Shown in pieces: positions 1 through 64,000 of a stretch of 64,000 nt of DNA. Origin of the DNA: Streptomyces erythrochromogenes. GTDB lineage: Bacteria > Actinomycetota > Actinomycetes > Streptomycetales > Streptomycetaceae. Location of the stretch: positions 3,410,001 through 3,474,000 of the forward strand of contig NZ_CP108036.1 of NCBI RefSeq assembly GCF_036170895.1, written 5' to 3'. The notes beneath the pieces were generated by a model. It was not told the origin of the DNA. It made no database searches and was given only the letters and a program-made list of their open reading frames with translations. The position numbers and the translations under genes were made by a program. The number at the start of each line of letters is the position of its first letter. Positions within the stretch are counted from its first letter, which is position 1.

Positions 1-701
1 GCGAGCGAGGCGCCGACGAGCAGCGCTCCACCGCCCAGGAGCACCAGGGCGCCGCCCGCGCCCGCCCGCAGCGCCAGCGCGTAGCGCGGGCGCACGAACC
101 CCCTCCGTACGCCCCCCGGCAGCCAGTTCGGCAGCGGCCCGAGCGGCCGCCCCTTGGCTCCCCACACCCCGCCGGCGGCGGCCAGCACGGCGACCAGCGG
201 GACGTGCCAGGCGGCGCTGATCGGGTCGGCCGGCATCGGGCCGCCGGCGGCGTACACCGTGGCGAACGCCCCGACGGCGAGGTATCCGCAGAGCACGGCC
301 GAGAACACCGCCGTCGCGGGCAGCACCTCCTCGTCCTCCTCGTCGGAAGCGCCGCCCAGCCGGGCGGCCCGCCGCATGAGCAGGACGGGCAGCGCGACGA
401 GCAGCAGCGGTGTCACACCAACGGGTGCAGGGACGCCGGAAAGCGTCTCGTACCGCAGCAGTTCGGTCCCGTGGGCGAGCAGCCACAGCCCGGCGGCGAG
501 GTGCAGGGCCCCGCCGGGACCGCTGTCGGGATAGGGGGAACTGATCCACAGGACGATGACGAGCACGGCGAGGAAGCCGAGCCCGAGTCCGGCCGCCACG
601 GCGCCGCCCACCACGCATGCGGCGGCGGCCGGCGAACGCCGCCGCACGCCGGCTCGCGGGGCCGCCGACAACCGGGTCCCGCGTTCGGTCACTTGGGTCA
701 C
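1..701 (-). CDS. DUF6350 (PerM-like) membrane protein, partial
   Basis: Only the N-terminal part is present; the frame stays open to the left edge. Reading the complement from a GTG at 701 gives a short basic N-terminus and then hydrophobic segments, including [20 protein letters not shown] and a long Leu/Val/Ala run before an acidic cluster (DEEDEE) around residue 120. This matches the actinobacterial DUF6350 family, sometimes called cell division protein PerM, a polytopic membrane protein of unsettled function. In S. coelicolor the homologue lies between sucD and purN/purH. A second GTG at 692 has a better-spaced GGGG ribosome site and could be the start. It is divergent from the XRE/sigma-like gene. 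Confidence 0.72.
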
Positions 702-820
702 CCCGCCATGGTGCCAACGACACGCGCTATGGGCGGGTAACAGGCGAATGTCCGTGGTGTCGCCCAATATACGTTTATGTACTTTATTGCTCAGGGCTGC
801 CGGGTCGCGGGGAGTGTGGG
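702..820. promoter_or_regulatory. divergent promoter region of the DUF6350 and XRE/sigma-like genes
   Basis: This short spacer separates two divergent starts. It contains a patch at about 767-795 that is unusually AT-rich for this genome (aatatac, tttatg, actttatt). Such a patch fits a promoter melting region, but I cannot assign a -35/-10 pair with confidence. The ribosome site of the rightward gene is GGGGAG at about 809-814. Confidence 0.35.
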
Positions 821-2077
821 ATGACACGAAGCGTCGAGGACCTGCCCACCCCGCAGGAGCGCCGAAGACTGCGCGAAGCCGCGGAACTGACGCTCGATGA
901 GGTCGCGGCGGCCGTGGGCGTCACCGTGGCGACGGTCCGGCACTGGGAGTCCGGGCGCACGAACCCGCGCGGCCGCAAGCACGACATGTACGCGCGGTTC
1001 CTCGACGGCCTCTCCGCGCTGCCGGTGGCCGCGGACACGACCGGGCCGCCGGACCGGGCCGACCGGGCCGACTCTGCCGACCCGTTGCTGGTGGCGGTGG
1101 CGGTGGCGCCCGGTGCCGGAGCCGAGGCCGGGGCCGGGGCCGGGGCCGGGGCCGGGGCCGGGGGAAGCCCGGCCGCCCCGGACGGGGCCGCGGTCACCAC
1201 CGACGTCCCCGACACCGGCAGCAGCGCGAACGGAGCCGTCACCCGACCGGCCGTACGTCACGTCCACGGACCGGCCGACGCCTTCGACACCCTGTACGAC
1301 CGGGCCGCACCCGTCCTCGCCCTGCAGGCCTACCTGCTCACCGGCCGCCGCGCCCTCGCCCTGGAGGCCGTGCACCGGGCCTTCACCCGGGCCTGGGACC
1401 AGTGGCCCGAGGTGGCCGCCGACCCGGACCCGGAGAGCTGGGTGCGTGCGATCGCGTACGAGTACGCGCTCTCCCCCTGGCACCGGTTCCGGCGCGCCCA
1501 TCGCAGACCCGACCGGCCCCCCGCCGATCCCGCCGACCGGATCCTGCTCGACGCCCTGCTCGCCCTGTCGCGGATCCACCGCCGAACCGTCCTGCTCTAC
1601 GACGGCGTCGGCCTCGACCTGCCCGACACCGCCGCCGAGACGGAAGCCACCACCCTCGCCGCCGGCAACCGCATCCTGCACGCCCACGCCGACCTCGCCG
1701 CCCGGATCCCCGAACTGGCCGACGTACCGGTCGAGAAGCAGTCCGCGGCGCTGCGGGAGCGGCTCGTCGCACTGCGGCCGCCGTTCCCGCTCGACCCGCG
1801 CCCGGCGGCGGCGGTCCGCGGCGGCGGCGAGCGGCGCGGCCGACAGTGGACCCGGGCGACGCTCGGCCTGACCGCGATGATCACGGCCGCCACCGCCTAC
1901 ACGGCGACGACGGCGCCCACCCGGTACGACCCCCCGCCGGCACCCGGCGAGAGCGTGACCGGGGTGCCGGCGCTCAGCGGCCCGCAGCAGCTCACCGAAC
2001 GGAGCAGGCAACTCCACGACAAGCTGCGCGCGGATCCGCAGGCGGGTCCGGCGCGCATCACCCCGAAGATCGAGTGA
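821..2077 (+). CDS. XRE-type HTH protein fused to a sigma-factor-like domain
   Basis: 418 aa from ATG 821 with GGGGAG upstream; an in-frame start at 617 lies inside the divergent gene and is unlikely. Residues about 14-62 form an XRE/Cro helix-turn-helix ([20 protein letters not shown], then [10 protein letters not shown]). A low-complexity linker of alternating Gly/Ala follows (about 95-112). Residues about 150-300 resemble regions 2 to 4 of ECF sigma factors ([19 protein letters not shown], then [20 protein letters not shown]). A hydrophobic segment near 350-370 ([15 protein letters not shown]) may anchor the C-terminus in the membrane. Synteny beside sucD suggests a conserved Streptomyces gene. 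Its role is unknown: it could be a regulator, or a degenerate sigma factor that no longer binds RNA polymerase. Confidence 0.75.
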
Positions 2078-2089
2078 GACCGCGTACGC

Positions 2090-2135
2090 GAACGGGCGTG
2101 GCCCGCACCCCGAGGGGTGCGGGCCACGCCCGTTC
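2090..2135. terminator. bidirectional hairpin between convergent genes
   Basis: A perfect 22-bp inverted repeat (left arm 2090-2111, right arm 2114-2135) with almost no spacer lies between the stop of the rightward XRE/sigma-like gene and the stop of leftward sucD. No U tract follows, as is usual for Streptomyces terminators. It probably ends transcripts from both sides. Confidence 0.8.
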
Positions 2136-2152
2136 AGCCGTACGGTCGCTGC

Positions 2153-3043
2153 TTACTGAGCGGCGTTCAGGATCGCGCGGGCGAGCTCGGCGGTCTCGGT
2201 CGGCGTCTTGCCGACCTTGACGCCGGCGGCCTCGAGGGCCTCCTTCTTGGCCTGCGCGGTGCCGGAGGAGCCGGAGACGATGGCGCCGGCGTGGCCCATG
2301 GTCTTGCCCTCGGGGGCGGTGAAGCCCGCGACGTAACCGACGACCGGCTTGGTGACGTTCTTCGCGATGAAGTCCGCCGCGCGCTCCTCGGCGTCGCCGC
2401 CGATCTCGCCGATCATGACGATCAGCTCGGTCTCCGGGTCGGCCTCGAAGGCCTCCAGGGCGTCGATGTGCGTGGTGCCGATGACCGGGTCGCCACCGAT
2501 GCCGACGGCGGAGGTGAAGCCGATGTCACGGAGCTCGTACATCATCTGGTAGGTCAGCGTGCCGGACTTGGACACGAGACCGATCTTGCCGGGCTTGGTG
2601 ATGTCGCCCGGGATGATGCCGGCGTTGGACTGGCCGGGGGTGATCAGACCCGGGCAGTTCGGGCCGATGATGCGGGTCTTGTTGCCCTTGGCGGTCGCGT
2701 ACGCCCAGAAGGCGGCGGAGTCGTGCACCGCGATGCCCTCGGTGATGACGACGGCCAGGGGGATCTCGGCGTCGATGGCCTCGACGACGGCGGCCTTGGC
2801 GAAGGCCGGCGGGACGAAGAGGACGGAGACGTTGGCGCCCGTCTTCTCCATCGCCTCGGCGACGGAGCCGAAGACCGGGACCTCGGTGCCGTCGAAGTCG
2901 ACGGTCGTGCCGGCCTTGCGCGGGTTCACGCCGCCGACGATGTTGGTGCCGTCAGCCAGCATCAGCTTGGTGTGCTTCATGCCCGTGGCACCGGTCATGC
3001 CCTGGACGATGACCTTGCTGTCCTTGTTGAGGAAGATAGCCAT
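2153..3043 (-). CDS. sucD: succinyl-CoA ligase (ADP-forming) subunit alpha
   Basis: 296 aa, normal length for SucD. The alpha subunit binds CoA and carries the phosphohistidine intermediate while succinyl-CoA is converted to succinate with ATP formation in the TCA cycle; it forms a complex with SucC. The N-terminus [18 protein letters not shown] begins a CoA-binding Rossmann domain, [12 protein letters not shown] follows in the middle, and [17 protein letters not shown] near residue 245 holds the active-site His. The start lies 21 bp downstream of the sucC stop, so the two genes form one operon. Confidence 0.97.
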
Positions 3044-3064
3044 GTGAGTCTTTGACCTCTGCCC

Positions 3065-4243
3065 TTACTTCGCAGCCGCGAGCTCGGCGGCCTTGTCGGC
3101 CGCGCCGTCCATGGTGTCCACGCGCTGCACCAGCGGGTGGTTGGCGTCCGAGAGGATCTTGCGACCCAGCTCGGCGTTGTTGCCGTCGAGACGGACGACG
3201 AGCGGCTTGGTGACCGCCTCGCCCTTCTCCTCCAGCAGGGCCAGCGCCTGGACGATGCCGTTGGCGACCTCGTCGCACGCGGTGATGCCACCGAAGACGT
3301 TGACGAAGACGGACTTGACGTCCGGGTCCCCGAGGATGATCTCGAGACCGTTGGCCATGACGGCGGCGGAGGCGCCACCGCCGATGTCCAGGAAGTTGGC
3401 GGGCTTGACGCCACCGTGGTTCTCGCCGGCGTAGGCGACGACGTCCAGGGTGCTCATGACGAGACCCGCGCCGTTGCCGATGATGCCGACCTCACCGTCG
3501 AGCTTGACGTAGTTGAGGTTCTTCGCCTTGGCGGCGGCCTCGAGCGGGTTCGCGGCGGCGTGGTCGACGAACTCCTCGTGACCCGGCTGGCGGAACTCGG
3601 CGTTCTCGTCGAGGGAGACCTTGCCGTCGAGGGCGATGACCTCGCCGGAGGCGACCTTCGCGAGCGGGTTGACCTCGACGAGGAGCGCGTCCTCGGCGAT
3701 GAAGGTGTCCCACAGGGTCACGAGGACCTCGGCGACCTTCTCGGCGACCTCGGCCGGGAACTGCGCCAGCGCGACGATCTCGCGGGCCTTCTCGATGGTC
3801 ACGCCCTCGTTGGCGTTCACCGGGACCTTGGCGAGCTTCTCCGGGGTCTCCTCGGCGACCTGCTCGATGTCCATGCCGCCCGCGACCGAGGCCATGGCCA
3901 GGAAGGTGCGGTTGGTGCGGTCGAGGAGGTACGAGACGTAGTACTCCTCGAGGATCTCGGGAGCGGTCTCCGCGATCATCACCTTGTGGACCGTGTGGCC
4001 CTTGATGTCCATGCCCAGGATGTCCGTCGCGCGGGCGACGGCCTCGTCCGGGGTGGCGGCCAGCTTCACGCCGCCGGCCTTGCCGCGGCCGCCGACCTTC
4101 ACCTGCGCCTTGACGACCGACTTGCCGCCCAGCCGCTCGGTGGCCTCGCGAGCCGCCTCAGGCGTGTCGATGACTTCACCGGCCAGCACCGGTACACCGT
4201 GCTTGGCGAAGAGGTCCCTCGCCTGGTACTCGAACAGGTCCAC
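3065..4243 (-). CDS. sucC: succinyl-CoA ligase (ADP-forming) subunit beta
   Basis: 392 aa, normal for SucC. It begins with [19 protein letters not shown], the ATP-grasp N-terminus, and contains [16 protein letters not shown] (nucleotide binding), VEVNPLAKV (metal binding) and [18 protein letters not shown] (succinate and subunit contact). The start is GTG 4243. It is the promoter-proximal gene of the sucCD operon and partners the alpha subunit in the TCA cycle. Confidence 0.97.
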
Positions 4244-4296
4244 GCGCGTCCGTCCCTTGTCTTTTCAAAGATTCGCAGTGATTCGCGGTTGTCTGC

Positions 4297-4325
4297 TATC
4301 TGCGTGGGCGTGCCGCGGAGGGCAA
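4297..4325 (-). promoter_or_regulatory. candidate sucCD promoter
   Basis: On the complementary strand TTGCCC (4320-4325) and CAGATA (4297-4302) are separated by 17 bp, a reasonable housekeeping-sigma match. Transcription would begin near 4290, giving a leader of about 45 nt before the GTG of sucC. The rest of the 4326-4534 spacer has no gene; a 6-bp inverted repeat GTGTGA/TCACAC at 4483-4503 is the only other symmetry I noticed there. Confidence 0.45.
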
Positions 4326-4534
4326 CGTGACGGCGCTGTCACAAGGAAGGCGCACACGGTGACCGTGGACGCGGCATGTCCGTCCGGCAGGTTATCCCCG
4401 TGGGGCGTGGGACCCTAAATCGCAGATCACACCTGAGCGGTGATACCTGTCACAGAACGCCTCACGGTTGAACTGGAAATTCGTGTGATCCGCCGATTCA
4501 CACGGGTGGCCGGGACGGGCGTGTCGGAGGAATT

Positions 4535-5731
4535 TCAGGGGGTCGGCAGGGGCCGCTTCTCCAGCGCCGCGGCCATTACCTCCGGGAACAGGTCGGGCGT
4601 GCAGGCGAAGGCCGGGGCCCCGAGCGCGGCGAGGGCAGCGGCGTGCTCGCGGTCGTAGGCCGGGGCTCCCTCGTCGGACAGCGCCAGCAGGGTCACGAAC
4701 TCGACGCCCGCCCCCTTCATCGCGGCGACCCGCCCCAGCATCTCGTTGCGTATGCCGCCCTCGTAGAGATCACTGATGAGGACGACGACCGTGTCGGCGG
4801 GCCGGGTGATCTTCGACTGGCAGTAGGCGAGGGCCCGGTTGATGTCGGTGCCGCCGCCCAGCTGGGTGCCGAAGAGGACGTCGACCGGGTCGTCGAGCTG
4901 GTCGGTCAGGTCGACGACGGCGGTGTCGAAGACGACCAGGCGGGTGGCGATCGAGCGCATGGAGGCGAGGACCGCGCCGAAGACGGAGGCGTAGACGACG
5001 GAGGCCGCCATCGAACCCGACTGGTCGATGCAGAGGATGACCTCCTTCTTCACCGATTGCGCAGCCCGGCCGTAGCCGATCAGCCGCTCGGGGACGACGG
5101 TGCCGTACTCGGGCAGGTAGTTCTTCAGGTTCGCCCGGATCGTGCGGTCCCAGTCGATGTCGCGGTGGCGGGGACGGCTGATGCGGGCGGAGCGGTCGAG
5201 TGCGCCGGTGAGGGTGTCCCTGGTGCGGGTCGCGAGCCGCTTCTCCAGCTGCTCGACCACCTTGCGGACCACGGCCCGCGCCGTCTCCTTCGTCGTCTCG
5301 GGCATCGCCTTGTTCAGGGAGAGCAGGGTGCCGACCAAATGGACGTCCGGTTCGACGGCCTCCAGCATCTCCGGCTCCAGCAGCAGGGTGGACAGGCCGA
5401 GCCGCTCGATGGCGTCGCGCTGCATCACCTGCACCACCGAGCTCGGGAAGTACGTCCGGATGTCCCCGAGCCAGCGGGCCACGTTCGGCGCGGAGCCGCC
5501 GAGCCCGGCCGACCGCGCCGACCCCGAGGCCCGGCGGGACCCCCCTTCGCCGCCTCCCCCGTACAGCGCACCGAGCGCGGCGTCCATCGCCGCGTCCCGC
5601 CCGGTCAGCGCGTGCCCGGTGCCGTCGGCGTCTCCCCCGCCGAGCACCATCCGCCACCGCCGCAGCCGCTCGCCTCCGGCGGGGTCCGCGGCGTCCTGCC
5701 CGACCGCCGCGCTCATGTCCGTACCGCTCAT
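4535..5731 (-). CDS. VWA-domain protein of a MoxR/DUF5682/SWIM module (YehP-like)
   Basis: 398 aa from ATG 5731, preceded by GGGGGACGG; the upstream in-frame extension to 5770 has no ribosome site. The C-terminal half is a von Willebrand factor A domain with an intact metal site: CIDQSGSMAAS (DxSxS), GGGTDINRAL (Thr) and VVLISDLYEGG (Asp). The N-terminal half is helical and charged (RHRDIDWDRTIRANLKNYLP). MoxR-type ATPases commonly work with VWA proteins, the ATPase remodelling a target that the VWA protein binds through its metal site. It is the last gene of an apparent operon AAA-DUF5682-VWA, starting 46 bp after the DUF5682 stop. The set resembles E. coli yehL-yehM-yehP. No signal peptide is visible, so it is probably cytosolic. 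Confidence 0.85.
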   Translation of the reverse strand: MSGTDMSAAVGQDAADPAGGERLRRWRMVLGGGDADGTGHALTGRDAAMDAALGALYGGGGEGGSRRASGSARSAGLGGSAPNVARWLGDIRTYFPSSVVQVMQRDAIERLGLSTLLLEPEMLEAVEPDVHLVGTLLSLNKAMPETTKETARAVVRKVVEQLEKRLATRTRDTLTGALDRSARISRPRHRDIDWDRTIRANLKNYLPEYGTVVPERLIGYGRAAQSVKKEVILCIDQSGSMAASVVYASVFGAVLASMRSIATRLVVFDTAVVDLTDQLDDPVDVLFGTQLGGGTDINRALAYCQSKITRPADTVVVLISDLYEGGIRNEMLGRVAAMKGAGVEFVTLLALSDEGAPAYDREHAAALAALGAPAFACTPDLFPEVMAAALEKRPLPTP

Positions 5732-5777
5732 CCGTCCGTCCCCCTGCACTCGTCGTACTCGTCGTTGCACCGCACTC

Positions 5778-8069
5778 TCAGGCGGCTGCCACCCCGTCGG
5801 GAGACGCCAGCAGTATCCGGACCAGCTCCGTCACCGCGTCCGCCCGCAAGGGGTCCAGGTCGGGGGCGAAGCCCTCGGGGGCCGAGCCCGTCGCGCGCGC
5901 CGCCCCCGCGGAGGCGGCCGGGCCGCGCCGGACCAGTTCGCCCAGGGTCCGCTTCACCCCCGGCTCGTACGCCCCGAACGTCCGCCTCAGCAGCGGGAGC
6001 ACGTCGGTGAAGGCGCGCTCCGGCACCCCCACCAGCCAGCTGTCGATCAGGCCCAGCAGCCGGTCGTCGTGGACCAGCAGGGTGCCGCCGCCCGAACTCC
6101 CGCCCGCGAAGCCCTCGATCCAGCCCGCCGCGTCGGCGGGCGAGGCGGCCGGGGACAGCGCGAGCCCCATCAGCCGGGCCGTCTCCTCGGCCTCCAGCCG
6201 TCCGTCGTCGAGGAGCAACCGGGCCGCCCTGCCCCGGATGACGCCCGGCACGGTGTCCCGGGCCGCCAGCGTCCGCAGCACCGCGGACCAGCGTTCCCGC
6301 AGCCCGTCGCCGGTGTCCGCCAGCAGGCCGACCGCCGTGTGCACCCCGTCGACGTGGCCGCGCAGCTCCGCCGCCGCGTCGCCGTCCAGGCCGGCCGCGC
6401 AGGCCGGCGGGAGTGCGACGCATATCCGCTCGGCGAGCCCGGCCGCAACCGCGCCGAGCGCCGTCGCGTCGGTGCCCCGCACGTCCCCGTACCGCAGTGA
6501 ACGGGCGAGCGCCGGCAGGGCCTTGGCGAGCCGGGCGACGTCGGTGTCCAGCGCGGCGCGGTCCGCGAGGGCCCGCAGTACGGCCGGCAGCGCCTCGGAC
6601 AGCCCGGCCAGGAGGCACCGCTCGGCCAGCGCCGTGACCTCGCCCAGTTCCTCGGCGCCCGCGGCGTCCGCCTCCGCCTTGGCGGTGGCCGCCGCGAGGA
6701 CGGTGGTGCCCCAGATCCCGGCCTCGGCCACCCGCACGGACAGCTCCGGCTCCCAGCGCAGCCGCCAGGTCTCCCGGAAGGTGCCGGTGCTGCTGCGGGA
6801 GGCGGCCGGGGTGCCCCAGCCGATGCCGAGCAGCCGCAGCCGGTGCAGCAGCAGGGACTTCGCGGCGTCGGTGTCCTTGCGCAGGTCGAGTTCCAGCTCG
6901 CGTTCCTGCGCCTCGGCCTTGAGCCGCAGCGACCGCTGCTGCCGCGTCAGGTCCCGCTGGAGCGGTACGACGGGTGCCGCGTCCGGGACCTCGCCGAGCA
7001 CGTCGCCGACGACGAGGCGGTCCTCGATGAGCGTGAGCGGTACGTCGGAGCCGTCGCACATCACCGCCCGGACCGCTTCCAGCGTCTCCGTCAGGCCGGG
7101 CAGGGGCCTGCCCCGCATGGCGGCCAGGGTCTCGGCCAGCCGCACCGCCTCGATGGCGTGGGCCGAGGAGACCTGCCGGTCCTCCTCGCGCAGCAGGCCG
7201 GCGACCTTGGTCAGCCACCGCTCGACGGGCCGGTCCCGGGCGGAGAAGAGGTGGGCGTACCAGCCGGGCGAGGTGATCCCCGCGCCGTACCCGCCGGCCC
7301 GGGCGAGCCGGCGGTGCGTCCACGGCACCCAGGTGGTCTCCACCTTGACCTTCGCCAGTCCGGTCAGCAGCGCCTTGTCGGCGGCCACGGTGGTCTTCGC
7401 CCGCAGCGCCGGGACGTGCCAGGCACCGCACACGACGGCGTACCCGTCGCCGAACTCGCGGCGGGCGGCGCGCATCCGCTGCCGCATGTACGCCTCGCGC
7501 ACCAGGTCGCGGCGGTGGCCGCCGTCGCCGTACGTCTCGCGCAGGGCTCCCATGGCCTCCCCGAGCGCCTCGAACGCGCCCAGCGCCTCCTCCCCCGCGC
7601 CGCCGCTGCCCCGGTGCTCGACCACGTCCTCCCACCAGCGCTCGGGGTCGTCGTACCCGGCGGTCTCGGCGAGCACCGCGAGGGGGTCCAGCCGGACCGC
7701 GTCGGGCTCGGCGTGGTCCGCGTCCGGCTCCCCGGCGGCGGCCAGCGAGTGCGCGGCGGGCAGGTCCATGAACCGGACCGGTACCCCGGCCTCCTGCGCC
7801 CAGCGGATCGCCACCCACTCCGGGGAGAAGTCGGCGAGCGGCCAGAACGCGGCCCGGCCCGGGTCGTCCGCGGCGTGCGCGAGCAGGGCCACGGGCGGCC
7901 GCATGCCGGGGTCGGCGGCCAGTTCGAGCAGGGCGTCCCCTTCGGGCGGCCCCTCGATCAGCACGGCCGCCGGGCGGGCCGCGTCCAGGGCGGAGCGGAC
8001 CGCGCGGGCCGATCCGGGCCCGTGGTGGCGCACGCCGAGGAGCAGCGGGCCCTGTCGGGCGGTGCTCAT
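5778..8069 (-). CDS. DUF5682 family protein (YehM-like)
   Basis: 763 aa from ATG 8069, which overlaps the stop of the upstream ATPase gene by 4 bp (ATGA), implying translational coupling. The N-terminus MSTARQGPLLLGVRHHGPGS with PAAVLIEGPPEGD is the signature of DUF5682; GVRHHGPGS suggests a ligand- or metal-binding loop, and an analogy to TraB/ChaN-like folds is only my guess. A second conserved stretch, YAVVCGAWHVPAL followed by RAKTTVAADKAL, lies near residues 215-240. The rest is Ala/Leu-rich helical sequence. There is no signal peptide or clear membrane segment. The biochemical activity is unknown. The fixed company of a MoxR ATPase, a VWA protein and a SWIM protein suggests a shared complex. 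Confidence 0.85.
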   Translation of the reverse strand: MSTARQGPLLLGVRHHGPGSARAVRSALDAARPAAVLIEGPPEGDALLELAADPGMRPPVALLAHAADDPGRAAFWPLADFSPEWVAIRWAQEAGVPVRFMDLPAAHSLAAAGEPDADHAEPDAVRLDPLAVLAETAGYDDPERWWEDVVEHRGSGGAGEEALGAFEALGEAMGALRETYGDGGHRRDLVREAYMRQRMRAARREFGDGYAVVCGAWHVPALRAKTTVAADKALLTGLAKVKVETTWVPWTHRRLARAGGYGAGITSPGWYAHLFSARDRPVERWLTKVAGLLREEDRQVSSAHAIEAVRLAETLAAMRGRPLPGLTETLEAVRAVMCDGSDVPLTLIEDRLVVGDVLGEVPDAAPVVPLQRDLTRQQRSLRLKAEAQERELELDLRKDTDAAKSLLLHRLRLLGIGWGTPAASRSSTGTFRETWRLRWEPELSVRVAEAGIWGTTVLAAATAKAEADAAGAEELGEVTALAERCLLAGLSEALPAVLRALADRAALDTDVARLAKALPALARSLRYGDVRGTDATALGAVAAGLAERICVALPPACAAGLDGDAAAELRGHVDGVHTAVGLLADTGDGLRERWSAVLRTLAARDTVPGVIRGRAARLLLDDGRLEAEETARLMGLALSPAASPADAAGWIEGFAGGSSGGGTLLVHDDRLLGLIDSWLVGVPERAFTDVLPLLRRTFGAYEPGVKRTLGELVRRGPAASAGAARATGSAPEGFAPDLDPLRADAVTELVRILLASPDGVAAA

Positions 8070-9172
8070 GCCGTCACCTCCCGGCAGGCCCTGTAGAAGT
8101 CCTTCCAGCCGTCGCGCTCGCGGACCACGGCCTCCAGGTACTCCTGCCAGACCACCTTGTCGGCCGCCGGGTCGCGGACGACGGCGCCGAGGATGCCCGC
8201 GGCCACGTCGGAGGGGCGCAGGACGCCGTCCCCGAAGTGGGCTGCCAGGGCGAGGCCGTTGGTGACGACGGAGATGGCCTCGGCGGTGGAGAGGGTGCCG
8301 CTGGGCGACTTCACCTTCGTGCGGCCGTCGCCGGTGACGCCGTCGCGCAGCTCGCGGAAGACGGTGACGACGCGGCGGATCTCCTCCAGTCCCTCGGGCA
8401 CGGCCGGCAGGTCGAGGGCGCGGCCCATCTGGTCGACGCGGCGGGCCACGATGTCGACCTCGGCGTCCGCGGTGGCGGGCAGCGGCAGGACGACGGTGTT
8501 GAAGCGGCGGCGCAGCGCGCTGGAGAGCTCGTTGACGCCGCGGTCGCGGTCGTTGGCGGTGGCGATGAGGTTGAAGCCGCGTACGGCCTGGACCTCTTGG
8601 CCGAGCTCCGGTATCGGCAGGGTCTTCTCGGACAGGACGGTGATGAGGGTGTCCTGGACGTCGGCGGGGATGCGGGTGAGCTCCTCGACGCGGGCGGTCA
8701 TGCCGTCGGCCATGGCCCGCATGACGGGGCTGGGGACGAGCGCCTCGCGGCTGGGGCCGTGGGCGAGGAGCCGGGCGTAGTTCCAGCCGTACCGGATGGC
8801 CTCCTCGGGGGTGCCGGCGGTGCCCTGCACGAGGAGGGTGGAGTCCCCGCTGACGGCGGCCGCGAGGTGTTCGGACACCCAGGTCTTGGCGGTGCCGGGA
8901 ACGCCGAGCAGGAGCAGGGCGCGGTCGGTGGCCAGGGTGGTGACCGCGACCTCGACGATGCGGCGCGGGCCCACGTACTTGGGTGTGATCACCGTGCCGT
9001 CGTCGAGCGTGCCACCGAGCAGGTAGGTGGCGACGGCCCACGGGGAGAGCTTCCAGCGGGTCGGGCGAGGCCTGTCGTCGGCGGCCGCCAGGGCTTTCAG
9101 TTCGTGCGCGTAGGCGTCTTCGGCGTGCGGTCGCAGCGCCTCGGCACCGATGCCGTTCTCGGGCTTGCTCAT
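8066..9172 (-). CDS. MoxR-type AAA+ ATPase (YehL-like)
   Basis: 368 aa from ATG 9172 with GAGGGGGACC upstream; 28 extra in-frame codons upstream lack a ribosome site. Walker A is GVPGTAKT (residues 90-97). The Walker B region is unusual, ARVEELTR (160-167), with Val before two Glu instead of the common hhhhDE. Sensor 1 is NLIATANDRDRG with Asn207, and an arginine-finger candidate is SSALRRRF (217-224). MoxR-type ATPases are chaperone-like hexamers that act with VWA partners; the VWA gene is two genes downstream. It is the first gene of the leftward operon. The control region is shared with the divergent SWIM gene. Confidence 0.88.
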   Translation of the reverse strand: MSKPENGIGAEALRPHAEDAYAHELKALAAADDRPRPTRWKLSPWAVATYLLGGTLDDGTVITPKYVGPRRIVEVAVTTLATDRALLLLGVPGTAKTWVSEHLAAAVSGDSTLLVQGTAGTPEEAIRYGWNYARLLAHGPSREALVPSPVMRAMADGMTARVEELTRIPADVQDTLITVLSEKTLPIPELGQEVQAVRGFNLIATANDRDRGVNELSSALRRRFNTVVLPLPATADAEVDIVARRVDQMGRALDLPAVPEGLEEIRRVVTVFRELRDGVTGDGRTKVKSPSGTLSTAEAISVVTNGLALAAHFGDGVLRPSDVAAGILGAVVRDPAADKVVWQEYLEAVVRERDGWKDFYRACREVTA

Positions 9173-9297
9173 GGTCCCCCTCCAATGCTCGGCAGCCGCT
9201 CCCGACTGCTGTTCCAACGGTGCACCACGCCACTGACAACACCCCGTGCTCATCACGTTGTTGCAGGTCAGAGCGATTGTCAGAGGGGGTCTCTACG
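9173..9297. promoter_or_regulatory. shared divergent control region of the MoxR and SWIM genes
   Basis: This 125-bp spacer separates the two arms of the module. CTGACAA (9233-9239) and TTGTCAG (9277-9283) form a widely spaced inverted repeat that brackets the middle of the region, so a dimeric regulator could control both directions. I could not assign -35/-10 boxes with certainty. The right repeat ends against the AGAGGGGG ribosome site of the SWIM gene. Confidence 0.4.
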
Positions 9298-10650
9298 GTG
9301 GTTTCCATGACTGAGCAGGGGGTCCGCTGGACGGCGGAACAGGTACTGGCTCTGGCTCCTGACGATGCTTCACGCAAGGCGGGCGGCAGACTCGGAGGAG
9401 CGGGGCCGTGGTCACAGATCGGAGGTTCCGCTTCCGGTTCTGTGTGGGGGCTGTGCAAGGGCAGCGGCAGCAATCCGTACCGGACGGTCGTCGACCTGAC
9501 GGGACCGGCCTACAAGTGCTCCTGCCCGAGCCGGAAGTTCCCGTGCAAGCACGCGCTGGGACTGCTCCTGCTCTGGTCCGCCGAGGGGGTCGGCGAGCCC
9601 GGGGAGGCGCCGGACTGGGCCGCGCAGTGGCTGGCGGACCGGGCGGCCAAGGCCGCACGTCCGGCGGGCGCGGCCGCCGGGCCGGTGGACGAGGAGGGGG
9701 CCCGGCGGCGGGCCGAGCGGCGGGCGGCGCGCATCGGCGCGGGCGTCACCGAGCTGGAACAGCGGCTGGCCGACCTGCTGCGCGGCGGCCTCGCGGGCCA
9801 GGAGCACGCGGGGTACGCGGCGTGGGAGGAGACCGCGGCCCGGATGGTGGACGCCCAGGCGCCCGGACTGGCCGGGCGCGTAAGGGAGTTGGGGACGATA
9901 CCCAGTTGCGGCCCCGGCTGGCCCGCCCGGATGCTGGAGGAGGCGGCGCTGCTGCACCTGCTGGACCGGGCCTGGATGGGGGTGACGGGGCTTCCGGACC
10001 AGTTGGCGGCGACCGTGCGCAACCGGGTGGGACTGCCGGCCTCCGGGGAGGGGGAGGCCGTACGGGACCGCTGGCTGGTGCTCGCCCAGTACGACTCGGT
10101 GTCGCCGGACGGTCGGCTCACCACCCGCCGGATATGGCTGCGCGGGCTGGCGGGCGGACGGCCCGCGCTGGTGCTGGACTTCGGACCGCCCGGGCGGCCG
10201 CCGGGGCTGGCGCTGCCGGTGGGGCTGGTGCTGGAGGCGGAGATGCGCTTCCGGCCCGGGTCGGCGGGGCTGCGGGCGGACCTCGGGGAGAGGTTCGCGG
10301 CGGCCGCGCCGTGCACGGAGGTTCCGGCCGGGGTGGGCACGCAGGCGGCCCTGGAGGCCTACGGGGCGGCGCTGCGGGACGACCCGTGGCTGGAGTCCTG
10401 GCCGGTGGTGCTCGGTCCGGTGGTTCCGATACCGGGAGAGCTCGGCTGGCAGCTGGCGGACGCGGAGGGCACCTCCGCCCTGCCGGTGCCCCTCACCGGG
10501 GCGGGCAGCCGCTCCCGCGGGGGTCTGTGGCAGCTGGCCGCACTGTCGGGCGGGGGCCCGGTGACGGTCTTCGGCGAGTGCGGCCACCGCGGCTTCACTC
10601 CGCTGACGGCCTGGCAGCCGGACTCCTCGGAGCCGGTCGCCCTGTCCTGA
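9298..10650 (+). CDS. SWIM zinc-finger protein (YehQ-like)
   Basis: 450 aa from GTG 9298, chosen because AGAGGGGG (9282-9289) is correctly spaced for it; the ATG at 9307 would be about 17 nt from that site. The SWIM motif CxCx6CxH is intact: CSCPSRKFPCKH with C74, C76, C83 and H85, inside the typical context YRTVVDLTGPAYKCSC. SWIM domains bind zinc and are thought to contact DNA or protein partners. The remaining 350 residues have no motif I recognise beyond similarity to SWIM proteins encoded beside MoxR/VWA genes. It runs opposite to the ATPase operon and is followed by DUF5691, so the five genes look like one functional unit. Confidence 0.87.
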   Translation: MVSMTEQGVRWTAEQVLALAPDDASRKAGGRLGGAGPWSQIGGSASGSVWGLCKGSGSNPYRTVVDLTGPAYKCSCPSRKFPCKHALGLLLLWSAEGVGEPGEAPDWAAQWLADRAAKAARPAGAAAGPVDEEGARRRAERRAARIGAGVTELEQRLADLLRGGLAGQEHAGYAAWEETAARMVDAQAPGLAGRVRELGTIPSCGPGWPARMLEEAALLHLLDRAWMGVTGLPDQLAATVRNRVGLPASGEGEAVRDRWLVLAQYDSVSPDGRLTTRRIWLRGLAGGRPALVLDFGPPGRPPGLALPVGLVLEAEMRFRPGSAGLRADLGERFAAAAPCTEVPAGVGTQAALEAYGAALRDDPWLESWPVVLGPVVPIPGELGWQLADAEGTSALPVPLTGAGSRSRGGLWQLAALSGGGPVTVFGECGHRGFTPLTAWQPDSSEPVALS

Positions 10651-10659
10651 GCCGGGCGG

Positions 10660-10793
10660 GAACGACAACCACATCGCAGGGGGCCTGGGGGGTCCTGTGC
10701 CGTCGCACGGCGGCGGCAGGGAGAAGTGCGGCGCCGGGGGGCGCCGTACACGCAACGACGAGAAGCCGGGGGGCTTTCATGAACGACAACCAC
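10660..10793 (+). repeat. 13-bp direct repeat between SWIM and DUF5691 genes
   Basis: GAACGACAACCAC occurs at 10660-10672 and again at 10781-10793. The second copy sits inside an 8-codon ATG...TGA reading frame (10779-10802, MNDNHAS) that follows a GGGGGG stretch. This may be a duplication or two protein-binding sites. I see no proof that the mini-ORF is translated. Confidence 0.4.
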
Positions 10794-10826
10794 GCCAGTT
10801 GAGCGGACCCGTACGGGACATCGACA

Positions 10827-10859
10827 GCCCCGGTCCCGCGGAGGGGGCGGGACCGGGGC
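10827..10859 (+). terminator. hairpin upstream of the DUF5691 gene
   Basis: A perfect 13-bp stem (10827-10839 with 10847-10859) and a 7-nt purine loop lie between the SWIM gene and the DUF5691 start. It could terminate SWIM transcription or reduce read-through, which would lower DUF5691 expression relative to SWIM. Confidence 0.55.
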
Positions 10860-10900
10860 ACTGGACACCACCGAGGACGAGCAGCGAGGGAGGGGCACCG

Positions 10901-12487
10901 ATGGGCGAGGGTGACGAGGGGTACGGGGAGTGGCAGGAGCTGGTCGGTGCCGCGCTGCTGGGCACCGACCGGCGCCGGGGCGGGGGCCCGGCCGGCTCGC
11001 CGGAGGCGCTGCTGGACGCGGCGGCCGTGCACACCGTGCGCCGCCGCGCCGGCTTGCGGCCGGCGGGGGCGCGCCCGCGGCCGGAGCCCGCGCCCCGCGA
11101 CCCCCGGCCGGCACCGCCGGAGGCGGCGGGCCGCCGGCTCGCACAACTGCTGGCTGGCCGCACCGGCGCCGGCAGCGGGGGCGGCGGCGGGCGGCGCGGA
11201 TCGGCCCCGGATCTGACGGAGCTGCTGCCGCAGTGGCTGGCCGCGGCCGCACGGCACGGCTACCGCGCGCCCGCAGCGCTCGTACCGGCGCTCCTGGACG
11301 CCGCCCGGGCCCGTACGGACCTGCGCCCGCAGGCTCTGGCCCTGGCCGGGACGCGGGGACTGTGGCTGGCACGGATGAATCCGGACTGGCGGTTCGCCCT
11401 GCGCGGCGGGGCGGGCGGCGGGGAACTGCCGGACGTGACCGACCCGTCCGCGGTCGAACGGCTCTGGGAGGAAGGGCTGTTCGCGGAGCGCGTGGCACTG
11501 CTCGGTGCCGTACGGGCCCATGAGCCGGCGGCCGCGCCGCGGCTGCTGGCGACGACCTGGGGGAGCGAACGGGCCGAGGACCGGCTGATGTTCCTCGACT
11601 CGCTGAGGGTGGGGCTGTCCCTGGAGGACGAGCCCTTCCTGGAGGCGGCGCTGGGCGATCGCAGCCGCAATGTCCGCGCGACGGCCGCCGAACTGCTGTC
11701 GGCGCTGCCGCAGTCGGCGCTGGCGGGCCGGATGGCCGAGCGCGCACTGGCCTGCGTGGGACCGGAGGGGGTGGCCCCGCCGGCCGAGTGCGACGGGGGG
11801 ATGCTCCGCGACGGCGTGGTCAAGCGGCCGCCCGCCGGACGCGGAGAGCGGGCCTGGTGGCTCGGCCAGCTGGTGGAGGCGGCTCCGCTGTCGTGCTGGC
11901 GGGAGCGGTTCGGGGGCCTGGGCCCGGCGGAGATCGTGGCACTGCCGGTGGCCACGGCCGAGGGCTGGACGGAGGAACTGCACGCGGCGTGGTGCCGGGC
12001 GGCGGTGCGCCAGCGGGACCCGGACTGGTCGCGGGCCCTGCTCGGCCCTGCGTCCGCGCCGCCCGCGGCGGGTCCGGGCACGGCGTCGCTCGCGGAGCGG
12101 GCCAAACTGCTGGAGACCCTCCCCGACGGGGAACGGGCCGAGTGGGTGGCGGAGTTCGTCCGGGCGCACGGGCTGTCCGAGGCCTTCCAGCTGCTCGGGG
12201 TGTGCGTGGTGCCGTGGGCGGGCGCGCTGGGCCGCGCCGTGGTGGACGCGCTGGACATCGCCCGGGAGGCCGGCAGCTACCCGTGGAGCTTCAGCGGGGT
12301 GATGGGCCTGGCCGAACGCTGCCTCGACCCTTCCGAGGCCGGCCGGCTCGAGGCCCTGACCGCGGCCGCGGAGGAACCGCCGGACGCGTCGCCGGGCGCG
12401 GCCGCGTACTGGGCCGAGGCCTTCCAGCGGCTGGTGGCCACGCTCCGGCTGCGCGCGGCGATGCTGTCGGAGCTCGCCCCGGCCTGA
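10901..12487 (+). CDS. DUF5691 family protein
   Basis: 528 aa from ATG 10901 with GAGGGAGGGG upstream. The opening EWQELVGAALLGTDRR is typical of DUF5691. Around residues 225-290 are helical repeats like HEAT units (LMFLDSLRVGLSLEDEPFLE, then NVRATAAELLSALPQS), which suggests an alpha-helical scaffold. No enzymatic motif, signal peptide or membrane span is visible. It lies downstream of the SWIM gene in the same direction, separated by 250 bp holding a hairpin. I infer a structural or adaptor role in the MoxR/VWA module; the function is not known. Confidence 0.83.
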   Translation: MGEGDEGYGEWQELVGAALLGTDRRRGGGPAGSPEALLDAAAVHTVRRRAGLRPAGARPRPEPAPRDPRPAPPEAAGRRLAQLLAGRTGAGSGGGGGRRGSAPDLTELLPQWLAAAARHGYRAPAALVPALLDAARARTDLRPQALALAGTRGLWLARMNPDWRFALRGGAGGGELPDVTDPSAVERLWEEGLFAERVALLGAVRAHEPAAAPRLLATTWGSERAEDRLMFLDSLRVGLSLEDEPFLEAALGDRSRNVRATAAELLSALPQSALAGRMAERALACVGPEGVAPPAECDGGMLRDGVVKRPPAGRGERAWWLGQLVEAAPLSCWRERFGGLGPAEIVALPVATAEGWTEELHAAWCRAAVRQRDPDWSRALLGPASAPPAAGPGTASLAERAKLLETLPDGERAEWVAEFVRAHGLSEAFQLLGVCVVPWAGALGRAVVDALDIAREAGSYPWSFSGVMGLAERCLDPSEAGRLEALTAAAEEPPDASPGAAAYWAEAFQRLVATLRLRAAMLSELAPA

Positions 12488-12770
12488 TGCTGCGGGACGC
12501 TCGGCCGAGCCTTCGCCCGGCCCCGCCGCAACGTCGCCCCGCCACCGCCGGAGGCGCCGCTGGCGCGGCCGACGGCGGCCGGCGGCGGCCGCCGGCCCGG
12601 GAGGTTCGACAGATGCGGCGGCAGCCCCGCCGGGCACTGCCCGGACCTGCGGGATCGTCCGGCTACGCCGGGGGCCCCGGCGGGGCCGCTGCCGCGCGCC
12701 CTGCCGTGCGCGGGGCGGGCCCGGAAGGGCCAGCTCCCGCGCGGCGGCCCCGCTGCCGGACCGCCGGAGG
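12488..12770. other. GC-extreme spacer without a gene
   Basis: This spacer between convergent genes is well above 80% G+C by eye and has many overlapping GGC/GCC runs able to form imperfect stems. I found no credible gene or single clean terminator in it. Confidence 0.5.
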
Positions 12771-13172
12771 CTACTGGCGGACGTGGGCGTTGACCCAGTC
12801 CACGATGGAGGTGGTCGTCGCGCCCGGGGTGAAGATCTCGGCCACGCCCTTCTCCTTCAGGGGGGCGATGTCGTCCTCCGGGATGATGCCGCCGCCGAAG
12901 ACCTTGATGTCCTCCGCGTCGCGCTCCTTGAGGAGCTCCAGCACGCGCACGAAGAGCGTGTTGTGGGCGCCCGAGAGGATCGAGAGGCCGATCGCATCGG
13001 CGTCCTCCTGGATCGCGGTGTCCACGATCTGCTCGGGGGTCTGGTGGAGGCCGGTGTAGATGACCTCCATGCCCGCGTCCCGCAGCGCCCGCGCGATCAC
13101 CTTGGCCCCGCGGTCGTGGCCGTCGAGACCCGGCTTGGCCACCACCACACGGATCGGACCGGTCACACCCAT
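12771..13172 (-). CDS. icmB: cobalamin-binding small subunit of isobutyryl-CoA mutase
   Basis: 133 aa, ATG 13172 with GGGAGG upstream. The whole protein is a B12-binding domain. DGHDRG (D17, H19, G22) is the DxHxxG motif whose His is the lower axial cobalt ligand; LSILSGAH and VFGGGIIP are the later SxL and GG motifs. Separate subunits of this size are typical of Streptomyces IcmB, which pairs with a distant IcmA to interconvert isobutyryl-CoA and n-butyryl-CoA, linking valine breakdown to butyrate and polyketide precursors. The S. coelicolor icmB (SCO4800) lies in this same neighbourhood. It could instead serve another acyl-CoA mutase large subunit. Confidence 0.9.
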
Positions 13173-13345
13173 CGCACTGCCTCCCGAGTGAACGAACGTT
13201 AAGTACAGCATCGCGCACGCCGCCGTTTCGCGGGCGAGCACGAGGGGGAAATCACACGTGGGACGGCATTGCGCCACCGTGCCGACAGCCGCACGGCACG
13301 GTGGCGCGGCGGCCGTCGTCCCCGGAGGATCACAGGAGGCCGTCG

Positions 13346-14128
13346 ATGGGTCTGTCCTTACCCATGCCCGTCCCCTTCTCCGGCGCCGCGCTGCGGGCCG
13401 GAGCGCTGGAGGTCGTCGTGCTCGGCGGGCACCTCCTGCTGTACCCCACCGGGGTGTGCCAGGAGAGGGTCGCCCCCGTCCCGGCGACGACACGCCCGCC
13501 CGTTCTGCTGCTGCACGGGTTCACCGACAACCGCTCCGTCTTCGTCCTGCTGCGCCGCGCCCTCGGAGCCGCCGGCCTGCGGCACGTGGAGGCGTACAAC
13601 TACTCGCCCCTCACCCTCGACCTGCGCGTCACCGCCCGCCATCTCGCCCGGCGTGTCGAGGAGCTGTGCGAGCGCACCGGCCAGGAACGGGTGGACCTCG
13701 TCGGGCACAGCCTGGGCGGCCTGGTCGGCCGGTACTACGTCCAGCGCCTCGGCGGCGACACGCGCGTGCGCACCCTCGTCACGCTCGGCACCCCGCATTC
13801 CGGCACGCGGGCCGCCCCCTTCATGGACGCGCACCCCCTGGTGCGGCAGATGCGCCCGGACTCCGAGGTGCTGGCCGAGCTGGCTGCGCCCTCGCCCGGT
13901 TGCGCGACCCGCTGCGTGGCGTTCTGGAGCGAGTTCGACACGCTGATGACCCCGGTCGGGAGCGCCCGGATCGAACATCCGGACCTGCTCGTGGAGAACG
14001 TGCAGGTGATGGGTATCGGACACCTCGCCCTCCCGGCGCACCCGGCGGTCATCGCGGCGGTCGGCCGCGCCCTCGACGGCCCCGCGCCGGCCGTCGTGAC
14101 GGGCCCGGACGCCGCTTCCGTCGCCTGA
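13346..14128 (+). CDS. alpha/beta-hydrolase lipase/esterase
   Basis: 260 aa from ATG 13346, preceded by ACAGGAGG. The fold is shown by [12 protein letters not shown] (oxyanion region), the nucleophile elbow GHSLGG, LGTPHSG after it, and a likely acid and base at SEFDTLMTP and GIGHLAL. These resemble Streptomyces triacylglycerol lipases/esterases of the LipA type. The N-terminus has a weak hydrophobic stretch ([12 protein letters not shown]) but no clear cleavage site, so secretion is uncertain. It is divergent from icmB and upstream of the M23 peptidase gene. Confidence 0.88.
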
Positions 14129-14242
14129 CCGTTCGGCGACCATGAGTCGAACACATTTCGAACTCAAGGCCAAGGCTGCGTCTTTCGGCGACCGAAAGGC
14201 GGCCGAATGCCCGGTTCCGCTGATCTGGGGACCCGGCGAAGA

Positions 14243-14272
14243 TTGTCGTTGCGAGTAACCGACGGGTACAGT
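14243..14272 (+). promoter_or_regulatory. candidate promoter of the M23 peptidase gene
   Basis: TTGTCG (14243-14248) and TACAGT (14267-14272) are 18 bp apart, giving a start near 14279. The leader before GTG 14350 would be about 70 nt. Upstream, CTTTCGG/CCGAAAG (14182-14198) makes a perfect 7-bp hairpin of unknown purpose. Confidence 0.4.
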
Positions 14273-14349
14273 CACGCCACTGCTCTCCTCCGGTGAACTT
14301 CGAGTTCCCGGCCACCCAGGCCCCCACTGCCGAGGCGAAAGAGAAGTTG

Positions 14350-15864
14350 GTGAACGACCGCCCCTCGTCGGGCCAGTACCCGGATGCCGGGTATGACGGC
14401 CTCTCCACCACCGCTTTCGCTGGTGACTCGGCCTACGTTTCCTACGAAACGCAGGGCCAAGGGGTCAACTACGCTGCCTACGGCTCCTATGAGACCGGCA
14501 CGTACGACACCACCGCGTGGACCTCGCAGGACCCCTACCTGTCCACGATCCCCTCGCAGTCCGCACCCGAGGACACCACCGGGAGCTGGGACGCGAGCGC
14601 CTGGAACGCGGCGGGGGCGGGCACCGACTACTCCGGCTACACCGCCTACCCGACGGCCTCCTTCGGCTACGACACCTCCACCGACCAGACCGGCCACTGG
14701 GCGATGCCGGGCTTCGGCACCACCGGTACCGAGACCGGCGCCTACGACGCGACCGCCTGGAACACCGTCACGCAGACCCCGGCGCAGCCCGAGGCCGAAT
14801 ACGCGTACGACTACCAGCCCGCGCAGCAGGACTACGCGTACGGCACGACCACGCTCGGAACCGTCGGCTACGTCCACGAGCCCCAGGCCGACGCGACCGC
14901 CCCGGAGACCGGGGCCGACACCTACAGCGAGACCGCCGTCTTCGAGGTGCTCTCCGACCCGGCGCCCGAGACCGCCGAGGCGTACGAGCTGCCCGAGGTC
15001 CACGAACTGCACGGCGTGCACGACATGCCCACCCAGGCCATGCCGGTGACCTCCGCCCCGCGCTCCGCGCGCCGGACCGCCGCCAAGGGCAACGCCAAGA
15101 CGACGGGCGCCAAGTCGGCCGGCGGCCGCCGGCGCACCCCGGCGAAGCGTTCCGCCCTGCTGACCGTCGCGGTTCCCTCCGCCTGCGTGATGGGCGTCGC
15201 GGGCGTCGCGGCCGCCTCCGTCGGCGGACTCACCGGTACGGACAAGCCCGGCGAGGACACCACCACGATGGCCGCGCCCGACCCGGCCTCGGTGAAGCCG
15301 GTCGCCGCGAACACCAAGCTCGACACCCAACTGGTCGCGCTCAGCGCCGACGCGGGCGACTTCGCGGACCGCGCGAGCCGCACGCAGGAGCGCATCGACC
15401 TGCGCGAACGCCAGGAAGAGGAAAAGAAGAAGAAGGCCGAGGAGGCCGCGGCCAAGGAGGCCGCCCGCCCCAAGTTCGCGATCCCCGTCGCGCAGCACGG
15501 CCTCAGCGCCAGCTTCGGCCAGGCCGGCGGCATGTGGATGTCGGTGCACACCGGCATCGACTTCCCGGTGTCCTACGGGACCCCGGTCATGGCGGCCACC
15601 GACGGCACCGTGCGCACGCAGTACAACAGCGCCTACGGGAACATGGCCATAGTGACCGCGCCCGACGGCACCGAGACCTGGTACTGCCACCTCAGCTCCA
15701 CCAAGATCCGCGGCGGCAAGGTCAAGGCGGGCGACGTCATCGCCTACTCGGGCAACTCCGGCAACTCCACCGGTCCGCACCTGCACTTCGAGGTCCGGCC
15801 CGGCGGCGGCTCCGCGATCGACCCCCTGGCCTGGCTGCGCAGCAAGGGCCTGGACCCGAGGTAG
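14350..15864 (+). CDS. membrane-anchored M23 peptidase (LytM-like)
   Basis: 504 aa from GTG 14350 (VNDRPSSGQYPD), the start most like related Streptomyces proteins; GTG 14293 is an in-frame alternative with no ribosome site. Residues 1-240 are Tyr/Thr/Ala-rich with repeated SYxTxxYDTTAW-like units and would be cytosolic. A membrane segment spans about 268-290. A charged coiled coil follows (RQEEEKKKKAEEAAAK), then a C-terminal zinc peptidase domain with HTGID (H400, D404) and HLHFE (H477, H479), so all ligands are present. It should cut peptidoglycan cross-bridges outside the membrane. The Tyr-rich cytosolic tail is a possible phosphorylation or scaffold region. Confidence 0.9.
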   Translation: MNDRPSSGQYPDAGYDGLSTTAFAGDSAYVSYETQGQGVNYAAYGSYETGTYDTTAWTSQDPYLSTIPSQSAPEDTTGSWDASAWNAAGAGTDYSGYTAYPTASFGYDTSTDQTGHWAMPGFGTTGTETGAYDATAWNTVTQTPAQPEAEYAYDYQPAQQDYAYGTTTLGTVGYVHEPQADATAPETGADTYSETAVFEVLSDPAPETAEAYELPEVHELHGVHDMPTQAMPVTSAPRSARRTAAKGNAKTTGAKSAGGRRRTPAKRSALLTVAVPSACVMGVAGVAAASVGGLTGTDKPGEDTTTMAAPDPASVKPVAANTKLDTQLVALSADAGDFADRASRTQERIDLRERQEEEKKKKAEEAAAKEAARPKFAIPVAQHGLSASFGQAGGMWMSVHTGIDFPVSYGTPVMAATDGTVRTQYNSAYGNMAIVTAPDGTETWYCHLSSTKIRGGKVKAGDVIAYSGNSGNSTGPHLHFEVRPGGGSAIDPLAWLRSKGLDPR

Positions 15865-15888
15865 TCGCCTCGGTCCGACGGACTCCAC

Positions 15889-15922
15889 GGGTGCCCGGCA
15901 GCGTTCGCGCTGCCGGGCACCC
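15889..15922. terminator. bidirectional terminator
   Basis: A perfect 15-bp stem with a TTCG tetraloop lies between the convergent M23 and pcrA genes. It should serve both. Confidence 0.88.
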
Positions 15923-15940
15923 GCACGTGGTCCCGCTCCC

Positions 15941-18457
15941 TCAGAGCTTCTGCACCGGCGCGTACCGCAGCAGCAGCCGCTTCGGCTTGTCGTCGCCGAA
16001 GTCGATGGTGGCCTGCGCGTCCGCGCCCGCTCCCTTGACCTCCATGACGGTGCCGAGCCCGAACTGGTCGTGCGTGACCCGGTCCCCGACCACCAGCGCG
16101 ATGACGGGCTTGTCCGCGGCCCGGCGCGTCGCGAACCCGGACGGGCCCGACTTCGTACGCGACGAGGACAGGAAGGCCTCGGGCGAGGTGCCGAACGAGG
16201 ACCGTCCGCCGCCCGAGCCCGAGCCGTAGCCCGAACTGCGCATCGGGCCGGCCGGCTTCTGGGCCGCCCCCGTGCGCTTCCACTGCAGGTACTGGTCCGG
16301 GATCTCCTCCAGGAACCGCGACGGCGGGTTGTACGAGGGGGTGCCCCACGCACTGCGCATGCTGGACCGGGTCAGGTACAGCCGCTCGCGCGCACGCGTG
16401 ATGCCGACGTAGGCGAGGCGGCGCTCCTCCTCCAGCTCCTTGGTCTGGCCCAGCGCGCGCATGTGCGGGAAGACCCCGTCCTCCATGCCGGTCAGGAAGA
16501 CCACCGGGAACTCCAGGCCCTTGGCGGTGTGCAGGGTCATGAGGGTGATGACGCCGGAGCCGTCCTCGTCCTCGTCGGGGATCTGGTCGGAGTCGGCGAC
16601 GAGGGCGACCTGCTCCAGGAACTCGGCGAGCGTGCCGGGACCGGCCGGCGCCGTGCCCTCCGGCGCCTCGGCGGCCGCGGCATCCCGCGCCTGCTCGAAC
16701 TCCAGCGCCACGGCGGCCAGTTCTTGGAGGTTCTCGATCCGGGTCTCGTCCTGCGGGTCGGTCGAGGCCTGGAGTTCGGCGAGGTAGCCGGTGCGCTCCA
16801 GGACCGCTTCCAGCACCACCGCCGGGCCGGCGCCCGAGTCGACGATCGTACGGAGCTCCTCCATCAGCGCGTTGAACCGCTTCACGGCGTTGGTGGAGCG
16901 GGCCGCCATGCCGAAGGCCTCGTCGACGCGCCGCAGCGCCTGCGGGAAGGTGATCTTCTCGCGCAGCGCGAGCGCGTCGACCATCGCCTCGGCGCGCTCG
17001 CCGATGCCGCGCTTGGGCACGTTCAGGATGCGGCGCAGCGGGACGTTGTCCTCCGGGTTCGCGAGGACGCGCAGGTACGCGAGGACGTCGCGGACCTCCT
17101 TGCGCTCGTAGAAGCGGACGCCGCCGACGACCTTGTACGGCAGGCCGACCCGGATGAAGATCTCCTCGAACACGCGGGACTGGGCGTTGGTCCGGTAGAA
17201 GATCGCGACGTCGCCGGCCTTGGCGTCCCCGGCGTCGGTGAGCCGGTCGATCTCGTCGGCGACGAACTGGGCCTCGTCGTGCTCGGTGTCCGCGACGTAG
17301 CCGGTGATGACGGCGCCGCTGCCGGCCTGGGTCCACAGGTTCTTGGCGCGGCGGTTCTCGTTGCGCTCGATGACGGCGTTGGCGGCGGAGAGGATCGTCT
17401 GCGTGGAGCGGTAGTTCTGCTCCAGCAGGATCGTCGTCGCGTCCTTGTAGTCCTCCTCGAACTGGAGGATGTTGCGGATCGTCGCGCCGCGGAAGGCGTA
17501 GATCGACTGGTCGGCGTCACCCACCACGCACAGCTCGGCCGGGGGCAGGTCCGGGTAGCCGGTGCCGACCAGCTCGCGCACCAGCGTGTACTGCGCGTGG
17601 TTGGTGTCCTGGTACTCGTCGACCAGGACGTGCCGGAAGCGGCGCCGGTAGTGCTCGGCGACGTCCGGGAAGGCCTGGAGCAGGTGCACCGTGGTCATGA
17701 TGATGTCGTCGAAGTCGAGGGCGTTGGCCTCGCGCAACCGCGCCTGGTACATCGCGTACGCCTGGGCGAGCGTCTTCTCGAAACCGTCGGCAGCCTGGTC
17801 GGCGAAGGCCTCTTCGTCTATCAGCTCGTTCTTCAGGTTCGAGATCTTGGCGTTGAAGGACTTCGGCGGGAACTTCTTCGGGTCCAGGTCCAGGTCGCGG
17901 CAGACGAGCGCCATCAGGCGCTTCGAGTCGGCCGCGTCGTAGATCGAGAACGAGGACGTGAAACCGAGCCGCTTGGACTCGCGGCGCAGTATGCGCACGC
18001 ACGCGCTGTGGAAGGTGGAGACCCACATGGCGTTGGCGCGCGGGCCGACCAGGCCCTCGACGCGCTCCTTCATCTCGCCGGCGGCCTTGTTGGTGAAGGT
18101 GATCGCCAGGATCTGGCCGGGGTGGACGTTCCGGGCGGCCAGCAGGTGCCCGATCCGGTGGGTCAGCACCCTGGTCTTGCCGGAGCCGGCGCCGGCCACG
18201 ATGAGCAGCGGGGAGCCCGCGTGCACCACGGCGGCGGCCTGCTGCTCGTTCAGGCCGTCCAGGAGCGTCGCCGGGTCGATGACGGGCTTGGGGGCGCCGT
18301 CCCGGTAGTACGCGTCCCCGGTCATGGGCACGTCGAAGTGGCCCCCGAAGAGGTCGTCCGCACCCGCCTCCGGGGCGGGGTGCTCCTCGGGCGGCGGCGG
18401 GACCTCGTCGGAGGGGGTGAGGTCCGCCAGGAAGCTGTCGTCAAAGAGGCTGCTCAT
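15941..18457 (-). CDS. pcrA: ATP-dependent 3'-5' DNA helicase PcrA/UvrD
   Basis: 838 aa. All superfamily 1 motifs can be seen in order: LNEQQAAAVVHAGSPLLIVA (Q motif), GAGSGKT (Walker A, near residue 90), ITFTNKAAGEMKERV (Ia), VDEYQDTNHAQY (Walker B), VVGDADQSIYAFRGA (III), EQNYRST (IV), TLHTAKGLEFPVVFLTGMED (V) and VGITRARERLYL (VI). The acidic, Pro-rich first 60 residues are a common actinobacterial extension, and a C-terminal Tudor-like segment (VGDRVTHDQFGLGTVMEV) may bind RNA polymerase. It acts in nucleotide excision repair and conflict resolution. The start overlaps the end of the ArsR gene by 17 bp. Confidence 0.96.
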   Translation of the reverse strand: MSSLFDDSFLADLTPSDEVPPPPEEHPAPEAGADDLFGGHFDVPMTGDAYYRDGAPKPVIDPATLLDGLNEQQAAAVVHAGSPLLIVAGAGSGKTRVLTHRIGHLLAARNVHPGQILAITFTNKAAGEMKERVEGLVGPRANAMWVSTFHSACVRILRRESKRLGFTSSFSIYDAADSKRLMALVCRDLDLDPKKFPPKSFNAKISNLKNELIDEEAFADQAADGFEKTLAQAYAMYQARLREANALDFDDIIMTTVHLLQAFPDVAEHYRRRFRHVLVDEYQDTNHAQYTLVRELVGTGYPDLPPAELCVVGDADQSIYAFRGATIRNILQFEEDYKDATTILLEQNYRSTQTILSAANAVIERNENRRAKNLWTQAGSGAVITGYVADTEHDEAQFVADEIDRLTDAGDAKAGDVAIFYRTNAQSRVFEEIFIRVGLPYKVVGGVRFYERKEVRDVLAYLRVLANPEDNVPLRRILNVPKRGIGERAEAMVDALALREKITFPQALRRVDEAFGMAARSTNAVKRFNALMEELRTIVDSGAGPAVVLEAVLERTGYLAELQASTDPQDETRIENLQELAAVALEFEQARDAAAAEAPEGTAPAGPGTLAEFLEQVALVADSDQIPDEDEDGSGVITLMTLHTAKGLEFPVVFLTGMEDGVFPHMRALGQTKELEEERRLAYVGITRARERLYLTRSSMRSAWGTPSYNPPSRFLEEIPDQYLQWKRTGAAQKPAGPMRSSGYGSGSGGGRSSFGTSPEAFLSSSRTKSGPSGFATRRAADKPVIALVVGDRVTHDQFGLGTVMEVKGAGADAQATIDFGDDKPKRLLLRYAPVQKL

Positions 18458-18788
18458 CGCATTCCGAGTCTAGGGGGCGGGACCGACAGGCCAGCACGAG
18501 TTCCAGCAGACCGGGGAAGCGGAGCTCCAGGTCGTCGCGGCGCAGCGCGAGGTAGAGCCTGCGGCCCTGGGCGCGCCGGCAGATGACTCCGCTCTCCCGC
18601 AGCGTCTTGAGGTGGTGCGTGACGCTCGACCGGGGCAGGTCGGGCACGACCTCGCCGCAGAAGGCCTCCTCGCCGGAGGCGAGCTTGCGGACGATCTCCA
18701 GCCGGACGGGGTGCCCGAGCGCAGCCAGGACGTCGACGAGCTGGAGCCGGTCGGCGGCGGGGTGGGGCAGGTCGGCGGCGGCAGGCAT
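18441..18788 (-). CDS. ArsR-family transcriptional regulator
   Basis: 115 aa from ATG 18788; a GTG at 18797 adds three residues and could be the true start. The winged helix-turn-helix is clear: LAALGHPVRLEIVRKLA, then FCGEVVPDLPRSSVTHHLKT and the wing CRRAQGRRLYLALR. A single Cys near FCGE and another near the end do not form the classic metal site, so the inducer is unknown. Its 3' end overlaps the pcrA start, so the regulator may be co-transcribed with pcrA. It is divergent from a small membrane protein, its most likely target. Confidence 0.87.
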   Translation of the reverse strand: MPAAADLPHPAADRLQLVDVLAALGHPVRLEIVRKLASGEEAFCGEVVPDLPRSSVTHHLKTLRESGVICRRAQGRRLYLALRRDDLELRFPGLLELVLACRSRPLDSECDEQPL

Positions 18789-18798
18789 GCCCCCCACT

Positions 18799-18815
18799 GT
18801 ACGCAGATCTCGTAC
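18799..18815. promoter_or_regulatory. candidate ArsR operator
   Basis: GTACG-cagatct-CGTAC is an inverted repeat just upstream of the ArsR start, in the divergent spacer with the small membrane protein gene. Its position over the expected promoter suggests autoregulation. Confidence 0.4.
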
Positions 18816-18913
18816 GGACGTCGGCGGAGCTTTCCTGAGCAGGGCGGCAGGCCCTCGCCGACGGGCCGACCCGCTTCTTCGGCCGAGCTCGCGCCCCCGT
18901 ACGCTCGACTGCC

Positions 18914-19267
18914 ATGGACGTACTCATCAGTGTCTTCGTCGGTCTGCACATCATCGGGATCGCCGCTCTCCTCGGTGGCTTCCTGACCCAGATGAAGGCG
19001 ATGAGCGCGGGCACCGCCCGCTTCACGCCCGCCATGCTGCACGGCGCGCTCACGATGCTCGTCACCGGCGTGCTCCTCGTCGGCTTCAACGAGATGGACG
19101 GCACGCCCGTCAACAACATCAAGGTCGGCGTGAAGCTCGCGCTCCTCTTCGTGATCCTCGCCCTCGTCTACGTCAAGCGCGACGAGGAGCACGTGGACAA
19201 GGCGCTCTTCGGCGCGGTCGGCGGACTGACCGTGATCAACATCTTCATCGCCCTTCTCTGGCACTGA
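18914..19267 (+). CDS. small four-helix membrane protein
   Basis: 117 aa with four hydrophobic segments: ISVFVGLHIIGIAALLGGFL, ALTMLVTGVLLVGF, VGVKLALLFVILALVYV and FGAVGGLTVINIFIALLW. No catalytic motif or signal peptide is visible. It is conserved by position beside pcrA in Streptomyces as far as I recall. The divergent ArsR gene may control it. The function is unknown. Confidence 0.85.
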   Translation: MDVLISVFVGLHIIGIAALLGGFLTQMKAMSAGTARFTPAMLHGALTMLVTGVLLVGFNEMDGTPVNNIKVGVKLALLFVILALVYVKRDEEHVDKALFGAVGGLTVINIFIALLWH

Positions 19268-19410
19268 CCCGCACCGCAGCGATCCGCTCCGGTCCCGTGC
19301 GGCCAGCTCCGGTCGCATCAGGGCACTTACGATCATCGCGTCATCCGCCCGTTACCTCCGGGTCTAGCGTCCTCCTCCAAGCACCGGCAGAGGAAGGACG
19401 TGAGGCCCTC

Positions 19411-20460
19411 GTGGCCAGTCATCGAAAGCCCAGGCAGCGCTCGCTCTCCGGCGGCCCGGTACGGACGACCGCCGCCACCATCGCCCTCGCGGGCGCTGCC
19501 ACCGCCACCGCCTTCGAAGGCGCCGCCCAGGCCGACCCCCGGCCCACCCCCGCACAGATCAAGACGGAGGTGGACCGCCTCTACGAGGAGGCCGAGGCGG
19601 CGACCGAGCGGTACAACGGGGCGAAGGAGCAGGCCGACGAGGCCGAGAAGGCACTGACCGGCCTGCGCGACGAGGCCGCCCGCAAGGCCGACCAGCTCAA
19701 CACCGCCCGCAGCGCGCTCGGGACGCTCGCCGCCTCCCAGTACCGCAGCGGTTCCCTGGGCACCGCCGTACAGCTCGCCCTGGCGGACGACCCGCAGGAG
19801 TACCTCGCCCAGGCCTCCTTCATCTCCCGCGCCGGTGACCGCAACGCCGCCGGGATCACCACCGTGCGCCGCAAGCTGGACGAGGTCTCGAAGCTGCGGG
19901 AGCAGGCCTCCGGCCGGCTCTCCGACCTCCGCTCCCGGCAGGACGAGCTCGCCGCCCACAAGGCGGAGGCCGAGGAGAAGCTCGCCGCCGCCAAGCGCCT
20001 GCTGGCCAAGCTCACCGCGGAGGAGCGCGCCGCCTACGAGGCCCAGGCGCCCGGCGCCGCCGCCGCACCCTCCGGCCCGGTCACCGCCGCGCCCCCGCCG
20101 CCCGCCGACGGCTCCCGCGCGGCCCGCGCCGTGGCCTTCGCGTACTCCTCGATCGGCAAGCCCTACGTGTGGGGCGCGACGGGGCCCGGCTCCTTCGACT
20201 GCTCGGGGCTGACCCAGGCGGCCTGGCGCTCGGCCGGGGTCTCGCTGCCCCGCACGACCTACACCCAGATCAACGCCGGCCAGCGCGTGTCCCGCGACCA
20301 GCTGGCCCCCGGCGACCTGGTGTTCTTCTACTCCGGGATCACGCACGTCGGCCTCTACGTCGGCAACGGCCAGATGGTCCACGCCCCGCGCCCGGGATCG
20401 ACGGTCCGGCTGGCGCCGATCGACTCGATGCCCTGGGCCGGCGCCTCCCGCCCGGCGTGA
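19411..20460 (+). CDS. secreted NlpC/P60 peptidoglycan hydrolase with coiled coil
   Basis: 349 aa from GTG 19411; GAGGAAGGA is about 12 nt upstream and no nearer in-frame start exists. A signal peptide is present (basic VASHRKPRQRS, then ATIALAGAATATA and cleavage near AQADP). Residues about 45-200 are a long Glu/Ala/Lys coiled coil (RLYEEAEAATERYNGAKEQA), typical of RipA-like enzymes. The NlpC/P60 domain holds FDCSGLTQAAW with C264 and ITHVGLYVG with H312. It should cleave the D-Glu to diamino acid bond in stem peptides, with the coiled coil controlling activity. Confidence 0.92.
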   Translation: MASHRKPRQRSLSGGPVRTTAATIALAGAATATAFEGAAQADPRPTPAQIKTEVDRLYEEAEAATERYNGAKEQADEAEKALTGLRDEAARKADQLNTARSALGTLAASQYRSGSLGTAVQLALADDPQEYLAQASFISRAGDRNAAGITTVRRKLDEVSKLREQASGRLSDLRSRQDELAAHKAEAEEKLAAAKRLLAKLTAEERAAYEAQAPGAAAAPSGPVTAAPPPPADGSRAARAVAFAYSSIGKPYVWGATGPGSFDCSGLTQAAWRSAGVSLPRTTYTQINAGQRVSRDQLAPGDLVFFYSGITHVGLYVGNGQMVHAPRPGSTVRLAPIDSMPWAGASRPA

Positions 20461-20500
20461 GGCCCCGCCCGGCGTGAGGCCCCGCCCGGCGTGAGGCCCG
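20451..20500. repeat. 17-bp tandem repeat across the stop codon of the NlpC gene
   Basis: Three consecutive copies of CCCGGCGTGAGGCCCCG (the last incomplete) begin at 20451. The first contains the last codons and the TGA of the NlpC/P60 gene. Copy number may vary between strains, and each copy carries its own TGA in frame-shifted context. It fills most of the short spacer to the convergent membrane gene. Confidence 0.8.
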
Positions 20501-20516
20501 TCGGCCCGCTGCCCCC

Positions 20517-21638
20517 TCAGCCCTGTGCGCAGTACCCGCACGTCCCGCGCCGGCGGAGGTAGTAGGCGAGGGTGGCGGCGCCCAGCGCCGCTCCCCACAC
20601 CACCCACAGCATCGCCGGGTAGTTGGTCCCCCAGCCGAAGGGCTGGTTGCCGGCCCGGATCATCATCAGGCCGCCGGGTACGGCGACGACGGAGACCAGC
20701 AGGGCCGGGACGATCGCGGTGGCGGGTGCGACCGGCCTGCCCGCCTTGAACGGCACCCACGGCGGCCAGACCTCGCCCCAGCGCGCGATCAGCCCGTGGG
20801 TGAGCACTCCGCCGACGACCGAGGCGAGCCCCAGGCCGAGCCCGATCCCGAGCAGGCCCGGGGTGTCCTGCATGTCCTTCAGGAACGCGTCGGTGATGCC
20901 GAGGGGGTAGCCGAAGAACCAGGCCACGCGGGTCACCTCGTACGGGACGGTGGACAGCACGGCCACCAGCACCGCCCTGCGCCCCCAGCGGGCGGCGGAC
21001 TCGGGCGTGGTCCACGAGGCGGCCCGGCCGCCGCGCCCGCAGTGCGCGCACAGCCCGCCGGCCCGACGCTGGTGGGCCAGTGTCGCCAGCGTCCAGAGCA
21101 CGCCGCCCACGAACAGGATCAGCAGGTTGTCCCGGTGCCAGAAGAGGATGTCGCCGACGCCGTCCTGCGGACCGGGCACCCCGGTGAACGCGAACACCAC
21201 GAGGAGCGGCGCGAAGGCCAGCACGGCGATCAGGGTGTAGTCCTGCACGGCCACCGTGAGCGTCGCGGCCAGCGTCCAGCCGACGACGAGCAGCGCCCGG
21301 CGGCCCGCGCCGGCGGTGCACCGGCGGCGCGCCATGAGCACCCCGCAGACCGCCCCCACCAGCCCCACCACCGCGATGACCGGGGCGACCACGGCCACCG
21401 GGCTCGGGTCGAGCACCGACCCGGACGAGCGTTCCACGGCGGCCTTCGCGAACGGGTACCCGGCGCCGCCCAGCGCCCAGTACAGCCCGGCCAGTCCGTA
21501 GCCGAGGGACCAGACGGCCGCCGCGTACCCGGCCCAGTGCGGCCAGCCCGACCACCACCGGCGGCGCACCGCCGCCCGCGCCTGTGCCTGCTTCTGCGCC
21601 CGGCCCTGCTCGTTCCTGCTGCCCACCGCGTGTGCCAT
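20517..21638 (-). CDS. polytopic membrane protein with two CxxC pairs
   Basis: 373 aa from ATG 21638 with CGAGGGGGATC upstream. About nine hydrophobic segments are visible (for example VVAPVIAVVGLVGAVCGVLM, LLILFVGGVLWTLATLA and LLVSVVAVPGGLMMI). Two short Cys pairs, GLCAHCGRGG in a loop and GTCGYCAQG at the extreme C-terminus, could bind a metal or form disulfides. No family function is recognised. Its upstream region contains a strong palindrome, so expression may be regulated. Confidence 0.8.
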   Translation of the reverse strand: MAHAVGSRNEQGRAQKQAQARAAVRRRWWSGWPHWAGYAAAVWSLGYGLAGLYWALGGAGYPFAKAAVERSSGSVLDPSPVAVVAPVIAVVGLVGAVCGVLMARRRCTAGAGRRALLVVGWTLAATLTVAVQDYTLIAVLAFAPLLVVFAFTGVPGPQDGVGDILFWHRDNLLILFVGGVLWTLATLAHQRRAGGLCAHCGRGGRAASWTTPESAARWGRRAVLVAVLSTVPYEVTRVAWFFGYPLGITDAFLKDMQDTPGLLGIGLGLGLASVVGGVLTHGLIARWGEVWPPWVPFKAGRPVAPATAIVPALLVSVVAVPGGLMMIRAGNQPFGWGTNYPAMLWVVWGAALGAATLAYYLRRRGTCGYCAQG

Positions 21639-21743
21639 GACCCTGATCCCCCTCGGATGTCGTCCTGGGACCAGGCTCCCGGCCTGCGGCCACCGGGCAC
21701 ATCGGCCGACCGGCAGAGATCGACCGCCCCCCGACGGCCGATG

Positions 21744-21759
21744 TCTGCCGATCGGCAGA
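21744..21759. promoter_or_regulatory. 16-bp perfect palindrome, candidate operator
   Basis: TCTGCCGATCGGCAGA is perfectly symmetric and lies about 105 bp upstream of the CxxC membrane protein start. A related half site, CGACCGGCAGAG, occurs at about 21708-21719, so two sites may exist. Which regulator would bind is unknown. It falls just after the stop side of the leftward esterase gene. Confidence 0.5.
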
Positions 21760-21776
21760 TCCGGGGGAGGCACCCC

Positions 21777-22880
21777 CTAGGGGGCCTTGACCACGCCGCT
21801 CAGCCAGCCGAAGGTCTGCGGCAGCTGCTTGGACCACGAGTCGAGGTTGTGGCCGCCGGTGACCTTCTCCGCGTGCACGACGGTCGGCTTCTGCGCGATC
21901 GCCTTGAGGTCCATGCCGGACAGGTAGCCGTCCTGCTCGGCACCCGACAGCCACAGCGAGACCGCCGGCGGCGCCGGCTGGGCCTTGAGGACGTTCTTCA
22001 GGTTGTGCGAGACGCGCAGCTGCGGGTCCTGGGCGACGAGCGAGGAGGGTTCCTGTCCGGGGTCGTTGTAACCGGACAGGGAGACGGCCGCGCTGTAGCG
22101 GTCGGGGTGGGCGATCGCCAGCTTGGCGGCGCAGTAGGCGCCGGCCGAGTAGCCGGCCACGCCCCAGGTCCGGGCCTCGTCCGAGGCCCGGAAGTTGTCG
22201 ACGACCATCTTGCGGACGTCGACGCTGAACCAGCTGTCCGCGTTGACCTTGCCGGGGAGGTTGGCGCAGCCGGTGTCGCCGTTGCCCACGAGCATGGCGC
22301 GCGGCGAGACGAGGATGAACGGCTGCACCTTGCCGCTCTTCATCAGCGGCTCCAGCACCTCGTGGGCCTTGAGCCCCTGGAACCAGGACTTGCCCGTACC
22401 CGGGATGCCCGGGATCAGCTCGACGACCGGGAACTTCTTGTCCTTGAAGGCCGGGTCGTCGTACTGCGGCGGCAGCCACACCAGCACGTCGCCCTTGACC
22501 CCGGATATCTTCCCGTCGAGCTCGGTCTTCTGGACGCGGCCGCCGAGGCCCTCGACCGGCTGGAAGGCCTGCTTGACCTTCGGCGCCTCTTCGACCTTCT
22601 TGCCGCCCAGCCCGTCCGGACCGAGGTCGGGGGCCGCGGTGACGTACTTGCCGGTGCCGAGCAGATCGCCCCACGAGTTGTAGAAGTGCTCGGCCCTGTT
22701 GACGGCGACGAACACCACGGCGACGGCTGTGACCTGGGCGAACAGCACCATCAAGGTGCGCAGCAGGGTGCGTACGACGGCAGGGCCGCGCACCTTGCTC
22801 CAGACGGCCAGGGGAAGGATGACGGCGATCACGGTCAGCGCGATCACCGACACGAAGAAGGGTGTACCGGTCAAGCTCAT
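21777..22880 (-). CDS. membrane-anchored alpha/beta-hydrolase (esterase/mycolyltransferase-like)
   Basis: 367 aa from ATG 22880 (a GTG precedes it directly). Two N-terminal membrane segments (FFVSVIALTVIAVILPLAV, LFAQVTAVAVVFVAV) are followed by an outer hydrolase domain. The nucleophile elbow is WGVAGYSAGAYCAAKLA; the acid and base are likely in WLSGAEQDGY and VTGGHNLDSW. The layout resembles the antigen 85/putative esterase family (PF00756), which transfers or hydrolyses acyl groups at the cell surface. The substrate is unknown; Streptomyces lacks mycolic acids, so mycolate transfer is unlikely. Confidence 0.87.
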   Translation of the reverse strand: MSLTGTPFFVSVIALTVIAVILPLAVWSKVRGPAVVRTLLRTLMVLFAQVTAVAVVFVAVNRAEHFYNSWGDLLGTGKYVTAAPDLGPDGLGGKKVEEAPKVKQAFQPVEGLGGRVQKTELDGKISGVKGDVLVWLPPQYDDPAFKDKKFPVVELIPGIPGTGKSWFQGLKAHEVLEPLMKSGKVQPFILVSPRAMLVGNGDTGCANLPGKVNADSWFSVDVRKMVVDNFRASDEARTWGVAGYSAGAYCAAKLAIAHPDRYSAAVSLSGYNDPGQEPSSLVAQDPQLRVSHNLKNVLKAQPAPPAVSLWLSGAEQDGYLSGMDLKAIAQKPTVVHAEKVTGGHNLDSWSKQLPQTFGWLSGVVKAP

Positions 22881-22924
22881 CACGCCAGCCTAGAGTGCGG
22901 CCGGCGGGAGCCCGGTTGCCCATT

Positions 22925-22955
22925 CGGCCTGCGGTGTGGGTCACACCGCAGGCCG
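22925..22955 (-). terminator. terminator of the two-component operon
   Basis: A perfect 14-bp stem (22925-22938 with 22942-22955) and 3-nt loop lie just after the stop of the leftward response-regulator gene. Confidence 0.75.
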
Positions 22956-22969
22956 GGGGCCTTCAGGCG

Positions 22970-23692
22970 TCACACGAGGCGGCGGGCCGTCGCCCAGCGG
23001 GTCAGCTCGTGCCGGTTGGAGAGCTGCAGCTTGCGCAGCACCGCCGAGACGTGGGACTCCACCGTCTTCACCGAGATGAAGAGCTGTTTGGCGATCTCCT
23101 TGTACGCGTACCCGCGCGCGATCAGCCGCAGCACCTCGCGCTCGCGCTGCGTGAGCCGGTCCAGGTCCTCGTCCACCGGCGGCGCGTCCGTGGAGGCGAA
23201 CGCGTCGAGCACGAAGCCCGCCAGCCGCGGCGAGAACACCGCGTCCCCGTCCTGCACCCGGAAGACCGAGTCCACCAGGTCGGTGCCGGTGATGGTCTTG
23301 GTGACGTAGCCGCGCGCACCGCCGCGGATCACGCCGATGACGTCCTCGGCCGCGTCGGACACCGACAGCGCCAGGAACCGCACCGGGTTCTCGGCGGCCG
23401 CCATCAGCGGGGCGCAGCGCCGCAGCACCTCGACACCGCCGCCGCCGGGCAGGTGCACGTCGAGGAGGACCACCTCGGGCCGGGTGGCGGTGATGACGGT
23501 GACGGCCTGGTCGACGTCGGCAGCCTCGCCGACGACCTCGACCCCGGTCCGGTCGGTCTCGCCGATCTCGGCCTGCACTCCCGTGCGGAACATCCTGTGG
23601 TCGTCGACGAGCACCACCCGGACGCGCCCCCGGCTACCGCCGGGGGGACCCCCGGTCTCCCCCGTGCCTGCGTTCTCTCCGGCCTCGGTCAT
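22970..23692 (-). CDS. NarL/LuxR-family response regulator
   Basis: 240 aa from ATG 23692, overlapping the kinase stop by 4 bp. A Gly-rich tail of about 22 residues precedes the receiver domain, which has VVLVDDHRMFRTGV (acidic pocket), VVLLDVHLPGGGG (phospho-acceptor Asp) and a conserved Lys in GYVTKTITG. The C-terminal LuxR helix-turn-helix reads LTQREREVLRLIARGYAYKE then ISVKTVESHVSAVLRKL. It should be phosphorylated by the adjacent PspC-kinase and regulate genes, perhaps the divergent PspC cluster. Confidence 0.93.
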   Translation of the reverse strand: MTEAGENAGTGETGGPPGGSRGRVRVVLVDDHRMFRTGVQAEIGETDRTGVEVVGEAADVDQAVTVITATRPEVVLLDVHLPGGGGVEVLRRCAPLMAAAENPVRFLALSVSDAAEDVIGVIRGGARGYVTKTITGTDLVDSVFRVQDGDAVFSPRLAGFVLDAFASTDAPPVDEDLDRLTQREREVLRLIARGYAYKEIAKQLFISVKTVESHVSAVLRKLQLSNRHELTRWATARRLV

Positions 23693-24984
23693 GCCGCGTT
23701 CGCCGCCCTCTCCATCTCCAGCTCGACTTCCGTGCCGCCGTCGGGCGCGGACCGCAGTCGTGCGGTCCCGCCGTTGCGCTGCATCCGGCCGATGATCGAT
23801 TCTCGTACGCCCATGCGGTCTTCGGGTACCGCGTCGATGTCGAAGCCCGGTCCCCGGTCCCGTACGGACACGAACACGGTCTGCCCCTCCACCTCCGCGT
23901 ACACCTGTACCGGGCCGCCCTCGCCACCGTACTTGGCGGCGTTGACCATCGCCTCGCGCGCGGCCTGGATCTGTGCGCCCAGCTTCTCGTCGAGCGGGCA
24001 GTCGCCGACGACTACGACCTCGATGGGCACGCCGTGGTGGTCCTCCACCTCGGCGGCCGTCTTCTTCACCGCCTCGGCCAGGGTGGCCGGTTCCTCGGCC
24101 TCGTCCTTGCCGGTGCCCTCGGGCTTGTAGAGCCAGTTGCGCAGCTCGCGCTCCTGGGCGCGGGCGAGCCGGCGCACCTCGCCCGCGTCCTCCGCGTTGC
24201 GCTGGATCAGGGTGAGGGTGTGCAGCACCGAGTCGTGCACGTGGGCGGCGACCTCGGCGCGTTCCTGGGCGCGGATGCGCATGAGCCGCTCCTCGGAGAG
24301 GTCCTGCGTCATCCTGATCAGCCAGGGTCCGGCGAGCAGGGCGACGCCGACGAGGACGGCGAGGGTGGCGGTCAGGACGTTGCCGAGCTGCGCGGCGGAG
24401 CCCCGTACGACGATGAAGACGGTGAGGCCCACGCCGACCAGGGCGACGCCGGCGAGCGCGCGGGCGGCCTGGAAGAGCCGCCCGTGCCGTCCGGCGGCGG
24501 TGGTCCAGTGGGCGCGGCGGGCGTTGTCGGCCTGCCGCCATACGAGGACCACCCCGGCCCCGACCAGCAGCGTCGGCCACACGTAGCGCCCGGACTCGCC
24601 GCCCAGCTGGACCTTGGAGATGAAGATGCCCGCGCCGATGAACAGGGCGACCAGTGCCGTGATCTGCCCGCGGTCGGGTTTGCGCAGGCGGCGGGTGCCG
24701 TCGGGGAGGGTCTCGAAGAAGGAGCGGTGCCCGGCGCGCCCGCCGACGCCGAGCGGTACGAAGACCCAGAACGCCGCGTAGAGCAGCACGCCCAGCCCGT
24801 CGCCCCACATGAACAGGAGGAGGAACGCGAGCCGGACCCAGCCCACGGGCAGCCCGAGGTGCCCGGCCAGACCGCGCGCCACACCGCCGAGCATCCGGCC
24901 GTCGGCGCTGCGGTAGAGCTTGCGCTGCGGCGGGTCGTCGGCGTCCGGGGCGTGCGGGGGGCGGGTGGCGGCGGCTACGGGCAT
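23689..24984 (-). CDS. sensor histidine kinase with N-terminal PspC domain
   Basis: 431 aa from ATG 24984; GTG 24999 is an alternative and neither has a clear ribosome site. Residues about 20-75 are a PspC domain (KLYRSADGRMLGGVARGLAG, then VRLAFLLLFMWGDGLGVLLY). Four further membrane segments follow. The HisKA_3 dimerisation helix contains RAEVAAHVHDSVLHTL, with the phospho-accepting His followed by Asp. The ATPase domain has EAMVNAAKYGGEGG (N box) and VRDRGPGFDID (G1). The kinase probably senses membrane stress and signals to the overlapping regulator gene. Confidence 0.92.
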   Translation of the reverse strand: MPVAAATRPPHAPDADDPPQRKLYRSADGRMLGGVARGLAGHLGLPVGWVRLAFLLLFMWGDGLGVLLYAAFWVFVPLGVGGRAGHRSFFETLPDGTRRLRKPDRGQITALVALFIGAGIFISKVQLGGESGRYVWPTLLVGAGVVLVWRQADNARRAHWTTAAGRHGRLFQAARALAGVALVGVGLTVFIVVRGSAAQLGNVLTATLAVLVGVALLAGPWLIRMTQDLSEERLMRIRAQERAEVAAHVHDSVLHTLTLIQRNAEDAGEVRRLARAQERELRNWLYKPEGTGKDEAEEPATLAEAVKKTAAEVEDHHGVPIEVVVVGDCPLDEKLGAQIQAAREAMVNAAKYGGEGGPVQVYAEVEGQTVFVSVRDRGPGFDIDAVPEDRMGVRESIIGRMQRNGGTARLRSAPDGGTEVELEMERAANAA

Positions 24985-25115
24985 GTCACCAAGGGTCACA
25001 CGGCGGGCCGCGGCCGGGCATCAGGGCATCCCCCCACTTCTGCCCGGGAGATTTCAGGGTTGCGCCAGGGTAGGACCGGATTCCGGGTGCCCGCGCCGAC
25101 CGTCACCATGGACGC

Positions 25116-26462
25116 ATGACCGAAGTACACGACGCCCCGCCGGCGGACCCCGGGGCACCCCGGGCGGCCGAGCCCCGGCCGCCCCTGCGCCGCAGCAAGC
25201 GGGACAAGGTCCTCGCGGGCGTGTGCGGCGGCCTGGGCCGGTACTTCGACCTGGACCCGGTGGTCTTCCGGATCGTCCTCGGCGTCCTCGCGGTCACCGG
25301 CGGCGTCGGCCTCATCTTCTACGGCTTCGCGTGGCTGCTGCTCCCGCAGGAGGGCGAGGAGGACAGCGAGGCGAAGAAGCTGCTGACGGGCCGGGTCGAA
25401 GGGGCGACCCTGGCGGCGGTGTTCGCCGCCCTGGTGGGCTGCGCCCTGTTCCTGTCGATGCTGGACAACGGCGCGCTGGCGGTGTTCTCGGTCCTGGTGG
25501 TCCTGGCGCTCGGCGGCGCCTCGTACTGGTCGCAGCGGCGCCGGCAGACCCTTGCCCCCGAGGCGGAGGCGCCCGCCCCGGGCGGGGCCGCGTCCCGCGC
25601 CGCGCACTCTCCGGCGGCCCCGCCGGAGACGAAGGCGCCGCCCGCTCCCGGTTCCCCTTCCTGGTGGCGGGACCCGCTGGTCAAGGACGGCACCACCGGC
25701 CCCGTCGGCTCGACGGGGTACCTGTGGGGGCCGCCCGACGTCGCCGCCGACCCGGTGGAGTCCGAGGCCGCGGGCGCCGCGGACGCGTCCGTACGGCCGC
25801 CCGCCGCCGCCCGGGTCCGGGGGCGCGGCGGCATCGGCGGCCGGGTGTTCGTGCTCGCCCTGCTGGCGGGGGCCGCCGGTACCGCGGCCGAATGGGAGGG
25901 CAGCTCCCTCGGCGCGGCCCTGCAGACCGGGCTCGCCGCCGCCCTGGTCGTCTTCGGCCTGGGCCTCGCGGTCAGCTCCTTCCTGGGGCGCACCGGCTTC
26001 GGCACGGTCGTGCTGGCCGTGTTCACCTCCGGCCTGCTGGCGGGCGCCGCGGCACTGCCGCGCGAGATCGGCACCGACTGGCGGGAGGTCAAGTGGCGGC
26101 CGGCCGCGGTGGCCGACGTACGGCCCGAGTACGAGGCGGGCACCGGGCTGGCCACCCTGGACCTGAGCCGCCTGGACGTGCCCAGGGGCACCACCGTGGC
26201 CGTGAGCGCCTCCATCGACGCGGGCCGGCTCAAGGTGCTCCTGCCCCGGGAGGTCACCGCCCAGGCGGACGTCACCGTCCGGCGCCTCGGCGACATCCAG
26301 CTGCCGGGCGACTACGCCGGCCGCATCGAGCGGGCAGGGCCCGGGCAGCAGAACCGGACGGCGACCCTCGCGCCGGCCGCCGGCACCGAGGCCGGCGGGA
26401 CGATCGAGCTGGACCTCAGTGCGGGTATCGGACAGGTGGAGGTGGCCCGTGCGGCGTCATGA
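25116..26462 (+). CDS. PspC-domain membrane protein
   Basis: 448 aa from ATG 25116. The PspC domain lies at residues about 25-85 (SKRDKVLAGVCGGLGRYFDL, then VFRIVLGVLAV and a GVGLIFYGFAWLLLP helix). Several more membrane helices and a Pro/Ala-rich cytosolic linker follow. The C-terminal 120 residues form a beta-rich outer domain resembling cell-wall-active antibiotic response/LiaF-like domains (LDLSRLDVPRGTTVAVSAS). It is divergent from the PspC kinase and overlaps the next gene by 14 bp. PspC and LiaF-like domains point to envelope-stress response. Confidence 0.88.
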   Translation: MTEVHDAPPADPGAPRAAEPRPPLRRSKRDKVLAGVCGGLGRYFDLDPVVFRIVLGVLAVTGGVGLIFYGFAWLLLPQEGEEDSEAKKLLTGRVEGATLAAVFAALVGCALFLSMLDNGALAVFSVLVVLALGGASYWSQRRRQTLAPEAEAPAPGGAASRAAHSPAAPPETKAPPAPGSPSWWRDPLVKDGTTGPVGSTGYLWGPPDVAADPVESEAAGAADASVRPPAAARVRGRGGIGGRVFVLALLAGAAGTAAEWEGSSLGAALQTGLAAALVVFGLGLAVSSFLGRTGFGTVVLAVFTSGLLAGAAALPREIGTDWREVKWRPAAVADVRPEYEAGTGLATLDLSRLDVPRGTTVAVSASIDAGRLKVLLPREVTAQADVTVRRLGDIQLPGDYAGRIERAGPGQQNRTATLAPAAGTEAGGTIELDLSAGIGQVEVARAAS

Positions 26463-26673
26463 GTTCCAGCCGGGACGGCTGATCGCGGGGCTGGTCCTGC
26501 TGCTGGCGGGCGTGCTCTACCTGCTCGACAGCACCGGCGAGGCCGACGTGCCGTGGTTCGCGGTCGTCCCGCTGACCATGGGAGGCCTGTCGCTGGCCGC
26601 ACTGGTGGGTCTGGTCACCTACGCCGTACGCCGGGACCGGCGCGAGGCGATCTCCGAGTCCAGCGACAGGTAG
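26449..26673 (+). CDS. small two-helix membrane protein
   Basis: 74 aa from GTG 26449, chosen because GGAGG (26438-26442) is ideally spaced; the start overlaps the end of the PspC gene by 14 bp, suggesting coupled translation. Helices are IAGLVLLLAGVLYLL and FAVVPLTMGGLSLAALVGLV. The C-terminus is charged (RRDRREAISESSDR). Its 3' end overlaps the 3' end of the convergent DoxX gene by 55 bp. It is probably an accessory to the PspC protein. Confidence 0.8.
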   Translation: MRRHEFQPGRLIAGLVLLLAGVLYLLDSTGEADVPWFAVVPLTMGGLSLAALVGLVTYAVRRDRREAISESSDR

Positions 26674-27128
26674 GGCGCACCGGCGAGGATCAGCGGGGTC
26701 CAGGCCATCAGGTAGATCAGGTCGTTGCCGTAGTAGTACGGGGAAACCGCCCACGACACCGTCAGCCACAGGCTGAGCGAGATCAGCGCCCCGCCGATCG
26801 CCGCCGTCCGCGACAGCAGGCCGACCAGGGTGCCGAGGCCCACCAGGATCTCGGCGACGGCGAGGAACACGGCGAAGCCCACGGGGGACTCCAGGGACAG
26901 GTCCACCAGGGCGGGGACCGCGGAGCTGTCGCGCACCCCGCGCATCAGCTCGCCGATGGAGCCGTCGCCGGAGGCGGAGAGGAACGCGGGATCGAAGAGC
27001 TTGTCCAGCCCCGCGTAGACGAAGGTCACGCCGAGGAAGAGCCGCAGGGGCAGCAGGTGGTACCGGGCAGCCTGGTCACGCAGCCCGCGCGGTACGTCGG
27101 TCCGGGGAGGTGCTTCGGTTCTGGTCAC
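26619..27128 (-). CDS. DoxX family membrane protein
   Basis: 169 aa. DoxX signatures are RLFLGVTFVYAGLDKLFDP near the N-terminus and FLAVAEILVGLGTLVGLLSR in the middle, within four membrane helices; YYYGNDLIYLMAW is also typical. DoxX proteins are linked to quinone pools and thiol/oxidative homeostasis in actinobacteria. It follows the larger membrane gene by 18 bp in the same direction, so they likely form an operon. Its end overlaps the convergent small membrane gene. Confidence 0.88.
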   Translation of the reverse strand: MTRTEAPPRTDVPRGLRDQAARYHLLPLRLFLGVTFVYAGLDKLFDPAFLSASGDGSIGELMRGVRDSSAVPALVDLSLESPVGFAVFLAVAEILVGLGTLVGLLSRTAAIGGALISLSLWLTVSWAVSPYYYGNDLIYLMAWTPLILAGAPYLSLDSEIASRRSRRTA

Positions 27129-27146
27129 GCGTCATGTGTACCCCGA

Positions 27147-28403
27147 TCACTCGGCCACGTCGATGGTGCAGCGGTTGGATTCCACTCCGGCGGCCGTGAC
27201 TACCTGGATCTCGGTGCGCCCGGGTTCCACTTCCGCGGGGACCGGCACCGTCAGCACCGCGTCGGAGGGGTTGGTGAACCCGCCGGGCACCGGGACCAGC
27301 GGTACGTGCACGTGGACCGCCCCGATCCGCACCACCAGCCGGGCGAGCATCTCCGGGGTCTGCGCGCCGGGCGGCACGAATCCCACGCCCCGGATCTCGA
27401 TGTCGTCCCCGGGGCGGACGGCGGCGTCCAGGTCCCCGGGCTCCCGTCTGCGCACCACCGACAGCACGAGCGGGCGGCTGCCCTCCGCGTACTTCGCCGC
27501 CAGGTACACCGCGGCCGACAGGGCGACCAGCAGGGCCAGCGCCCACGGCAGCTGCGGCAGCCGGTCCGGGAAGCGGGCGAGCGAGGCCCCTGCGTAGGCC
27601 AGTACGGCCGTCGAGACCAGCACGTACTGCGCGTCCGGGAAGCTGCCGCGGCCCGCGTCGTCCGTCAGCAGGTCCGCTCCGCGCGGCCGGTCGGCCGGCA
27701 GCTTCTGCAGCCGCTGGCTCATGATGCGTACGCAGACCACCCGGCGCACCAGCACCGCCACCCCGGAGGTCAGCACGACCACCGACAGCAGCGGCAGCGC
27801 TCGGTCCAGGGCGAGGCCCGCGTACAGCGCCTGCCGCTCCGGTCCGGGGGCCGACGCGGCCAGCCGCAGCGCGGGCAGCAGCGTGGCGAACGCCGTGAGC
27901 ACCACCCAGGCGCTGGGCACCGCCTTCGAGGTGGACAGCCGGTTGTCCTCGCCGACCAGCGGGGCCATCAGCCCACCGCGCAGCGACTGGGCGCGGGCCG
28001 CGACCGTCAGCAGCCCGGCCAGCAGCAGGGCGGCGAGCAGTCCGGCGGTGCGGGCCGTGGACCAGCCGGTGCCGAGTGCGGCGGCGACCTGGACCAGCAG
28101 CAGGACGCCGGCGGCGATCCACACGGCGAGGACGGCCCGCCGCGAGAACACGTACAGCCAGGTGTTCCCGGCCTCCCGGCCGCGGTCGGCGACGTTGCGG
28201 GCGGACAGGGTCAGCTCGTCGGAGACCCACTGGCGGGAGGCGCCGAGGGAGTGGGCGACGGCGGCCGGCACGCCCTGCCCGGCGGCGAACTCGTCGCGCT
28301 TCTCCAGGAACGCGGCGACCGCTCGGCGGTGCCCTTCACGTGCGCACTCCTCGCAGGCGCAGGCAGTGGTATGGGTGCCGCGGGACATCTCTTGGACAGC
28401 CAC
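27147..28403 (-). CDS. membrane protein with N-terminal Cys motif and C-terminal outer domain
   Basis: 418 aa from GTG 28403, with AGAGAGG upstream; ATG 28388 is an alternative. The N-terminus has a Cys cluster TTACACEECAREG that could bind a metal. Around six to eight membrane segments follow (VLAVWIAAGVLLLVQVAAAL, PLLSVVVLTSGVAVLVRRVV and others). The last 110 residues look like a soluble beta domain (RPGDDIEIRGVGFVPPGAQ), similar to IPT/TIG-like folds. I do not recognise a function. It heads an operon with DoxX. Confidence 0.8.
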   Translation of the reverse strand: MAVQEMSRGTHTTACACEECAREGHRRAVAAFLEKRDEFAAGQGVPAAVAHSLGASRQWVSDELTLSARNVADRGREAGNTWLYVFSRRAVLAVWIAAGVLLLVQVAAALGTGWSTARTAGLLAALLLAGLLTVAARAQSLRGGLMAPLVGEDNRLSTSKAVPSAWVVLTAFATLLPALRLAASAPGPERQALYAGLALDRALPLLSVVVLTSGVAVLVRRVVCVRIMSQRLQKLPADRPRGADLLTDDAGRGSFPDAQYVLVSTAVLAYAGASLARFPDRLPQLPWALALLVALSAAVYLAAKYAEGSRPLVLSVVRRREPGDLDAAVRPGDDIEIRGVGFVPPGAQTPEMLARLVVRIGAVHVHVPLVPVPGGFTNPSDAVLTVPVPAEVEPGRTEIQVVTAAGVESNRCTIDVAE

Positions 28404-28505
28404 GTACGTGCCGCCTCTCTGAACTACGGGGCAATGCCAGCGAATTGTGCACCACTGCGGCAGTGCTCCGGATTGCGCACGATGTCAGAGCAGGTGATTA
28501 ACGGT

Positions 28506-29297
28506 TCATGATGTTGACGCCATGTCCGCGACGGTCTGCCACAGCGGCTGGTAGCTCACCCAGGCGGCGAGGTCCCCGCCGAACCGCTCGCGGGTGGCGA
28601 CGGCGCTGTGGTGGTCGATGAGCACCGGTTTCCCGGCGGCCCGCGCGATCAGCTGGACCTGCGCCGCCCGTTCCGCCGCGACGAACCACCAGGCGGCCGC
28701 GTCCACCGAACCGCCGACGGTCAGCAGCCCGTGGTTGCGCAGGATGAGCGCCTTGTACGGGCCGAGCGCGCGGCCGATCCGCGCGCCGTCCTCCGCGCCG
28801 GCGTACTCGTCGAGGAGCGCGTGGTCCTCGTAGAAGGCACAGGCCTCGTGGGTGATCGGGGCGAGCAGTTCACCGAGGGCGGCCAGCGCCCGGCCGTACG
28901 GGGCCTGCGCCCGGACGACGGCCACCGCCCCGGGGCGCGCCCGGTGCACGGCGGCGTGCACGGCGAAGGCCAGCTGGTTGACCCGCCGCTCCCCCTGCAC
29001 CACGCGCCCGTCCCCGTCGACGAGCAGCAGGTCCTCGGGGCCGAGGGCGGCGAAGGCGCGGCCGAAGGGGTTCACCCAGTAGCAGTCGTCGAACTCCGGG
29101 TCCCGTGCGGTGACGTGCCCGGCGACCCCGTCCTCGTACCCGAGGCGCGCGAACAGCCGCAGCGTTCCGGCGAGGCGCTCCTTGCGGTACGCGCGCTCCT
29201 CGGCGGGGTCGGTGTGCGCGGGCGGCATCTCGAACCGCAGCCGGTCCACCGGCACCGGGCCGGGCCGTATGCCCGGCGCCCCCGTCTCCTCGGACAT
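28506..29297 (-). CDS. class II aldolase/adducin-like protein with degenerate metal site
   Basis: 263 aa from ATG 29297. The fold is indicated by GVAGHVTARDPEFDDCYWVN, VDGDGRVVQGERRVNQLAF and LRNHGLLTVGG. Active class II aldolases bind zinc with an HxH pair and a later His. Here the HxH position reads VVRAQAPYG (R129 and Q131), while the later His in RNHG remains, so two of three ligands are missing. Like metazoan adducin, it may keep the fold for binding rather than catalysis. It lies upstream of nothing obvious and is separated from guaA by a terminator. Confidence 0.85.
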   Translation of the reverse strand: MSEETGAPGIRPGPVPVDRLRFEMPPAHTDPAEERAYRKERLAGTLRLFARLGYEDGVAGHVTARDPEFDDCYWVNPFGRAFAALGPEDLLLVDGDGRVVQGERRVNQLAFAVHAAVHRARPGAVAVVRAQAPYGRALAALGELLAPITHEACAFYEDHALLDEYAGAEDGARIGRALGPYKALILRNHGLLTVGGSVDAAAWWFVAAERAAQVQLIARAAGKPVLIDHHSAVATRERFGGDLAAWVSYQPLWQTVADMASTS

Positions 29298-29389
29298 CGC
29301 CCGCCCTCCTCCGCTCCGGCTCCGCCGTCGTCGGCGCAAGGTACTGGCCGCCGCGTGAGGAGAACAGAGCCGCGCACCGGCGAAACGGC

Positions 29390-29430
29390 GACGGCGCCGC
29401 CGCTCAGCCTGGCTGAGCGGCGGCGCCGTC
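29390..29430 (-). terminator. guaA terminator
   Basis: A perfect 18-bp stem (29390-29407 with 29413-29430) and a 5-nt loop lie directly after the stop of leftward guaA. Confidence 0.87.
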
Positions 29431-29447
29431 GTGCGGGGCGGGGCCCC

Positions 29448-31034
29448 TTACTCCCACTCGATGGTGCCCGGGGGCTTGCTCGTGCAGTCCAGGACCACAC
29501 GGTTCACCTCCGGCACCTCGTTGGTGATGCGGGTGGAGATCCGGGCGAGCACCTCGTACGGCATGCGCGTCCAGTCCGCGGTCATCGCGTCCTCGGAGGA
29601 GACGGGGCGCAGGACGATCGGGTGGCCGTAGGTGCGGCCGTCGCCCTGGACGCCGACGCTGCGGACGTCCGCGAGCAGGACGACCGGGCACTGCCAGATC
29701 TCGCGGTCCAGGCCGGCCGCGGTGAGCTCGTGGCGGGCGATCGCGTCGGCCTCGCGCAGCAGGTCCAGGCGCTCCTTGGTGACCTCGCCGACGATGCGGA
29801 TGCCGAGGCCGGGGCCGGGGAAGGGCTGGCGCTGGACGATCTCGTCGGGCAGGCCGAGCTCCTGGCCGACCATGCGGACCTCGTCCTTGAACAGCTGGCG
29901 CAGCGGCTCGACGAGCTCGAACTCGATGTCGTCGGGGAGGCCGCCGACGTTGTGGTGGGACTTGATGTTCGCGGTGCCGGTGCCGCCGCCGGACTCGACG
30001 ACGTCCGGGTACAGGGTGCCCTGCACGAGGAAGGCGACCGCGGGGCCGTCCTCCTGGAGGATCTCCAGCTGGGCCTGCTCGAAGACGCGGATGAACTCGC
30101 GGCCGATGATCTTCCGCTTGGTCTCCGGGTCGGAGACGCCGGCGAGCGCGTTCAGGAAGCGCTCCTGGGCGTCGACGACCTTCAGCTGCACGCCGGTGGC
30201 GGCGACGAAGTCCTTCTCGACCTGCTCGGTCTCACCCTTGCGCATCAGGCCGTGGTCGACGTAGACGCAGGTGAGCTGGGAGCCGATGGCCTTCTGCACG
30301 AGGGCCGCGGCGACCGCGGAGTCCACGCCGCCGGACAGGCCGCAGATGGCGCGCTTGTCGCCGACCTGCGCGCGGATGGCCGCGACCTGCTCCTCGACGA
30401 TGTTGCCGGTGGTCCAGGTGGGGGCGAGACCGGCGCCGCGGTAGAGGAAGTGCTCCAGGATCTGCTGGCCGTGCGTGGAGTGCATCACCTCGGGGTGGTA
30501 CTGCACGCCGTACAGCTTCTTCTCGTCGTTCTCGAAGGCCGCCACGGGTACGACGTTCGTGGACGCGGTGACGGTGAAGCCCTCGGGGGCGGCGGAGCAG
30601 GCGTCGCCGTGGGACATCCACACCGACTGGTTCTCCGGGGTGCCCTCGAAGAGGGTGGAGCCGACCTTGGAGACGTGCAGCGGGGTGCGGCCGTACTCGC
30701 GGGCGCCGGTGTTGTCGACGGTGCCGCCGAGGATGGTCGCCATCAGCTGGAAGCCGTAGCACATGCCGAAGACGGGGATCCCGGCCTCGAAGAGGGCGCG
30801 GTCCAGCTGCGGGGCGCCTTCCTCGTAGACGGAGGACGGACCGCCGGAGAGGATGATCGCCTTCGGGTTCTTGGCCAGCATCTCGTCGACGGGCATCGAG
30901 CTCGGCACGATCTCGCTGTAGACCCGTGCCTCGCGGACGCGGCGGGCGATGAGCTGGGCGTACTGGGCGCCGAAGTCGACGACGAGAACCGTGTCCGGGG
31001 CGCTGTCGTGGGCGGCGGAGGGTGCTTCTGGCAC
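29448..31034 (-). CDS. guaA: GMP synthase (glutamine-hydrolysing)
   Basis: 528 aa from GTG 31034 ([11 protein letters not shown]), with GGAAGG upstream. The class I glutamine amidotransferase domain comes first: [29 protein letters not shown] with the catalytic Cys, and YHPEV for the His/Glu. The ATP pyrophosphatase domain follows with [15 protein letters not shown], and the dimerisation domain ends with KPPGTIEWE. It converts XMP to GMP with ATP and glutamine. It is divergent from the chorismate mutase leader; guaB and guaB3 lie about 20 kb away. Confidence 0.97.
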
Positions 31035-31121
31035 GGGGCGGCCTTCCGGCGGAAGAGGTGGCTGTTTTGTCGATTCTAACGGGGGACGCCGGGGCCCCTT
31101 TGTCTCACCATCCGAATCGGC

Positions 31122-31151
31122 TTGGCACGCGACGGGACACGAGGCCATAAT
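31122..31151 (+). promoter_or_regulatory. promoter of the leader peptide/chorismate mutase transcript
   Basis: TTGGCA (31122-31127) and CATAAT (31146-31151) are 18 bp apart, one of the best housekeeping promoter matches in the window. The start would fall 7 nt after the -10, exactly at the ATG of the leader peptide, giving a leaderless mRNA. Confidence 0.65.
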
Positions 31152-31158
31152 CCCTTCC

Positions 31159-31227
31159 ATGCGCAAGCAGCTGAGCTTCCTCTTTACCTATGGCACCGGC
31201 CGGTCCGGTCGCCATGGGTCATCGTGA
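31159..31227 (+). CDS. aromatic leader peptide (22 aa)
   Basis: A 22-codon frame begins at ATG 31159: [20 protein letters not shown] and two Ser before TGA. The core FLFTY has two Phe and one Tyr, encoded partly by TTT and TAT, codons that are rare in this GC-rich genome. It ends 25 nt before a strong terminator hairpin, which in turn precedes chorismate mutase. That layout is classic for ribosome-mediated attenuation responding to charged tRNA-Phe or tRNA-Tyr, since chorismate mutase makes prephenate for both amino acids. There is no ribosome site, but the promoter position predicts a leaderless message. No antiterminator pairing was obvious by eye. Confidence 0.62.
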
Positions 31228-31252
31228 TGCTCGCTTGAGCCGCTGACTTCCC

Positions 31253-31286
31253 AGAGCGCCCCGGTCCGACAGGACCGGGGCGCTCT
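31253..31286 (+). terminator. putative attenuator hairpin
   Basis: A perfect 15-bp stem with a GACA loop lies between the leader peptide and chorismate mutase. Its lower CCGGTCC segment also occurs in the leader coding region near 31200, so alternative pairing with the 3' arm is possible. Confidence 0.7.
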
Positions 31287-31326
31287 GCGTTCCCGCTCCT
31301 GCCGGCACGACCCACAGGAGAACCCC

Positions 31327-31587
31327 ATGAGCGTCACCACCACCCCCGAGCAGCTGATCGCCGAGTCCCGCACCCGCATCGACGCCATCGACGACCGGAT
31401 CATCGGACTGATCCAGGAGCGGATGGCCGTCTCGACGGTCATCCAGGACGCCCGGATCGCCTCCGGCGGGCGCCGGGTGCACCTGTCCCGCGAGATGGAG
31501 GTGCTGTCCCATTGGAGCGATGCCCTCGGCAAGCCCGGCACCGCCCTCGCGATGACCCTGCTGGAGCTGTGCCGGGGCCGGGTGTGA
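31327..31587 (+). CDS. chorismate mutase (AroQ type)
   Basis: 86 aa from ATG 31327 with CACAGGAG upstream. The AroQ helical fold is indicated by SRTRIDAIDDRIIGLIQERM, VIQDARIASGGRRVHLSRE and a final ALAMTLLELCRGRV helix; Arg and Lys/Arg residues in these helices contact the substrate. It converts chorismate to prephenate, the branch toward Phe and Tyr. It is a single-domain enzyme, not fused to prephenate dehydratase. Expression is probably governed by the upstream leader and hairpin. Confidence 0.93.
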   Translation: MSVTTTPEQLIAESRTRIDAIDDRIIGLIQERMAVSTVIQDARIASGGRRVHLSREMEVLSHWSDALGKPGTALAMTLLELCRGRV

Positions 31588-31693
31588 CGGCTGTTCGTCA
31601 CCCGTCCGGAGCGTGACCGCCCCCGGGACGCTTCGTTGGTGAGGATGTCCGCGTCAGCCAGCCGCGGAACCGCAACACCACGCGTGGCTCTGC

Positions 31694-31746
31694 AGGAGCG
31701 ATGAGACGTACGCCTCGTGGTGCGTACGTCGTGGGACCTCGCTCCT
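31694..31746 (+). ncRNA. possible structured RNA downstream of chorismate mutase
   Basis: Within the 31588-31848 spacer, AGGAGCGA (31694-31701) pairs with TCGCTCCT (31739-31746), enclosing a second perfect 9-bp stem GACGTACGC/GCGTACGTC (31705-31713 with 31722-31730). A CCACGCGTGG palindrome precedes it at about 31677-31686. Such nested pairing could be a small RNA or part of the 3' untranslated region. No promoter was identified, and the strand is a guess. Confidence 0.3.
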
Positions 31747-31793
31747 TCGCGTGACCGGACGGCAGGGGACAGCAGCCCGGTCACCCCGTAAGG

Positions 31794-31827
31794 ACGGCCG
31801 GCCCGGGGGACGCCCCGGGCCGGCCGT
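31794..31827. terminator. bidirectional terminator
   Basis: A perfect 15-bp stem with a GACG tetraloop separates the rightward chorismate mutase region from the leftward surface-protein gene. Confidence 0.85.
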
Positions 31828-31848
31828 TCTGCGTACGGAGCCGCGCGG

Positions 31849-33480
31849 CTAGGCGTGCGAGCCGGTCTTGCGGCGGAAGGCCAGGACCAGGCCGCCGCCC
31901 GCGGCCACGAGCACCGCGCCGCCGAGCGCGAGCATCCCGGCGGAGCTGCCGGTGGCGGCGAGGTCGCCGTTGGCGGTGACGCCGGAGGTGGCGGTGGCGG
32001 TGGGCGTGGCCGAGGTGGTCGCCGTCGCGGTCGGCGAGGGGCTGGTCGTGGCGGTCGGCGTGGCGCCGCCGTCCTTGGCGCTGATCACGACGGGCGTCTT
32101 GTCATTGGCGTGGTTCGGGTCCCACGGCTGGCCCTTGGTGCCCTCGGGCGTCCCCCGGCCGACCGAGACGGAGCCCGCGGCGTTCGCCACGACCTGCTCG
32201 ATCTTCAGCTCGAACGGGTAGCTGAACTTCTCCCGCTCCCCCACGACGTGGCCGGTGGAGCAGAAGTAGCGCGGCGCGCCGAGCGTCTGCTCGCGGGCGG
32301 TGCCGTCGGCGTTGACGCCGTGGCAGCCGGCCGGGACCTTGGTGACCTTCGTGCCGGCCGGGATCACGATGTCGGTGCGGGCGACGCTCTCACCGGAACG
32401 CAGTTCCGCCACCCAGGCGGGACCGTTGTTGCGGAAGCCGAAGTCGGCCCTGACCGTCTCGCCCGTCCCGCCGGCGAGGGCGACGGGCCAGGCCACGAGG
32501 TCGGCGCTGTTCCTCGTCCTGAAGTCGAACTCCTGGAGGTTGTTCCAGGGGTCGAGGTCCGCCGACTGCGCGGAGGCGGCCTTGGGGGCGCGTTCCCGCA
32601 CGGCCAGCTTCTTGCCGCCGGTCGGCTTCCTGGACGTCTTGCCGGCCTTCGGCTGGTGCCCGTCGGCGTACACGGCGTAGGTGAGGGCGTCGGCGAAGGC
32701 GTGCGGGGCGGCCTTGAGGGTCAGCGAGCCGTCGACCCCGTAGACGCTGCCCGGCTTGTACTCGCCTTCCAGCAGGCACTGCACCGTGCTCCAGCTCGTG
32801 TTGAGGGGCTGGCCCTCACCCGTGTCCTCGGAGTAGGAGCAGTTGTCGTACTGCTCCAGCAGGTCGATGCCGTGCGTGGTGCGCATCTCCAGGACGACGC
32901 CCTGGACGGACTCCGTGCCCTCGTTCGCGAAGACGATCGACAGGTTCTGCCGGTCGCCCGGCTTCTGCTCCTCCTTGAGCCCGGCCCGCTCCAGTACGAG
33001 GTCGGGGCCGCCGACCCGGACCTTGGTGGTGGCGGCCTTGAAGGTGGCGCCCTCGGCCTTGCCGGTCACGGTGAGGTCGGCGGTGGCGCCGGCCTTGCTG
33101 CCCTGGGCGGCGCTGAGGTCCAGGTCGACGACGCCGGTCTCCCCCTTCCACAGTGCGGGCCGCTTGCAGGTGACGGCCGCCTCGGTGAGCGTGCAGTCCG
33201 AGCCCTGCTGCTTCGCGAGGGCGACGTCGGCGATCCCCTTGAGGCCGCTCAGGTCGATCGTGAAGGTGCTCTGGCGCTCGAACGCCGAGGCGGTGTCGTT
33301 GACGAGCCGGAACTCGACCGAGGCCTTCTGCGGTGCGCCGCTCTGCCCGGGGTGCGGGCGCAGGCCGATCTCGGCCGGTCCGGCCAGGGTGAAGGAGGGG
33401 TCCGCGGCGTGCGCGGGAGTGGCTGCGAGCCCCAGGGCGGCGATGCCGCAGGCAGCCAGCAAGGAGATGGGCTTTCTCAT
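31849..33480 (-). CDS. sortase-anchored surface protein (LAATG)
   Basis: 543 aa from ATG 33480. The signal peptide is MRKPISLLAACGIAALGLAA ending near AHA. The middle consists of beta-rich modules like DUF11/CARDB domains (VGGPDLVLERAGLKEEQKPG, FGFRNNGPAWVAELRSGE). A Thr/Pro/Ser/Ala stalk (TSPSPTATATTSATPT) precedes the cell-wall sorting signal: LAATG, a hydrophobic helix and the basic tail RRKTGSHA. LAxTG is the class E sortase motif known from Streptomyces chaplins, so the protein should be linked to peptidoglycan by SrtE. No catalytic domain is visible; it may be structural or adhesive. Confidence 0.88.
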   Translation of the reverse strand: MRKPISLLAACGIAALGLAATPAHAADPSFTLAGPAEIGLRPHPGQSGAPQKASVEFRLVNDTASAFERQSTFTIDLSGLKGIADVALAKQQGSDCTLTEAAVTCKRPALWKGETGVVDLDLSAAQGSKAGATADLTVTGKAEGATFKAATTKVRVGGPDLVLERAGLKEEQKPGDRQNLSIVFANEGTESVQGVVLEMRTTHGIDLLEQYDNCSYSEDTGEGQPLNTSWSTVQCLLEGEYKPGSVYGVDGSLTLKAAPHAFADALTYAVYADGHQPKAGKTSRKPTGGKKLAVRERAPKAASAQSADLDPWNNLQEFDFRTRNSADLVAWPVALAGGTGETVRADFGFRNNGPAWVAELRSGESVARTDIVIPAGTKVTKVPAGCHGVNADGTAREQTLGAPRYFCSTGHVVGEREKFSYPFELKIEQVVANAAGSVSVGRGTPEGTKGQPWDPNHANDKTPVVISAKDGGATPTATTSPSPTATATTSATPTATATSGVTANGDLAATGSSAGMLALGGAVLVAAGGGLVLAFRRKTGSHA

Positions 33481-33602
33481 GCTGCCGTTGACGGTCGAAC
33501 GCGATGCGCAGTTGCCTCGTTGACGGTGTGATCGACACCACAGCCCGGCTTGGCGGATTCCGGTACAACCATCAAGGCTGAACATCTGTCACGTATGTAC
33601 CG

Positions 33603-33643
33603 CGGTGGGTACCGCGCTCGGAGGGGGAGCGCGGTACCCACCG
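33603..33643 (-). terminator. terminator of the GMC oxidoreductase operon
   Basis: A perfect 17-bp stem (33603-33619 with 33627-33643) and a 7-nt purine loop directly follow the stop of the leftward GMC gene. Confidence 0.85.
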
Positions 33644-33646
33644 TCG

Positions 33647-35464
33647 TCATCCGGCAGGTTCCGGATCCCGTGGGGGAATTGCGGGGACGGCGAGGAACGG
33701 CAGCCGCAGCGCGCCGAACGCGTCCTTGGGCACGGCCGGCCGGACCGGCTCCACGGCCTCCAGGCGGGCGTAGGCCGCGCCCTGTTCGGGCCGCGGGTCC
33801 CGTTCGCCCTTGTTGGGCCAGTACGACATCGCCCGCTCCGCCTGCGCGGTGATCGTCAGCGACGGGTTGACCCCCAGGTTCGCGGAGACGGCAGAGCCGT
33901 CCACCACCGAGATGCCCGGGTGCCCGTAGAGCCGGTGGTACGGGTCCACCACGCCCTCCCCCGCCGACGCCCCGATCGGGCAGCCGCCGAGGAAGTGCGC
34001 GGTCAGCGGGGTCCCCATCAGCTCGCCGATGTTGCTGCCGGGGAAGCCGTTGATCTCCTCGGCCAGCAGGGTCGCGGCCTGCGTGGCCTCCGCGATCTGC
34101 ACCGGGTTCGGGGCGCCGTGTCCCTGGCGCGCGGTGAGCATGCCCTTCCCGATCCCGCCCGGCTTGCGGTACGTGGTCAGCGAGTTGTCCAGGGACTGCA
34201 TGACCAGGCCGATGATGGTCCGCTCCGACCAGCGCCGGTTGGAGAGCGACCGGGCCAGTTGGAGGGGGTGCCTGGCGGTCCTGGCCAGCCAGCCGCGGAC
34301 CCGGTGGGCGCTGTGGGGGACCTGCAGGACGGTCATGAACCCCATCGCGTTGGAGCCCTTGCCGTAGCGGACCGGCTCGATGTGGGTGTCGGCGTTGGGG
34401 TGCACGGAGGAGGTGATCGCCACGCCCCTGGTGAAGTCGGCCCGCTGTTCCTTGCCGGGGCCCGCGCCGTGCCGCCTGCCGTAGCGGCGGTCGTCGGTCT
34501 GCGCGCCGACGATGCCTTCGGAGTTGGTCCGGGTCAGCTCACCGAGCCGCTCCGACAGGCGCGGCAGCTCGCCGCGGTCCTTCATGGTGTGCAGCAGGGT
34601 CTGCGTGCCGTACGTACCCGCGGCGACGACCACGTACCGGCAGCGCAGCACCTTCGCCTTCCCGCGGCGGCGGCCGTCGGTGGGCACGGTGCGGACGCGG
34701 TGGCCGCCGTCCGGGTGCTCGGACAGGGCGGTGACGGTCGTCATGGGGTGGATGACGGCGCCGGCCCGCTCGGCCAGGTGCAGGTAGTTCTCGTTCAGGG
34801 TGTTCTTCGCGCCGTGCCGGCAGCCGGTCATGCACTCGCCGCATTCGGTGCAGGCCTTGCGGGCGGGGCCGGCGCCGCCGAAGTACGGGTCCGCGGTCTC
34901 CTCGCCGGGCCGGACCCGGGGCCCGGCCTCGGCGTCCTCGCCGTCGCCGAAGAAGACGCCGACCGGGGCCATGTGGAAGGTGTCCGCCACGCCCATCTTC
35001 TCGGCGGCCGCCTTGAGGTGGACGTCGGAGGGGGTCATGGTCGGGTTGAGGCGCACCCCGAGCATCCGCTTGGCCTGGTCGTAGTACGGGGCGAGTTCGC
35101 CCCGCCAGTCGGTGATGGACGCCCACTGCCGGTCCTCGAAGAAGGCCCGGGGCGGCACGTACAGGGTGTTGGCGTAGTTGAGCGAGCCGCCGCCGACGCC
35201 GGCGCCCGCGAGCACCATGACGTTGCCGAGCAGGTGGATCCGCTGGATCCCGTACAGCCCGAGGGCCGGGGCCCACAGGTAGTTGCGCAGGTCCCAGCTG
35301 TTCTTCGGCAGGCTCTCGCGGGTGAAGCGGCGCCCTGCCTCCAGGACGCCGACCCGGTAGCCCTTCTCGGTGAGGCGCAGGGCCGAGACCGACCCTCCGA
35401 AACCCGATCCGATGACGATGACGTCGTAGTCGTAGGCGTCGTCGGACGCGTCGTCGTGCGACAC
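33647..35464 (-). CDS. GMC-family FAD oxidoreductase (ChoD-like)
   Basis: 605 aa. The FAD-binding motif is VIVIGSGFGGSVSALRL, followed by AGAGVGGGSLNYANTLY. A Cys-rich loop CTECGECMTGCRHGAKN sits near residue 200, a feature of the cholesterol-oxidase-like branch. The C-terminal active-site pair is likely in HFLGGCPIGAS and VNPSLTITAQAE. In Mycobacterium tuberculosis the similar choD lies beside guaB3, and this gene lies in the same conserved block. The substrate is unproven; sterol, alcohol or aldehyde oxidation are options. No signal peptide is present. It follows the aldehyde dehydrogenase gene by 9 bp. Confidence 0.88.
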   Translation of the reverse strand: MSHDDASDDAYDYDVIVIGSGFGGSVSALRLTEKGYRVGVLEAGRRFTRESLPKNSWDLRNYLWAPALGLYGIQRIHLLGNVMVLAGAGVGGGSLNYANTLYVPPRAFFEDRQWASITDWRGELAPYYDQAKRMLGVRLNPTMTPSDVHLKAAAEKMGVADTFHMAPVGVFFGDGEDAEAGPRVRPGEETADPYFGGAGPARKACTECGECMTGCRHGAKNTLNENYLHLAERAGAVIHPMTTVTALSEHPDGGHRVRTVPTDGRRRGKAKVLRCRYVVVAAGTYGTQTLLHTMKDRGELPRLSERLGELTRTNSEGIVGAQTDDRRYGRRHGAGPGKEQRADFTRGVAITSSVHPNADTHIEPVRYGKGSNAMGFMTVLQVPHSAHRVRGWLARTARHPLQLARSLSNRRWSERTIIGLVMQSLDNSLTTYRKPGGIGKGMLTARQGHGAPNPVQIAEATQAATLLAEEINGFPGSNIGELMGTPLTAHFLGGCPIGASAGEGVVDPYHRLYGHPGISVVDGSAVSANLGVNPSLTITAQAERAMSYWPNKGERDPRPEQGAAYARLEAVEPVRPAVPKDAFGALRLPFLAVPAIPPRDPEPAG

Positions 35465-35473
35465 GGATACCCC

Positions 35474-37105
35474 TTAGCGCAGTCGGAGAGCCTTCATGAC
35501 CTTGAGGCTGCGGGTCATGAACGCCGCGTACTTCTCGTCGTCCATGCCCAGCGAGGGCGCCATCGGGACCAGCCGCTGGTGGGCGACGGTCTGGGCCTCG
35601 GTGTACTTGAGGATGCCCTCGGAGCCGTGACGGCGGCCGAGGCCGGAGTCCTTCATGCCGCCCATGGGCGCCTGGGCGCTGCCGTAGGCGGGGGCGTAGC
35701 CCTCGTTGATGTTGACGGTGCCGGTGCGCAGGCGGGCGGCGACGGAGTGGCCGCGGCGGGCGTCCTTGGTCCAGACGCTGGAGTTGAGGCCGTAGGCGGT
35801 GGCGTTGGCCTCCGCGATCGCCTGCTCCTCGTCGGTGAAGCGGTAGATCGAGACGACCGGGCCGAAGGTCTCCTCGCCGCAGACCGCCATGGGGGCCTCG
35901 ACGCCGTCGAGGATGGTGGGCTCGTAGAAGAGCGGGCCGATGTCGGGGCGGGCGGTGCCGCCGGCGACGAGGGTGGCGCCCTTGGCGACGGCCTCGTCCA
36001 CGTGCCGCTGTACGGTCTCCAGCTGGCGCTCGCCGACCAGCGAGCCCATGTCGGCGCCGTAGGCGAGGGAGCTGCCCAGGCGCATGGCCCGGGTGCGGGC
36101 GGCGAACCGCTCGACGAAGTCGTCGGCGATCGAGGCGTGGACGTAGAGCCGCTCGATGGAGATGCACAGCTGGCCGGCCGAGGAGAAGCAGGCGCGGACG
36201 GCGCCCGCTGCGGCCTTCTCGACGTCGGCGTCGTGCAGGACGAGCATGGCGTTCTTGCCGCCGAGTTCGAGGGAGACCCCGACGAGCCGGTCGGCCGCGC
36301 CGCGGGCGACCTCGCGACCGGTGCGGGTGGAGCCGGTGAAGGAGACGTAGTCGGCGTGGCGGACGACCTCGGGGCCGACGACGGGGCCTTCGCCGAGGAC
36401 GATCTGGAAGACCTCGGCGGGCAGCCCGGCCTCGATCAGCAGGTCGCGGGCCCACAGGGCGGTCAGCGCGGTCTCGGTGTCGGGCTTCATGACGAGCGCG
36501 TTGCCCGCGACGAAGGCCGGCAGGGCGTCGCCGACCGACAGCTCCAGGGGGTAGTTCCAGGGGGCGATCTGGCCGACGACCCCGCGCGGCTGGCGCAGCT
36601 CGGTGACCTTGGTGAGGGTGGGCATCGCGCCGGTGTGGCCCTTGGGGCGCAGGTACGAGGGTGCCTTGCGGCCGTAGTGGCGGGCCGAGACGGCGACGGC
36701 CTGGACCTCCTCGTGGGCGTGAAGGCGGGCCTTGCCGGTCTCCAGCTGGATCAGGTCGAGGACCTCGGCCTGCCGGGCGAGGACCAGGTCGTGGAAGCGC
36801 AGCAGGACCGCGGCCCGCCGGCGCACGGGGACGGCCGCCCAGGCGGGCTGGGCGGCGCGGGCCCGGTCGAAGGCCTCGGCCACGTCCTCGGGGGTGGCCT
36901 CGGGGAGCTCCGCCAGCCGGTCCCCGGTGAAGGGGGTGTGGTTGGCGGTGCGGCCGGAGCCGATCACTCCGCGAGTCAGCCGTGCGACCAGGTCGGGGGT
37001 CACCACGTCGGCTGCGGTGCGGGCACCGGCCGGGGCCGGGGCAACCGGGTTGGTGGGCTGCGGTGCGGTGCGGAGGGGGGCGTCGGAGGCCTGCGAGTCC
37101 GTCAT
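35474..37105 (-). CDS. succinate-semialdehyde dehydrogenase (NAD(P)+)
   Basis: 543 aa from ATG 37105. Aldehyde dehydrogenase motifs are complete: GQIAPWNYPLELSVGDALPA, FTGSTRTGREVA, LELGGKNAMLVL with the general-base Glu and SAGQLCISIERL with the catalytic Cys. The sequence resembles the GabD2 branch that oxidises succinate semialdehyde to succinate in 4-aminobutyrate breakdown. The N-terminus has a Pro/Ala-rich extension of about 35 residues. It is the first gene of an operon with the GMC oxidoreductase, so an alcohol-to-acid pathway is plausible. Other aldehydes cannot be excluded. Confidence 0.9.
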   Translation of the reverse strand: MTDSQASDAPLRTAPQPTNPVAPAPAGARTAADVVTPDLVARLTRGVIGSGRTANHTPFTGDRLAELPEATPEDVAEAFDRARAAQPAWAAVPVRRRAAVLLRFHDLVLARQAEVLDLIQLETGKARLHAHEEVQAVAVSARHYGRKAPSYLRPKGHTGAMPTLTKVTELRQPRGVVGQIAPWNYPLELSVGDALPAFVAGNALVMKPDTETALTALWARDLLIEAGLPAEVFQIVLGEGPVVGPEVVRHADYVSFTGSTRTGREVARGAADRLVGVSLELGGKNAMLVLHDADVEKAAAGAVRACFSSAGQLCISIERLYVHASIADDFVERFAARTRAMRLGSSLAYGADMGSLVGERQLETVQRHVDEAVAKGATLVAGGTARPDIGPLFYEPTILDGVEAPMAVCGEETFGPVVSIYRFTDEEQAIAEANATAYGLNSSVWTKDARRGHSVAARLRTGTVNINEGYAPAYGSAQAPMGGMKDSGLGRRHGSEGILKYTEAQTVAHQRLVPMAPSLGMDDEKYAAFMTRSLKVMKALRLR

Positions 37106-37208
37106 GCCGGTGAGCGTATTGCGCCCGGCAGCCTTTGGGTACCCGCCGGTAACCGGATTTTGCCTTTTCCGCCAGTGATCGCTGGCAGGATGCCCGGATC
37201 GGTGCCGA

Positions 37209-38852
37209 TCAGGGCTTCTTGGCGGGCGGCTCCCAGCCGCTGAGCACGATGTCGAACTGCTGCTCGGTCGTGGCCCAGCTCGCGACGGGGCTCGACATGT
37301 AGATGGCGTACTCCGTGCCGTCCGGGGCCACGTACATCTGCTCCTTGGCCCTGCGCGGACCGGGGTGGTTCTGCTTCTCCGTCCAGGTGAAGTCCCAGAG
37401 CGCGGCCCGGGTGCTGTCCCGGAAGGTGTTCTGGTTCAGCCGCACCTTCTTGTAGTCGGTCCGCTTCGCCACCTGCTTCTCCAGGTCGAGCAGGTGCGCG
37501 TACGGGTCCTGGTAGTCCGGAGTGGGGTCGGCGGCGATCCGGATGAAGTGCTTCCCGTCGTCCGGGGTGTAGTCGATCTGGTCGCCGTTCGCCTTGCGCG
37601 TCCAGCCCTCCGGGACGAACAGGGTGAAACCGGCGAGCGGGTCGACGACCTTGTTGTAGCCGGCCGGCGGGGCCGCCGCCTGCGGCTTGCCCTCGTCGCC
37701 CGACTGGCCGCCCGTCGAGCTCGTGACCCTGTCCTGACCGCCGTCCGTCCCCGAGTCCCCGGTGTACTTGAGGACCCCGAAGACACCGCCGCCGCCGAGC
37801 AGCGCGGCCACCAGGGCCACCACCGCGGCGCGCTTGAGCCAGCCACCGTCCCGGTCGGCGGGCGCGGGCGCGGCCACCGTCCCGGAGACCAGGGGCTCCG
37901 GCAGCGGGGCCGTCTGCGCGACCTCCTCCTGCGGGGCCGACTCCTCGGGCCGGTCCTGCGCCGGGGCGAGCTCCTCGGAGGTGACCGCGCGCGTCGGCAC
38001 GTACGCGTGCGCCGCCTTCGGCTCACGGCCCTCCATCGCCTCCAGCAGCATCCGCTCGGCCTCCTCCGCCGAGGGCCGCTCCGTCGGGTCCTTGCGCAGC
38101 AGGGACGTGATCACCGGCCCCAGCGCCCCGGCCTGGCGCAGCGCCGGCGGCTCGTCGTTCACCACGGCCTGCAGGCTGGAGATGGGAGACGTACGGCGGA
38201 ACGGGGAGCGGGCCTCCACCGCCGTGTACAGGGTGGCGCCCAGCGACCACAGGTCCGAGGACGGGTCGGGGATCCCACCGGTGACCCGCTCGGGCGCCAG
38301 GTAGTCGATCGAGCCCACGATCTCGCCGGTGCGGGTGATGGAGGAGTCGCCCTCGATCGCGGCGATCCCGAAGTCGGTGAGCAGCACCCGGCCGTCCTTG
38401 GCGAGCAGCACGTTGCCCGGCTTCACGTCCCGGTGCAGCACCCCGACCGCGTGCGCGGCGCGCAGCGCGCCCAGCACGTGCAGCCCGATCCGGGCCGCCT
38501 CGCGCGGCTCGATCCGCCCGGCCGCCTTGGCCGCGTCCGCGAGGGAGGGGCCGTCGATGTACTCCATGACGATCCACGGCCGGTCGTCGTGTTCCAGCAC
38601 GTCGTGGACGGTGACCACCGCCGGGTGCTGGATCCGGGCCGCTGCCCGGGCCTCCTTCTGCGTCCGGGCATGCATGACGTCCCGGTCGGCCTGGGCGACG
38701 TACAGACCCGCCGTCAGTTCCTTGACCGCGACGGTCCTGTGGAGCAGCTCGTCATGCGCGCGCCACACCTTTCCCATACCGCCCCGGCCGATCGGCTCGA
38801 CGAGCCTGTACCGGCCCGCCAGCACGGCGCCCCCACCTGTCTGCTGTTCCAC
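37209..38852 (-). CDS. membrane Ser/Thr protein kinase (first of three)
   Basis: 547 aa. The cytosolic kinase domain (about 14-275) has all key residues: IGRGGMGKV (P-loop), K44 in VAVKEL, HRDVKPGN (140-147), DFG (160-162) and APE in LAPERV. A Pro/Glu-rich linker, one membrane helix (341-361) and an outer domain of about 180 residues follow. The outer domain begins PAGYNKVVDPLAGFTLFVPE and is related to those of the next two kinases. In S. coelicolor the homologous cluster (about SCO4775-4779) is reported to act with the spore wall synthesising complex. A short spacer with a TTGACG box and an ACTGATCAGT palindrome (38955-38964) lies upstream. Confidence 0.94.
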   Translation of the reverse strand: MEQQTGGGAVLAGRYRLVEPIGRGGMGKVWRAHDELLHRTVAVKELTAGLYVAQADRDVMHARTQKEARAAARIQHPAVVTVHDVLEHDDRPWIVMEYIDGPSLADAAKAAGRIEPREAARIGLHVLGALRAAHAVGVLHRDVKPGNVLLAKDGRVLLTDFGIAAIEGDSSITRTGEIVGSIDYLAPERVTGGIPDPSSDLWSLGATLYTAVEARSPFRRTSPISSLQAVVNDEPPALRQAGALGPVITSLLRKDPTERPSAEEAERMLLEAMEGREPKAAHAYVPTRAVTSEELAPAQDRPEESAPQEEVAQTAPLPEPLVSGTVAAPAPADRDGGWLKRAAVVALVAALLGGGGVFGVLKYTGDSGTDGGQDRVTSSTGGQSGDEGKPQAAAPPAGYNKVVDPLAGFTLFVPEGWTRKANGDQIDYTPDDGKHFIRIAADPTPDYQDPYAHLLDLEKQVAKRTDYKKVRLNQNTFRDSTRAALWDFTWTEKQNHPGPRRAKEQMYVAPDGTEYAIYMSSPVASWATTEQQFDIVLSGWEPPAKKP

Positions 38853-38977
38853 GAATTCCCGCCGCTCTCTGCACTTCAGGCCAGATTACGGAGCCCACGG
38901 GGGCTGTCGGAACCGCCCGGGCGCCGAAAGACGGCACTGTGACGCAATCGCCGTACTGATCAGTCGTCAATATCCGC

Positions 38978-41578
38978 TCATCCGCCCGCCTTGTAACTCG
39001 CCGTGGCCTTCTCGAAGACTTCGGTGACCTTGGTCTGTTCGTCCTCCGGACCGGTCACCAGGACGACGTGGTAACTGCCGCCCAGTGCGACGACGAAATT
39101 GCGGGCGAACACGCTGCGACCGGTCCCGTCGATCCACGTGTAGCGGCCCGTGGCCCGCAGTTGCTGCCCGACCCTGGTGGTCTTCACGTCCCCGACGGTC
39201 GACCAGGTGGAGGTCCGGTACGGCGTCAGCTCCGGCTCCTTGTCCTTCTGGTACGCCGCCGGGTCCGGATTGCCCTCGACCTTGTCCCGGCCGGGGACCA
39301 CCGTCAGTACGAACGCCCCGTCGGTGTACCGCACCTGGCCCGCCTCGTTGATCCCGCGGCGCTCCCAGCCCTCCGGGACGGCGATCTCGAAGTGCTCCGG
39401 GTCCTGCTGGGTGGTGTAGCCGGGCGGGGCCGGCGCGGGTGCGGCCTGCGACGCGGCGGGCCCGGTCGTCTGGGGCGCGGGCTTGGACTCGGGCGTGCCG
39501 GTGGGCACCTGGGAGGGGCTCGGCCGCGAGGACGTGTGCGCGGTGGCCTCCCCGGGGCCGTCCTGCTCCTGCGGAACTCCGGCCCGGGGCATGAACAGCA
39601 TCGCGTACGCGACGGCCCCGGCGAGGAGGACCAGGATGCCGACGAGCAGGGTCCGGCCGAGCGCCCGCGGCTTGCGGGCGGCCGTGGGGTTGCGGTGCCG
39701 TCCGTGGACCTCGCCGCGGCGGCGTACGACGGGCAGCCGCGCGGGATCCGCCTCCGGCATCGGGAGCACGCCGAGCCCGGCGTCCGGCTCGGGAGCGGAC
39801 CGTACGAGCGAGCGGAGCCAGCCGCGCAGCTCCTCGAAGTCGGGCCGTTCCGTGGGGTCCTGGCGCAGCAGGGACTCCACGACCGGGCGGAGCGCGCCGC
39901 ACTCCTCGGCGAAGGCGGGGGGCTCGGCGCAGACCATCTCGACCAGCTCGGCGACGCTGTCCTCCGGGTACGGGGCGTGGCCCTGCACGGCGCGGTAGAG
40001 CAGCGCGCCGAGCGCCCAGAGGTCGGTGGCGGGCCCGACGGGCGCCGCCAGCTGCCAGCGCCCGTGCACGGGGCCGGCCTGTTCGGGGGCCCACCGCTCG
40101 GTGATCGCGCCGACCACGGCCATGCGCGTGTGGCGTGCCCGCTCGGCGTCGAGCCCGGTCCACGCGGCCGCCTGCGGGGCGGGTTCCGGTATCGGGGGCG
40201 GGGGCGGGGGCGGGGGCGGGGGCGGGCCGCCGAGTGCCGGGCGTCCCGGGGTCTCGGCCTGGTGGTAGCCCTGCGGCAGGGCGAGCTGCGCGGGCAGGGC
40301 GGGCGCGGCCGGCGCTTCGGCGCGGCTCCACGCCGACGGGGCCGGTACGGGCCGCGGCTGGGCCTCGGACTGCGGCTGGGCCTCAGGCTGCGGCTCGGGC
40401 TCCGGGCTCCGTTGGGGCTGCGGCTGGTGTTGCAGCTGGTGTTGCGGCTCGGGCTCGGCTTCGGGCTGTGGCAGGGCCGGGCGGCGCGGGGTCGCGCCGT
40501 GCCAGGCACCGGCGGTCCCGGTCCCGGTCTCCGGTCCTCCCCCGTACGGGTACGAGTAGCCCTGTGGGAGGGTCGACCCCTCGGGCCTGCGCTCGAATGC
40601 GGCCGCGGGCCCCGCCTCGATCGCGGCTCCGGTCCCGGCCTCGGCCTTGCGCTGCTCGGTGACCCGGGCGGCGGCGGCCCGCGCGCCCGCCCGGTACGCG
40701 GCGATGACGCCGGCGCGCGCGGCGGCCTGGAGGTCGGCACGGTCCTGCGGCCGCCCGGGGGTGATGTGGTCGGTGTACCGCGGCCCGGTGTCGTACCCGG
40801 GGGCCACGAGGGGCGCGTACCCGGGGGCACCGTCCGCTTCGGGCGGCCGCGGCGGGGGCGGGGCCGGAGCGGGGGCCGGAGCAGGGGCCGGAGGCGGTGG
40901 CACCGGAAGAGGCACGGCCGGAAGCGGTGCGGACCGTACGGGAGCCGGTAACGGGGCGGGTGCGGGGCCCGCGCCCCAGCGCTCGTCGGGACCGGAATCC
41001 GTGGTGCGGGGGACGGGGTCGTACCCGCACAGGGCCTCCTCCGCGGCCCCGGCCGCGAGGCCCGTCAGCACGACCCGGCCGTCCTCGCACACCAACACCG
41101 TCCGGACGGTGATGTTGCGGTGGGTCCAGCCGTGCGCGTGCAGCACCCGCAGCGCGGTGAGCACGTCCGACGCCACCTCAGCAGCCCGGTAGGGGCTGAG
41201 CGGTTCGTCGGCGAGCAGTGCGGCCAGCGGCTTGGCCGGGACCAGTTCGCTCACTATCCACAGCGACTCGCCCTCGGCGAACACGTCGAAGACCTGGTCC
41301 AGCCGGGGGTGGTCGGGAATCGAGGCCGCGGCCTGCGCCGCCTCGATCGCCCGCCGCACGGCCGGCAGGTCGGCGGGAGCGCGGCGGGCCGCCGGAACGG
41401 CCTGCGGCCCGTCCATCAACTCGGCGTCCACGACCTCCGGCAACGGCACCTGCCGGACCAGGACTTCCTGTCCGCTGCGCGTGTCGAAGGCCCGGGTCTC
41501 GACGAGCTCGTACTCGTCGGACGGCGGCAGCGGCAGGCGGTAGCGGCTGGCCAGGATCCGGCCCGCGTACTCCTCCAC
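38978..41578 (-). CDS. membrane pseudokinase with long Pro/Ala-rich insertion (second of three)
   Basis: 866 aa. The kinase fold is recognisable, but catalytic residues are gone. No glycine-rich loop is seen; the ATP-binding Lys position reads EVLVRQVPLP; the catalytic loop is HRNITVRTVLV (Asp155 replaced by Asn) and the DFG position reads LTGL (171-174). The domain is interrupted at about 190-480 by Pro/Ala/Glu-rich low-complexity sequence, after which the C-lobe resumes with WAPEQAG and ATDLWALGALLYRAVQG. One membrane helix (TLLVGILVLLAGAVAYAMLF) and an outer domain starting PPGYTTQQDPEHFEIAVPEG follow. It probably acts as a scaffold or allosteric partner of the flanking active kinases. Confidence 0.9.
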   Translation of the reverse strand: MEEYAGRILASRYRLPLPPSDEYELVETRAFDTRSGQEVLVRQVPLPEVVDAELMDGPQAVPAARRAPADLPAVRRAIEAAQAAASIPDHPRLDQVFDVFAEGESLWIVSELVPAKPLAALLADEPLSPYRAAEVASDVLTALRVLHAHGWTHRNITVRTVLVCEDGRVVLTGLAAGAAEEALCGYDPVPRTTDSGPDERWGAGPAPAPLPAPVRSAPLPAVPLPVPPPPAPAPAPAPAPPPPRPPEADGAPGYAPLVAPGYDTGPRYTDHITPGRPQDRADLQAAARAGVIAAYRAGARAAAARVTEQRKAEAGTGAAIEAGPAAAFERRPEGSTLPQGYSYPYGGGPETGTGTAGAWHGATPRRPALPQPEAEPEPQHQLQHQPQPQRSPEPEPQPEAQPQSEAQPRPVPAPSAWSRAEAPAAPALPAQLALPQGYHQAETPGRPALGGPPPPPPPPPPPIPEPAPQAAAWTGLDAERARHTRMAVVGAITERWAPEQAGPVHGRWQLAAPVGPATDLWALGALLYRAVQGHAPYPEDSVAELVEMVCAEPPAFAEECGALRPVVESLLRQDPTERPDFEELRGWLRSLVRSAPEPDAGLGVLPMPEADPARLPVVRRRGEVHGRHRNPTAARKPRALGRTLLVGILVLLAGAVAYAMLFMPRAGVPQEQDGPGEATAHTSSRPSPSQVPTGTPESKPAPQTTGPAASQAAPAPAPPGYTTQQDPEHFEIAVPEGWERRGINEAGQVRYTDGAFVLTVVPGRDKVEGNPDPAAYQKDKEPELTPYRTSTWSTVGDVKTTRVGQQLRATGRYTWIDGTGRSVFARNFVVALGGSYHVVLVTGPEDEQTKVTEVFEKATASYKAGG

Positions 41579-41657
41579 ATCGCCTCCCCCGAGTGCGGCA
41601 GGCCCCCGCAGGGCCCCGCTGACACGATACGTCGACAGGGGCGCCTGCGTCCCGGGG

Positions 41658-44192
41658 TCAGCCGAGAGGCTGGAACGTCTGGAAGGCGACGTTGCGCATC
41701 TGGGTGCACTCCGGGCCGTCCCACTGGTCCGCGGGGCAGCTGATCATGATCGCGTAGCCGTGCGTGGCGTCGATCTTGAACCCGCGGTTGAGCACACGGA
41801 CCTTCGTCCCGCCCTGCTCCCGCTCGAACTCCCAGTCCGCGACGGTCGGGTAGCCCCGGTACTCCGCCTTGTCTATGCGGATCTGCCGGTAGCCCTTGCT
41901 GCTGCTGCCCACGGCGGGGGCCAGCTTGACCCAGGCGAGGGCCGCGTCGTCGCCCGGCTTGCCGGTGAAGTCGACCTGGATCCGCGGGAACCCGCCGTCG
42001 CGGCTGAATATCCCGCCGGAGTTGTCACCGGCCGTGCCCGTCCGCTTGAACCCTTCGGGCATCGCCATGGAGAAGTGGAATCCGGGCTCCGTGATCACCG
42101 CGTATCCGGCGGGGAGGGCGCCTCCCGCTCCCCCGGTCGTCGCGCCCTGTCCCTGTCCCTGCCCCTGCCCCTGGCCGGCGGTCTGCTGGCCCTGGCCCTG
42201 AGCGGCGGCTCCCGCGTCGGTACCGGTGCCGTTGCCGGTGCCGGCGGTGCCGCCCGCGCCCGTCTCACCGGTGTTCCCCGAGGGCTTCGGGGAGCCCTGT
42301 TCGGCCCCGCCCGAGGTCTGCGGGGCGGACGCGGCCGGGGTGGCCTGGCCGCCCTTGCCCTGGTCCTTCTTGTCCTTGTCGTCGCCGCTGATCGCCCAGG
42401 CGATCAGCGAGCCGACCACAGCCAGCACGGCGACCACGGCGACGACCGCCAGCACGATGGTGCGGCGCGGCATGACGTCCGTGAGCGGCGCGACGACGGA
42501 GGCGGGCCGGCCCTTCGGTGCTTCCGCGGCCGAGGCCGCGGTCGCGGTCGCGGCGGCGGCGGCCGTCGCCTTGCGGGCGGCCTTCAGCGCGGCGCGGGCA
42601 CGCTCGCGCTGCTCCCGCTCGCGACGCTCCCGCTCCTTCTTCGCGGCCTTCTCGGCGGCCTTCTCCGCGGTGGCCTTCTCCGCGGCCTGCTTGGCGTCCG
42701 CCAGCGATATCTGCCGGGTCTCCTCGGCGACCGCGGGCACCACGGGAGCCGGTACCGGCTCGGGCGCGGCGATGACGGCGGTGAGCATCGCCCGGGCGCG
42801 TCCCTCGTCGAGGCGGCGGGCCGGGTCCTTGGCGAGCAGACCGTAGATGACCTCGGTGAGCGGGCCGGCGTTCTTCGGCGGGTCGACCGGCTCGGTCATC
42901 ACCGCGGTGAGCGTGGCGAGCGCGGACCCCTTGTCGTACGGGGGCGTGCCTTCGACGGAGGCGTACAGCAGGCCGCCGAGCGACCACATGTCGGCGGGCG
43001 GACCGGGCTTCTGGCCTCGGGCGCGCTCGGGCGAGATGTAGGAGGGGGCGCCGACGAGCATGCCGGTGGAGGTGACGGAGGGGTCGCCCTCGACCTGCGC
43101 GATGCCGAAGTCGGTCAGGACGACACGGCCGTTGCCGGCGATGAGCACGTTGGAGGGCTTGACGTCCCGGTGCAGGATGCCCTGGCCGTGCGCGGCGCGC
43201 AGGACGTCGAGCACCGCGAGGCCGACCTCGGCGGCGCGGTGCGGGGTGAGGGGGCCGTTCTCCCGGATGAACTCGGCGAGCGAGGGCCCCTCGATGAGCT
43301 CCATGACGATCCACGGCCGGGCGTCCTCGTCGACGACGTCGTAGACGGTGACGGCGCCGCCGCTGCGGATCCGGGCGATGGCCTTGGCCTCGCGGAGGGT
43401 TCGGGTGATGAGGCGGCGCTTCTCGTCGTCGTCGACCCCGCTGCTGAAGCGGAGCTCCTTGACGGCGACGGTGCGGCCCAGCGTCTCGTCCTGGGCCCGC
43501 CAGACGGTACCCATGCCGCCCTTGCCGAGCACGGCGTTCAGCCGGTACCGGCCGGCCAGCAGCCGACCTTCGTCGTGCGCGCCCTTGGCCGCCTTGGCGG
43601 CGGCGGCCTTGACGGCGGCGGCCACGGCATCGGCCTTCTCTACTACGGGGTTCGCCCCGGTCGCCCCCACGGGCTTGACCGCAGGCTTCGCGTCCTCGGG
43701 CTTCGCATCAGCGCCCGGCTCCGCAGCCGCAGCCTTGCCCGACCCCGGCTCGGCAGCCGCGGGCACGCCCTTGCCCAGCCGCGGCTTCGACCCCTCAGGC
43801 TTCGCATCAGCGCCCGACTCCGCAGCCGCAGCCTCGCCCGGCCGCGGCTTCGCGTCCTCAGGCTCCGCCGCAGGCGCAGGGGCAGGCTCCGCCGCCGCAG
43901 CCTTGCCCGGCCGCGGCTTCGCGTCCTCAGGCTCCGCCGCAGGCGCAGCCTTGCTCAGCCGCGGCTTCGAAGCCGCAGGCTTCGACTCCTCGGGCTTCGC
44001 CGCAGGCGCAGAGGCGGGGACAGGCTCCGGCCCATCAGGCTCCGCGTCAGCGGCCGTCCTTGCCGCGGGCACGGAAACGTCCTCGGGCTTCGCCGCAGGC
44101 GCAGAGGCAGGGGCGGACCCCGCCGAAGCGCCATCGCCAAGCTTCGCCGCAGGCGCCCCGGCAGGTGACTCGGTGTGCTCCGGCTTCGACAT
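41658..44192 (-). CDS. membrane Ser/Thr protein kinase with repeat-rich N-terminus (third of three)
   Basis: 844 aa from ATG 44192, preceded by AGAGGGGAC; the frame is open upstream but without a start signal. Residues 1-205 are imperfect repeats of AKPEDAKPRPGKAAAAEP type. The kinase domain (about 213-480) is intact: LGKGGMGTV, K245, HRDVKPSN (341-348), DFG (361-363). An Ala/Lys/Glu/Arg-rich coiled linker, a membrane helix (TIVLAVVAVVAVLAVVGSLI) and a Gly/Gln-rich stalk (GQGQGQGQGQGA) lead to an outer domain (GYAVITEPGFHFSMAMPEGF) related to the other two. The repeats may bind partners or span the periplasm-facing complex from the cytosol. It lies 79 bp upstream of the pseudokinase gene. Confidence 0.93.
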   Translation of the reverse strand: MSKPEHTESPAGAPAAKLGDGASAGSAPASAPAAKPEDVSVPAARTAADAEPDGPEPVPASAPAAKPEESKPAASKPRLSKAAPAAEPEDAKPRPGKAAAAEPAPAPAAEPEDAKPRPGEAAAAESGADAKPEGSKPRLGKGVPAAAEPGSGKAAAAEPGADAKPEDAKPAVKPVGATGANPVVEKADAVAAAVKAAAAKAAKGAHDEGRLLAGRYRLNAVLGKGGMGTVWRAQDETLGRTVAVKELRFSSGVDDDEKRRLITRTLREAKAIARIRSGGAVTVYDVVDEDARPWIVMELIEGPSLAEFIRENGPLTPHRAAEVGLAVLDVLRAAHGQGILHRDVKPSNVLIAGNGRVVLTDFGIAQVEGDPSVTSTGMLVGAPSYISPERARGQKPGPPADMWSLGGLLYASVEGTPPYDKGSALATLTAVMTEPVDPPKNAGPLTEVIYGLLAKDPARRLDEGRARAMLTAVIAAPEPVPAPVVPAVAEETRQISLADAKQAAEKATAEKAAEKAAKKERERREREQRERARAALKAARKATAAAAATATAASAAEAPKGRPASVVAPLTDVMPRRTIVLAVVAVVAVLAVVGSLIAWAISGDDKDKKDQGKGGQATPAASAPQTSGGAEQGSPKPSGNTGETGAGGTAGTGNGTGTDAGAAAQGQGQQTAGQGQGQGQGQGATTGGAGGALPAGYAVITEPGFHFSMAMPEGFKRTGTAGDNSGGIFSRDGGFPRIQVDFTGKPGDDAALAWVKLAPAVGSSSKGYRQIRIDKAEYRGYPTVADWEFEREQGGTKVRVLNRGFKIDATHGYAIMISCPADQWDGPECTQMRNVAFQTFQPLG
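43680..44160 (-). repeat. imperfect tandem repeats encoding the kinase N-terminus
   Basis: Units that read GGCTTCGCGTCCTCAGG or GGCTTCGCCGCAGGCGCAG on the plus strand recur with variations across about 480 bp. They encode the KPED/KPRPGK and APAAKPE peptide repeats of the third kinase. Repeats of this kind may expand or contract between strains. Confidence 0.7.
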
Positions 44193-44353
44193 GCGTCCCC
44201 TCTGCGATCGTGCCGCTGCTCCGCCCGCCCCAGCGGCTGAGCGACCCGGCGGCCGGGGCCCACGGTAACCCGCCCCGGCAGAGCCATCATTGTTCCTCAC
44301 TCCGCAACGGACGGACCCCCCGGGTCTGCGGTTCCGCCTTCCGCATCCCGGAG

Positions 44354-46060
44354 TTACAACGGAACGATGTCGGGCGCACCCAGCCGCGCCGCGTCCGCCG
44401 TCTGGTCGTCCGGCTGACGCTGCGATTCCCGCTCCGCCTGGACCCTCTTCTCGTAGTGCTCCACTTCCTTCTCGATCTGCTGCTTGTCCCACCCCAGCAC
44501 CGGCGCCATCAACTCCGCGCACTCCCGTGCCGACCGCGTCCCCCGGTCGAAGGTCTCGATCGAGATCCGCGTCCGCCGCGTCAGCACGTCGTCCAGGTGC
44601 CGCGCCCCCTCGTGCGAGGCGGCGTACGCGATCTCCGCCCGCAGGTAGTCGTCCGCCCCGGTCACCGCCTTGCCCAGTTCCGGATCGGCGACGACGAGGT
44701 CGAGCAGCTCCTCCGTCAGCGTCCCGTACCGGTTCAACAGGTGCTCCACCCGCACCACATGAAGGCCCGTCCGGGCCGCGATCCTCGCCCGGCCGTTCCA
44801 CAGGGCCCGGTACCCCTCGGCCCCCACCAGCGGCACGTCCTCCGTCACGCACGGCGCCACCCGCTGGTCCAGACCGTGCACCGCCTCGTCGACCGCGTCC
44901 TTCGCCATGACCCGGTACGTGGTGTACTTGCCGCCGGCGACCACCACCAGCCCCGGCACCGGATGCGCCACCGTGTGCTCGCGCGACAGCTTGCTCGTCG
45001 CGTCCGACTCGCCGGCCAGCAGCGGCCGCAGGCCCGCGTACACGCCCTGGACGTCGTCGCGCGTCAGCGGCACCGCCAGCACCGAGTTCACGTGTTCCAG
45101 CAGGTAGTCGATGTCCGCGCTCGACGCCGCCGGGTGGGCCTTGTCCAGGTCCCAGTCGGTGTCCGTGGTTCCCACGATCCAGTGACGGCCCCACGGGATG
45201 ACGAACAGCACCGACTTCTCGGTCCGCAGGATCAGCCCGGTCGTCGAATGGATGCGGTCCTTCGGCACGACCAGGTGGATGCCCTTCGAGGCCCGTACGT
45301 GGAACTGCCCGCGCTCCCCGATCAGTGCCTGGGTGTCGTCCGTCCACACCCCCGTGGCGTTCACGACCTGCTTCGCGCGGATCTCGTACTCGACGCCGCC
45401 CTCCACGTCCTGCACGCGCGCGCCGACCACCCGTTCGCCCTCACGCAGGAACCCGACGACCCTCGCCCGGTTGGCGCAGTGCGCCCCGTACGCGGCGGCC
45501 GTCCGCACGAGCGTCGTGACGTACCGCGCGTCGTCCATCTGGGCGTCGTAGTACTGGAGGGCGCCCACCAGGGCGTCCTTGCGCAGCGCCGGCGCCACCC
45601 GCAGGGCCTGGGTGCGCGAGAGGTGCCGGTGCACCGGCAGGCCCCGGCCGTGCCCGCTGGAGACCGACATCGCGTCGTACATCGCGACGCCCGCGCCGGC
45701 GTAGAGCCGCTCCCAGCCCTTGTGCTGCAGGGGGTACAGGAAGGGAACCGGCTTCACCAGGTGCGGGGCGAGGCGCTCCAGCAGCAGACCCCGCTCCTTC
45801 AGCGCCTCCCGCACGAGGGCGAAGTCGAGCATCTCCAGATAGCGCAGGCCGCCGTGGACGAGCTTGCTCGACCGGCTGGAGGTGCCCGAGGCCCAGTCCC
45901 GGGCCTCCACCAGGCCGGTGGTAAGGCCCCTCGTCACGGCGTCGAGCGCGGTGCCGGCGCCGACCACGCCCGCGCCGACGACCAGCACGTCCAGTTCCCG
46001 TTCGGCCATCCGGGTGAAGGCCGCGGCTCGCTGCTTCGGCCCCAGTGTCGCTGTCCTCAC
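44354..46060 (-). CDS. glpD: aerobic glycerol-3-phosphate dehydrogenase
   Basis: 568 aa from GTG 46060 with GGGAGGCAG upstream. FAD-binding VLVVGAGVVGAGTALDA begins at about residue 25, followed by the signature SGTSSRSSKLVHGGLRYLE and later WVVGTTDTDWD-like sequence (HWIVGTTDTDWDLDKAHP). The C-terminal domain has VAGGKYTTYRVMA. It oxidises glycerol 3-phosphate to dihydroxyacetone phosphate at the membrane and feeds electrons to quinone. No glycerol kinase or facilitator is next to it, so this may be a second copy outside the gyl operon. It is divergent from the nucleotide-sugar dehydrogenase gene. Confidence 0.95.
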   Translation of the reverse strand: MRTATLGPKQRAAAFTRMAERELDVLVVGAGVVGAGTALDAVTRGLTTGLVEARDWASGTSSRSSKLVHGGLRYLEMLDFALVREALKERGLLLERLAPHLVKPVPFLYPLQHKGWERLYAGAGVAMYDAMSVSSGHGRGLPVHRHLSRTQALRVAPALRKDALVGALQYYDAQMDDARYVTTLVRTAAAYGAHCANRARVVGFLREGERVVGARVQDVEGGVEYEIRAKQVVNATGVWTDDTQALIGERGQFHVRASKGIHLVVPKDRIHSTTGLILRTEKSVLFVIPWGRHWIVGTTDTDWDLDKAHPAASSADIDYLLEHVNSVLAVPLTRDDVQGVYAGLRPLLAGESDATSKLSREHTVAHPVPGLVVVAGGKYTTYRVMAKDAVDEAVHGLDQRVAPCVTEDVPLVGAEGYRALWNGRARIAARTGLHVVRVEHLLNRYGTLTEELLDLVVADPELGKAVTGADDYLRAEIAYAASHEGARHLDDVLTRRTRISIETFDRGTRSARECAELMAPVLGWDKQQIEKEVEHYEKRVQAERESQRQPDDQTADAARLGAPDIVPL

Positions 46061-46289
46061 GGCTGCCTCCCGTTGGTGCGGGTGAGATCCCGCTCGCATG
46101 CCCCCGTTTTCCGATTCTGACTTCCCGCACCCACATCAGCCACCGGCTGTGGACAACACAACGGTGGCGTTCACCCCGGAATGCAACATATCGGTCATAT
46201 ATAAGCCTAGTCTGACATTGCGCCAGCTCCCCTGTCCTCGGGAGGACTTGCGCGGCACCCCCTCATGCCAGGGAAGGGACGGCATCCCC
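46061..46289. promoter_or_regulatory. divergent promoter region of glpD and the sugar dehydrogenase gene
   Basis: The 229-bp spacer contains an AT-rich stretch at about 46185-46217 (aacatatc, tcatatataag) that likely includes promoter elements for one or both directions. No operator can be named. GGGAAGGG at 46271-46278 is the ribosome site of the rightward gene. Confidence 0.4.
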
Positions 46290-47519
46290 ATGCCCGCAGA
46301 CCTCGCCGTCATCGGACTCGGCCACCTCGGCCTCCCGCTCGCCCAGGCGGCCGTCGCCGCCGGAATCGAGACGGTCGGCTACGAAAGCGGTCCGGTCACG
46401 GACTCCACTCTCTCCGCTGCCGAGATCCGCCGCATGTCGGCGGCCGGCTTCCGGGTCACCACCAACCCCGCCGAGCTCGGCCGGGTCCGCACGGCCGTCA
46501 TCTGCGCCCCCACCCGGCTCGGCGCGGACCGCGCGCTGGACCTCTCCGCCGTGGGCGGCGCGGGCCGCGCCCTCGCGGCGCGGCTGCGCCCGCACACCAC
46601 GGTGATCCTCGAATCCGCCGCACACCCCGGCGTCACCGAGGACTACCTGCGGCCGATCCTGGAGGAGGGATCCGGACTCCGCGCCGGCCGGGACTTCCAC
46701 CTGGCCTACTCCCCCAGCCGCCTCGACCCCGGCAACCGGACCCACGGCATCTCCAACACCCCCAAGGTGATCGGCGGCCTCACCCCGGCCTGCACCGAGT
46801 CCGCGCACGCCTTCTACGCCCGCCTCACCGAGAAGGTGGTCCGGGCCCGCGGCCTGCGCGAGGCCGAGACCGTACAGCTCCTCGAAACCAACTACCGCCA
46901 CGTCAACATCGCCCTGATGAACGAGATGGCCGTGCTCTGCCACGACCTCGGCGTCGACCTGTGGGACGTCATCCGCTGCGCCGAGACCAAGCCGTACGGG
47001 TACCAGGCCTTCCGCCCCGGCCCCGGCGTCGGCGGCCACGGCGTCCCCCTCGACCCGAACTACCTCCCCCACACCACCCGCACCCCCGGACACCCGCTGC
47101 GCATGGTCGGCCTGGCGCAGGAGATCAACGACCGGATGCCGCAGTACGTCATCCAGCGCTCCGCCACCCTGCTGAACGAGCACGGCAAGTCCGCCCGCGG
47201 GGCCCGCGTCCTGCTGCTCGGCGTCACGTACAAGCCCGACCTCGCCGACCAGGAGGGCTCCCCGGCCGGCGAGATCGCCAGCCGCCTCATCGACCTCGGG
47301 GCGCTGATCAGCTACCACGACCCGTACATCACGGGCTGGCGGGTCAGGGACCAGCCGGTCCCCCGCGCCGAGTCCCTGTACGAGGCCGCGGCCAACGCCG
47401 ACCTGACGATCCTGCTCCAGCACCACCGCACCTACGACATGCAGGCCCTGGCCGTGAAGGCCCAGCTCCTCCTGGACACCCGGGGCGCCAGCCCGATCGG
47501 CGCCGCCCACCGCCTCTGA
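46290..47519 (+). CDS. UDP-sugar dehydrogenase homologue lacking catalytic Cys
   Basis: 409 aa from ATG 46290. The Rossmann start VIGLGHLGLPLAQAAVAAG and the UDP-glucose/UDP-ManNAc dehydrogenase layout are clear: AYSPSRLDPGN, LLETNYRHVNIALMNEMAVL, and LLLGVTYKPDLADQEGSPA in the C-terminal domain. The usual GGHCxxxDPxYL motif reads GVGGHGVPLDPNYL: the catalytic Cys is Gly251 (GGC at 47040-47042). K234 (ETKPYGYQAF) is kept. Without the Cys, full oxidation to an acid is not expected by the known mechanism; it may act as a simple dehydrogenase, a binding protein, or use another residue. It is followed by a small membrane protein gene. Confidence 0.88.
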   Translation: MPADLAVIGLGHLGLPLAQAAVAAGIETVGYESGPVTDSTLSAAEIRRMSAAGFRVTTNPAELGRVRTAVICAPTRLGADRALDLSAVGGAGRALAARLRPHTTVILESAAHPGVTEDYLRPILEEGSGLRAGRDFHLAYSPSRLDPGNRTHGISNTPKVIGGLTPACTESAHAFYARLTEKVVRARGLREAETVQLLETNYRHVNIALMNEMAVLCHDLGVDLWDVIRCAETKPYGYQAFRPGPGVGGHGVPLDPNYLPHTTRTPGHPLRMVGLAQEINDRMPQYVIQRSATLLNEHGKSARGARVLLLGVTYKPDLADQEGSPAGEIASRLIDLGALISYHDPYITGWRVRDQPVPRAESLYEAAANADLTILLQHHRTYDMQALAVKAQLLLDTRGASPIGAAHRL

Positions 47520-47549
47520 GCACCGCCTCATCCCTGGGGGGATTTTCCA

Positions 47550-48020
47550 ATGAGCCAGAACTTCACGCCGCCCGCGCCCGACTCCTACACGCCGGTGGCC
47601 GCCCCGGCCCCGGTCCGCACCGGCAACTTCGGCCTGGCGGTCCTCGCGGCCGTCGGCACCGCCCTCGTCGCGGGCGCCGCCTACGGCGGCATCATGAGTG
47701 CGATCTCGTTCCAGATCGGCTACCTGGCCGCCGGCGTCGGCTTCGCGGTCGCCCTCGTCGCCGTCCGCCTCGGTGGCCGCAACCCCGTCCTCCCGGTCCT
47801 GAGCGCCGTGCTGACGCTCGCCGGCGTGTACGTCGGCTACCTCCTGGACATGGCCCTCGCCGTGTCCGAGCACGAAGGGATTCCGGTCTCCGAACTGCTC
47901 ACCACCGAGCTCGTGAACCTGAACCGGTTCTACATCGACAACATCGACCCGATCTCGATCCTGTTCTACGCGATCGGCGCATACGCCGCCTTCCAGACGG
48001 CCCGCAAGTCCGCCAACTGA
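47550..48020 (+). CDS. small membrane protein
   Basis: 156 aa from ATG 47550 with GGGGGG upstream. A Pro-rich soluble N-terminus (PPAPDSYTPVAAPAP) is followed by four hydrophobic segments, including FGLAVLAAVGTALVAGAAYG and VGFAVALVAVRL. No catalytic motif is seen. It starts 30 bp after the sugar dehydrogenase stop, so the two are probably co-transcribed. The function is unknown. Confidence 0.82.
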   Translation: MSQNFTPPAPDSYTPVAAPAPVRTGNFGLAVLAAVGTALVAGAAYGGIMSAISFQIGYLAAGVGFAVALVAVRLGGRNPVLPVLSAVLTLAGVYVGYLLDMALAVSEHEGIPVSELLTTELVNLNRFYIDNIDPISILFYAIGAYAAFQTARKSAN

Positions 48021-48107
48021 CGCATCGGCCGCCGACGGGACGCTGAGCAGGCACGATCGGTCCGCCGAGGAGCCGCAATCCCGGTCGACGGGATCCGCGC
48101 CGGTCCA

Positions 48108-48113
48108 TATGAT
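48108..48113 (+). promoter_or_regulatory. -10 element for a leaderless transcript
   Basis: TATGAT lies 6 nt before GTG 48120, and TCGACG is 17 bp further upstream, placing the transcript start at the start codon. No ribosome site precedes the gene, which supports a leaderless mRNA. Confidence 0.5.
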
Positions 48114-48119
48114 CCGCGC

Positions 48120-49088
48120 GTGCCCGCTCATACCCCGCCCGGTCGGCCCGTGTTCGAACCCGCCGACCGCATACCCGCCCTCGCCGCCCTGCGCTCCGCC
48201 GTCCAACGCCAGGACTGGACCGCCGTCGCCGCGGCCTTCGACGGACTCGACGACGAGGACGACCGGGCCCTCGCCTGCCGGGTCGTCGCCGAACGGAGCG
48301 GCTCCGAGGCCTTCCTGCGACAGGCCGCGGAGCGCTTCCCGCGCGATCCGCTGCCCCGGAGCCTGCTCGCCGACCGGCTGGTCCAGATCGGCTGGGGCAT
48401 CCGTACCGCCCACCGGGCCCAGCACGTCTCCAGGCAGCAGTTCGACGAGTTCCACGCCCACCTGCGGCGAGCCGAGATCCTGCTGATCGACGTCTGCGCC
48501 GAGCACCCGCGGTACGCGCTGGCCTGGTACCTCCGGGTCATCACCTCGCGCGGCCTCCAACTGGGCGCGGGCGAGACCCGCCGCCGCTACGACCGGCTCG
48601 CCGAGCACCACCCGCACCACTTCGGCGGCCAGTCGCAGCTGCTCCAGCAGATCTGCCCCAAGTGGGGCGGCAGCTGGGAGGCCGCGCACGGCTTCGCCCA
48701 GGAGTGCGCCGCGAACGCACCGGACGGCAGCCCGAACGGCGCCCTGGTCGCCATCGCGCAGATGGAGAACCACCTGGAGATCGCGGAGAAGAGCGGCACA
48801 GGCGCCGCTGCCGCGTACCTGCGCGAGCACGACCACCACACCCGGCTGCTCGAAGCGGCCACCCGGTCCGCCCTCCACCCCGCCTCCCGGGCCGACGCCT
48901 TCCGTACCGTCGACGCCCACAGCGCCTTCGCCGCCGCGCACAGCGCCGCCGGCCGGCACGCCGCGGCGGCCCCGCACTTCCGCGCCCTCGGCGACCGCGC
49001 GAGCGAGTTCCCGTGGGGCTACCTCGGGTCCGGCGACCACGAGGCCGAGTTCGTACGCCACCGCAAGACCGCCCTGGCGAAGGGCTGA
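48120..49088 (+). CDS. TPR-like helical protein (DUF4034-like)
   Basis: 322 aa from GTG 48120. The sequence is a series of Ala/Leu-rich helices such as IPALAALRSAVQRQDWTAVA, FLRQAAERFPRDPLPRSLLA and ILLIDVCAEHPRYALAWYLR, similar to proteins annotated as DUF4034 in Streptomyces. No signal peptide or membrane span is visible, so it is likely a cytosolic scaffold. The next gene begins 11 bp after its stop, suggesting co-transcription with the M16-like peptidase. The function is unknown. Confidence 0.78.
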   Translation: MPAHTPPGRPVFEPADRIPALAALRSAVQRQDWTAVAAAFDGLDDEDDRALACRVVAERSGSEAFLRQAAERFPRDPLPRSLLADRLVQIGWGIRTAHRAQHVSRQQFDEFHAHLRRAEILLIDVCAEHPRYALAWYLRVITSRGLQLGAGETRRRYDRLAEHHPHHFGGQSQLLQQICPKWGGSWEAAHGFAQECAANAPDGSPNGALVAIAQMENHLEIAEKSGTGAAAAYLREHDHHTRLLEAATRSALHPASRADAFRTVDAHSAFAAAHSAAGRHAAAAPHFRALGDRASEFPWGYLGSGDHEAEFVRHRKTALAKG

Positions 49089-49099
49089 GGACCACGGAG

Positions 49100-50836
49100 A
49101 TGGACATCGACACCACCACGGCGCCCACCGCCACGACCGACACGGACGGGCTCACCACGACCACCGTCGACGGCGTGCGCACCCTGCTGGCGCCCCGCTC
49201 CGGCCCCGTCACCGCGGGCCTCCTCTTCCGCGTGGGCCGCGCCGACGAGACCCTCGCCACCAGCGGGATCACCCACCTCGTCGAACACCTCGCCCTGCAC
49301 CGGCACGGTCTGAGCGACCTCCACTACAACGGCGCGACCGCCGCCGCGCACACCCTCTTCGCCGTCACCGGCACCGCCTCCGAAGTGGTCGAGTACCTGA
49401 ACGGGGTCTGCGCGGCCCTGCGCGACCTGCCGGTGGACCGGCTGGAGACCGAGAAGGAGATACTCCGCACGGAGGCCGCCGGCCGCGGCCGCGGACCCGG
49501 GCACGGCATGGACCTGTGGCGCTACGGCGCCCGCTCCTACGGCCTCGTCGACTACGCCGAGACGGGCCTGCCCGCCATCACCGCCGAGGACGTCCGCGAC
49601 TGGGCCCGGACCCGGTTCACCGCCGAGAACGCGGTCCTGTGGATGACCACCGACACCCTCCCCGAGGGCCTGGACCTGACCCTCCCCGCCGGCGAGTGGC
49701 TCCGCGCCCCCGAGCCGACCTCGGCCCTGCCCACCACCCCGGCCTATTTCCACGGCGACGCGGGCGGAGTCGTGCTCACCTCGGTCCTGCCCCGGTCGAC
49801 CGCGGCACGCCTGTTCGCCGAGGTCCTCGGCAAGGAGCTCTTCCGGGAGCTGCGCCAGAAGGGCGGCTACTCCTACACCGCCGCCGCCGAGTACCACCCG
49901 CGCGACACCGACCACGCCACCGTCACCGCCTACGCCGACGCCCTCCCGGCCAAGCAGGACGCACTGGTCGGCGCCTTCGTCGACGTCCTCGCGAAACTGC
50001 GGGCCGGCCGGATCGAACAGGCCGACCTGGACTCCGTACGGGCCTCCGCCCTGGCGCAGTTCGACAGCCCGGAGCTCGCCGCGGCGATGCTTCCGGGCAC
50101 TGCCATGAACCTCCTGATGCGCCACCGCCACCTGGCCGTCGCCGGGGCGCGGGCCGAGATCGAGGCGGTCACCGTCGAGGACCTCCACCGCGTCGCACGG
50201 GAGCTGTGGGCGGACGCCCTCATGCAGGTGCCGGGCCGGGGCGTGGACTGGGCCGGCCTGACCGCCGCGCCCACCGCCTCGCCGGAGATCGTCAGCGGCC
50301 GGCGCCACTCCGCCGTGGAGGACGCGAGGGTCGCCCTGCTCGTCGCGAAGGACGGGATCAGTCTCGTCACGCCGAACGACCAGGTGACCGTGCGGTACGC
50401 CGACTGCGCCCTCCTGCAGGTCTTCCCGGACGGCGCCCGCCACCTCGTCGGCAACGACGGCTTCAGCATCACCGTCGAGCCGACGCTGTACCGCCTGACG
50501 TCCGACGCGCTCGCTCCGCTCGACGCCGGCGTTCCGCCCGCCTCGGTGGTCCGTATGCCGCCGCGCGACCCCGCCCGGATCCCGGAGCCGCCGAAGCCCG
50601 CGAAAGCGCCCGTCCGGCGCGCCTGGTTCACCGCTCTGCTGTGGATCCTCGGCATCCCGGCGATGCTGTCGGGCGGCGTGACCGCTCTGAGCGCGCTCCT
50701 CGTGACCCGGATGTACAGCGGGGAGGAGATCCCCCAGGAGTACGCCACGGTCCTGCTCGCCGGCATCATCGTCTCGGCGATGCTGCTGACGCCCTGGGGC
50801 ATCTGCCTGCGGCGCCGCAGACAGGGCCTGAGCTGA
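49100..50836 (+). CDS. M16-family metallopeptidase-like protein with C-terminal membrane helices
   Basis: 578 aa from ATG 49100 with ACGGAG upstream. The inverted zinc motif HLVEH (residues 59-63) is intact, and candidate third ligands lie in ETEKEILRTEAAG around 117-125. A second M16-like half has RELRQKGGYSYTAAAEY, the usual RxxxGxxY substrate-binding motif. The C-terminus has two membrane helices (WFTALLWILGIPAMLSGGVT, YATVLLAGIIVSAMLLTPWG) and a basic tail. Most M16 enzymes are soluble, so membrane anchoring with an inner-facing domain is unusual. It follows the TPR-like gene. Confidence 0.85.
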   Translation: MDIDTTTAPTATTDTDGLTTTTVDGVRTLLAPRSGPVTAGLLFRVGRADETLATSGITHLVEHLALHRHGLSDLHYNGATAAAHTLFAVTGTASEVVEYLNGVCAALRDLPVDRLETEKEILRTEAAGRGRGPGHGMDLWRYGARSYGLVDYAETGLPAITAEDVRDWARTRFTAENAVLWMTTDTLPEGLDLTLPAGEWLRAPEPTSALPTTPAYFHGDAGGVVLTSVLPRSTAARLFAEVLGKELFRELRQKGGYSYTAAAEYHPRDTDHATVTAYADALPAKQDALVGAFVDVLAKLRAGRIEQADLDSVRASALAQFDSPELAAAMLPGTAMNLLMRHRHLAVAGARAEIEAVTVEDLHRVARELWADALMQVPGRGVDWAGLTAAPTASPEIVSGRRHSAVEDARVALLVAKDGISLVTPNDQVTVRYADCALLQVFPDGARHLVGNDGFSITVEPTLYRLTSDALAPLDAGVPPASVVRMPPRDPARIPEPPKPAKAPVRRAWFTALLWILGIPAMLSGGVTALSALLVTRMYSGEEIPQEYATVLLAGIIVSAMLLTPWGICLRRRRQGLS

Positions 50837-50880
50837 CGCCGGAGGGCCGGCACCCCGAGCGGGGTGCCGGCCCTCCGGCG
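50837..50880. terminator. bidirectional terminator
   Basis: A perfect 20-bp stem with a GAGC loop lies between the convergent M16 and guaB3 genes. Confidence 0.9.
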
Positions 50881-50895
50881 TACGTGGTGGGACCG

Positions 50896-52020
50896 TCAGC
50901 GGCTGTGCTGGGAGTCCGCGACCGTGACCTCGACCCGCTGGAACTCCTTGAGCTCGCTGTAGCCGGTGGTGGCCATCGAACGGCGCAGCGCGCCGAAGAT
51001 GTTCATCGAGCCGTCCGGGCTGTGCGAGGGACCGGTGAGGATCTCCTCGGTGGTGCCGACGGTGCCCAGGTCGACCTTCTTGCCGCGCGGCACGTCCTCG
51101 TGGACGGCCTCCATGCCCCAGTGGTTGCCCTTGCCGGGCGCGTCCGTGGCGCGGGCCAGCGGGGAGCCCATCATCACGGCGTCGGCGCCGCAGGCCACGG
51201 CCTTCGGGATGTCGCCCGACCAGCCCACGCCGCCGTCGGCGATGACGTGGACGTAGCGGCCGCCGGACTCGTCCATGTAGTCGCGGCGGGCCGCGGCCAC
51301 GTCCGCGACGGCGGTCGCCATCGGGACCTGGATGCCGAGCACGTTGCGCGTGGTGTGCGCGGCGCCGCCGCCGAAGCCGACCAGCACGCCCGCGGCGCCG
51401 GTGCGCATCAGGTGCAGGGCCGCGGTGTAGGTGGCGCAGCCGCCGACGATGACCGGGACGTCGAGCTCGTAGATGAACTGCTTGAGGTTCAGCGGCTCGG
51501 CGGCGCCGGAGACGTGCTCGGCGGAGACGGTGGTGCCGCGGATGACGAAGATGTCCACGCCCGCGTCGACGACGGCCTTGGAGAACTCGGCGGTGCGCTG
51601 CGGGGAGAGCGCGGCGGCGGTGACGACGCCCGAGTCGCGCACCTCCTTGATGCGCTGCCGGATCAGGTCGGCCTGGATCGGCGCGGAGTAGATCTCCTGG
51701 AGGCGGCGGGTGGCCGACTCCTCGTCCAGCTCCGCGATCTCGTCGAGCAGCGGCTGCGGGTCCTCGTAGCGGGTCCACAGGCCTTCGAGGTTCAGCACGC
51801 CGAGGCCGCCGAGCTCACCGATGCGGATGGCGGTCTGCGGGGAGACGACCGAGTCCATGGGGGCGGCCAGGAAGGGGAGCTCGAAGCGGTACGCGTCGAT
51901 CTGCCAGGCGATCGAGACCTCCTTCGGGTCCCGGGTACGCCGGCTCGGGACGATGGCGATGTCGTCGAACGCGTACGCCCTGCGGCCGCGCTTGCCGCGC
52001 CCGATCTCGATCTCAGTCAC
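50896..52020 (-). CDS. guaB3: IMPDH-family protein GuaB3
   Basis: 374 aa from GTG 52020, with GAGGAAAGG upstream. It is an IMP dehydrogenase/GMP reductase barrel without CBS domains: GRRAYAFDDIAIVPSRRTRD at the N-terminus, APMDSVVSPQTAIRIGELGG, and ADGGVGWSGDIPKAVACGAD for phosphate binding. The classical catalytic loop with GxGSxCTTR is not present in recognisable form; the matching region reads GGGAAHTTRNVLGI. This is typical of actinobacterial GuaB3, which has been described as having GMP reductase-like rather than IMPDH activity. It lies next to guaB as in mycobacteria. Confidence 0.92.
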   Translation of the reverse strand: MTEIEIGRGKRGRRAYAFDDIAIVPSRRTRDPKEVSIAWQIDAYRFELPFLAAPMDSVVSPQTAIRIGELGGLGVLNLEGLWTRYEDPQPLLDEIAELDEESATRRLQEIYSAPIQADLIRQRIKEVRDSGVVTAAALSPQRTAEFSKAVVDAGVDIFVIRGTTVSAEHVSGAAEPLNLKQFIYELDVPVIVGGCATYTAALHLMRTGAAGVLVGFGGGAAHTTRNVLGIQVPMATAVADVAAARRDYMDESGGRYVHVIADGGVGWSGDIPKAVACGADAVMMGSPLARATDAPGKGNHWGMEAVHEDVPRGKKVDLGTVGTTEEILTGPSHSPDGSMNIFGALRRSMATTGYSELKEFQRVEVTVADSQHSR

Positions 52021-52111
52021 GTGTGGTGGCCTTTCCTCTGGGTCTGCCCGTCCAGTATCCCCGAACCCCGGCGGGCCGCGTTCCGGTGACCGCTGTACGG
52101 ACGTCATGCGA

Positions 52112-52144
52112 GAGGGGCGGACCCGGTGACCCGGTCCGCCCCTC
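52112..52144 (-). terminator. guaB terminator
   Basis: A perfect 12-bp stem (52112-52123 with 52133-52144) and 9-nt loop follow the guaB stop in the direction of transcription, before the guaB3 start. It makes guaB3 at least partly independent. Confidence 0.78.
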
Positions 52145-52159
52145 CGCGCCCGCGCCTGC

Positions 52160-53761
<1,602 letters not shown>

Positions 53762-53773
53762 CTACGGGTGTGC

Positions 53774-54496
53774 CTACTGCTCAGCGAGCGCACGGAGCCG
53801 GCTGAGGGCCCGGTGCTGGGCCACGCGCACGGCTCCGGGAGACATCCCGAGCATCTGGCCGGTCTCCTCCGCGGTCAGCCCGACGGCCACCCGCAGTACG
53901 AGGAGTTCGCGCTGGTTCTCCGGAAGGTTCGCCAGCAGCTTCTTGGCCCAGGCGGCGTCGCTGCTGAGCAGCGCGCGCTCTTCCGGGCCCAGCGAGTCGT
54001 CCGGCCGCTCGGGCATCTCGTCCGACGGCACGGCCGTGCTGCCCGGGTGCCTCATGGCGGCCCGCTGCAGGTCGGCGACCTTGTGCGCGGCGATGGCGAA
54101 GACGAAGGCCTCGAAGGGCCGACCGGTGTCCCGGTAGCGCGGCAGCGCCATCAGGACGGCGACGCAGACCTCCTGCGCCAGGTCCTCCACGAAGTGGCGG
54201 GCGTCACCCGGGAGCCGGGACAGCCGGGTGCGGCAGTAGCGGATCGCCAGGGGGTGCACGAAGGCGAGCAGGTCGTGCGTGGCCTGCTCGTCACCCTCCA
54301 CCGCCCGGCGTACGAGCGCGCTGACGCCTCCGGCACTGCCGCCTCCGGCGGCGCCGGTGGGGCCTGTGGCCGCAGGGGACCCCAGGGCCTCGTCGTCGCG
54401 CATCAGTCCATGGTGCCTTGGCGCCGGAGCATCCGCGGCACCGTGGCCCTTGTTGTGCGTCGAAGCGTTATGAGCGGGTGCGCCGGAACTCTTCAT
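53774..54496 (-). CDS. shbA: ECF sigma factor ShbA
   Basis: 240 aa from ATG 54496, which has a strong GGGGAGGG site; ATG 54403 (MRDDEALG) is a shorter alternative without one. Region 2 reads [20 protein letters not shown] and [20 protein letters not shown]; region 4 reads [20 protein letters not shown] then [18 protein letters not shown]. It matches the SigD/ShbA group; in S. griseus ShbA is the sigma factor that transcribes hrdB, the principal sigma gene. Position between guaB and bldM agrees. The first 40 residues are low-complexity. No anti-sigma gene is adjacent. Confidence 0.9.
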
Positions 54497-54778
54497 CTGC
54501 GCCCTCCCCTCCCGCTCGGCCGAATAGTCCCCGAGAGACTCCACACCCTCAAGGATGCGGCATCGCGCACGAAGCGAGACGTCCCCCGGATTGTGCCCCG
54601 CCAACCCCCGGGTGCGCACCGGGTACGGCGGGACAGGGCTACCGCGACGAGAAGAGGCGCCGGGAGGCGCCGGGCGACGGCAAGAGCGGCGCGCCGCCCC
54701 GTCCACCGGTGGCGGACGGGACCGCTCTCGACGATCCGCGGTCTGCGGCGGACCGGGCCGGGCCCGGCCGCTGCCGGG

Positions 54779-55390
54779 TCAGCGGACGAGACCCCAGCGG
54801 AAGCCGAGCGCCACGGCGTGCGCGCGGTCCGAGGCGCCGAGCTTCTTGAACAGCCGACGGGCGTGCGTCTTGACCGTGTCCTCGGAGAGGAAGAGCTCGC
54901 GCCCGATCTCCGCGTTGGACCGGCCGTGGCTCATGCCCTCCAGCACCTGGATCTCGCGCGCGGTGAGGGTGGGCGCGGCGCCCATCTCGGCGGAGCGGAG
55001 CCGGCGCGGGGCCAGTCGCCAGGTCGGGTCGGCGAGGGCCTGGGTGACCGTGGCCCGCAGCTCGGCGCGCGAGGCGTCCTTGTGCAGGTAGCCGCGGGCG
55101 CCGGCGGCGACCGCGAGGGCCACGCCGTCCAGGTCCTCGGCGACCGTCAGCATGATGATGCGGGCGCCGGGGTCGGCCGAGAGGAGGCGGCGGACCGTCT
55201 CCACACCGCCGAGCCCGGGCATCCGAACATCCATCAGGATCAGGTCGGAGCGGTCGGCACCCCAGCGGCGGAGGACTTCCTCGCCGTTGGCAGCCGTCGT
55301 CACACGCTCGACGCCGGGCACGGTGGCAACCGCGCGACGGAGCGCCTCTCGGGCAAGCGGGGAGTCGTCGCAGACGAGGACGGATGTCAT
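54779..55390 (-). CDS. bldM: developmental response regulator BldM
   Basis: 203 aa from ATG 55390, exactly the usual BldM length. The receiver domain has VCDDSPLAREALRRAV and D54 in ILMDVRMPGLGG; the LuxR-type helix-turn-helix reads LTAREIQVLEGMSHGRSNAE then LSEDTVKTHARRLFKKLG. BldM is an orphan atypical regulator: as a homodimer it controls early aerial growth genes and with WhiI it controls late sporulation genes. It is divergent from whiD, with a BldN-type promoter in the spacer. No kinase gene is adjacent, as expected. Confidence 0.97.
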   Translation of the reverse strand: MTSVLVCDDSPLAREALRRAVATVPGVERVTTAANGEEVLRRWGADRSDLILMDVRMPGLGGVETVRRLLSADPGARIIMLTVAEDLDGVALAVAAGARGYLHKDASRAELRATVTQALADPTWRLAPRRLRSAEMGAAPTLTAREIQVLEGMSHGRSNAEIGRELFLSEDTVKTHARRLFKKLGASDRAHAVALGFRWGLVR

Positions 55391-55516
55391 GACCGCCCTC
55401 CGCAGCTGCTGATGCGCGTCACCTTGAGCCTCCAGGCTGGTACGTATCGTCACCTGTGCGGTCGATGCTCCCGGACACCTGTCCGAGAACTTGTGGGTTC
55501 AACCGCCTTCGCACTC

Positions 55517-55544
55517 TCAACGATGGTCACTCGAAAGAGTTACG
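55517..55544 (-). promoter_or_regulatory. candidate BldN-dependent bldM promoter with overlapping BldD-like box
   Basis: On the complementary strand CGTAAC (55539-55544) and CGTTGA (55517-55522) are 16 bp apart, the pattern I recall for the ECF sigma factor BldN at bldM promoter 1. TCACTC-gaaa-GAGTTA (55527-55542) overlaps the -35 and spacer. Its halves match the BldD half sites TNACNC/GNGTNA, but with a wider gap than the consensus. The rest of the 389-bp spacer (55391-55779) should hold further bldM and whiD promoters; TAGATT at 55675-55680 is a possible whiD -10. Confidence 0.55.
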
Positions 55545-55779
55545 GGTCGGACGGACACCTTCGGCACTCTACGTGAGGAAGCGATCACTGCGGTGGAGGC
55601 GCAAGCGGCCTGTCCTCCATCTGGAGCTATGCCCTATTTGGCGGCTTTCCTTCCGTTTGGCACGTGTCTGAGGCTAGATTCCCAATGAGTCATATTTACA
55701 TCTACTCCGACAGTAGGTGTGGAGACCCTTGGAGACATGGACCGTATCCGCCTCAGTACCGGCACCAAGAGGACTACCA

Positions 55780-56106
55780 ATGGCAGATTTCTCCCGCCTC
55801 CCCGGACCGAACGCCGACCTCTGGGACTGGCAGCTGCTAGCCGCCTGCCGCGGGGTCGACAGCTCCCTCTTCTTCCACCCGGAGGGCGAGCGGGGCGCGG
55901 CCAGGAGCGCGCGCGAGGCCTCGGCTAAAGAGGTCTGCATGCGATGCCCGGTTCGTTCGGAATGCGCCGCGCACGCACTCGCCGTCCGTGAGCCCTACGG
56001 AGTGTGGGGCGGCCTCACCGAGGACGAACGCGAGGAACTGATGGGCCGCGCCCGGCACCGACTCATCCCCGCGTCGAGTGCGATCGGACCGACCGCGCCG
56101 CACTGA
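55780..56106 (+). CDS. whiD: WhiB-like iron-sulfur regulator WhiD
   Basis: 108 aa from ATG 55780 with AAGAGGA upstream. The four cluster ligands are C23 (AACRG), C53, C56 and C62 (CMRCPVRSEC), followed by the G[V/I]WGG turn in YGVWGGLTEDERE. WhiD binds a 4Fe-4S cluster, interacts with the principal sigma factor and is needed for spore wall maturation and septation. The divergent bldM neighbour and sequence (PGPNADLWDWQLLAACRG) match whiD. M. tuberculosis WhiB3 is the orthologue in a similar gene order. Confidence 0.96.
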   Translation: MADFSRLPGPNADLWDWQLLAACRGVDSSLFFHPEGERGAARSAREASAKEVCMRCPVRSECAAHALAVREPYGVWGGLTEDEREELMGRARHRLIPASSAIGPTAPH

Positions 56107-56259
56107 GAGCCGACCGAACGACGGAAGGAACGTTTCCTCTGCGCCACCTGCACGCCGGGCGTGTCGCCGCCCGGCCCGGGTTTCACACGTTCGGCCGTAC
56201 GCGTGCCCCGCGCGTGCGGCCGGTAGCCGCGCACGGCCGGCTCGTGCTCCTGCGGGCGG

Positions 56260-57159
56260 TCAGCGCGTGGCCGCGCGCTCCAGCTCGGCCAGGGTCGCGG
56301 CCACGGCCGGCACCCGGGCCAGGTCGGGCAGGGTCAGCGCCACGACCTCCCGCTCGACGGCCGGCTCCACGACGAGCGTGCTGACGCCCTTGGCCCGTAC
56401 GGACTCCACCGCGAGCTCCGGCAGTACCGCCACGCCCAGCCCCGCGCCGACCAGGCCGACCACCGCCGGATAGTCGTCGGTGGCGAAGTCGATGCGCGGG
56501 GTGAATCCCGCGTCCTCGCACACCTCCACCAGATGGCGGCGGCAGCGCGGGCAGCCCGCGATCCAGGGCTCGTCGGCCAGCTCCGCCATGCCCACGCGCT
56601 CCGCCCCGGCCAGCGCGTGCCCCTCGGGGACCAGCCCCACGAGCCGGTCGGTCAGCAGCGGCCGCACCACGAGGTCCTCCCACTCGGCCGCGGATCCGGC
56701 GGACCCGCCGTAGCGGAAGGCCAGTGCCAGATCGCAGTCGCCCTCGCGCAGCATCTCCACGGACCGCGGCGGCTCGGCCTCGACCAGCGAGATACGGGTT
56801 CCGGGGTGCTCGGCACGCATCGCCGCGAGCGCGGTCGGCACCAGGGTGGAGCTGCCGCTGGGGAAGGACACGAGCCGTACCCGGCCCGCGCGCAGCCCGG
56901 CGATGGCCGCGACCTCCTCCTCGGCGGCGGTCAGCCCGGCCAGGATCCCGGCGGCATGCCGGACCAGGGCCTCCCCGGCCTGGGTCAGCCGCATCTCGCG
57001 GCCGGTGCGGATGAGCAGTGGGGTGCCGGCCGACTGCTCCAGCGCCTTCATCTGCTGGGAGACGGCGGGCTGGGTGCAGCCGAGTTCGCGCGCGGCGGCG
57101 GAGAAGGATCCGGTCCCGGCTACGGCGCGCAGTACCCGGAGATGACGTGCCTCGATCAC
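56260..57159 (-). CDS. LysR-family transcriptional regulator
   Basis: 299 aa from GTG 57159. The N-terminal winged helix-turn-helix is typical: LRVLRAVAGTGSFSAAAREL then CTQPAVSQQMKALEQSAG. The C-terminal co-inducer domain has two lobes (VRLVSFPSGSSTLVPTALAA, VVGLVGAGLGVAVLPELAV). It is divergent from the MOSC gene, the most likely target, with only 79 bp between them. The inducer is unknown. Confidence 0.92.
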   Translation of the reverse strand: MIEARHLRVLRAVAGTGSFSAAARELGCTQPAVSQQMKALEQSAGTPLLIRTGREMRLTQAGEALVRHAAGILAGLTAAEEEVAAIAGLRAGRVRLVSFPSGSSTLVPTALAAMRAEHPGTRISLVEAEPPRSVEMLREGDCDLALAFRYGGSAGSAAEWEDLVVRPLLTDRLVGLVPEGHALAGAERVGMAELADEPWIAGCPRCRRHLVEVCEDAGFTPRIDFATDDYPAVVGLVGAGLGVAVLPELAVESVRAKGVSTLVVEPAVEREVVALTLPDLARVPAVAATLAELERAATR

Positions 57160-57238
57160 CCTTCGAGCATAAGGCCCTCTTTGACCGTCGCGCGAATACC
57201 TCTGTGACGCTTTGGGGCCGCCCGGTTAGCCTGTGCCC

Positions 57239-57934
57239 ATGGGTCCCATGCATCTGATCTCCGTGAACGTCGGCACCGCCACGCCTTCCGAGTACACCGA
57301 CGCGGAGAGCGGGGTGACGGGCATCGGCAAGCGCCCCGTCCCCGGCCCGGTCCGCGTCTTCGCCCCCGGCGACAAGGCCAGCGGCCTCGGCAGCGGCCTG
57401 GAGGGCGACGCCATCTGCAACCGGCGCCACCACGGCGGCGACCACCAGGCCGTCTACGCGTACGCCCGCGAGGACCTGGACCTGTGGGAGCGGGAGCTGG
57501 GCCGCGAGCTGCCCGGCGGGCTCTTCGGCGAGAACTTCACGACGTCCGGCATCGACCTGAACACCGCACGGCTCGGCGACCGCTGGCGGGTCGGCGCGGA
57601 CCTCGTCCTCGAAGTGGCCTCGGCCCGCATCCCGTGCCGCACCTTCCAGGGGGCGCTGGGCGAGGCGGGCTGGGTCAGGCGGTTCACCCAGGAGGCCCGG
57701 CCGGGCGCGTACCTCCGGGTGATCCAGGAGGGTTCCGTCTCCCCCGGCGACAGCATCGAGATCATCCACCGGCCGGACCACGACGTGACGGTGCAGCTCT
57801 GGTTCCGCGCCTTCACCACCGAGCGCACGCTGCTGCCCAGCACCCTGGCCGCGGGTGCGGCGATGGAGCCCGAGGCGCACGAGACCGTGCGCCGGTACGT
57901 GGAGAAGTACGGGACCGGGGCCGGGGCGCGATAA
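57239..57934 (+). CDS. MOSC-domain protein (YiiM-like)
   Basis: 231 aa from ATG 57239, chosen because TAGCCT (57227-57232) lies 6 nt upstream and GTGACG 17 bp before that, predicting a leaderless mRNA; GTG 57233 and ATG 57248 are alternatives. MOSC features are GDAICNRRHHGGDHQAVYAY, LFGENFTTSGIDL and the conserved Cys region ARIPCRTFQGALG. YiiM-type proteins reduce N-hydroxylated bases and other compounds with a molybdenum cofactor and a partner reductase. No partner is adjacent. Divergent LysR control is likely. Confidence 0.9.
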   Translation: MGPMHLISVNVGTATPSEYTDAESGVTGIGKRPVPGPVRVFAPGDKASGLGSGLEGDAICNRRHHGGDHQAVYAYAREDLDLWERELGRELPGGLFGENFTTSGIDLNTARLGDRWRVGADLVLEVASARIPCRTFQGALGEAGWVRRFTQEARPGAYLRVIQEGSVSPGDSIEIIHRPDHDVTVQLWFRAFTTERTLLPSTLAAGAAMEPEAHETVRRYVEKYGTGAGAR

Positions 57935-57965
57935 CGCTGTCATCCGGGGCGGCTAGGTTGCGCCT

Positions 57966-58739
57966 ATGACGACTGCGTTGATTACGGGATCCACGGCGGG
58001 CATCGGCGCCGCCTTCGCCCGGCGGCTGGCCGCCCAGGGGCACAACCTCGTGCTGGTGGCGCGCGACGCCAGGCGCCTCGGCGAGCAGGCCACGGAGCTG
58101 CACGACCTGCACGGCATCGAGGCCGAGGTACTGGTCGCCGACCTGTCCACCGAGGGGGGCATCGCGTCGGTCGAGAAACGCCTCGGCGACCGCACCCACC
58201 CCGTGGACCTGCTGGTCAACAATGCGGGCTTCGGCAACAAGGGCCGCTACCTCGAGGTCTCCATGGCCGACGAGCTGACCATGCTCAAGGTGCACGTCGA
58301 GGCGGTGCTGCGGCTGACCTCGGCGGCATCGGAGTCGATGCGCTCGCGCGGCCGCGGCGGCGTGATCAACGTGGCCTCGGTGGCCGCCTTCGTACCCCGC
58401 GGCACGTACGGGGCCAGCAAGGCCTGGGTCGTGCAGTTCACCCAGGGCGCGGCGCGGGACATGGCGGGCTCCGGGGTCCGGCTGATGGCGCTGTGCCCCG
58501 GCTTCGTGCGGACGGAGTTCCACCAGCGCGCCGGCATGGGCACGGACAACATCCCCGGCTGGATGTGGCTGGACGCCGACAAGCTGGTGGCCGCGGCGCT
58601 GGCCGACCTGGCGCGCGGGAAGACGGTGTCCGTCCCGGACCCGCGGTACAAGGCGCTGATGGGCGTGGTGAAGCTGACGCCGCGCGGGCTGCTGGGCGGG
58701 GTGTCCTCGCGCACGGGCCGCAAGTACGGGCCCCAGTAG
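57966..58739 (+). CDS. short-chain dehydrogenase/reductase
   Basis: 257 aa from ATG 57966. Classical SDR motifs are present: TGSTAGIG for cofactor binding, NNAGFGNKG, the catalytic Ser in INVASVAAF, and YGASK with the Tyr/Lys pair. TAGGTT (57954-57959) ends 6 nt before the ATG, so the message may be leaderless or the gene may be read from the MOSC promoter 31 bp upstream. The substrate cannot be inferred. An Arg/Asp at VLVARDARRL favours NADP(H). Confidence 0.9.
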   Translation: MTTALITGSTAGIGAAFARRLAAQGHNLVLVARDARRLGEQATELHDLHGIEAEVLVADLSTEGGIASVEKRLGDRTHPVDLLVNNAGFGNKGRYLEVSMADELTMLKVHVEAVLRLTSAASESMRSRGRGGVINVASVAAFVPRGTYGASKAWVVQFTQGAARDMAGSGVRLMALCPGFVRTEFHQRAGMGTDNIPGWMWLDADKLVAAALADLARGKTVSVPDPRYKALMGVVKLTPRGLLGGVSSRTGRKYGPQ

Positions 58740-58846
58740 CGTTCGTGACCCGCCGGTAAGCCTCCGTCGAAGCCCCCACCGAAACCGCCAAACGGGCGAA
58801 CTCTCCCTAAACTGGACATGTCCCATCTCCAGAGGGAGGCGACGCG

Positions 58847-59557
58847 ATGACATTCGTACAAGTGATCGATTACGAGACGACGCGGTTCGATGAGATGAAC
58901 GCGCTCATCGACCGCTGGGCGGAACAGAGCAGCGGCAGGCGCACCGCCACGCACACGATGATCGGCCAGGACCGCGAGGCCCGGAACCACTACGTGGACA
59001 TGGTGGAATTCGCTTCGTACGAGGAGGCGATGAGGAACTCTCAGCTCCCCGAGACGGACCGGATGTTCCAGGAGATGGTGTCCCTCTGCGAGGGGATGCC
59101 GAAGTTCATGAACCTCGACGTCGTCCGCGACGAGCACCTCAACAAGCAGCTCGCGAACCGGGTGTTCCAGGAAGCCGCCATGGCCGGCGACATGAGCGTC
59201 CTCGACGAGTGCTTCGCGGTGAACTACATCGACCACGACGCCAGCAAGGAGGAGTCCACCGTCATCGGACGCGAGGGCATGCGCTCGGACATGGAGACGT
59301 GGCGCGCGGCCTTCGACATGACCTTCGAGCCGACGGCCCAGGTGGCCGAGGGCGACATGGTCACGACGGTGTGGAACTGGCGCGGCGCCCACAAGGGAGA
59401 GTTCATGGGGGTCGCACCGACCGGGAAGACGTACGAGATGTCCGGGACGACGACCTTCCGGTGCCAGGACGGAGAGATCACCGAGGGCTGGTGGCACTAC
59501 AACCCCGGAGCCCTGCAACGCCAGATGGGCGGGACCGGAACGCCCTACGGAACCTGA
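58847..59557 (+). CDS. SnoaL-like ester cyclase/NTF2 protein with N-terminal ferredoxin-like domain
   Basis: 236 aa from ATG 58847 with AGAGGGAGG upstream. Residues 1-95 resemble a dimeric alpha/beta barrel or monooxygenase-like domain (VQVIDYETTRFDEMNALIDR, HYVDMVEFASYEEAMRNSQL). Residues about 105-225 are SnoaL-like NTF2 fold (CFAVNYIDHDASKEESTVIG, HKGEFMGVAPTGKTYEMSGT, DGEITEGWWHYN). SnoaL proteins cyclise or bind polyketides, but many members have general or unknown roles. The two-domain fusion is less common. It is a monocistronic gene ending at a terminator. Confidence 0.85.
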   Translation: MTFVQVIDYETTRFDEMNALIDRWAEQSSGRRTATHTMIGQDREARNHYVDMVEFASYEEAMRNSQLPETDRMFQEMVSLCEGMPKFMNLDVVRDEHLNKQLANRVFQEAAMAGDMSVLDECFAVNYIDHDASKEESTVIGREGMRSDMETWRAAFDMTFEPTAQVAEGDMVTTVWNWRGAHKGEFMGVAPTGKTYEMSGTTTFRCQDGEITEGWWHYNPGALQRQMGGTGTPYGT

Positions 59558-59571
59558 GGCCCGAACACGGG

Positions 59572-59607
59572 GAAGGCCCCGCTCCGCGACTGCGGAACGG
59601 GGCCTTC
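59572..59607. terminator. bidirectional terminator
   Basis: A 16-bp stem with one mismatch and a GACT loop separates the rightward SnoaL-like gene from the end of leftward groEL1. Confidence 0.85.
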
Positions 59608-59621
59608 GACGTGGAGCGCGA

Positions 59622-61259
<1,638 letters not shown>

Positions 61260-61287
61260 TCAGCCCTCTCGAAAACTCGGGTTTAAC

Positions 61288-61340
61288 GAGCTACGCCCCT
61301 CGCCGCCCGGCAATCAGCGGGGTGACCAGGGGCGTAGCTC
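61288..61340 (-). repeat. inverted repeat between groES and groEL1
   Basis: GAGCTACGCCCCT (61288-61300) and its exact complement (61328-61340) are separated by 27 nt. In the mRNA this gives a 13-bp stem just after the groES stop and 38 nt before the groEL1 start. It could partly terminate transcription or mark a processing site, yielding more groES than groEL1 message. Confidence 0.7.
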
Positions 61341-61362
61341 AAAGCAGTGCTGTGAAGCGAAA

Positions 61363-61671
61363 TTACTTCTCGACGATCGCGAGCACGTCGCGAGCCGAGA
61401 GGACGAGGTACTCCTCGCCGCTGTACTTCACTTCGGTGCCGCCGTACTTGCTGTACAGCACGATGTCGCCGACGGTGACGTCCAGCGGGAGACGCTGGCC
61501 GTCCTCGAAGCGACCCGGACCGACCGCGAGGACGACGCCCTCCTGGGGCTTCTCCTTCGCGGTGTCCGGGATGACCAGGCCGGAGGCCGTGGTCTGCTCG
61601 GCGTCGAGCGGCTGGACCACAATGCGGTCCTCAAGCGGCTTGATGGCAACCTTGGAGCTGGCGGTCGTCAC
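61363..61671 (-). CDS. groES: co-chaperonin GroES (Hsp10)
   Basis: 102 aa, normal length. [20 protein letters not shown] is the roof start, the mobile loop contains [17 protein letters not shown], and the chain ends with [14 protein letters not shown]. GroES caps GroEL during folding cycles. It is the first gene of the operon, 112 bp before groEL1. Heat-shock control by HrcA through the CIRCE sites is expected. Confidence 0.97.
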
Positions 61672-61767
61672 GATCCGACCTCCCCCTTCGGAGATCCGGG
61701 GTTAACTGTCTGAGGTGGCGACCAGGTCGATCCGTCGTCGCGGGTGCCGGACCTGCCTGTCGCTGTG

Positions 61768-61794
61768 TTGGCACTCACCTGGGGTGAGTGCCAG
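61768..61794. promoter_or_regulatory. CIRCE operator 1 (HrcA site)
   Basis: TTGGCACTC and GAGTGCCAG are separated by 9 bp, close to the CIRCE consensus TTAGCACTC-N9-GAGTGCTAA. It lies just downstream of the predicted groES transcription start. Confidence 0.9.
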
Positions 61795-61799
61795 GTGCG

Positions 61800-61829
61800 A
61801 GACTATTCCGGCGATTAGCACTCGGTCAA
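61800..61829 (-). promoter_or_regulatory. groES-groEL1 promoter
   Basis: On the complementary strand TTGACC (61824-61829) and TAGTCT (61800-61805) are 18 bp apart. The -35 falls in the centre of CIRCE 2, and the start near 61793 falls in CIRCE 1, so HrcA would block both ends of the promoter. Confidence 0.7.
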
Positions 61830-61841
61830 GCGGAGTGCCAA
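61815..61841. promoter_or_regulatory. CIRCE operator 2 (HrcA site)
   Basis: TTAGCACTC, 9 bp, GAGTGCCAA: one base from the perfect consensus. It overlaps the -35 of the groES promoter. Confidence 0.95.
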
Positions 61842-61930
61842 TTCCCGACCCCCGGGCGTTGCGCGGAGCCCGACCCGATCCCCGAAAACTCCCTTACGCG
61901 CACACGTTCGAGATCAGTACTGTCCCGGAC

Positions 61931-62380
61931 ATGACCAGGACAAACTCCGGTGTGCGGTGGGTGCACGCCGTCCCGATCGCCATCGGGCTCGCCGTAGGGA
62001 TCTGGATGTTCCACGCGGCCGTACCGCGGCTCATCACCCAGCTGACGGGTGTGGACGGCAGGTTCAGCGCGGAGCGGTGCGTGTGGGGTGAGCCGGATTC
62101 CGATGGGGACCGCACGATGACGTGCGCGGGATCCTTCACCGCCGCCGACGGATCGTTCACCCTCCCCGGGATCAGGATCGACGGCGTCTTCGACGAGCGG
62201 CCGCAGGCGCCGGTGGCCGCCCGCGTCAGCGGACCCGAGGCCGACCAGGCCGTACAGATGAGCATCCTCACCTCCCTCGCGCCCATGGGCCTGGGCCTGA
62301 CCGCCTTCGCCTTCCCGGCCTGGGCGTTGACGGCAGCCGCCCGCGACATCCTGTCCCCTGCGAGGCGCTCGGCAGCGTGA
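61931..62380 (+). CDS. small two-helix membrane protein
   Basis: 149 aa from ATG 61931. TACTGT (61918-61923) ends 7 nt before the ATG and no ribosome site is present, pointing to a leaderless mRNA. Helices are VHAVPIAIGLAVGIWMF near the N-terminus and SLAPMGLGLTAFAFPAWALT near the C-terminus, with a soluble loop of about 85 residues between them that has two Cys (ERCVWGEP, MTCAGSF), likely an external disulfide. No family is recognised. It is divergent from groES. Confidence 0.82.
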   Translation: MTRTNSGVRWVHAVPIAIGLAVGIWMFHAAVPRLITQLTGVDGRFSAERCVWGEPDSDGDRTMTCAGSFTAADGSFTLPGIRIDGVFDERPQAPVAARVSGPEADQAVQMSILTSLAPMGLGLTAFAFPAWALTAAARDILSPARRSAA

Positions 62381-62746
62381 ATCCGCCCCGTTCCCGCACG
62401 AGGGCCTGCTCGGCCCCTGCGGGTACGCCACGCCACCGCTCCGAAACAGGGGCATCCCCCTGCGTGTCCGCGGCCGAGGGGAGTGGGGACGTGCCGGGGT
62501 GTCCCCGCAGGACGAGCGCGCGACCACCGGGTACGGCCGAGACACCCCGCACGCGCCGAGCCGAGGAGACACTCCGGCGGCGGCCCCGCTCCCCGACCGG
62601 ACCGACCCCGCCGCGCCGCCCGCAGGGCACCCCGCGCCACGGACCGACCGATCCGACCCGGCCGAGCCGGAACGAGCCGCACCGCCGAGCCGCCCGCAGG
62701 GCCGCCCGCAGGACACCCGGTTCGGGCGGTATGTGACGCTTGAGCC
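62381..62746. other. 366-bp spacer without a recognised gene
   Basis: This spacer lies between the small membrane gene and the OmpR regulator. It is very GC-rich, with CGCCCGCAGG occurring several times (about 62620, 62691 and 62704). I see no credible gene or clean hairpin. The regulator promoter may be near 62705-62735, where TATGTG lies 11 nt before the GTG start. Confidence 0.45.
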
Positions 62747-63427
62747 GTGCGCATCCTCGTGGTCGAAGACGAAGAGAACCTCGCCGAGTCCCTGCGGTGC
62801 GGCCTGTCCGCCGACGGACACCTGGTCGACGTCGCGCACGACGGCCACCGCGGCCTGGACCTCGCCCTCGCCGGCGGCCCGTACGACGTCGTCCTGCTCG
62901 ACCTGATGCTCCCGGGTCCCGGCGGCCACGCCATCTGCACCCGCATGCGCTCCCACGGCGACACCACCCCCGTCCTGATGCTCACCGCCAAGGACGGCGA
63001 GTACGACGAGGCCGAGGGGCTGGACGCCGGCGCCGACGACTACCTCACCAAGCCGTTCTCCTTCGTGGTCCTGGCCGCCCGGATCCGGGCGCTCGCCCGC
63101 CGCGCCGGAGCCTGCGACCGCGGCACCCTGCAGGCCGGCGACCTCGTCCTGGACCCGCGCGGCCGCCGCTGCCGCCGCGGCGACCGGGACATCGAGCTCA
63201 CCGCCCGCGAACTCGGCGTACTCGCCTGCCTGATGGAGCAGCCCGGCCGCGCCGTCGCCAAGCAGGACATCCTGGACGAGGTCTGGGACACCCCGCAGGA
63301 CATCGACCCGAACATCGTCGAGGTGTACGTCTCCTCGCTGCGCAAGAAGATCGACGCCCCCTTCGGCCGCCGCTCCATCCGCACCGTCCACGGCACCGGC
63401 TACCGGATGGCCCCCGACGGTGGCTAG
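62747..63427 (+). CDS. OmpR/PhoB-family response regulator
   Basis: 226 aa from GTG 62747 (VRILVVEDEENLAESLRCGL). The receiver domain has VVEDEE, the phospho-acceptor Asp in VVLLDLMLPGPGG and the conserved Lys in YLTKPFSF. The winged helix DNA-binding domain has ELTARELGVLACLMEQPGRA, IDPNIVEVYVSSLRKKID and RTVHGTGYRM. It overlaps the kinase gene by 8 bp, so the pair is co-translated. The signal is unknown. Confidence 0.95.
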   Translation: MRILVVEDEENLAESLRCGLSADGHLVDVAHDGHRGLDLALAGGPYDVVLLDLMLPGPGGHAICTRMRSHGDTTPVLMLTAKDGEYDEAEGLDAGADDYLTKPFSFVVLAARIRALARRAGACDRGTLQAGDLVLDPRGRRCRRGDRDIELTARELGVLACLMEQPGRAVAKQDILDEVWDTPQDIDPNIVEVYVSSLRKKIDAPFGRRSIRTVHGTGYRMAPDGG

Positions 63428-64000
63428 CCGACCCGGGATCCGGGCGCGCACCGCCGCGGCCGCAGCCCTCGCCATGGCCGCGGTACTGGCCGCCGGCGGG
63501 CTGTGGCTGCACTCCCTGCTGCGGGCCAACCTCCTCGACAACACCACCGGCCGCACCGAACTCGCCGCCCTCAGGGCCGCCGCCCAGCTCGACGCCCGGA
63601 CCCCGCCGCCGCCCGGCGGGCGGCTGCCCGCCCCCGAGAACGGCGTGGACCTGGTCCTCGTACGGGACGCAGCCGGCCGGACCGTCGCCGCGACCGGCGG
63701 CGACCCGCGGCACACCCCCGACCTGGACGGCGCGCCGCACCCCGGCCCCGGGGAGGACTCCCGCTCGGCCGTACTCCCGCCCGAGCACCCCGGCGGGCAC
63801 CGGCGCGCGGTGGTCGCCGTCGCGGCGCCCGGAGGGCACACGGTGTACGCAATGACCGTGCTCGGCGACGTCGACGACGCGACCCGGGCCGTCGCCGCCG
63901 GACTGCTGGCGGGCGCTCCCCCGCTGATCGGCTTCGCCGCGGCGCTGGCCTGGTGGGTGACCGGCCGCGCGCTGCGCCCGGTGGACGCCATCCGCACCGA
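63420..64000 (+). CDS. sensor histidine kinase, partial
   Basis: The frame starts at GTG 63420, overlapping the regulator stop, and is open to the right edge. It encodes a membrane helix (TAAAAALAMAAVLAAGGLWL), an outer sensor region of about 120 residues and a second helix (AGLLAGAPPLIGFAAALAWW) followed by the start of a HAMP domain (TGRALRPVDAIR). The HisKA and ATPase domains lie beyond the window. It should phosphorylate the adjacent OmpR-type regulator. Confidence 0.9.
   Translation, partial: MASRPGIRARTAAAAALAMAAVLAAGGLWLHSLLRANLLDNTTGRTELAALRAAAQLDARTPPPPGGRLPAPENGVDLVLVRDAAGRTVAATGGDPRHTPDLDGAPHPGPGEDSRSAVLPPEHPGGHRRAVVAVAAPGGHTVYAMTVLGDVDDATRAVAAGLLAGAPPLIGFAAALAWWVTGRALRPVDAIRT

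Follow-up and report, generated by a model that had tools for sequence, protein, structure and literature searches.

A conserved MoxR–DUF5682–VWA module of Streptomyces with a PafBC-type promoter core and a predicted TIKI/TraB-type domain

MoxR ATPases and VWA proteins work together in several bacterial systems, and the question raised by the locus described here is what such a pair might do in the company of a DUF5682 protein, a SWIM zinc-finger protein and a DUF5691 protein. The genes lie in the window, which is the whole 64,000-nucleotide stretch of the Streptomyces erythrochromogenes contig NZ_CP108036.1 (positions 3,410,001 to 3,474,000) that was analyzed. The features are as follows, numbered from the first letter of the window.

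4535..5731, minus strand: VWA protein (VWA_CoxE, Pfam E 3.2e-60), a YehP relative that carries the MIDAS motif DxSxS
5778..8069, minus strand: DUF5682 protein (Pfam E 1.7e-288), a YehM relative with a predicted TIKI-fold N-domain and a long helical part
7170..8069, minus strand: predicted TIKI/TraB-fold N-domain of DUF5682, residues 1–300 (domain model), with H15, H16, E39, R191 and H218 conserved
8066..9172, minus strand: YehL-type MoxR AAA+ ATPase (Pfam AAA_5, E 6.5e-37), intact in its Walker A, Walker B, sensor 1 and Arg finger motifs
9173..9306, no strand: divergent promoter spacer (134 bp) whose two TTGTCAG arms face outward (sequence and Streptomyces spacer alignment)
9217..9239, minus strand: partial PafBC-type element toward MoxR, with TTGTCAGTG kept, CACCGT at −10 instead of TANNNT and one mismatch to the strict form
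9278..9299, plus strand: PafBC-type element TGTCAG-N10-TA-N3-T toward SWIM–DUF5691, an exact match to the published Mycobacterium tuberculosis core
9307..10650, plus strand: SWIM zinc-finger protein (CxC...CxH; Pfam SWIM E 2.8e-6)
10901..12487, plus strand: DUF5691 protein, perhaps of helical repeats (Pfam E 2e-165), with an inferred start in a frame open from 10697

All five genes are present and were correctly named in the first-pass annotation, as judged by Pfam, and the ATGA overlap that it described between the MoxR and DUF5682 genes is indeed there (4 bases, 8066–8069); the divergent spacer, previously given as 125 bp, measures 134 bp with ATG starts at 9172 (MoxR) and 9307 (SWIM). We place the start of DUF5691 near 10901 because the Pfam match opens at residue 81 of the frame 10697–12487(+). 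Pfam finds a CoxE-like domain alone in the VWA protein, and the DxSxS motif is present in 88 of the 88 VWA sequences checked, as is CxC..CxH in 74 of 81 SWIM homologues. The earlier suggestion that DUF5691 is a helical adaptor stays tentative, its one pointer being a Pfam HEAT match at E 0.062.

DUF5691 occurs in 58 of 61 Streptomyces genomes and DUF5682 in 60 of 61; among the 58 genomes with both, 55 place the two genes within 6 kb of one another on opposite strands and three on different contigs. Three genomes with a solitary MoxR retain DUF5682 and DUF5691 elsewhere. Outside Streptomyces, 41 of 56 loci hold the full set as a one-strand cassette, SWIM–DUF5691–MoxR–DUF5682–VWA, relative to which SWIM and DUF5691 are inverted in Streptomyces. 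The cassette is found across many bacterial phyla, in a count that scored two sub-cut-off DUF5691 matches (G048 and G146) as absent. The worry that these families might rarely meet outside Streptomyces can thus be set aside, and the single MoxR–VWA module first proposed is supported by its recurrence within and beyond this genus and by its kinship to yehL–yehM–yehP: the five genes are one true module. Accessory parts swap between module types, with SWIM–DUF5691 replaced by WGR–DUF4132 in other types. The MoxR locus survey comprised the best 80 of 212 confirmed loci, taken in order of their resemblance to type-A MoxR, which leaves types B–D under-sampled outside Streptomyces; the homologues listed were 120 of 7986. 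DUF5682 and DUF5691 are named nowhere in the openly licensed literature searched.

Comparison with E. coli bears out part of the statement that yehL–yehM–yehP–yehQ encode the same protein types. The window MoxR has the MoxR AAA+ core of the YehL subfamily as judged by sequence (AAA_5; 41% identity to YehL over 356 residues), DUF5682 is 29% identical to YehM and the VWA protein 36% identical to YehP, and in yehI–yehK–yehL–yehM–yehP–yehQ these relatives stand in the same order as in the window with a SWIM gene next. The equivalence does not extend to the whole set: BLASTP finds nothing in YehQ that resembles the window SWIM protein (best E 0.50), the yeh region includes a DUF4132 protein (YehI), and DUF5691 was not found in the E. 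coli control genome. Type C of Streptomyces corresponds to the E. coli form (MoxR and VWA 54–64% identical) and carries PafBC-type sites; E. coli is not known to have PafBC.

The motif TTGTCNGTG-N8-TANNNT, taken as that of PafBC promoters, served as the strict form. It recurs in 13 of 13 Streptomyces genomes, with 339 matches compared with 5 for the reversed control, and in this genome strict sites precede recA, polA, uvrC, dnaX and a uracil-DNA glycosylase gene; a PafBC-type core also precedes the neighboring pcrA. Here the gene behind a site is the longest of the frames whose start lies within 320 nt, and 13 of 20 such genes were scanned with Pfam; the non-repair genes among these 13 comprise two without a Pfam match, a YjbR gene, genes with sub-cut-off VWA and SWIM matches, a WGR gene and a DUF4132 gene. 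The genome encodes adjoining WYL+WCX and HTH_PafC+WYL+WCX genes (pafB/pafC) at a locus that also holds Pup, two Pup-ligase and two proteasome genes. Counts of the published core follow TGTC[AG]G-N10-TA-N3-T, as given in an excerpt of PMC8151990; the third core variant named there, TGTCAC, was left out of these counts. The mycobacterial PafBC regulon shares this core with the present genome, along with recA and uvrC (excerpt of PMC8223512), whereas the excerpts of the PafBC papers mention no MoxR–DUF5682 module. According to an excerpt of PMC9380542, an initial search in S. venezuelae suggested that the PafBC motif is not conserved, and a RecA/LexA-independent response in Streptomyces is still to be shown, a question on which the strict motif in 13 of 13 genomes bears.

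Within the module spacer, the published PafBC promoter core is present at 9278–9299(+), as judged by sequence; this arm reads GAG where the stricter form has GTG. The core faces SWIM–DUF5691 in 26 of 27 testable Streptomyces loci (L071 stands outside this count). Toward MoxR the match is partial: this arm has one mismatch to the strict form in 28 of 28 Streptomyces loci, none of the 28 has the full published core on that side, and the window arm lacks the TA of the −10. Both arms are within one mismatch of the strict form in 28 of 28 loci; the separate alignment of Streptomyces spacers excludes L058, whose spacer came out empty. Induction of MoxR–DUF5682–VWA is therefore less sure than that of SWIM–DUF5691. 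A PafBC-type site also lies ahead of three other module types (B–D) in 11 of 12 Streptomyces loci, the twelfth (L049) having a degenerate site; a type C-like locus of another family (L041) has none. The site is absent from 14 of 21 other Actinomycetota loci and from 31 of 31 testable loci of other phyla (7 further loci are outside this count), and upstream of SWIM in those non-Streptomyces loci no exact LexA or RDRM pattern turned up. On these grounds, actinobacteria may have recruited an older machine to the DNA-damage response. The general stress role suggested earlier accordingly becomes more specific: these promoter sites, a RecA-independent DNA-damage type newly recognized in the module spacer, point to DNA damage as the probable inducer.

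The second new element, overlooked in the first-pass annotation, is the enzyme-like fold predicted for DUF5682. In the structure models (pLDDT 89.3 for the full protein, 87.6 for residues 1–300), the N-domain has a TIKI/TraB-type core fold as in ChaN, BcR135, HopBA1, Ere enzymes and RRSP. Its 11 best-ranked PDB entries are complex IV chains, which we took as the TraB-family subunit, ChaN, HopBA1, EreC, BcR135-type proteins and RRSP, and the best Foldseek E against TIKI-superfamily structures is 4.8e-3. Membership is by modeled fold: no TIKI family appeared among 25 of 26 families listed in profile searches with 48 DUF5682 members (E up to 1), nor was there one among three PDB sequences at E up to 10. 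DUF5682 further differs from the TIKI/TraB/ChaN/erythromycin esterase superfamily in its link to an AAA+/VWA machine and its long helical part, and shares with it the order His, Glu, Arg, His. In the model, H15 and H16 follow strand 9–13, E39 follows strand 35–38 and H218 follows strand 210–215; together with R191, these match by position the His–Glu pair, second His and conserved basic residue whose roles in the superfamily are described in PMC6254334. All five residues are kept in 80–81 of 81 type A, 3 of 3 type B, 6 of 6 type C and 5 of 5 type D DUF5682 proteins.

From the computed fold and promoter we infer, with moderate confidence, that the five gene products work as a single machine, powered by ATP, that handles proteins during the DNA-damage response; in it, the ATPase–VWA pair presents proteins to a TIKI-type hydrolase. 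PafBC, activated by single-stranded DNA, would switch on the module along with recA, polA, uvrC, ung and pcrA. Tethered to its target via the VWA protein, the MoxR ring would open or strip proteins from damaged DNA or repair complexes and hand them to DUF5682 for hydrolysis or cleavage, with SWIM and DUF5691 (WGR–DUF4132 in other types) steering the machine. Hydrolysis itself and the substrate are the least certain steps; our leading guess for the latter is proteins crosslinked to, or stuck on, DNA.

The module might instead be a maturation machine in which MoxR and VWA load a dedicated enzyme with a metal or cofactor, or put that enzyme together, in the manner of CoxD for CO dehydrogenase, NorQ or RavA–ViaA; DUF5682 would then be this client or a scaffold. 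E. coli RavA–ViaA does pair a MoxR ATPase with a VWA partner, as the window does; however, the window MoxR is closest to YehL, a MoxR subfamily apart from RavA (PMC3893208), and the module adds DUF5682, SWIM and DUF5691. The ViaA equivalog model scores 19.1 bits against a cut-off of 500 and the cobaltochelatase model 13.5 against 779, the genes seen staying together are the five themselves, and the genes identified behind such promoters serve mainly DNA repair, so that a maturation machine seems unlikely. DUF5682 could also be a TIKI fold that is catalytically dead, in a damage-response machine confined to unfolding or moving proteins. There is precedent in PMT, a superfamily member lacking catalytic residues (PMC6254334), and in the TraB-family match, which an excerpt of PMC10060162 places among the accessory subunits of complex IV in Tetrahymena. 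Furthermore, the RRSP 2His/2Glu set has one Glu two residues ahead of its first His (PMC6254334), and simple residue counting puts Arg14 of DUF5682, two before H16, at that place. Against this, H15, H16, E39, R191 and H218 stay fixed across types A–D even though the window protein is 29% identical to a type C and 34% to a type B protein, which is more than a scaffold needs, and we regard a dead enzyme as rather improbable.

The phage-defense role floated earlier finds no support here, and a conflict system akin to the MoxR–vWA ternary systems is in our view very improbable. Such systems exist and share the MoxR–vWA core (excerpt of PMC7159879), the swapping of accessory parts would suit one, and a MoxR relative (E ≤ 1e-30) is found on 40 of 72,556 plasmid records, some chromosome-sized. 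Yet Pfam finds none of the VMAP, iSTAND, FtsH or beta-propeller partners, nor variable VWA effectors, in the five proteins; bpMoxR scores 23.4 bits (cut-off 27), PADLOC offers nothing better than E 0.012, and 1 of 50,697 phage records matches. The module families are instead near-constant in Streptomyces (58–60 of 61 genomes), with sucCD and pcrA adjoining the module in most Streptomyces loci read, and the stable chromosomal place and DNA-damage-type promoter set the module apart from the ternary systems as that excerpt presents them.

A damage-response machine that hands proteins to DUF5682 invites comparison with the eukaryotic partners Cdc48/p97 and Wss1/SPRTN. By analogy, the module could be their bacterial functional counterpart, a damage-induced AAA+–VWA ring feeding DNA-crosslinked or stuck proteins to a new TIKI-type protease, DUF5682, through interchangeable targeting parts (SWIM–DUF5691 or WGR–DUF4132). 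We consider this full equivalence a long shot; if true, a Cdc48/p97-like machine would be spread over many bacterial phyla, with E. coli among its hosts. The module is widespread, occurring in nearly all sampled Streptomyces and many phyla with its core in E. coli K-12, and it now gains a testable job in the DNA-damage response, an enzyme-like center whose H16, E39 and H218 can be mutated, and a promoter site open to scrambling.

Pfam searches of the window (G000:C1:3410001-3474000 of this 8.6-Mb genome) find all five families named in the first-pass annotation, VWA_CoxE, DUF5682, AAA_5, SWIM, and DUF5691, at the places given there; the claimed ATGA overlap of MoxR and DUF5682 is present, and the divergent spacer measures 134 bp (9173-9306), not 125 bp. 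Among the matches listed, S. erythrochromogenes-named proteins share 95-98% identity with the window DUF5682, and no module protein reaches the NCBIfam cut-off.

Module and flanking genes in the window
2153-4243, minus: sucD and sucC (succinyl-CoA ligase), on the flank opposite the pcrA side
4535-5731, minus: VWA
5778-8069, minus: DUF5682
8066-9172, minus: MoxR
9307-10650, plus: SWIM
~10901-12487, plus: DUF5691
15941-18457, minus: pcrA/uvrD helicase, with a PafBC-type core site at 18467-18488 (minus), 9 bp 5' of the open frame

These five genes form a real, widespread module. DUF5682 is present in 60 and DUF5691 in 58 of 61 Streptomyces genomes, and 55 of 58 pairs lie on opposite strands <6 kb apart, the remaining three being split between contigs. 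Among 149 Actinomycetota genomes, DUF5682 occurs in 10, nine of which encode DUF5691 above cut-off, and no genome carries DUF5691 above cut-off without DUF5682 (Fisher p 1.3e-13). We then used a MoxR alignment to scan one genome per species and kept the best 80 of 212 loci, which, judged by record title, span Actinomycetota, Chloroflexota, Cyanobacteria, Bacteroidota, Proteobacteria, Planctomycetota, Acidobacteriota, and others. The set recurs outside Streptomyces in this sample, with 41 of 56 loci in the one-strand order SWIM-DUF5691-MoxR-DUF5682-VWA (in three of them VWA is followed by a DUF4132 gene). The remaining 15 comprise 11 shorter stretches of that order; L130, which places SWIM-DUF5691 after VWA; and L093, L109, and L123, which have MoxR without neighboring module genes. 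The genomes of these last three encode both DUF5682 and DUF5691 elsewhere, which favors a common job over mere neighborhood. Streptomyces loci in the same best 80 of 212 are divergent (20/24) or partial (4/24); we interpret the divergent arrangement as a one-way operon inverted in Streptomyces.

In the window, sucCD flanks the module on one side and pcrA on the other, with two genes between. In 27 further Streptomyces loci, tblastn finds sucD at 21, sucC at 22, and pcrA at 22; contig ends truncate several of these loci. MoxR relatives occur in 40 of 72,556 plasmid and 1 of 50,697 phage records. The Streptomyces module looks like a core locus rather than a defence island; the phage-defence role considered possible in the first-pass annotation is supported neither by these flanks nor by PADLOC, which gives nothing better than E 0.012 for module proteins. 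The single phage record (MT835988, 14 kb, 'Bacteriophage sp.') encodes a MoxR 53% identical to that of the window and is perhaps a bacterial contig.

Streptomyces relatives fall into four forms, with MoxR-DUF5682-VWA as the constant core and other components varying between types.

Module types in Streptomyces
Type A: the form of the window
Type B: DUF4132 gene, giant gene, MoxR, DUF5682-VWA fusion (second copy in this genome, L004; also L042, L043)
Type C: WGR-DUF4132, MoxR, DUF5682, VWA, SWIM (as in E. coli yeh)
Type D: an opening gene pair lacking Pfam matches (L050), VWA, MoxR, diverged DUF5682

The type B copy here (L004:9242-15567 plus L006 [G000:C1:521242-532300]) encodes the DUF5682-VWA fusion, MoxR, a 1696-residue Pfam-negative protein, and DUF4132. 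The Pfam-negative opening pair of type D (L048-L052) encodes 167 and 473 residues in L050. The equation of the module with E. coli yeh holds in part: MoxR, VWA, and DUF5682 of type A are related to their E. coli counterparts (41, 36, and 29% identity), but type A SWIM has no detectable similarity to YehQ, and the DUF5691 profile gives no match in the E. coli control genome. YehL and YehP are closer to type C, sharing 54-64% identity with MoxR and VWA of L044-L047. Walker A is present in 103/103 and the Walker B region in 102/103 MoxR sequences, DxSxS in 88/88 VWA sequences, and CxC..CxH in 74/81 SWIM proteins. The VWA GGGT motif (A 71/74, C 6/6, D 2/5, B 0/3) and a loosely defined third MIDAS motif (A 70/74, C 1/6, none in B and D) depend on type, so that VWA metal sites outside A and C may differ, or the pattern is too narrow.

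Aligned Streptomyces spacers contain two outward-facing TTGTCAGTG arms, and the SWIM-facing arm fits the M. tuberculosis PafBC promoter core, TGTCGG or TGTCAG-N10-TA-N3-T (PMC8151990). This core lies 5' of SWIM in 26 of 27 testable Streptomyces loci, the window included, in 7/21 other Actinomycetota loci, and in 0/31 loci of other phyla; it is absent 5' of MoxR (0/28 Streptomyces loci), because the -10 there is CA instead of TA. Actinobacterial loci combined hold 63 core sites versus 0 reversed-pattern sites in 2.32 million strand-bases. Types B, C, and D carry the core at their start in 11 of 12 Streptomyces loci (opposite strand, 0/12); the site of L049, of type D, is degenerate, and no site is present in L041, a type C-like locus from another family. 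That a rare element is common to four divergent module types is the strongest sign of function here.

Genome-wide, 83 core sites (versus 9 controls) include two in the window, at SWIM and at pcrA/uvrD. The strict form, a narrower motif, yields 20 sites versus 0 controls here, one of them 5' of the type B module, and 339 versus 5 across 13 Streptomyces genomes; an initial search in S. venezuelae suggested that the PafBC motif is not conserved (PMC9380542). A pafB-pafC-like pair is located in the Pup-proteasome locus. Taking the longest downstream frame as the gene behind each strict site, we Pfam-scanned 13 frames from the 20 sites, and these match RecA, PolA, UvrC, DnaX, uracil-DNA glycosylase, and a RecD2-type HHH protein, along with WGR, DUF4132, YjbR, and VWA; one DprA-type/SWIM match falls under cut-off, and 2 of the 13 have no Pfam match. 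Strict sites at L155 (G000:C1:6132065) and L161 (G000:C1:8117510) precede genes for stand-alone WGR plus beta-propeller-like and DUF4132 proteins, a recurrence of module partner families after the same motif. L143 and L162 (G000:C1:116157 and 8382353) are mirror-image copies of one gene close to the two chromosome ends and probably belong to terminal repeats; each follows a strict site and gives sub-cut-off matches to SWIM and DprA-type winged-helix families. Two D. radiodurans proteins, one DUF4132 and one WGR, are controlled by the damage regulator DdrO and go up with mitomycin C (PMC8533742); both are partner types of the MoxR-DUF5682-VWA family.

From the observed module, motifs, fold, and promoter core, we propose that PafBC would induce the module, which likely belongs to a DNA-damage regulon in Streptomyces, and that a MoxR-VWA ring would work on a client hydrolyzed by DUF5682, with SWIM-DUF5691 perhaps targeting DNA or protein. 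Domain models and Foldseek matches make a TIKI fold very probable for the DUF5682 N-domain, and we lean modestly toward an active hydrolase; a protein stuck on DNA is a speculative, rather unlikely candidate substrate.

The YehL subfamily of MoxR is named in PMC3893208 and MoxR-vWA ternary systems are described in PMC7159879, the main text of which lacks the terms yeh, SWIM, TIKI, and TraB. The openly licensed literature searched names neither DUF5682 nor DUF5691, and no link of the module to DNA damage appears among the matches listed (yeh, MoxR-vWA, DUF4132/WGR, and PafBC literature; most subscription papers lie outside this scope). What is newly recognized in a MoxR-VWA module is a predicted TIKI-type domain together with a DNA-damage-type promoter.
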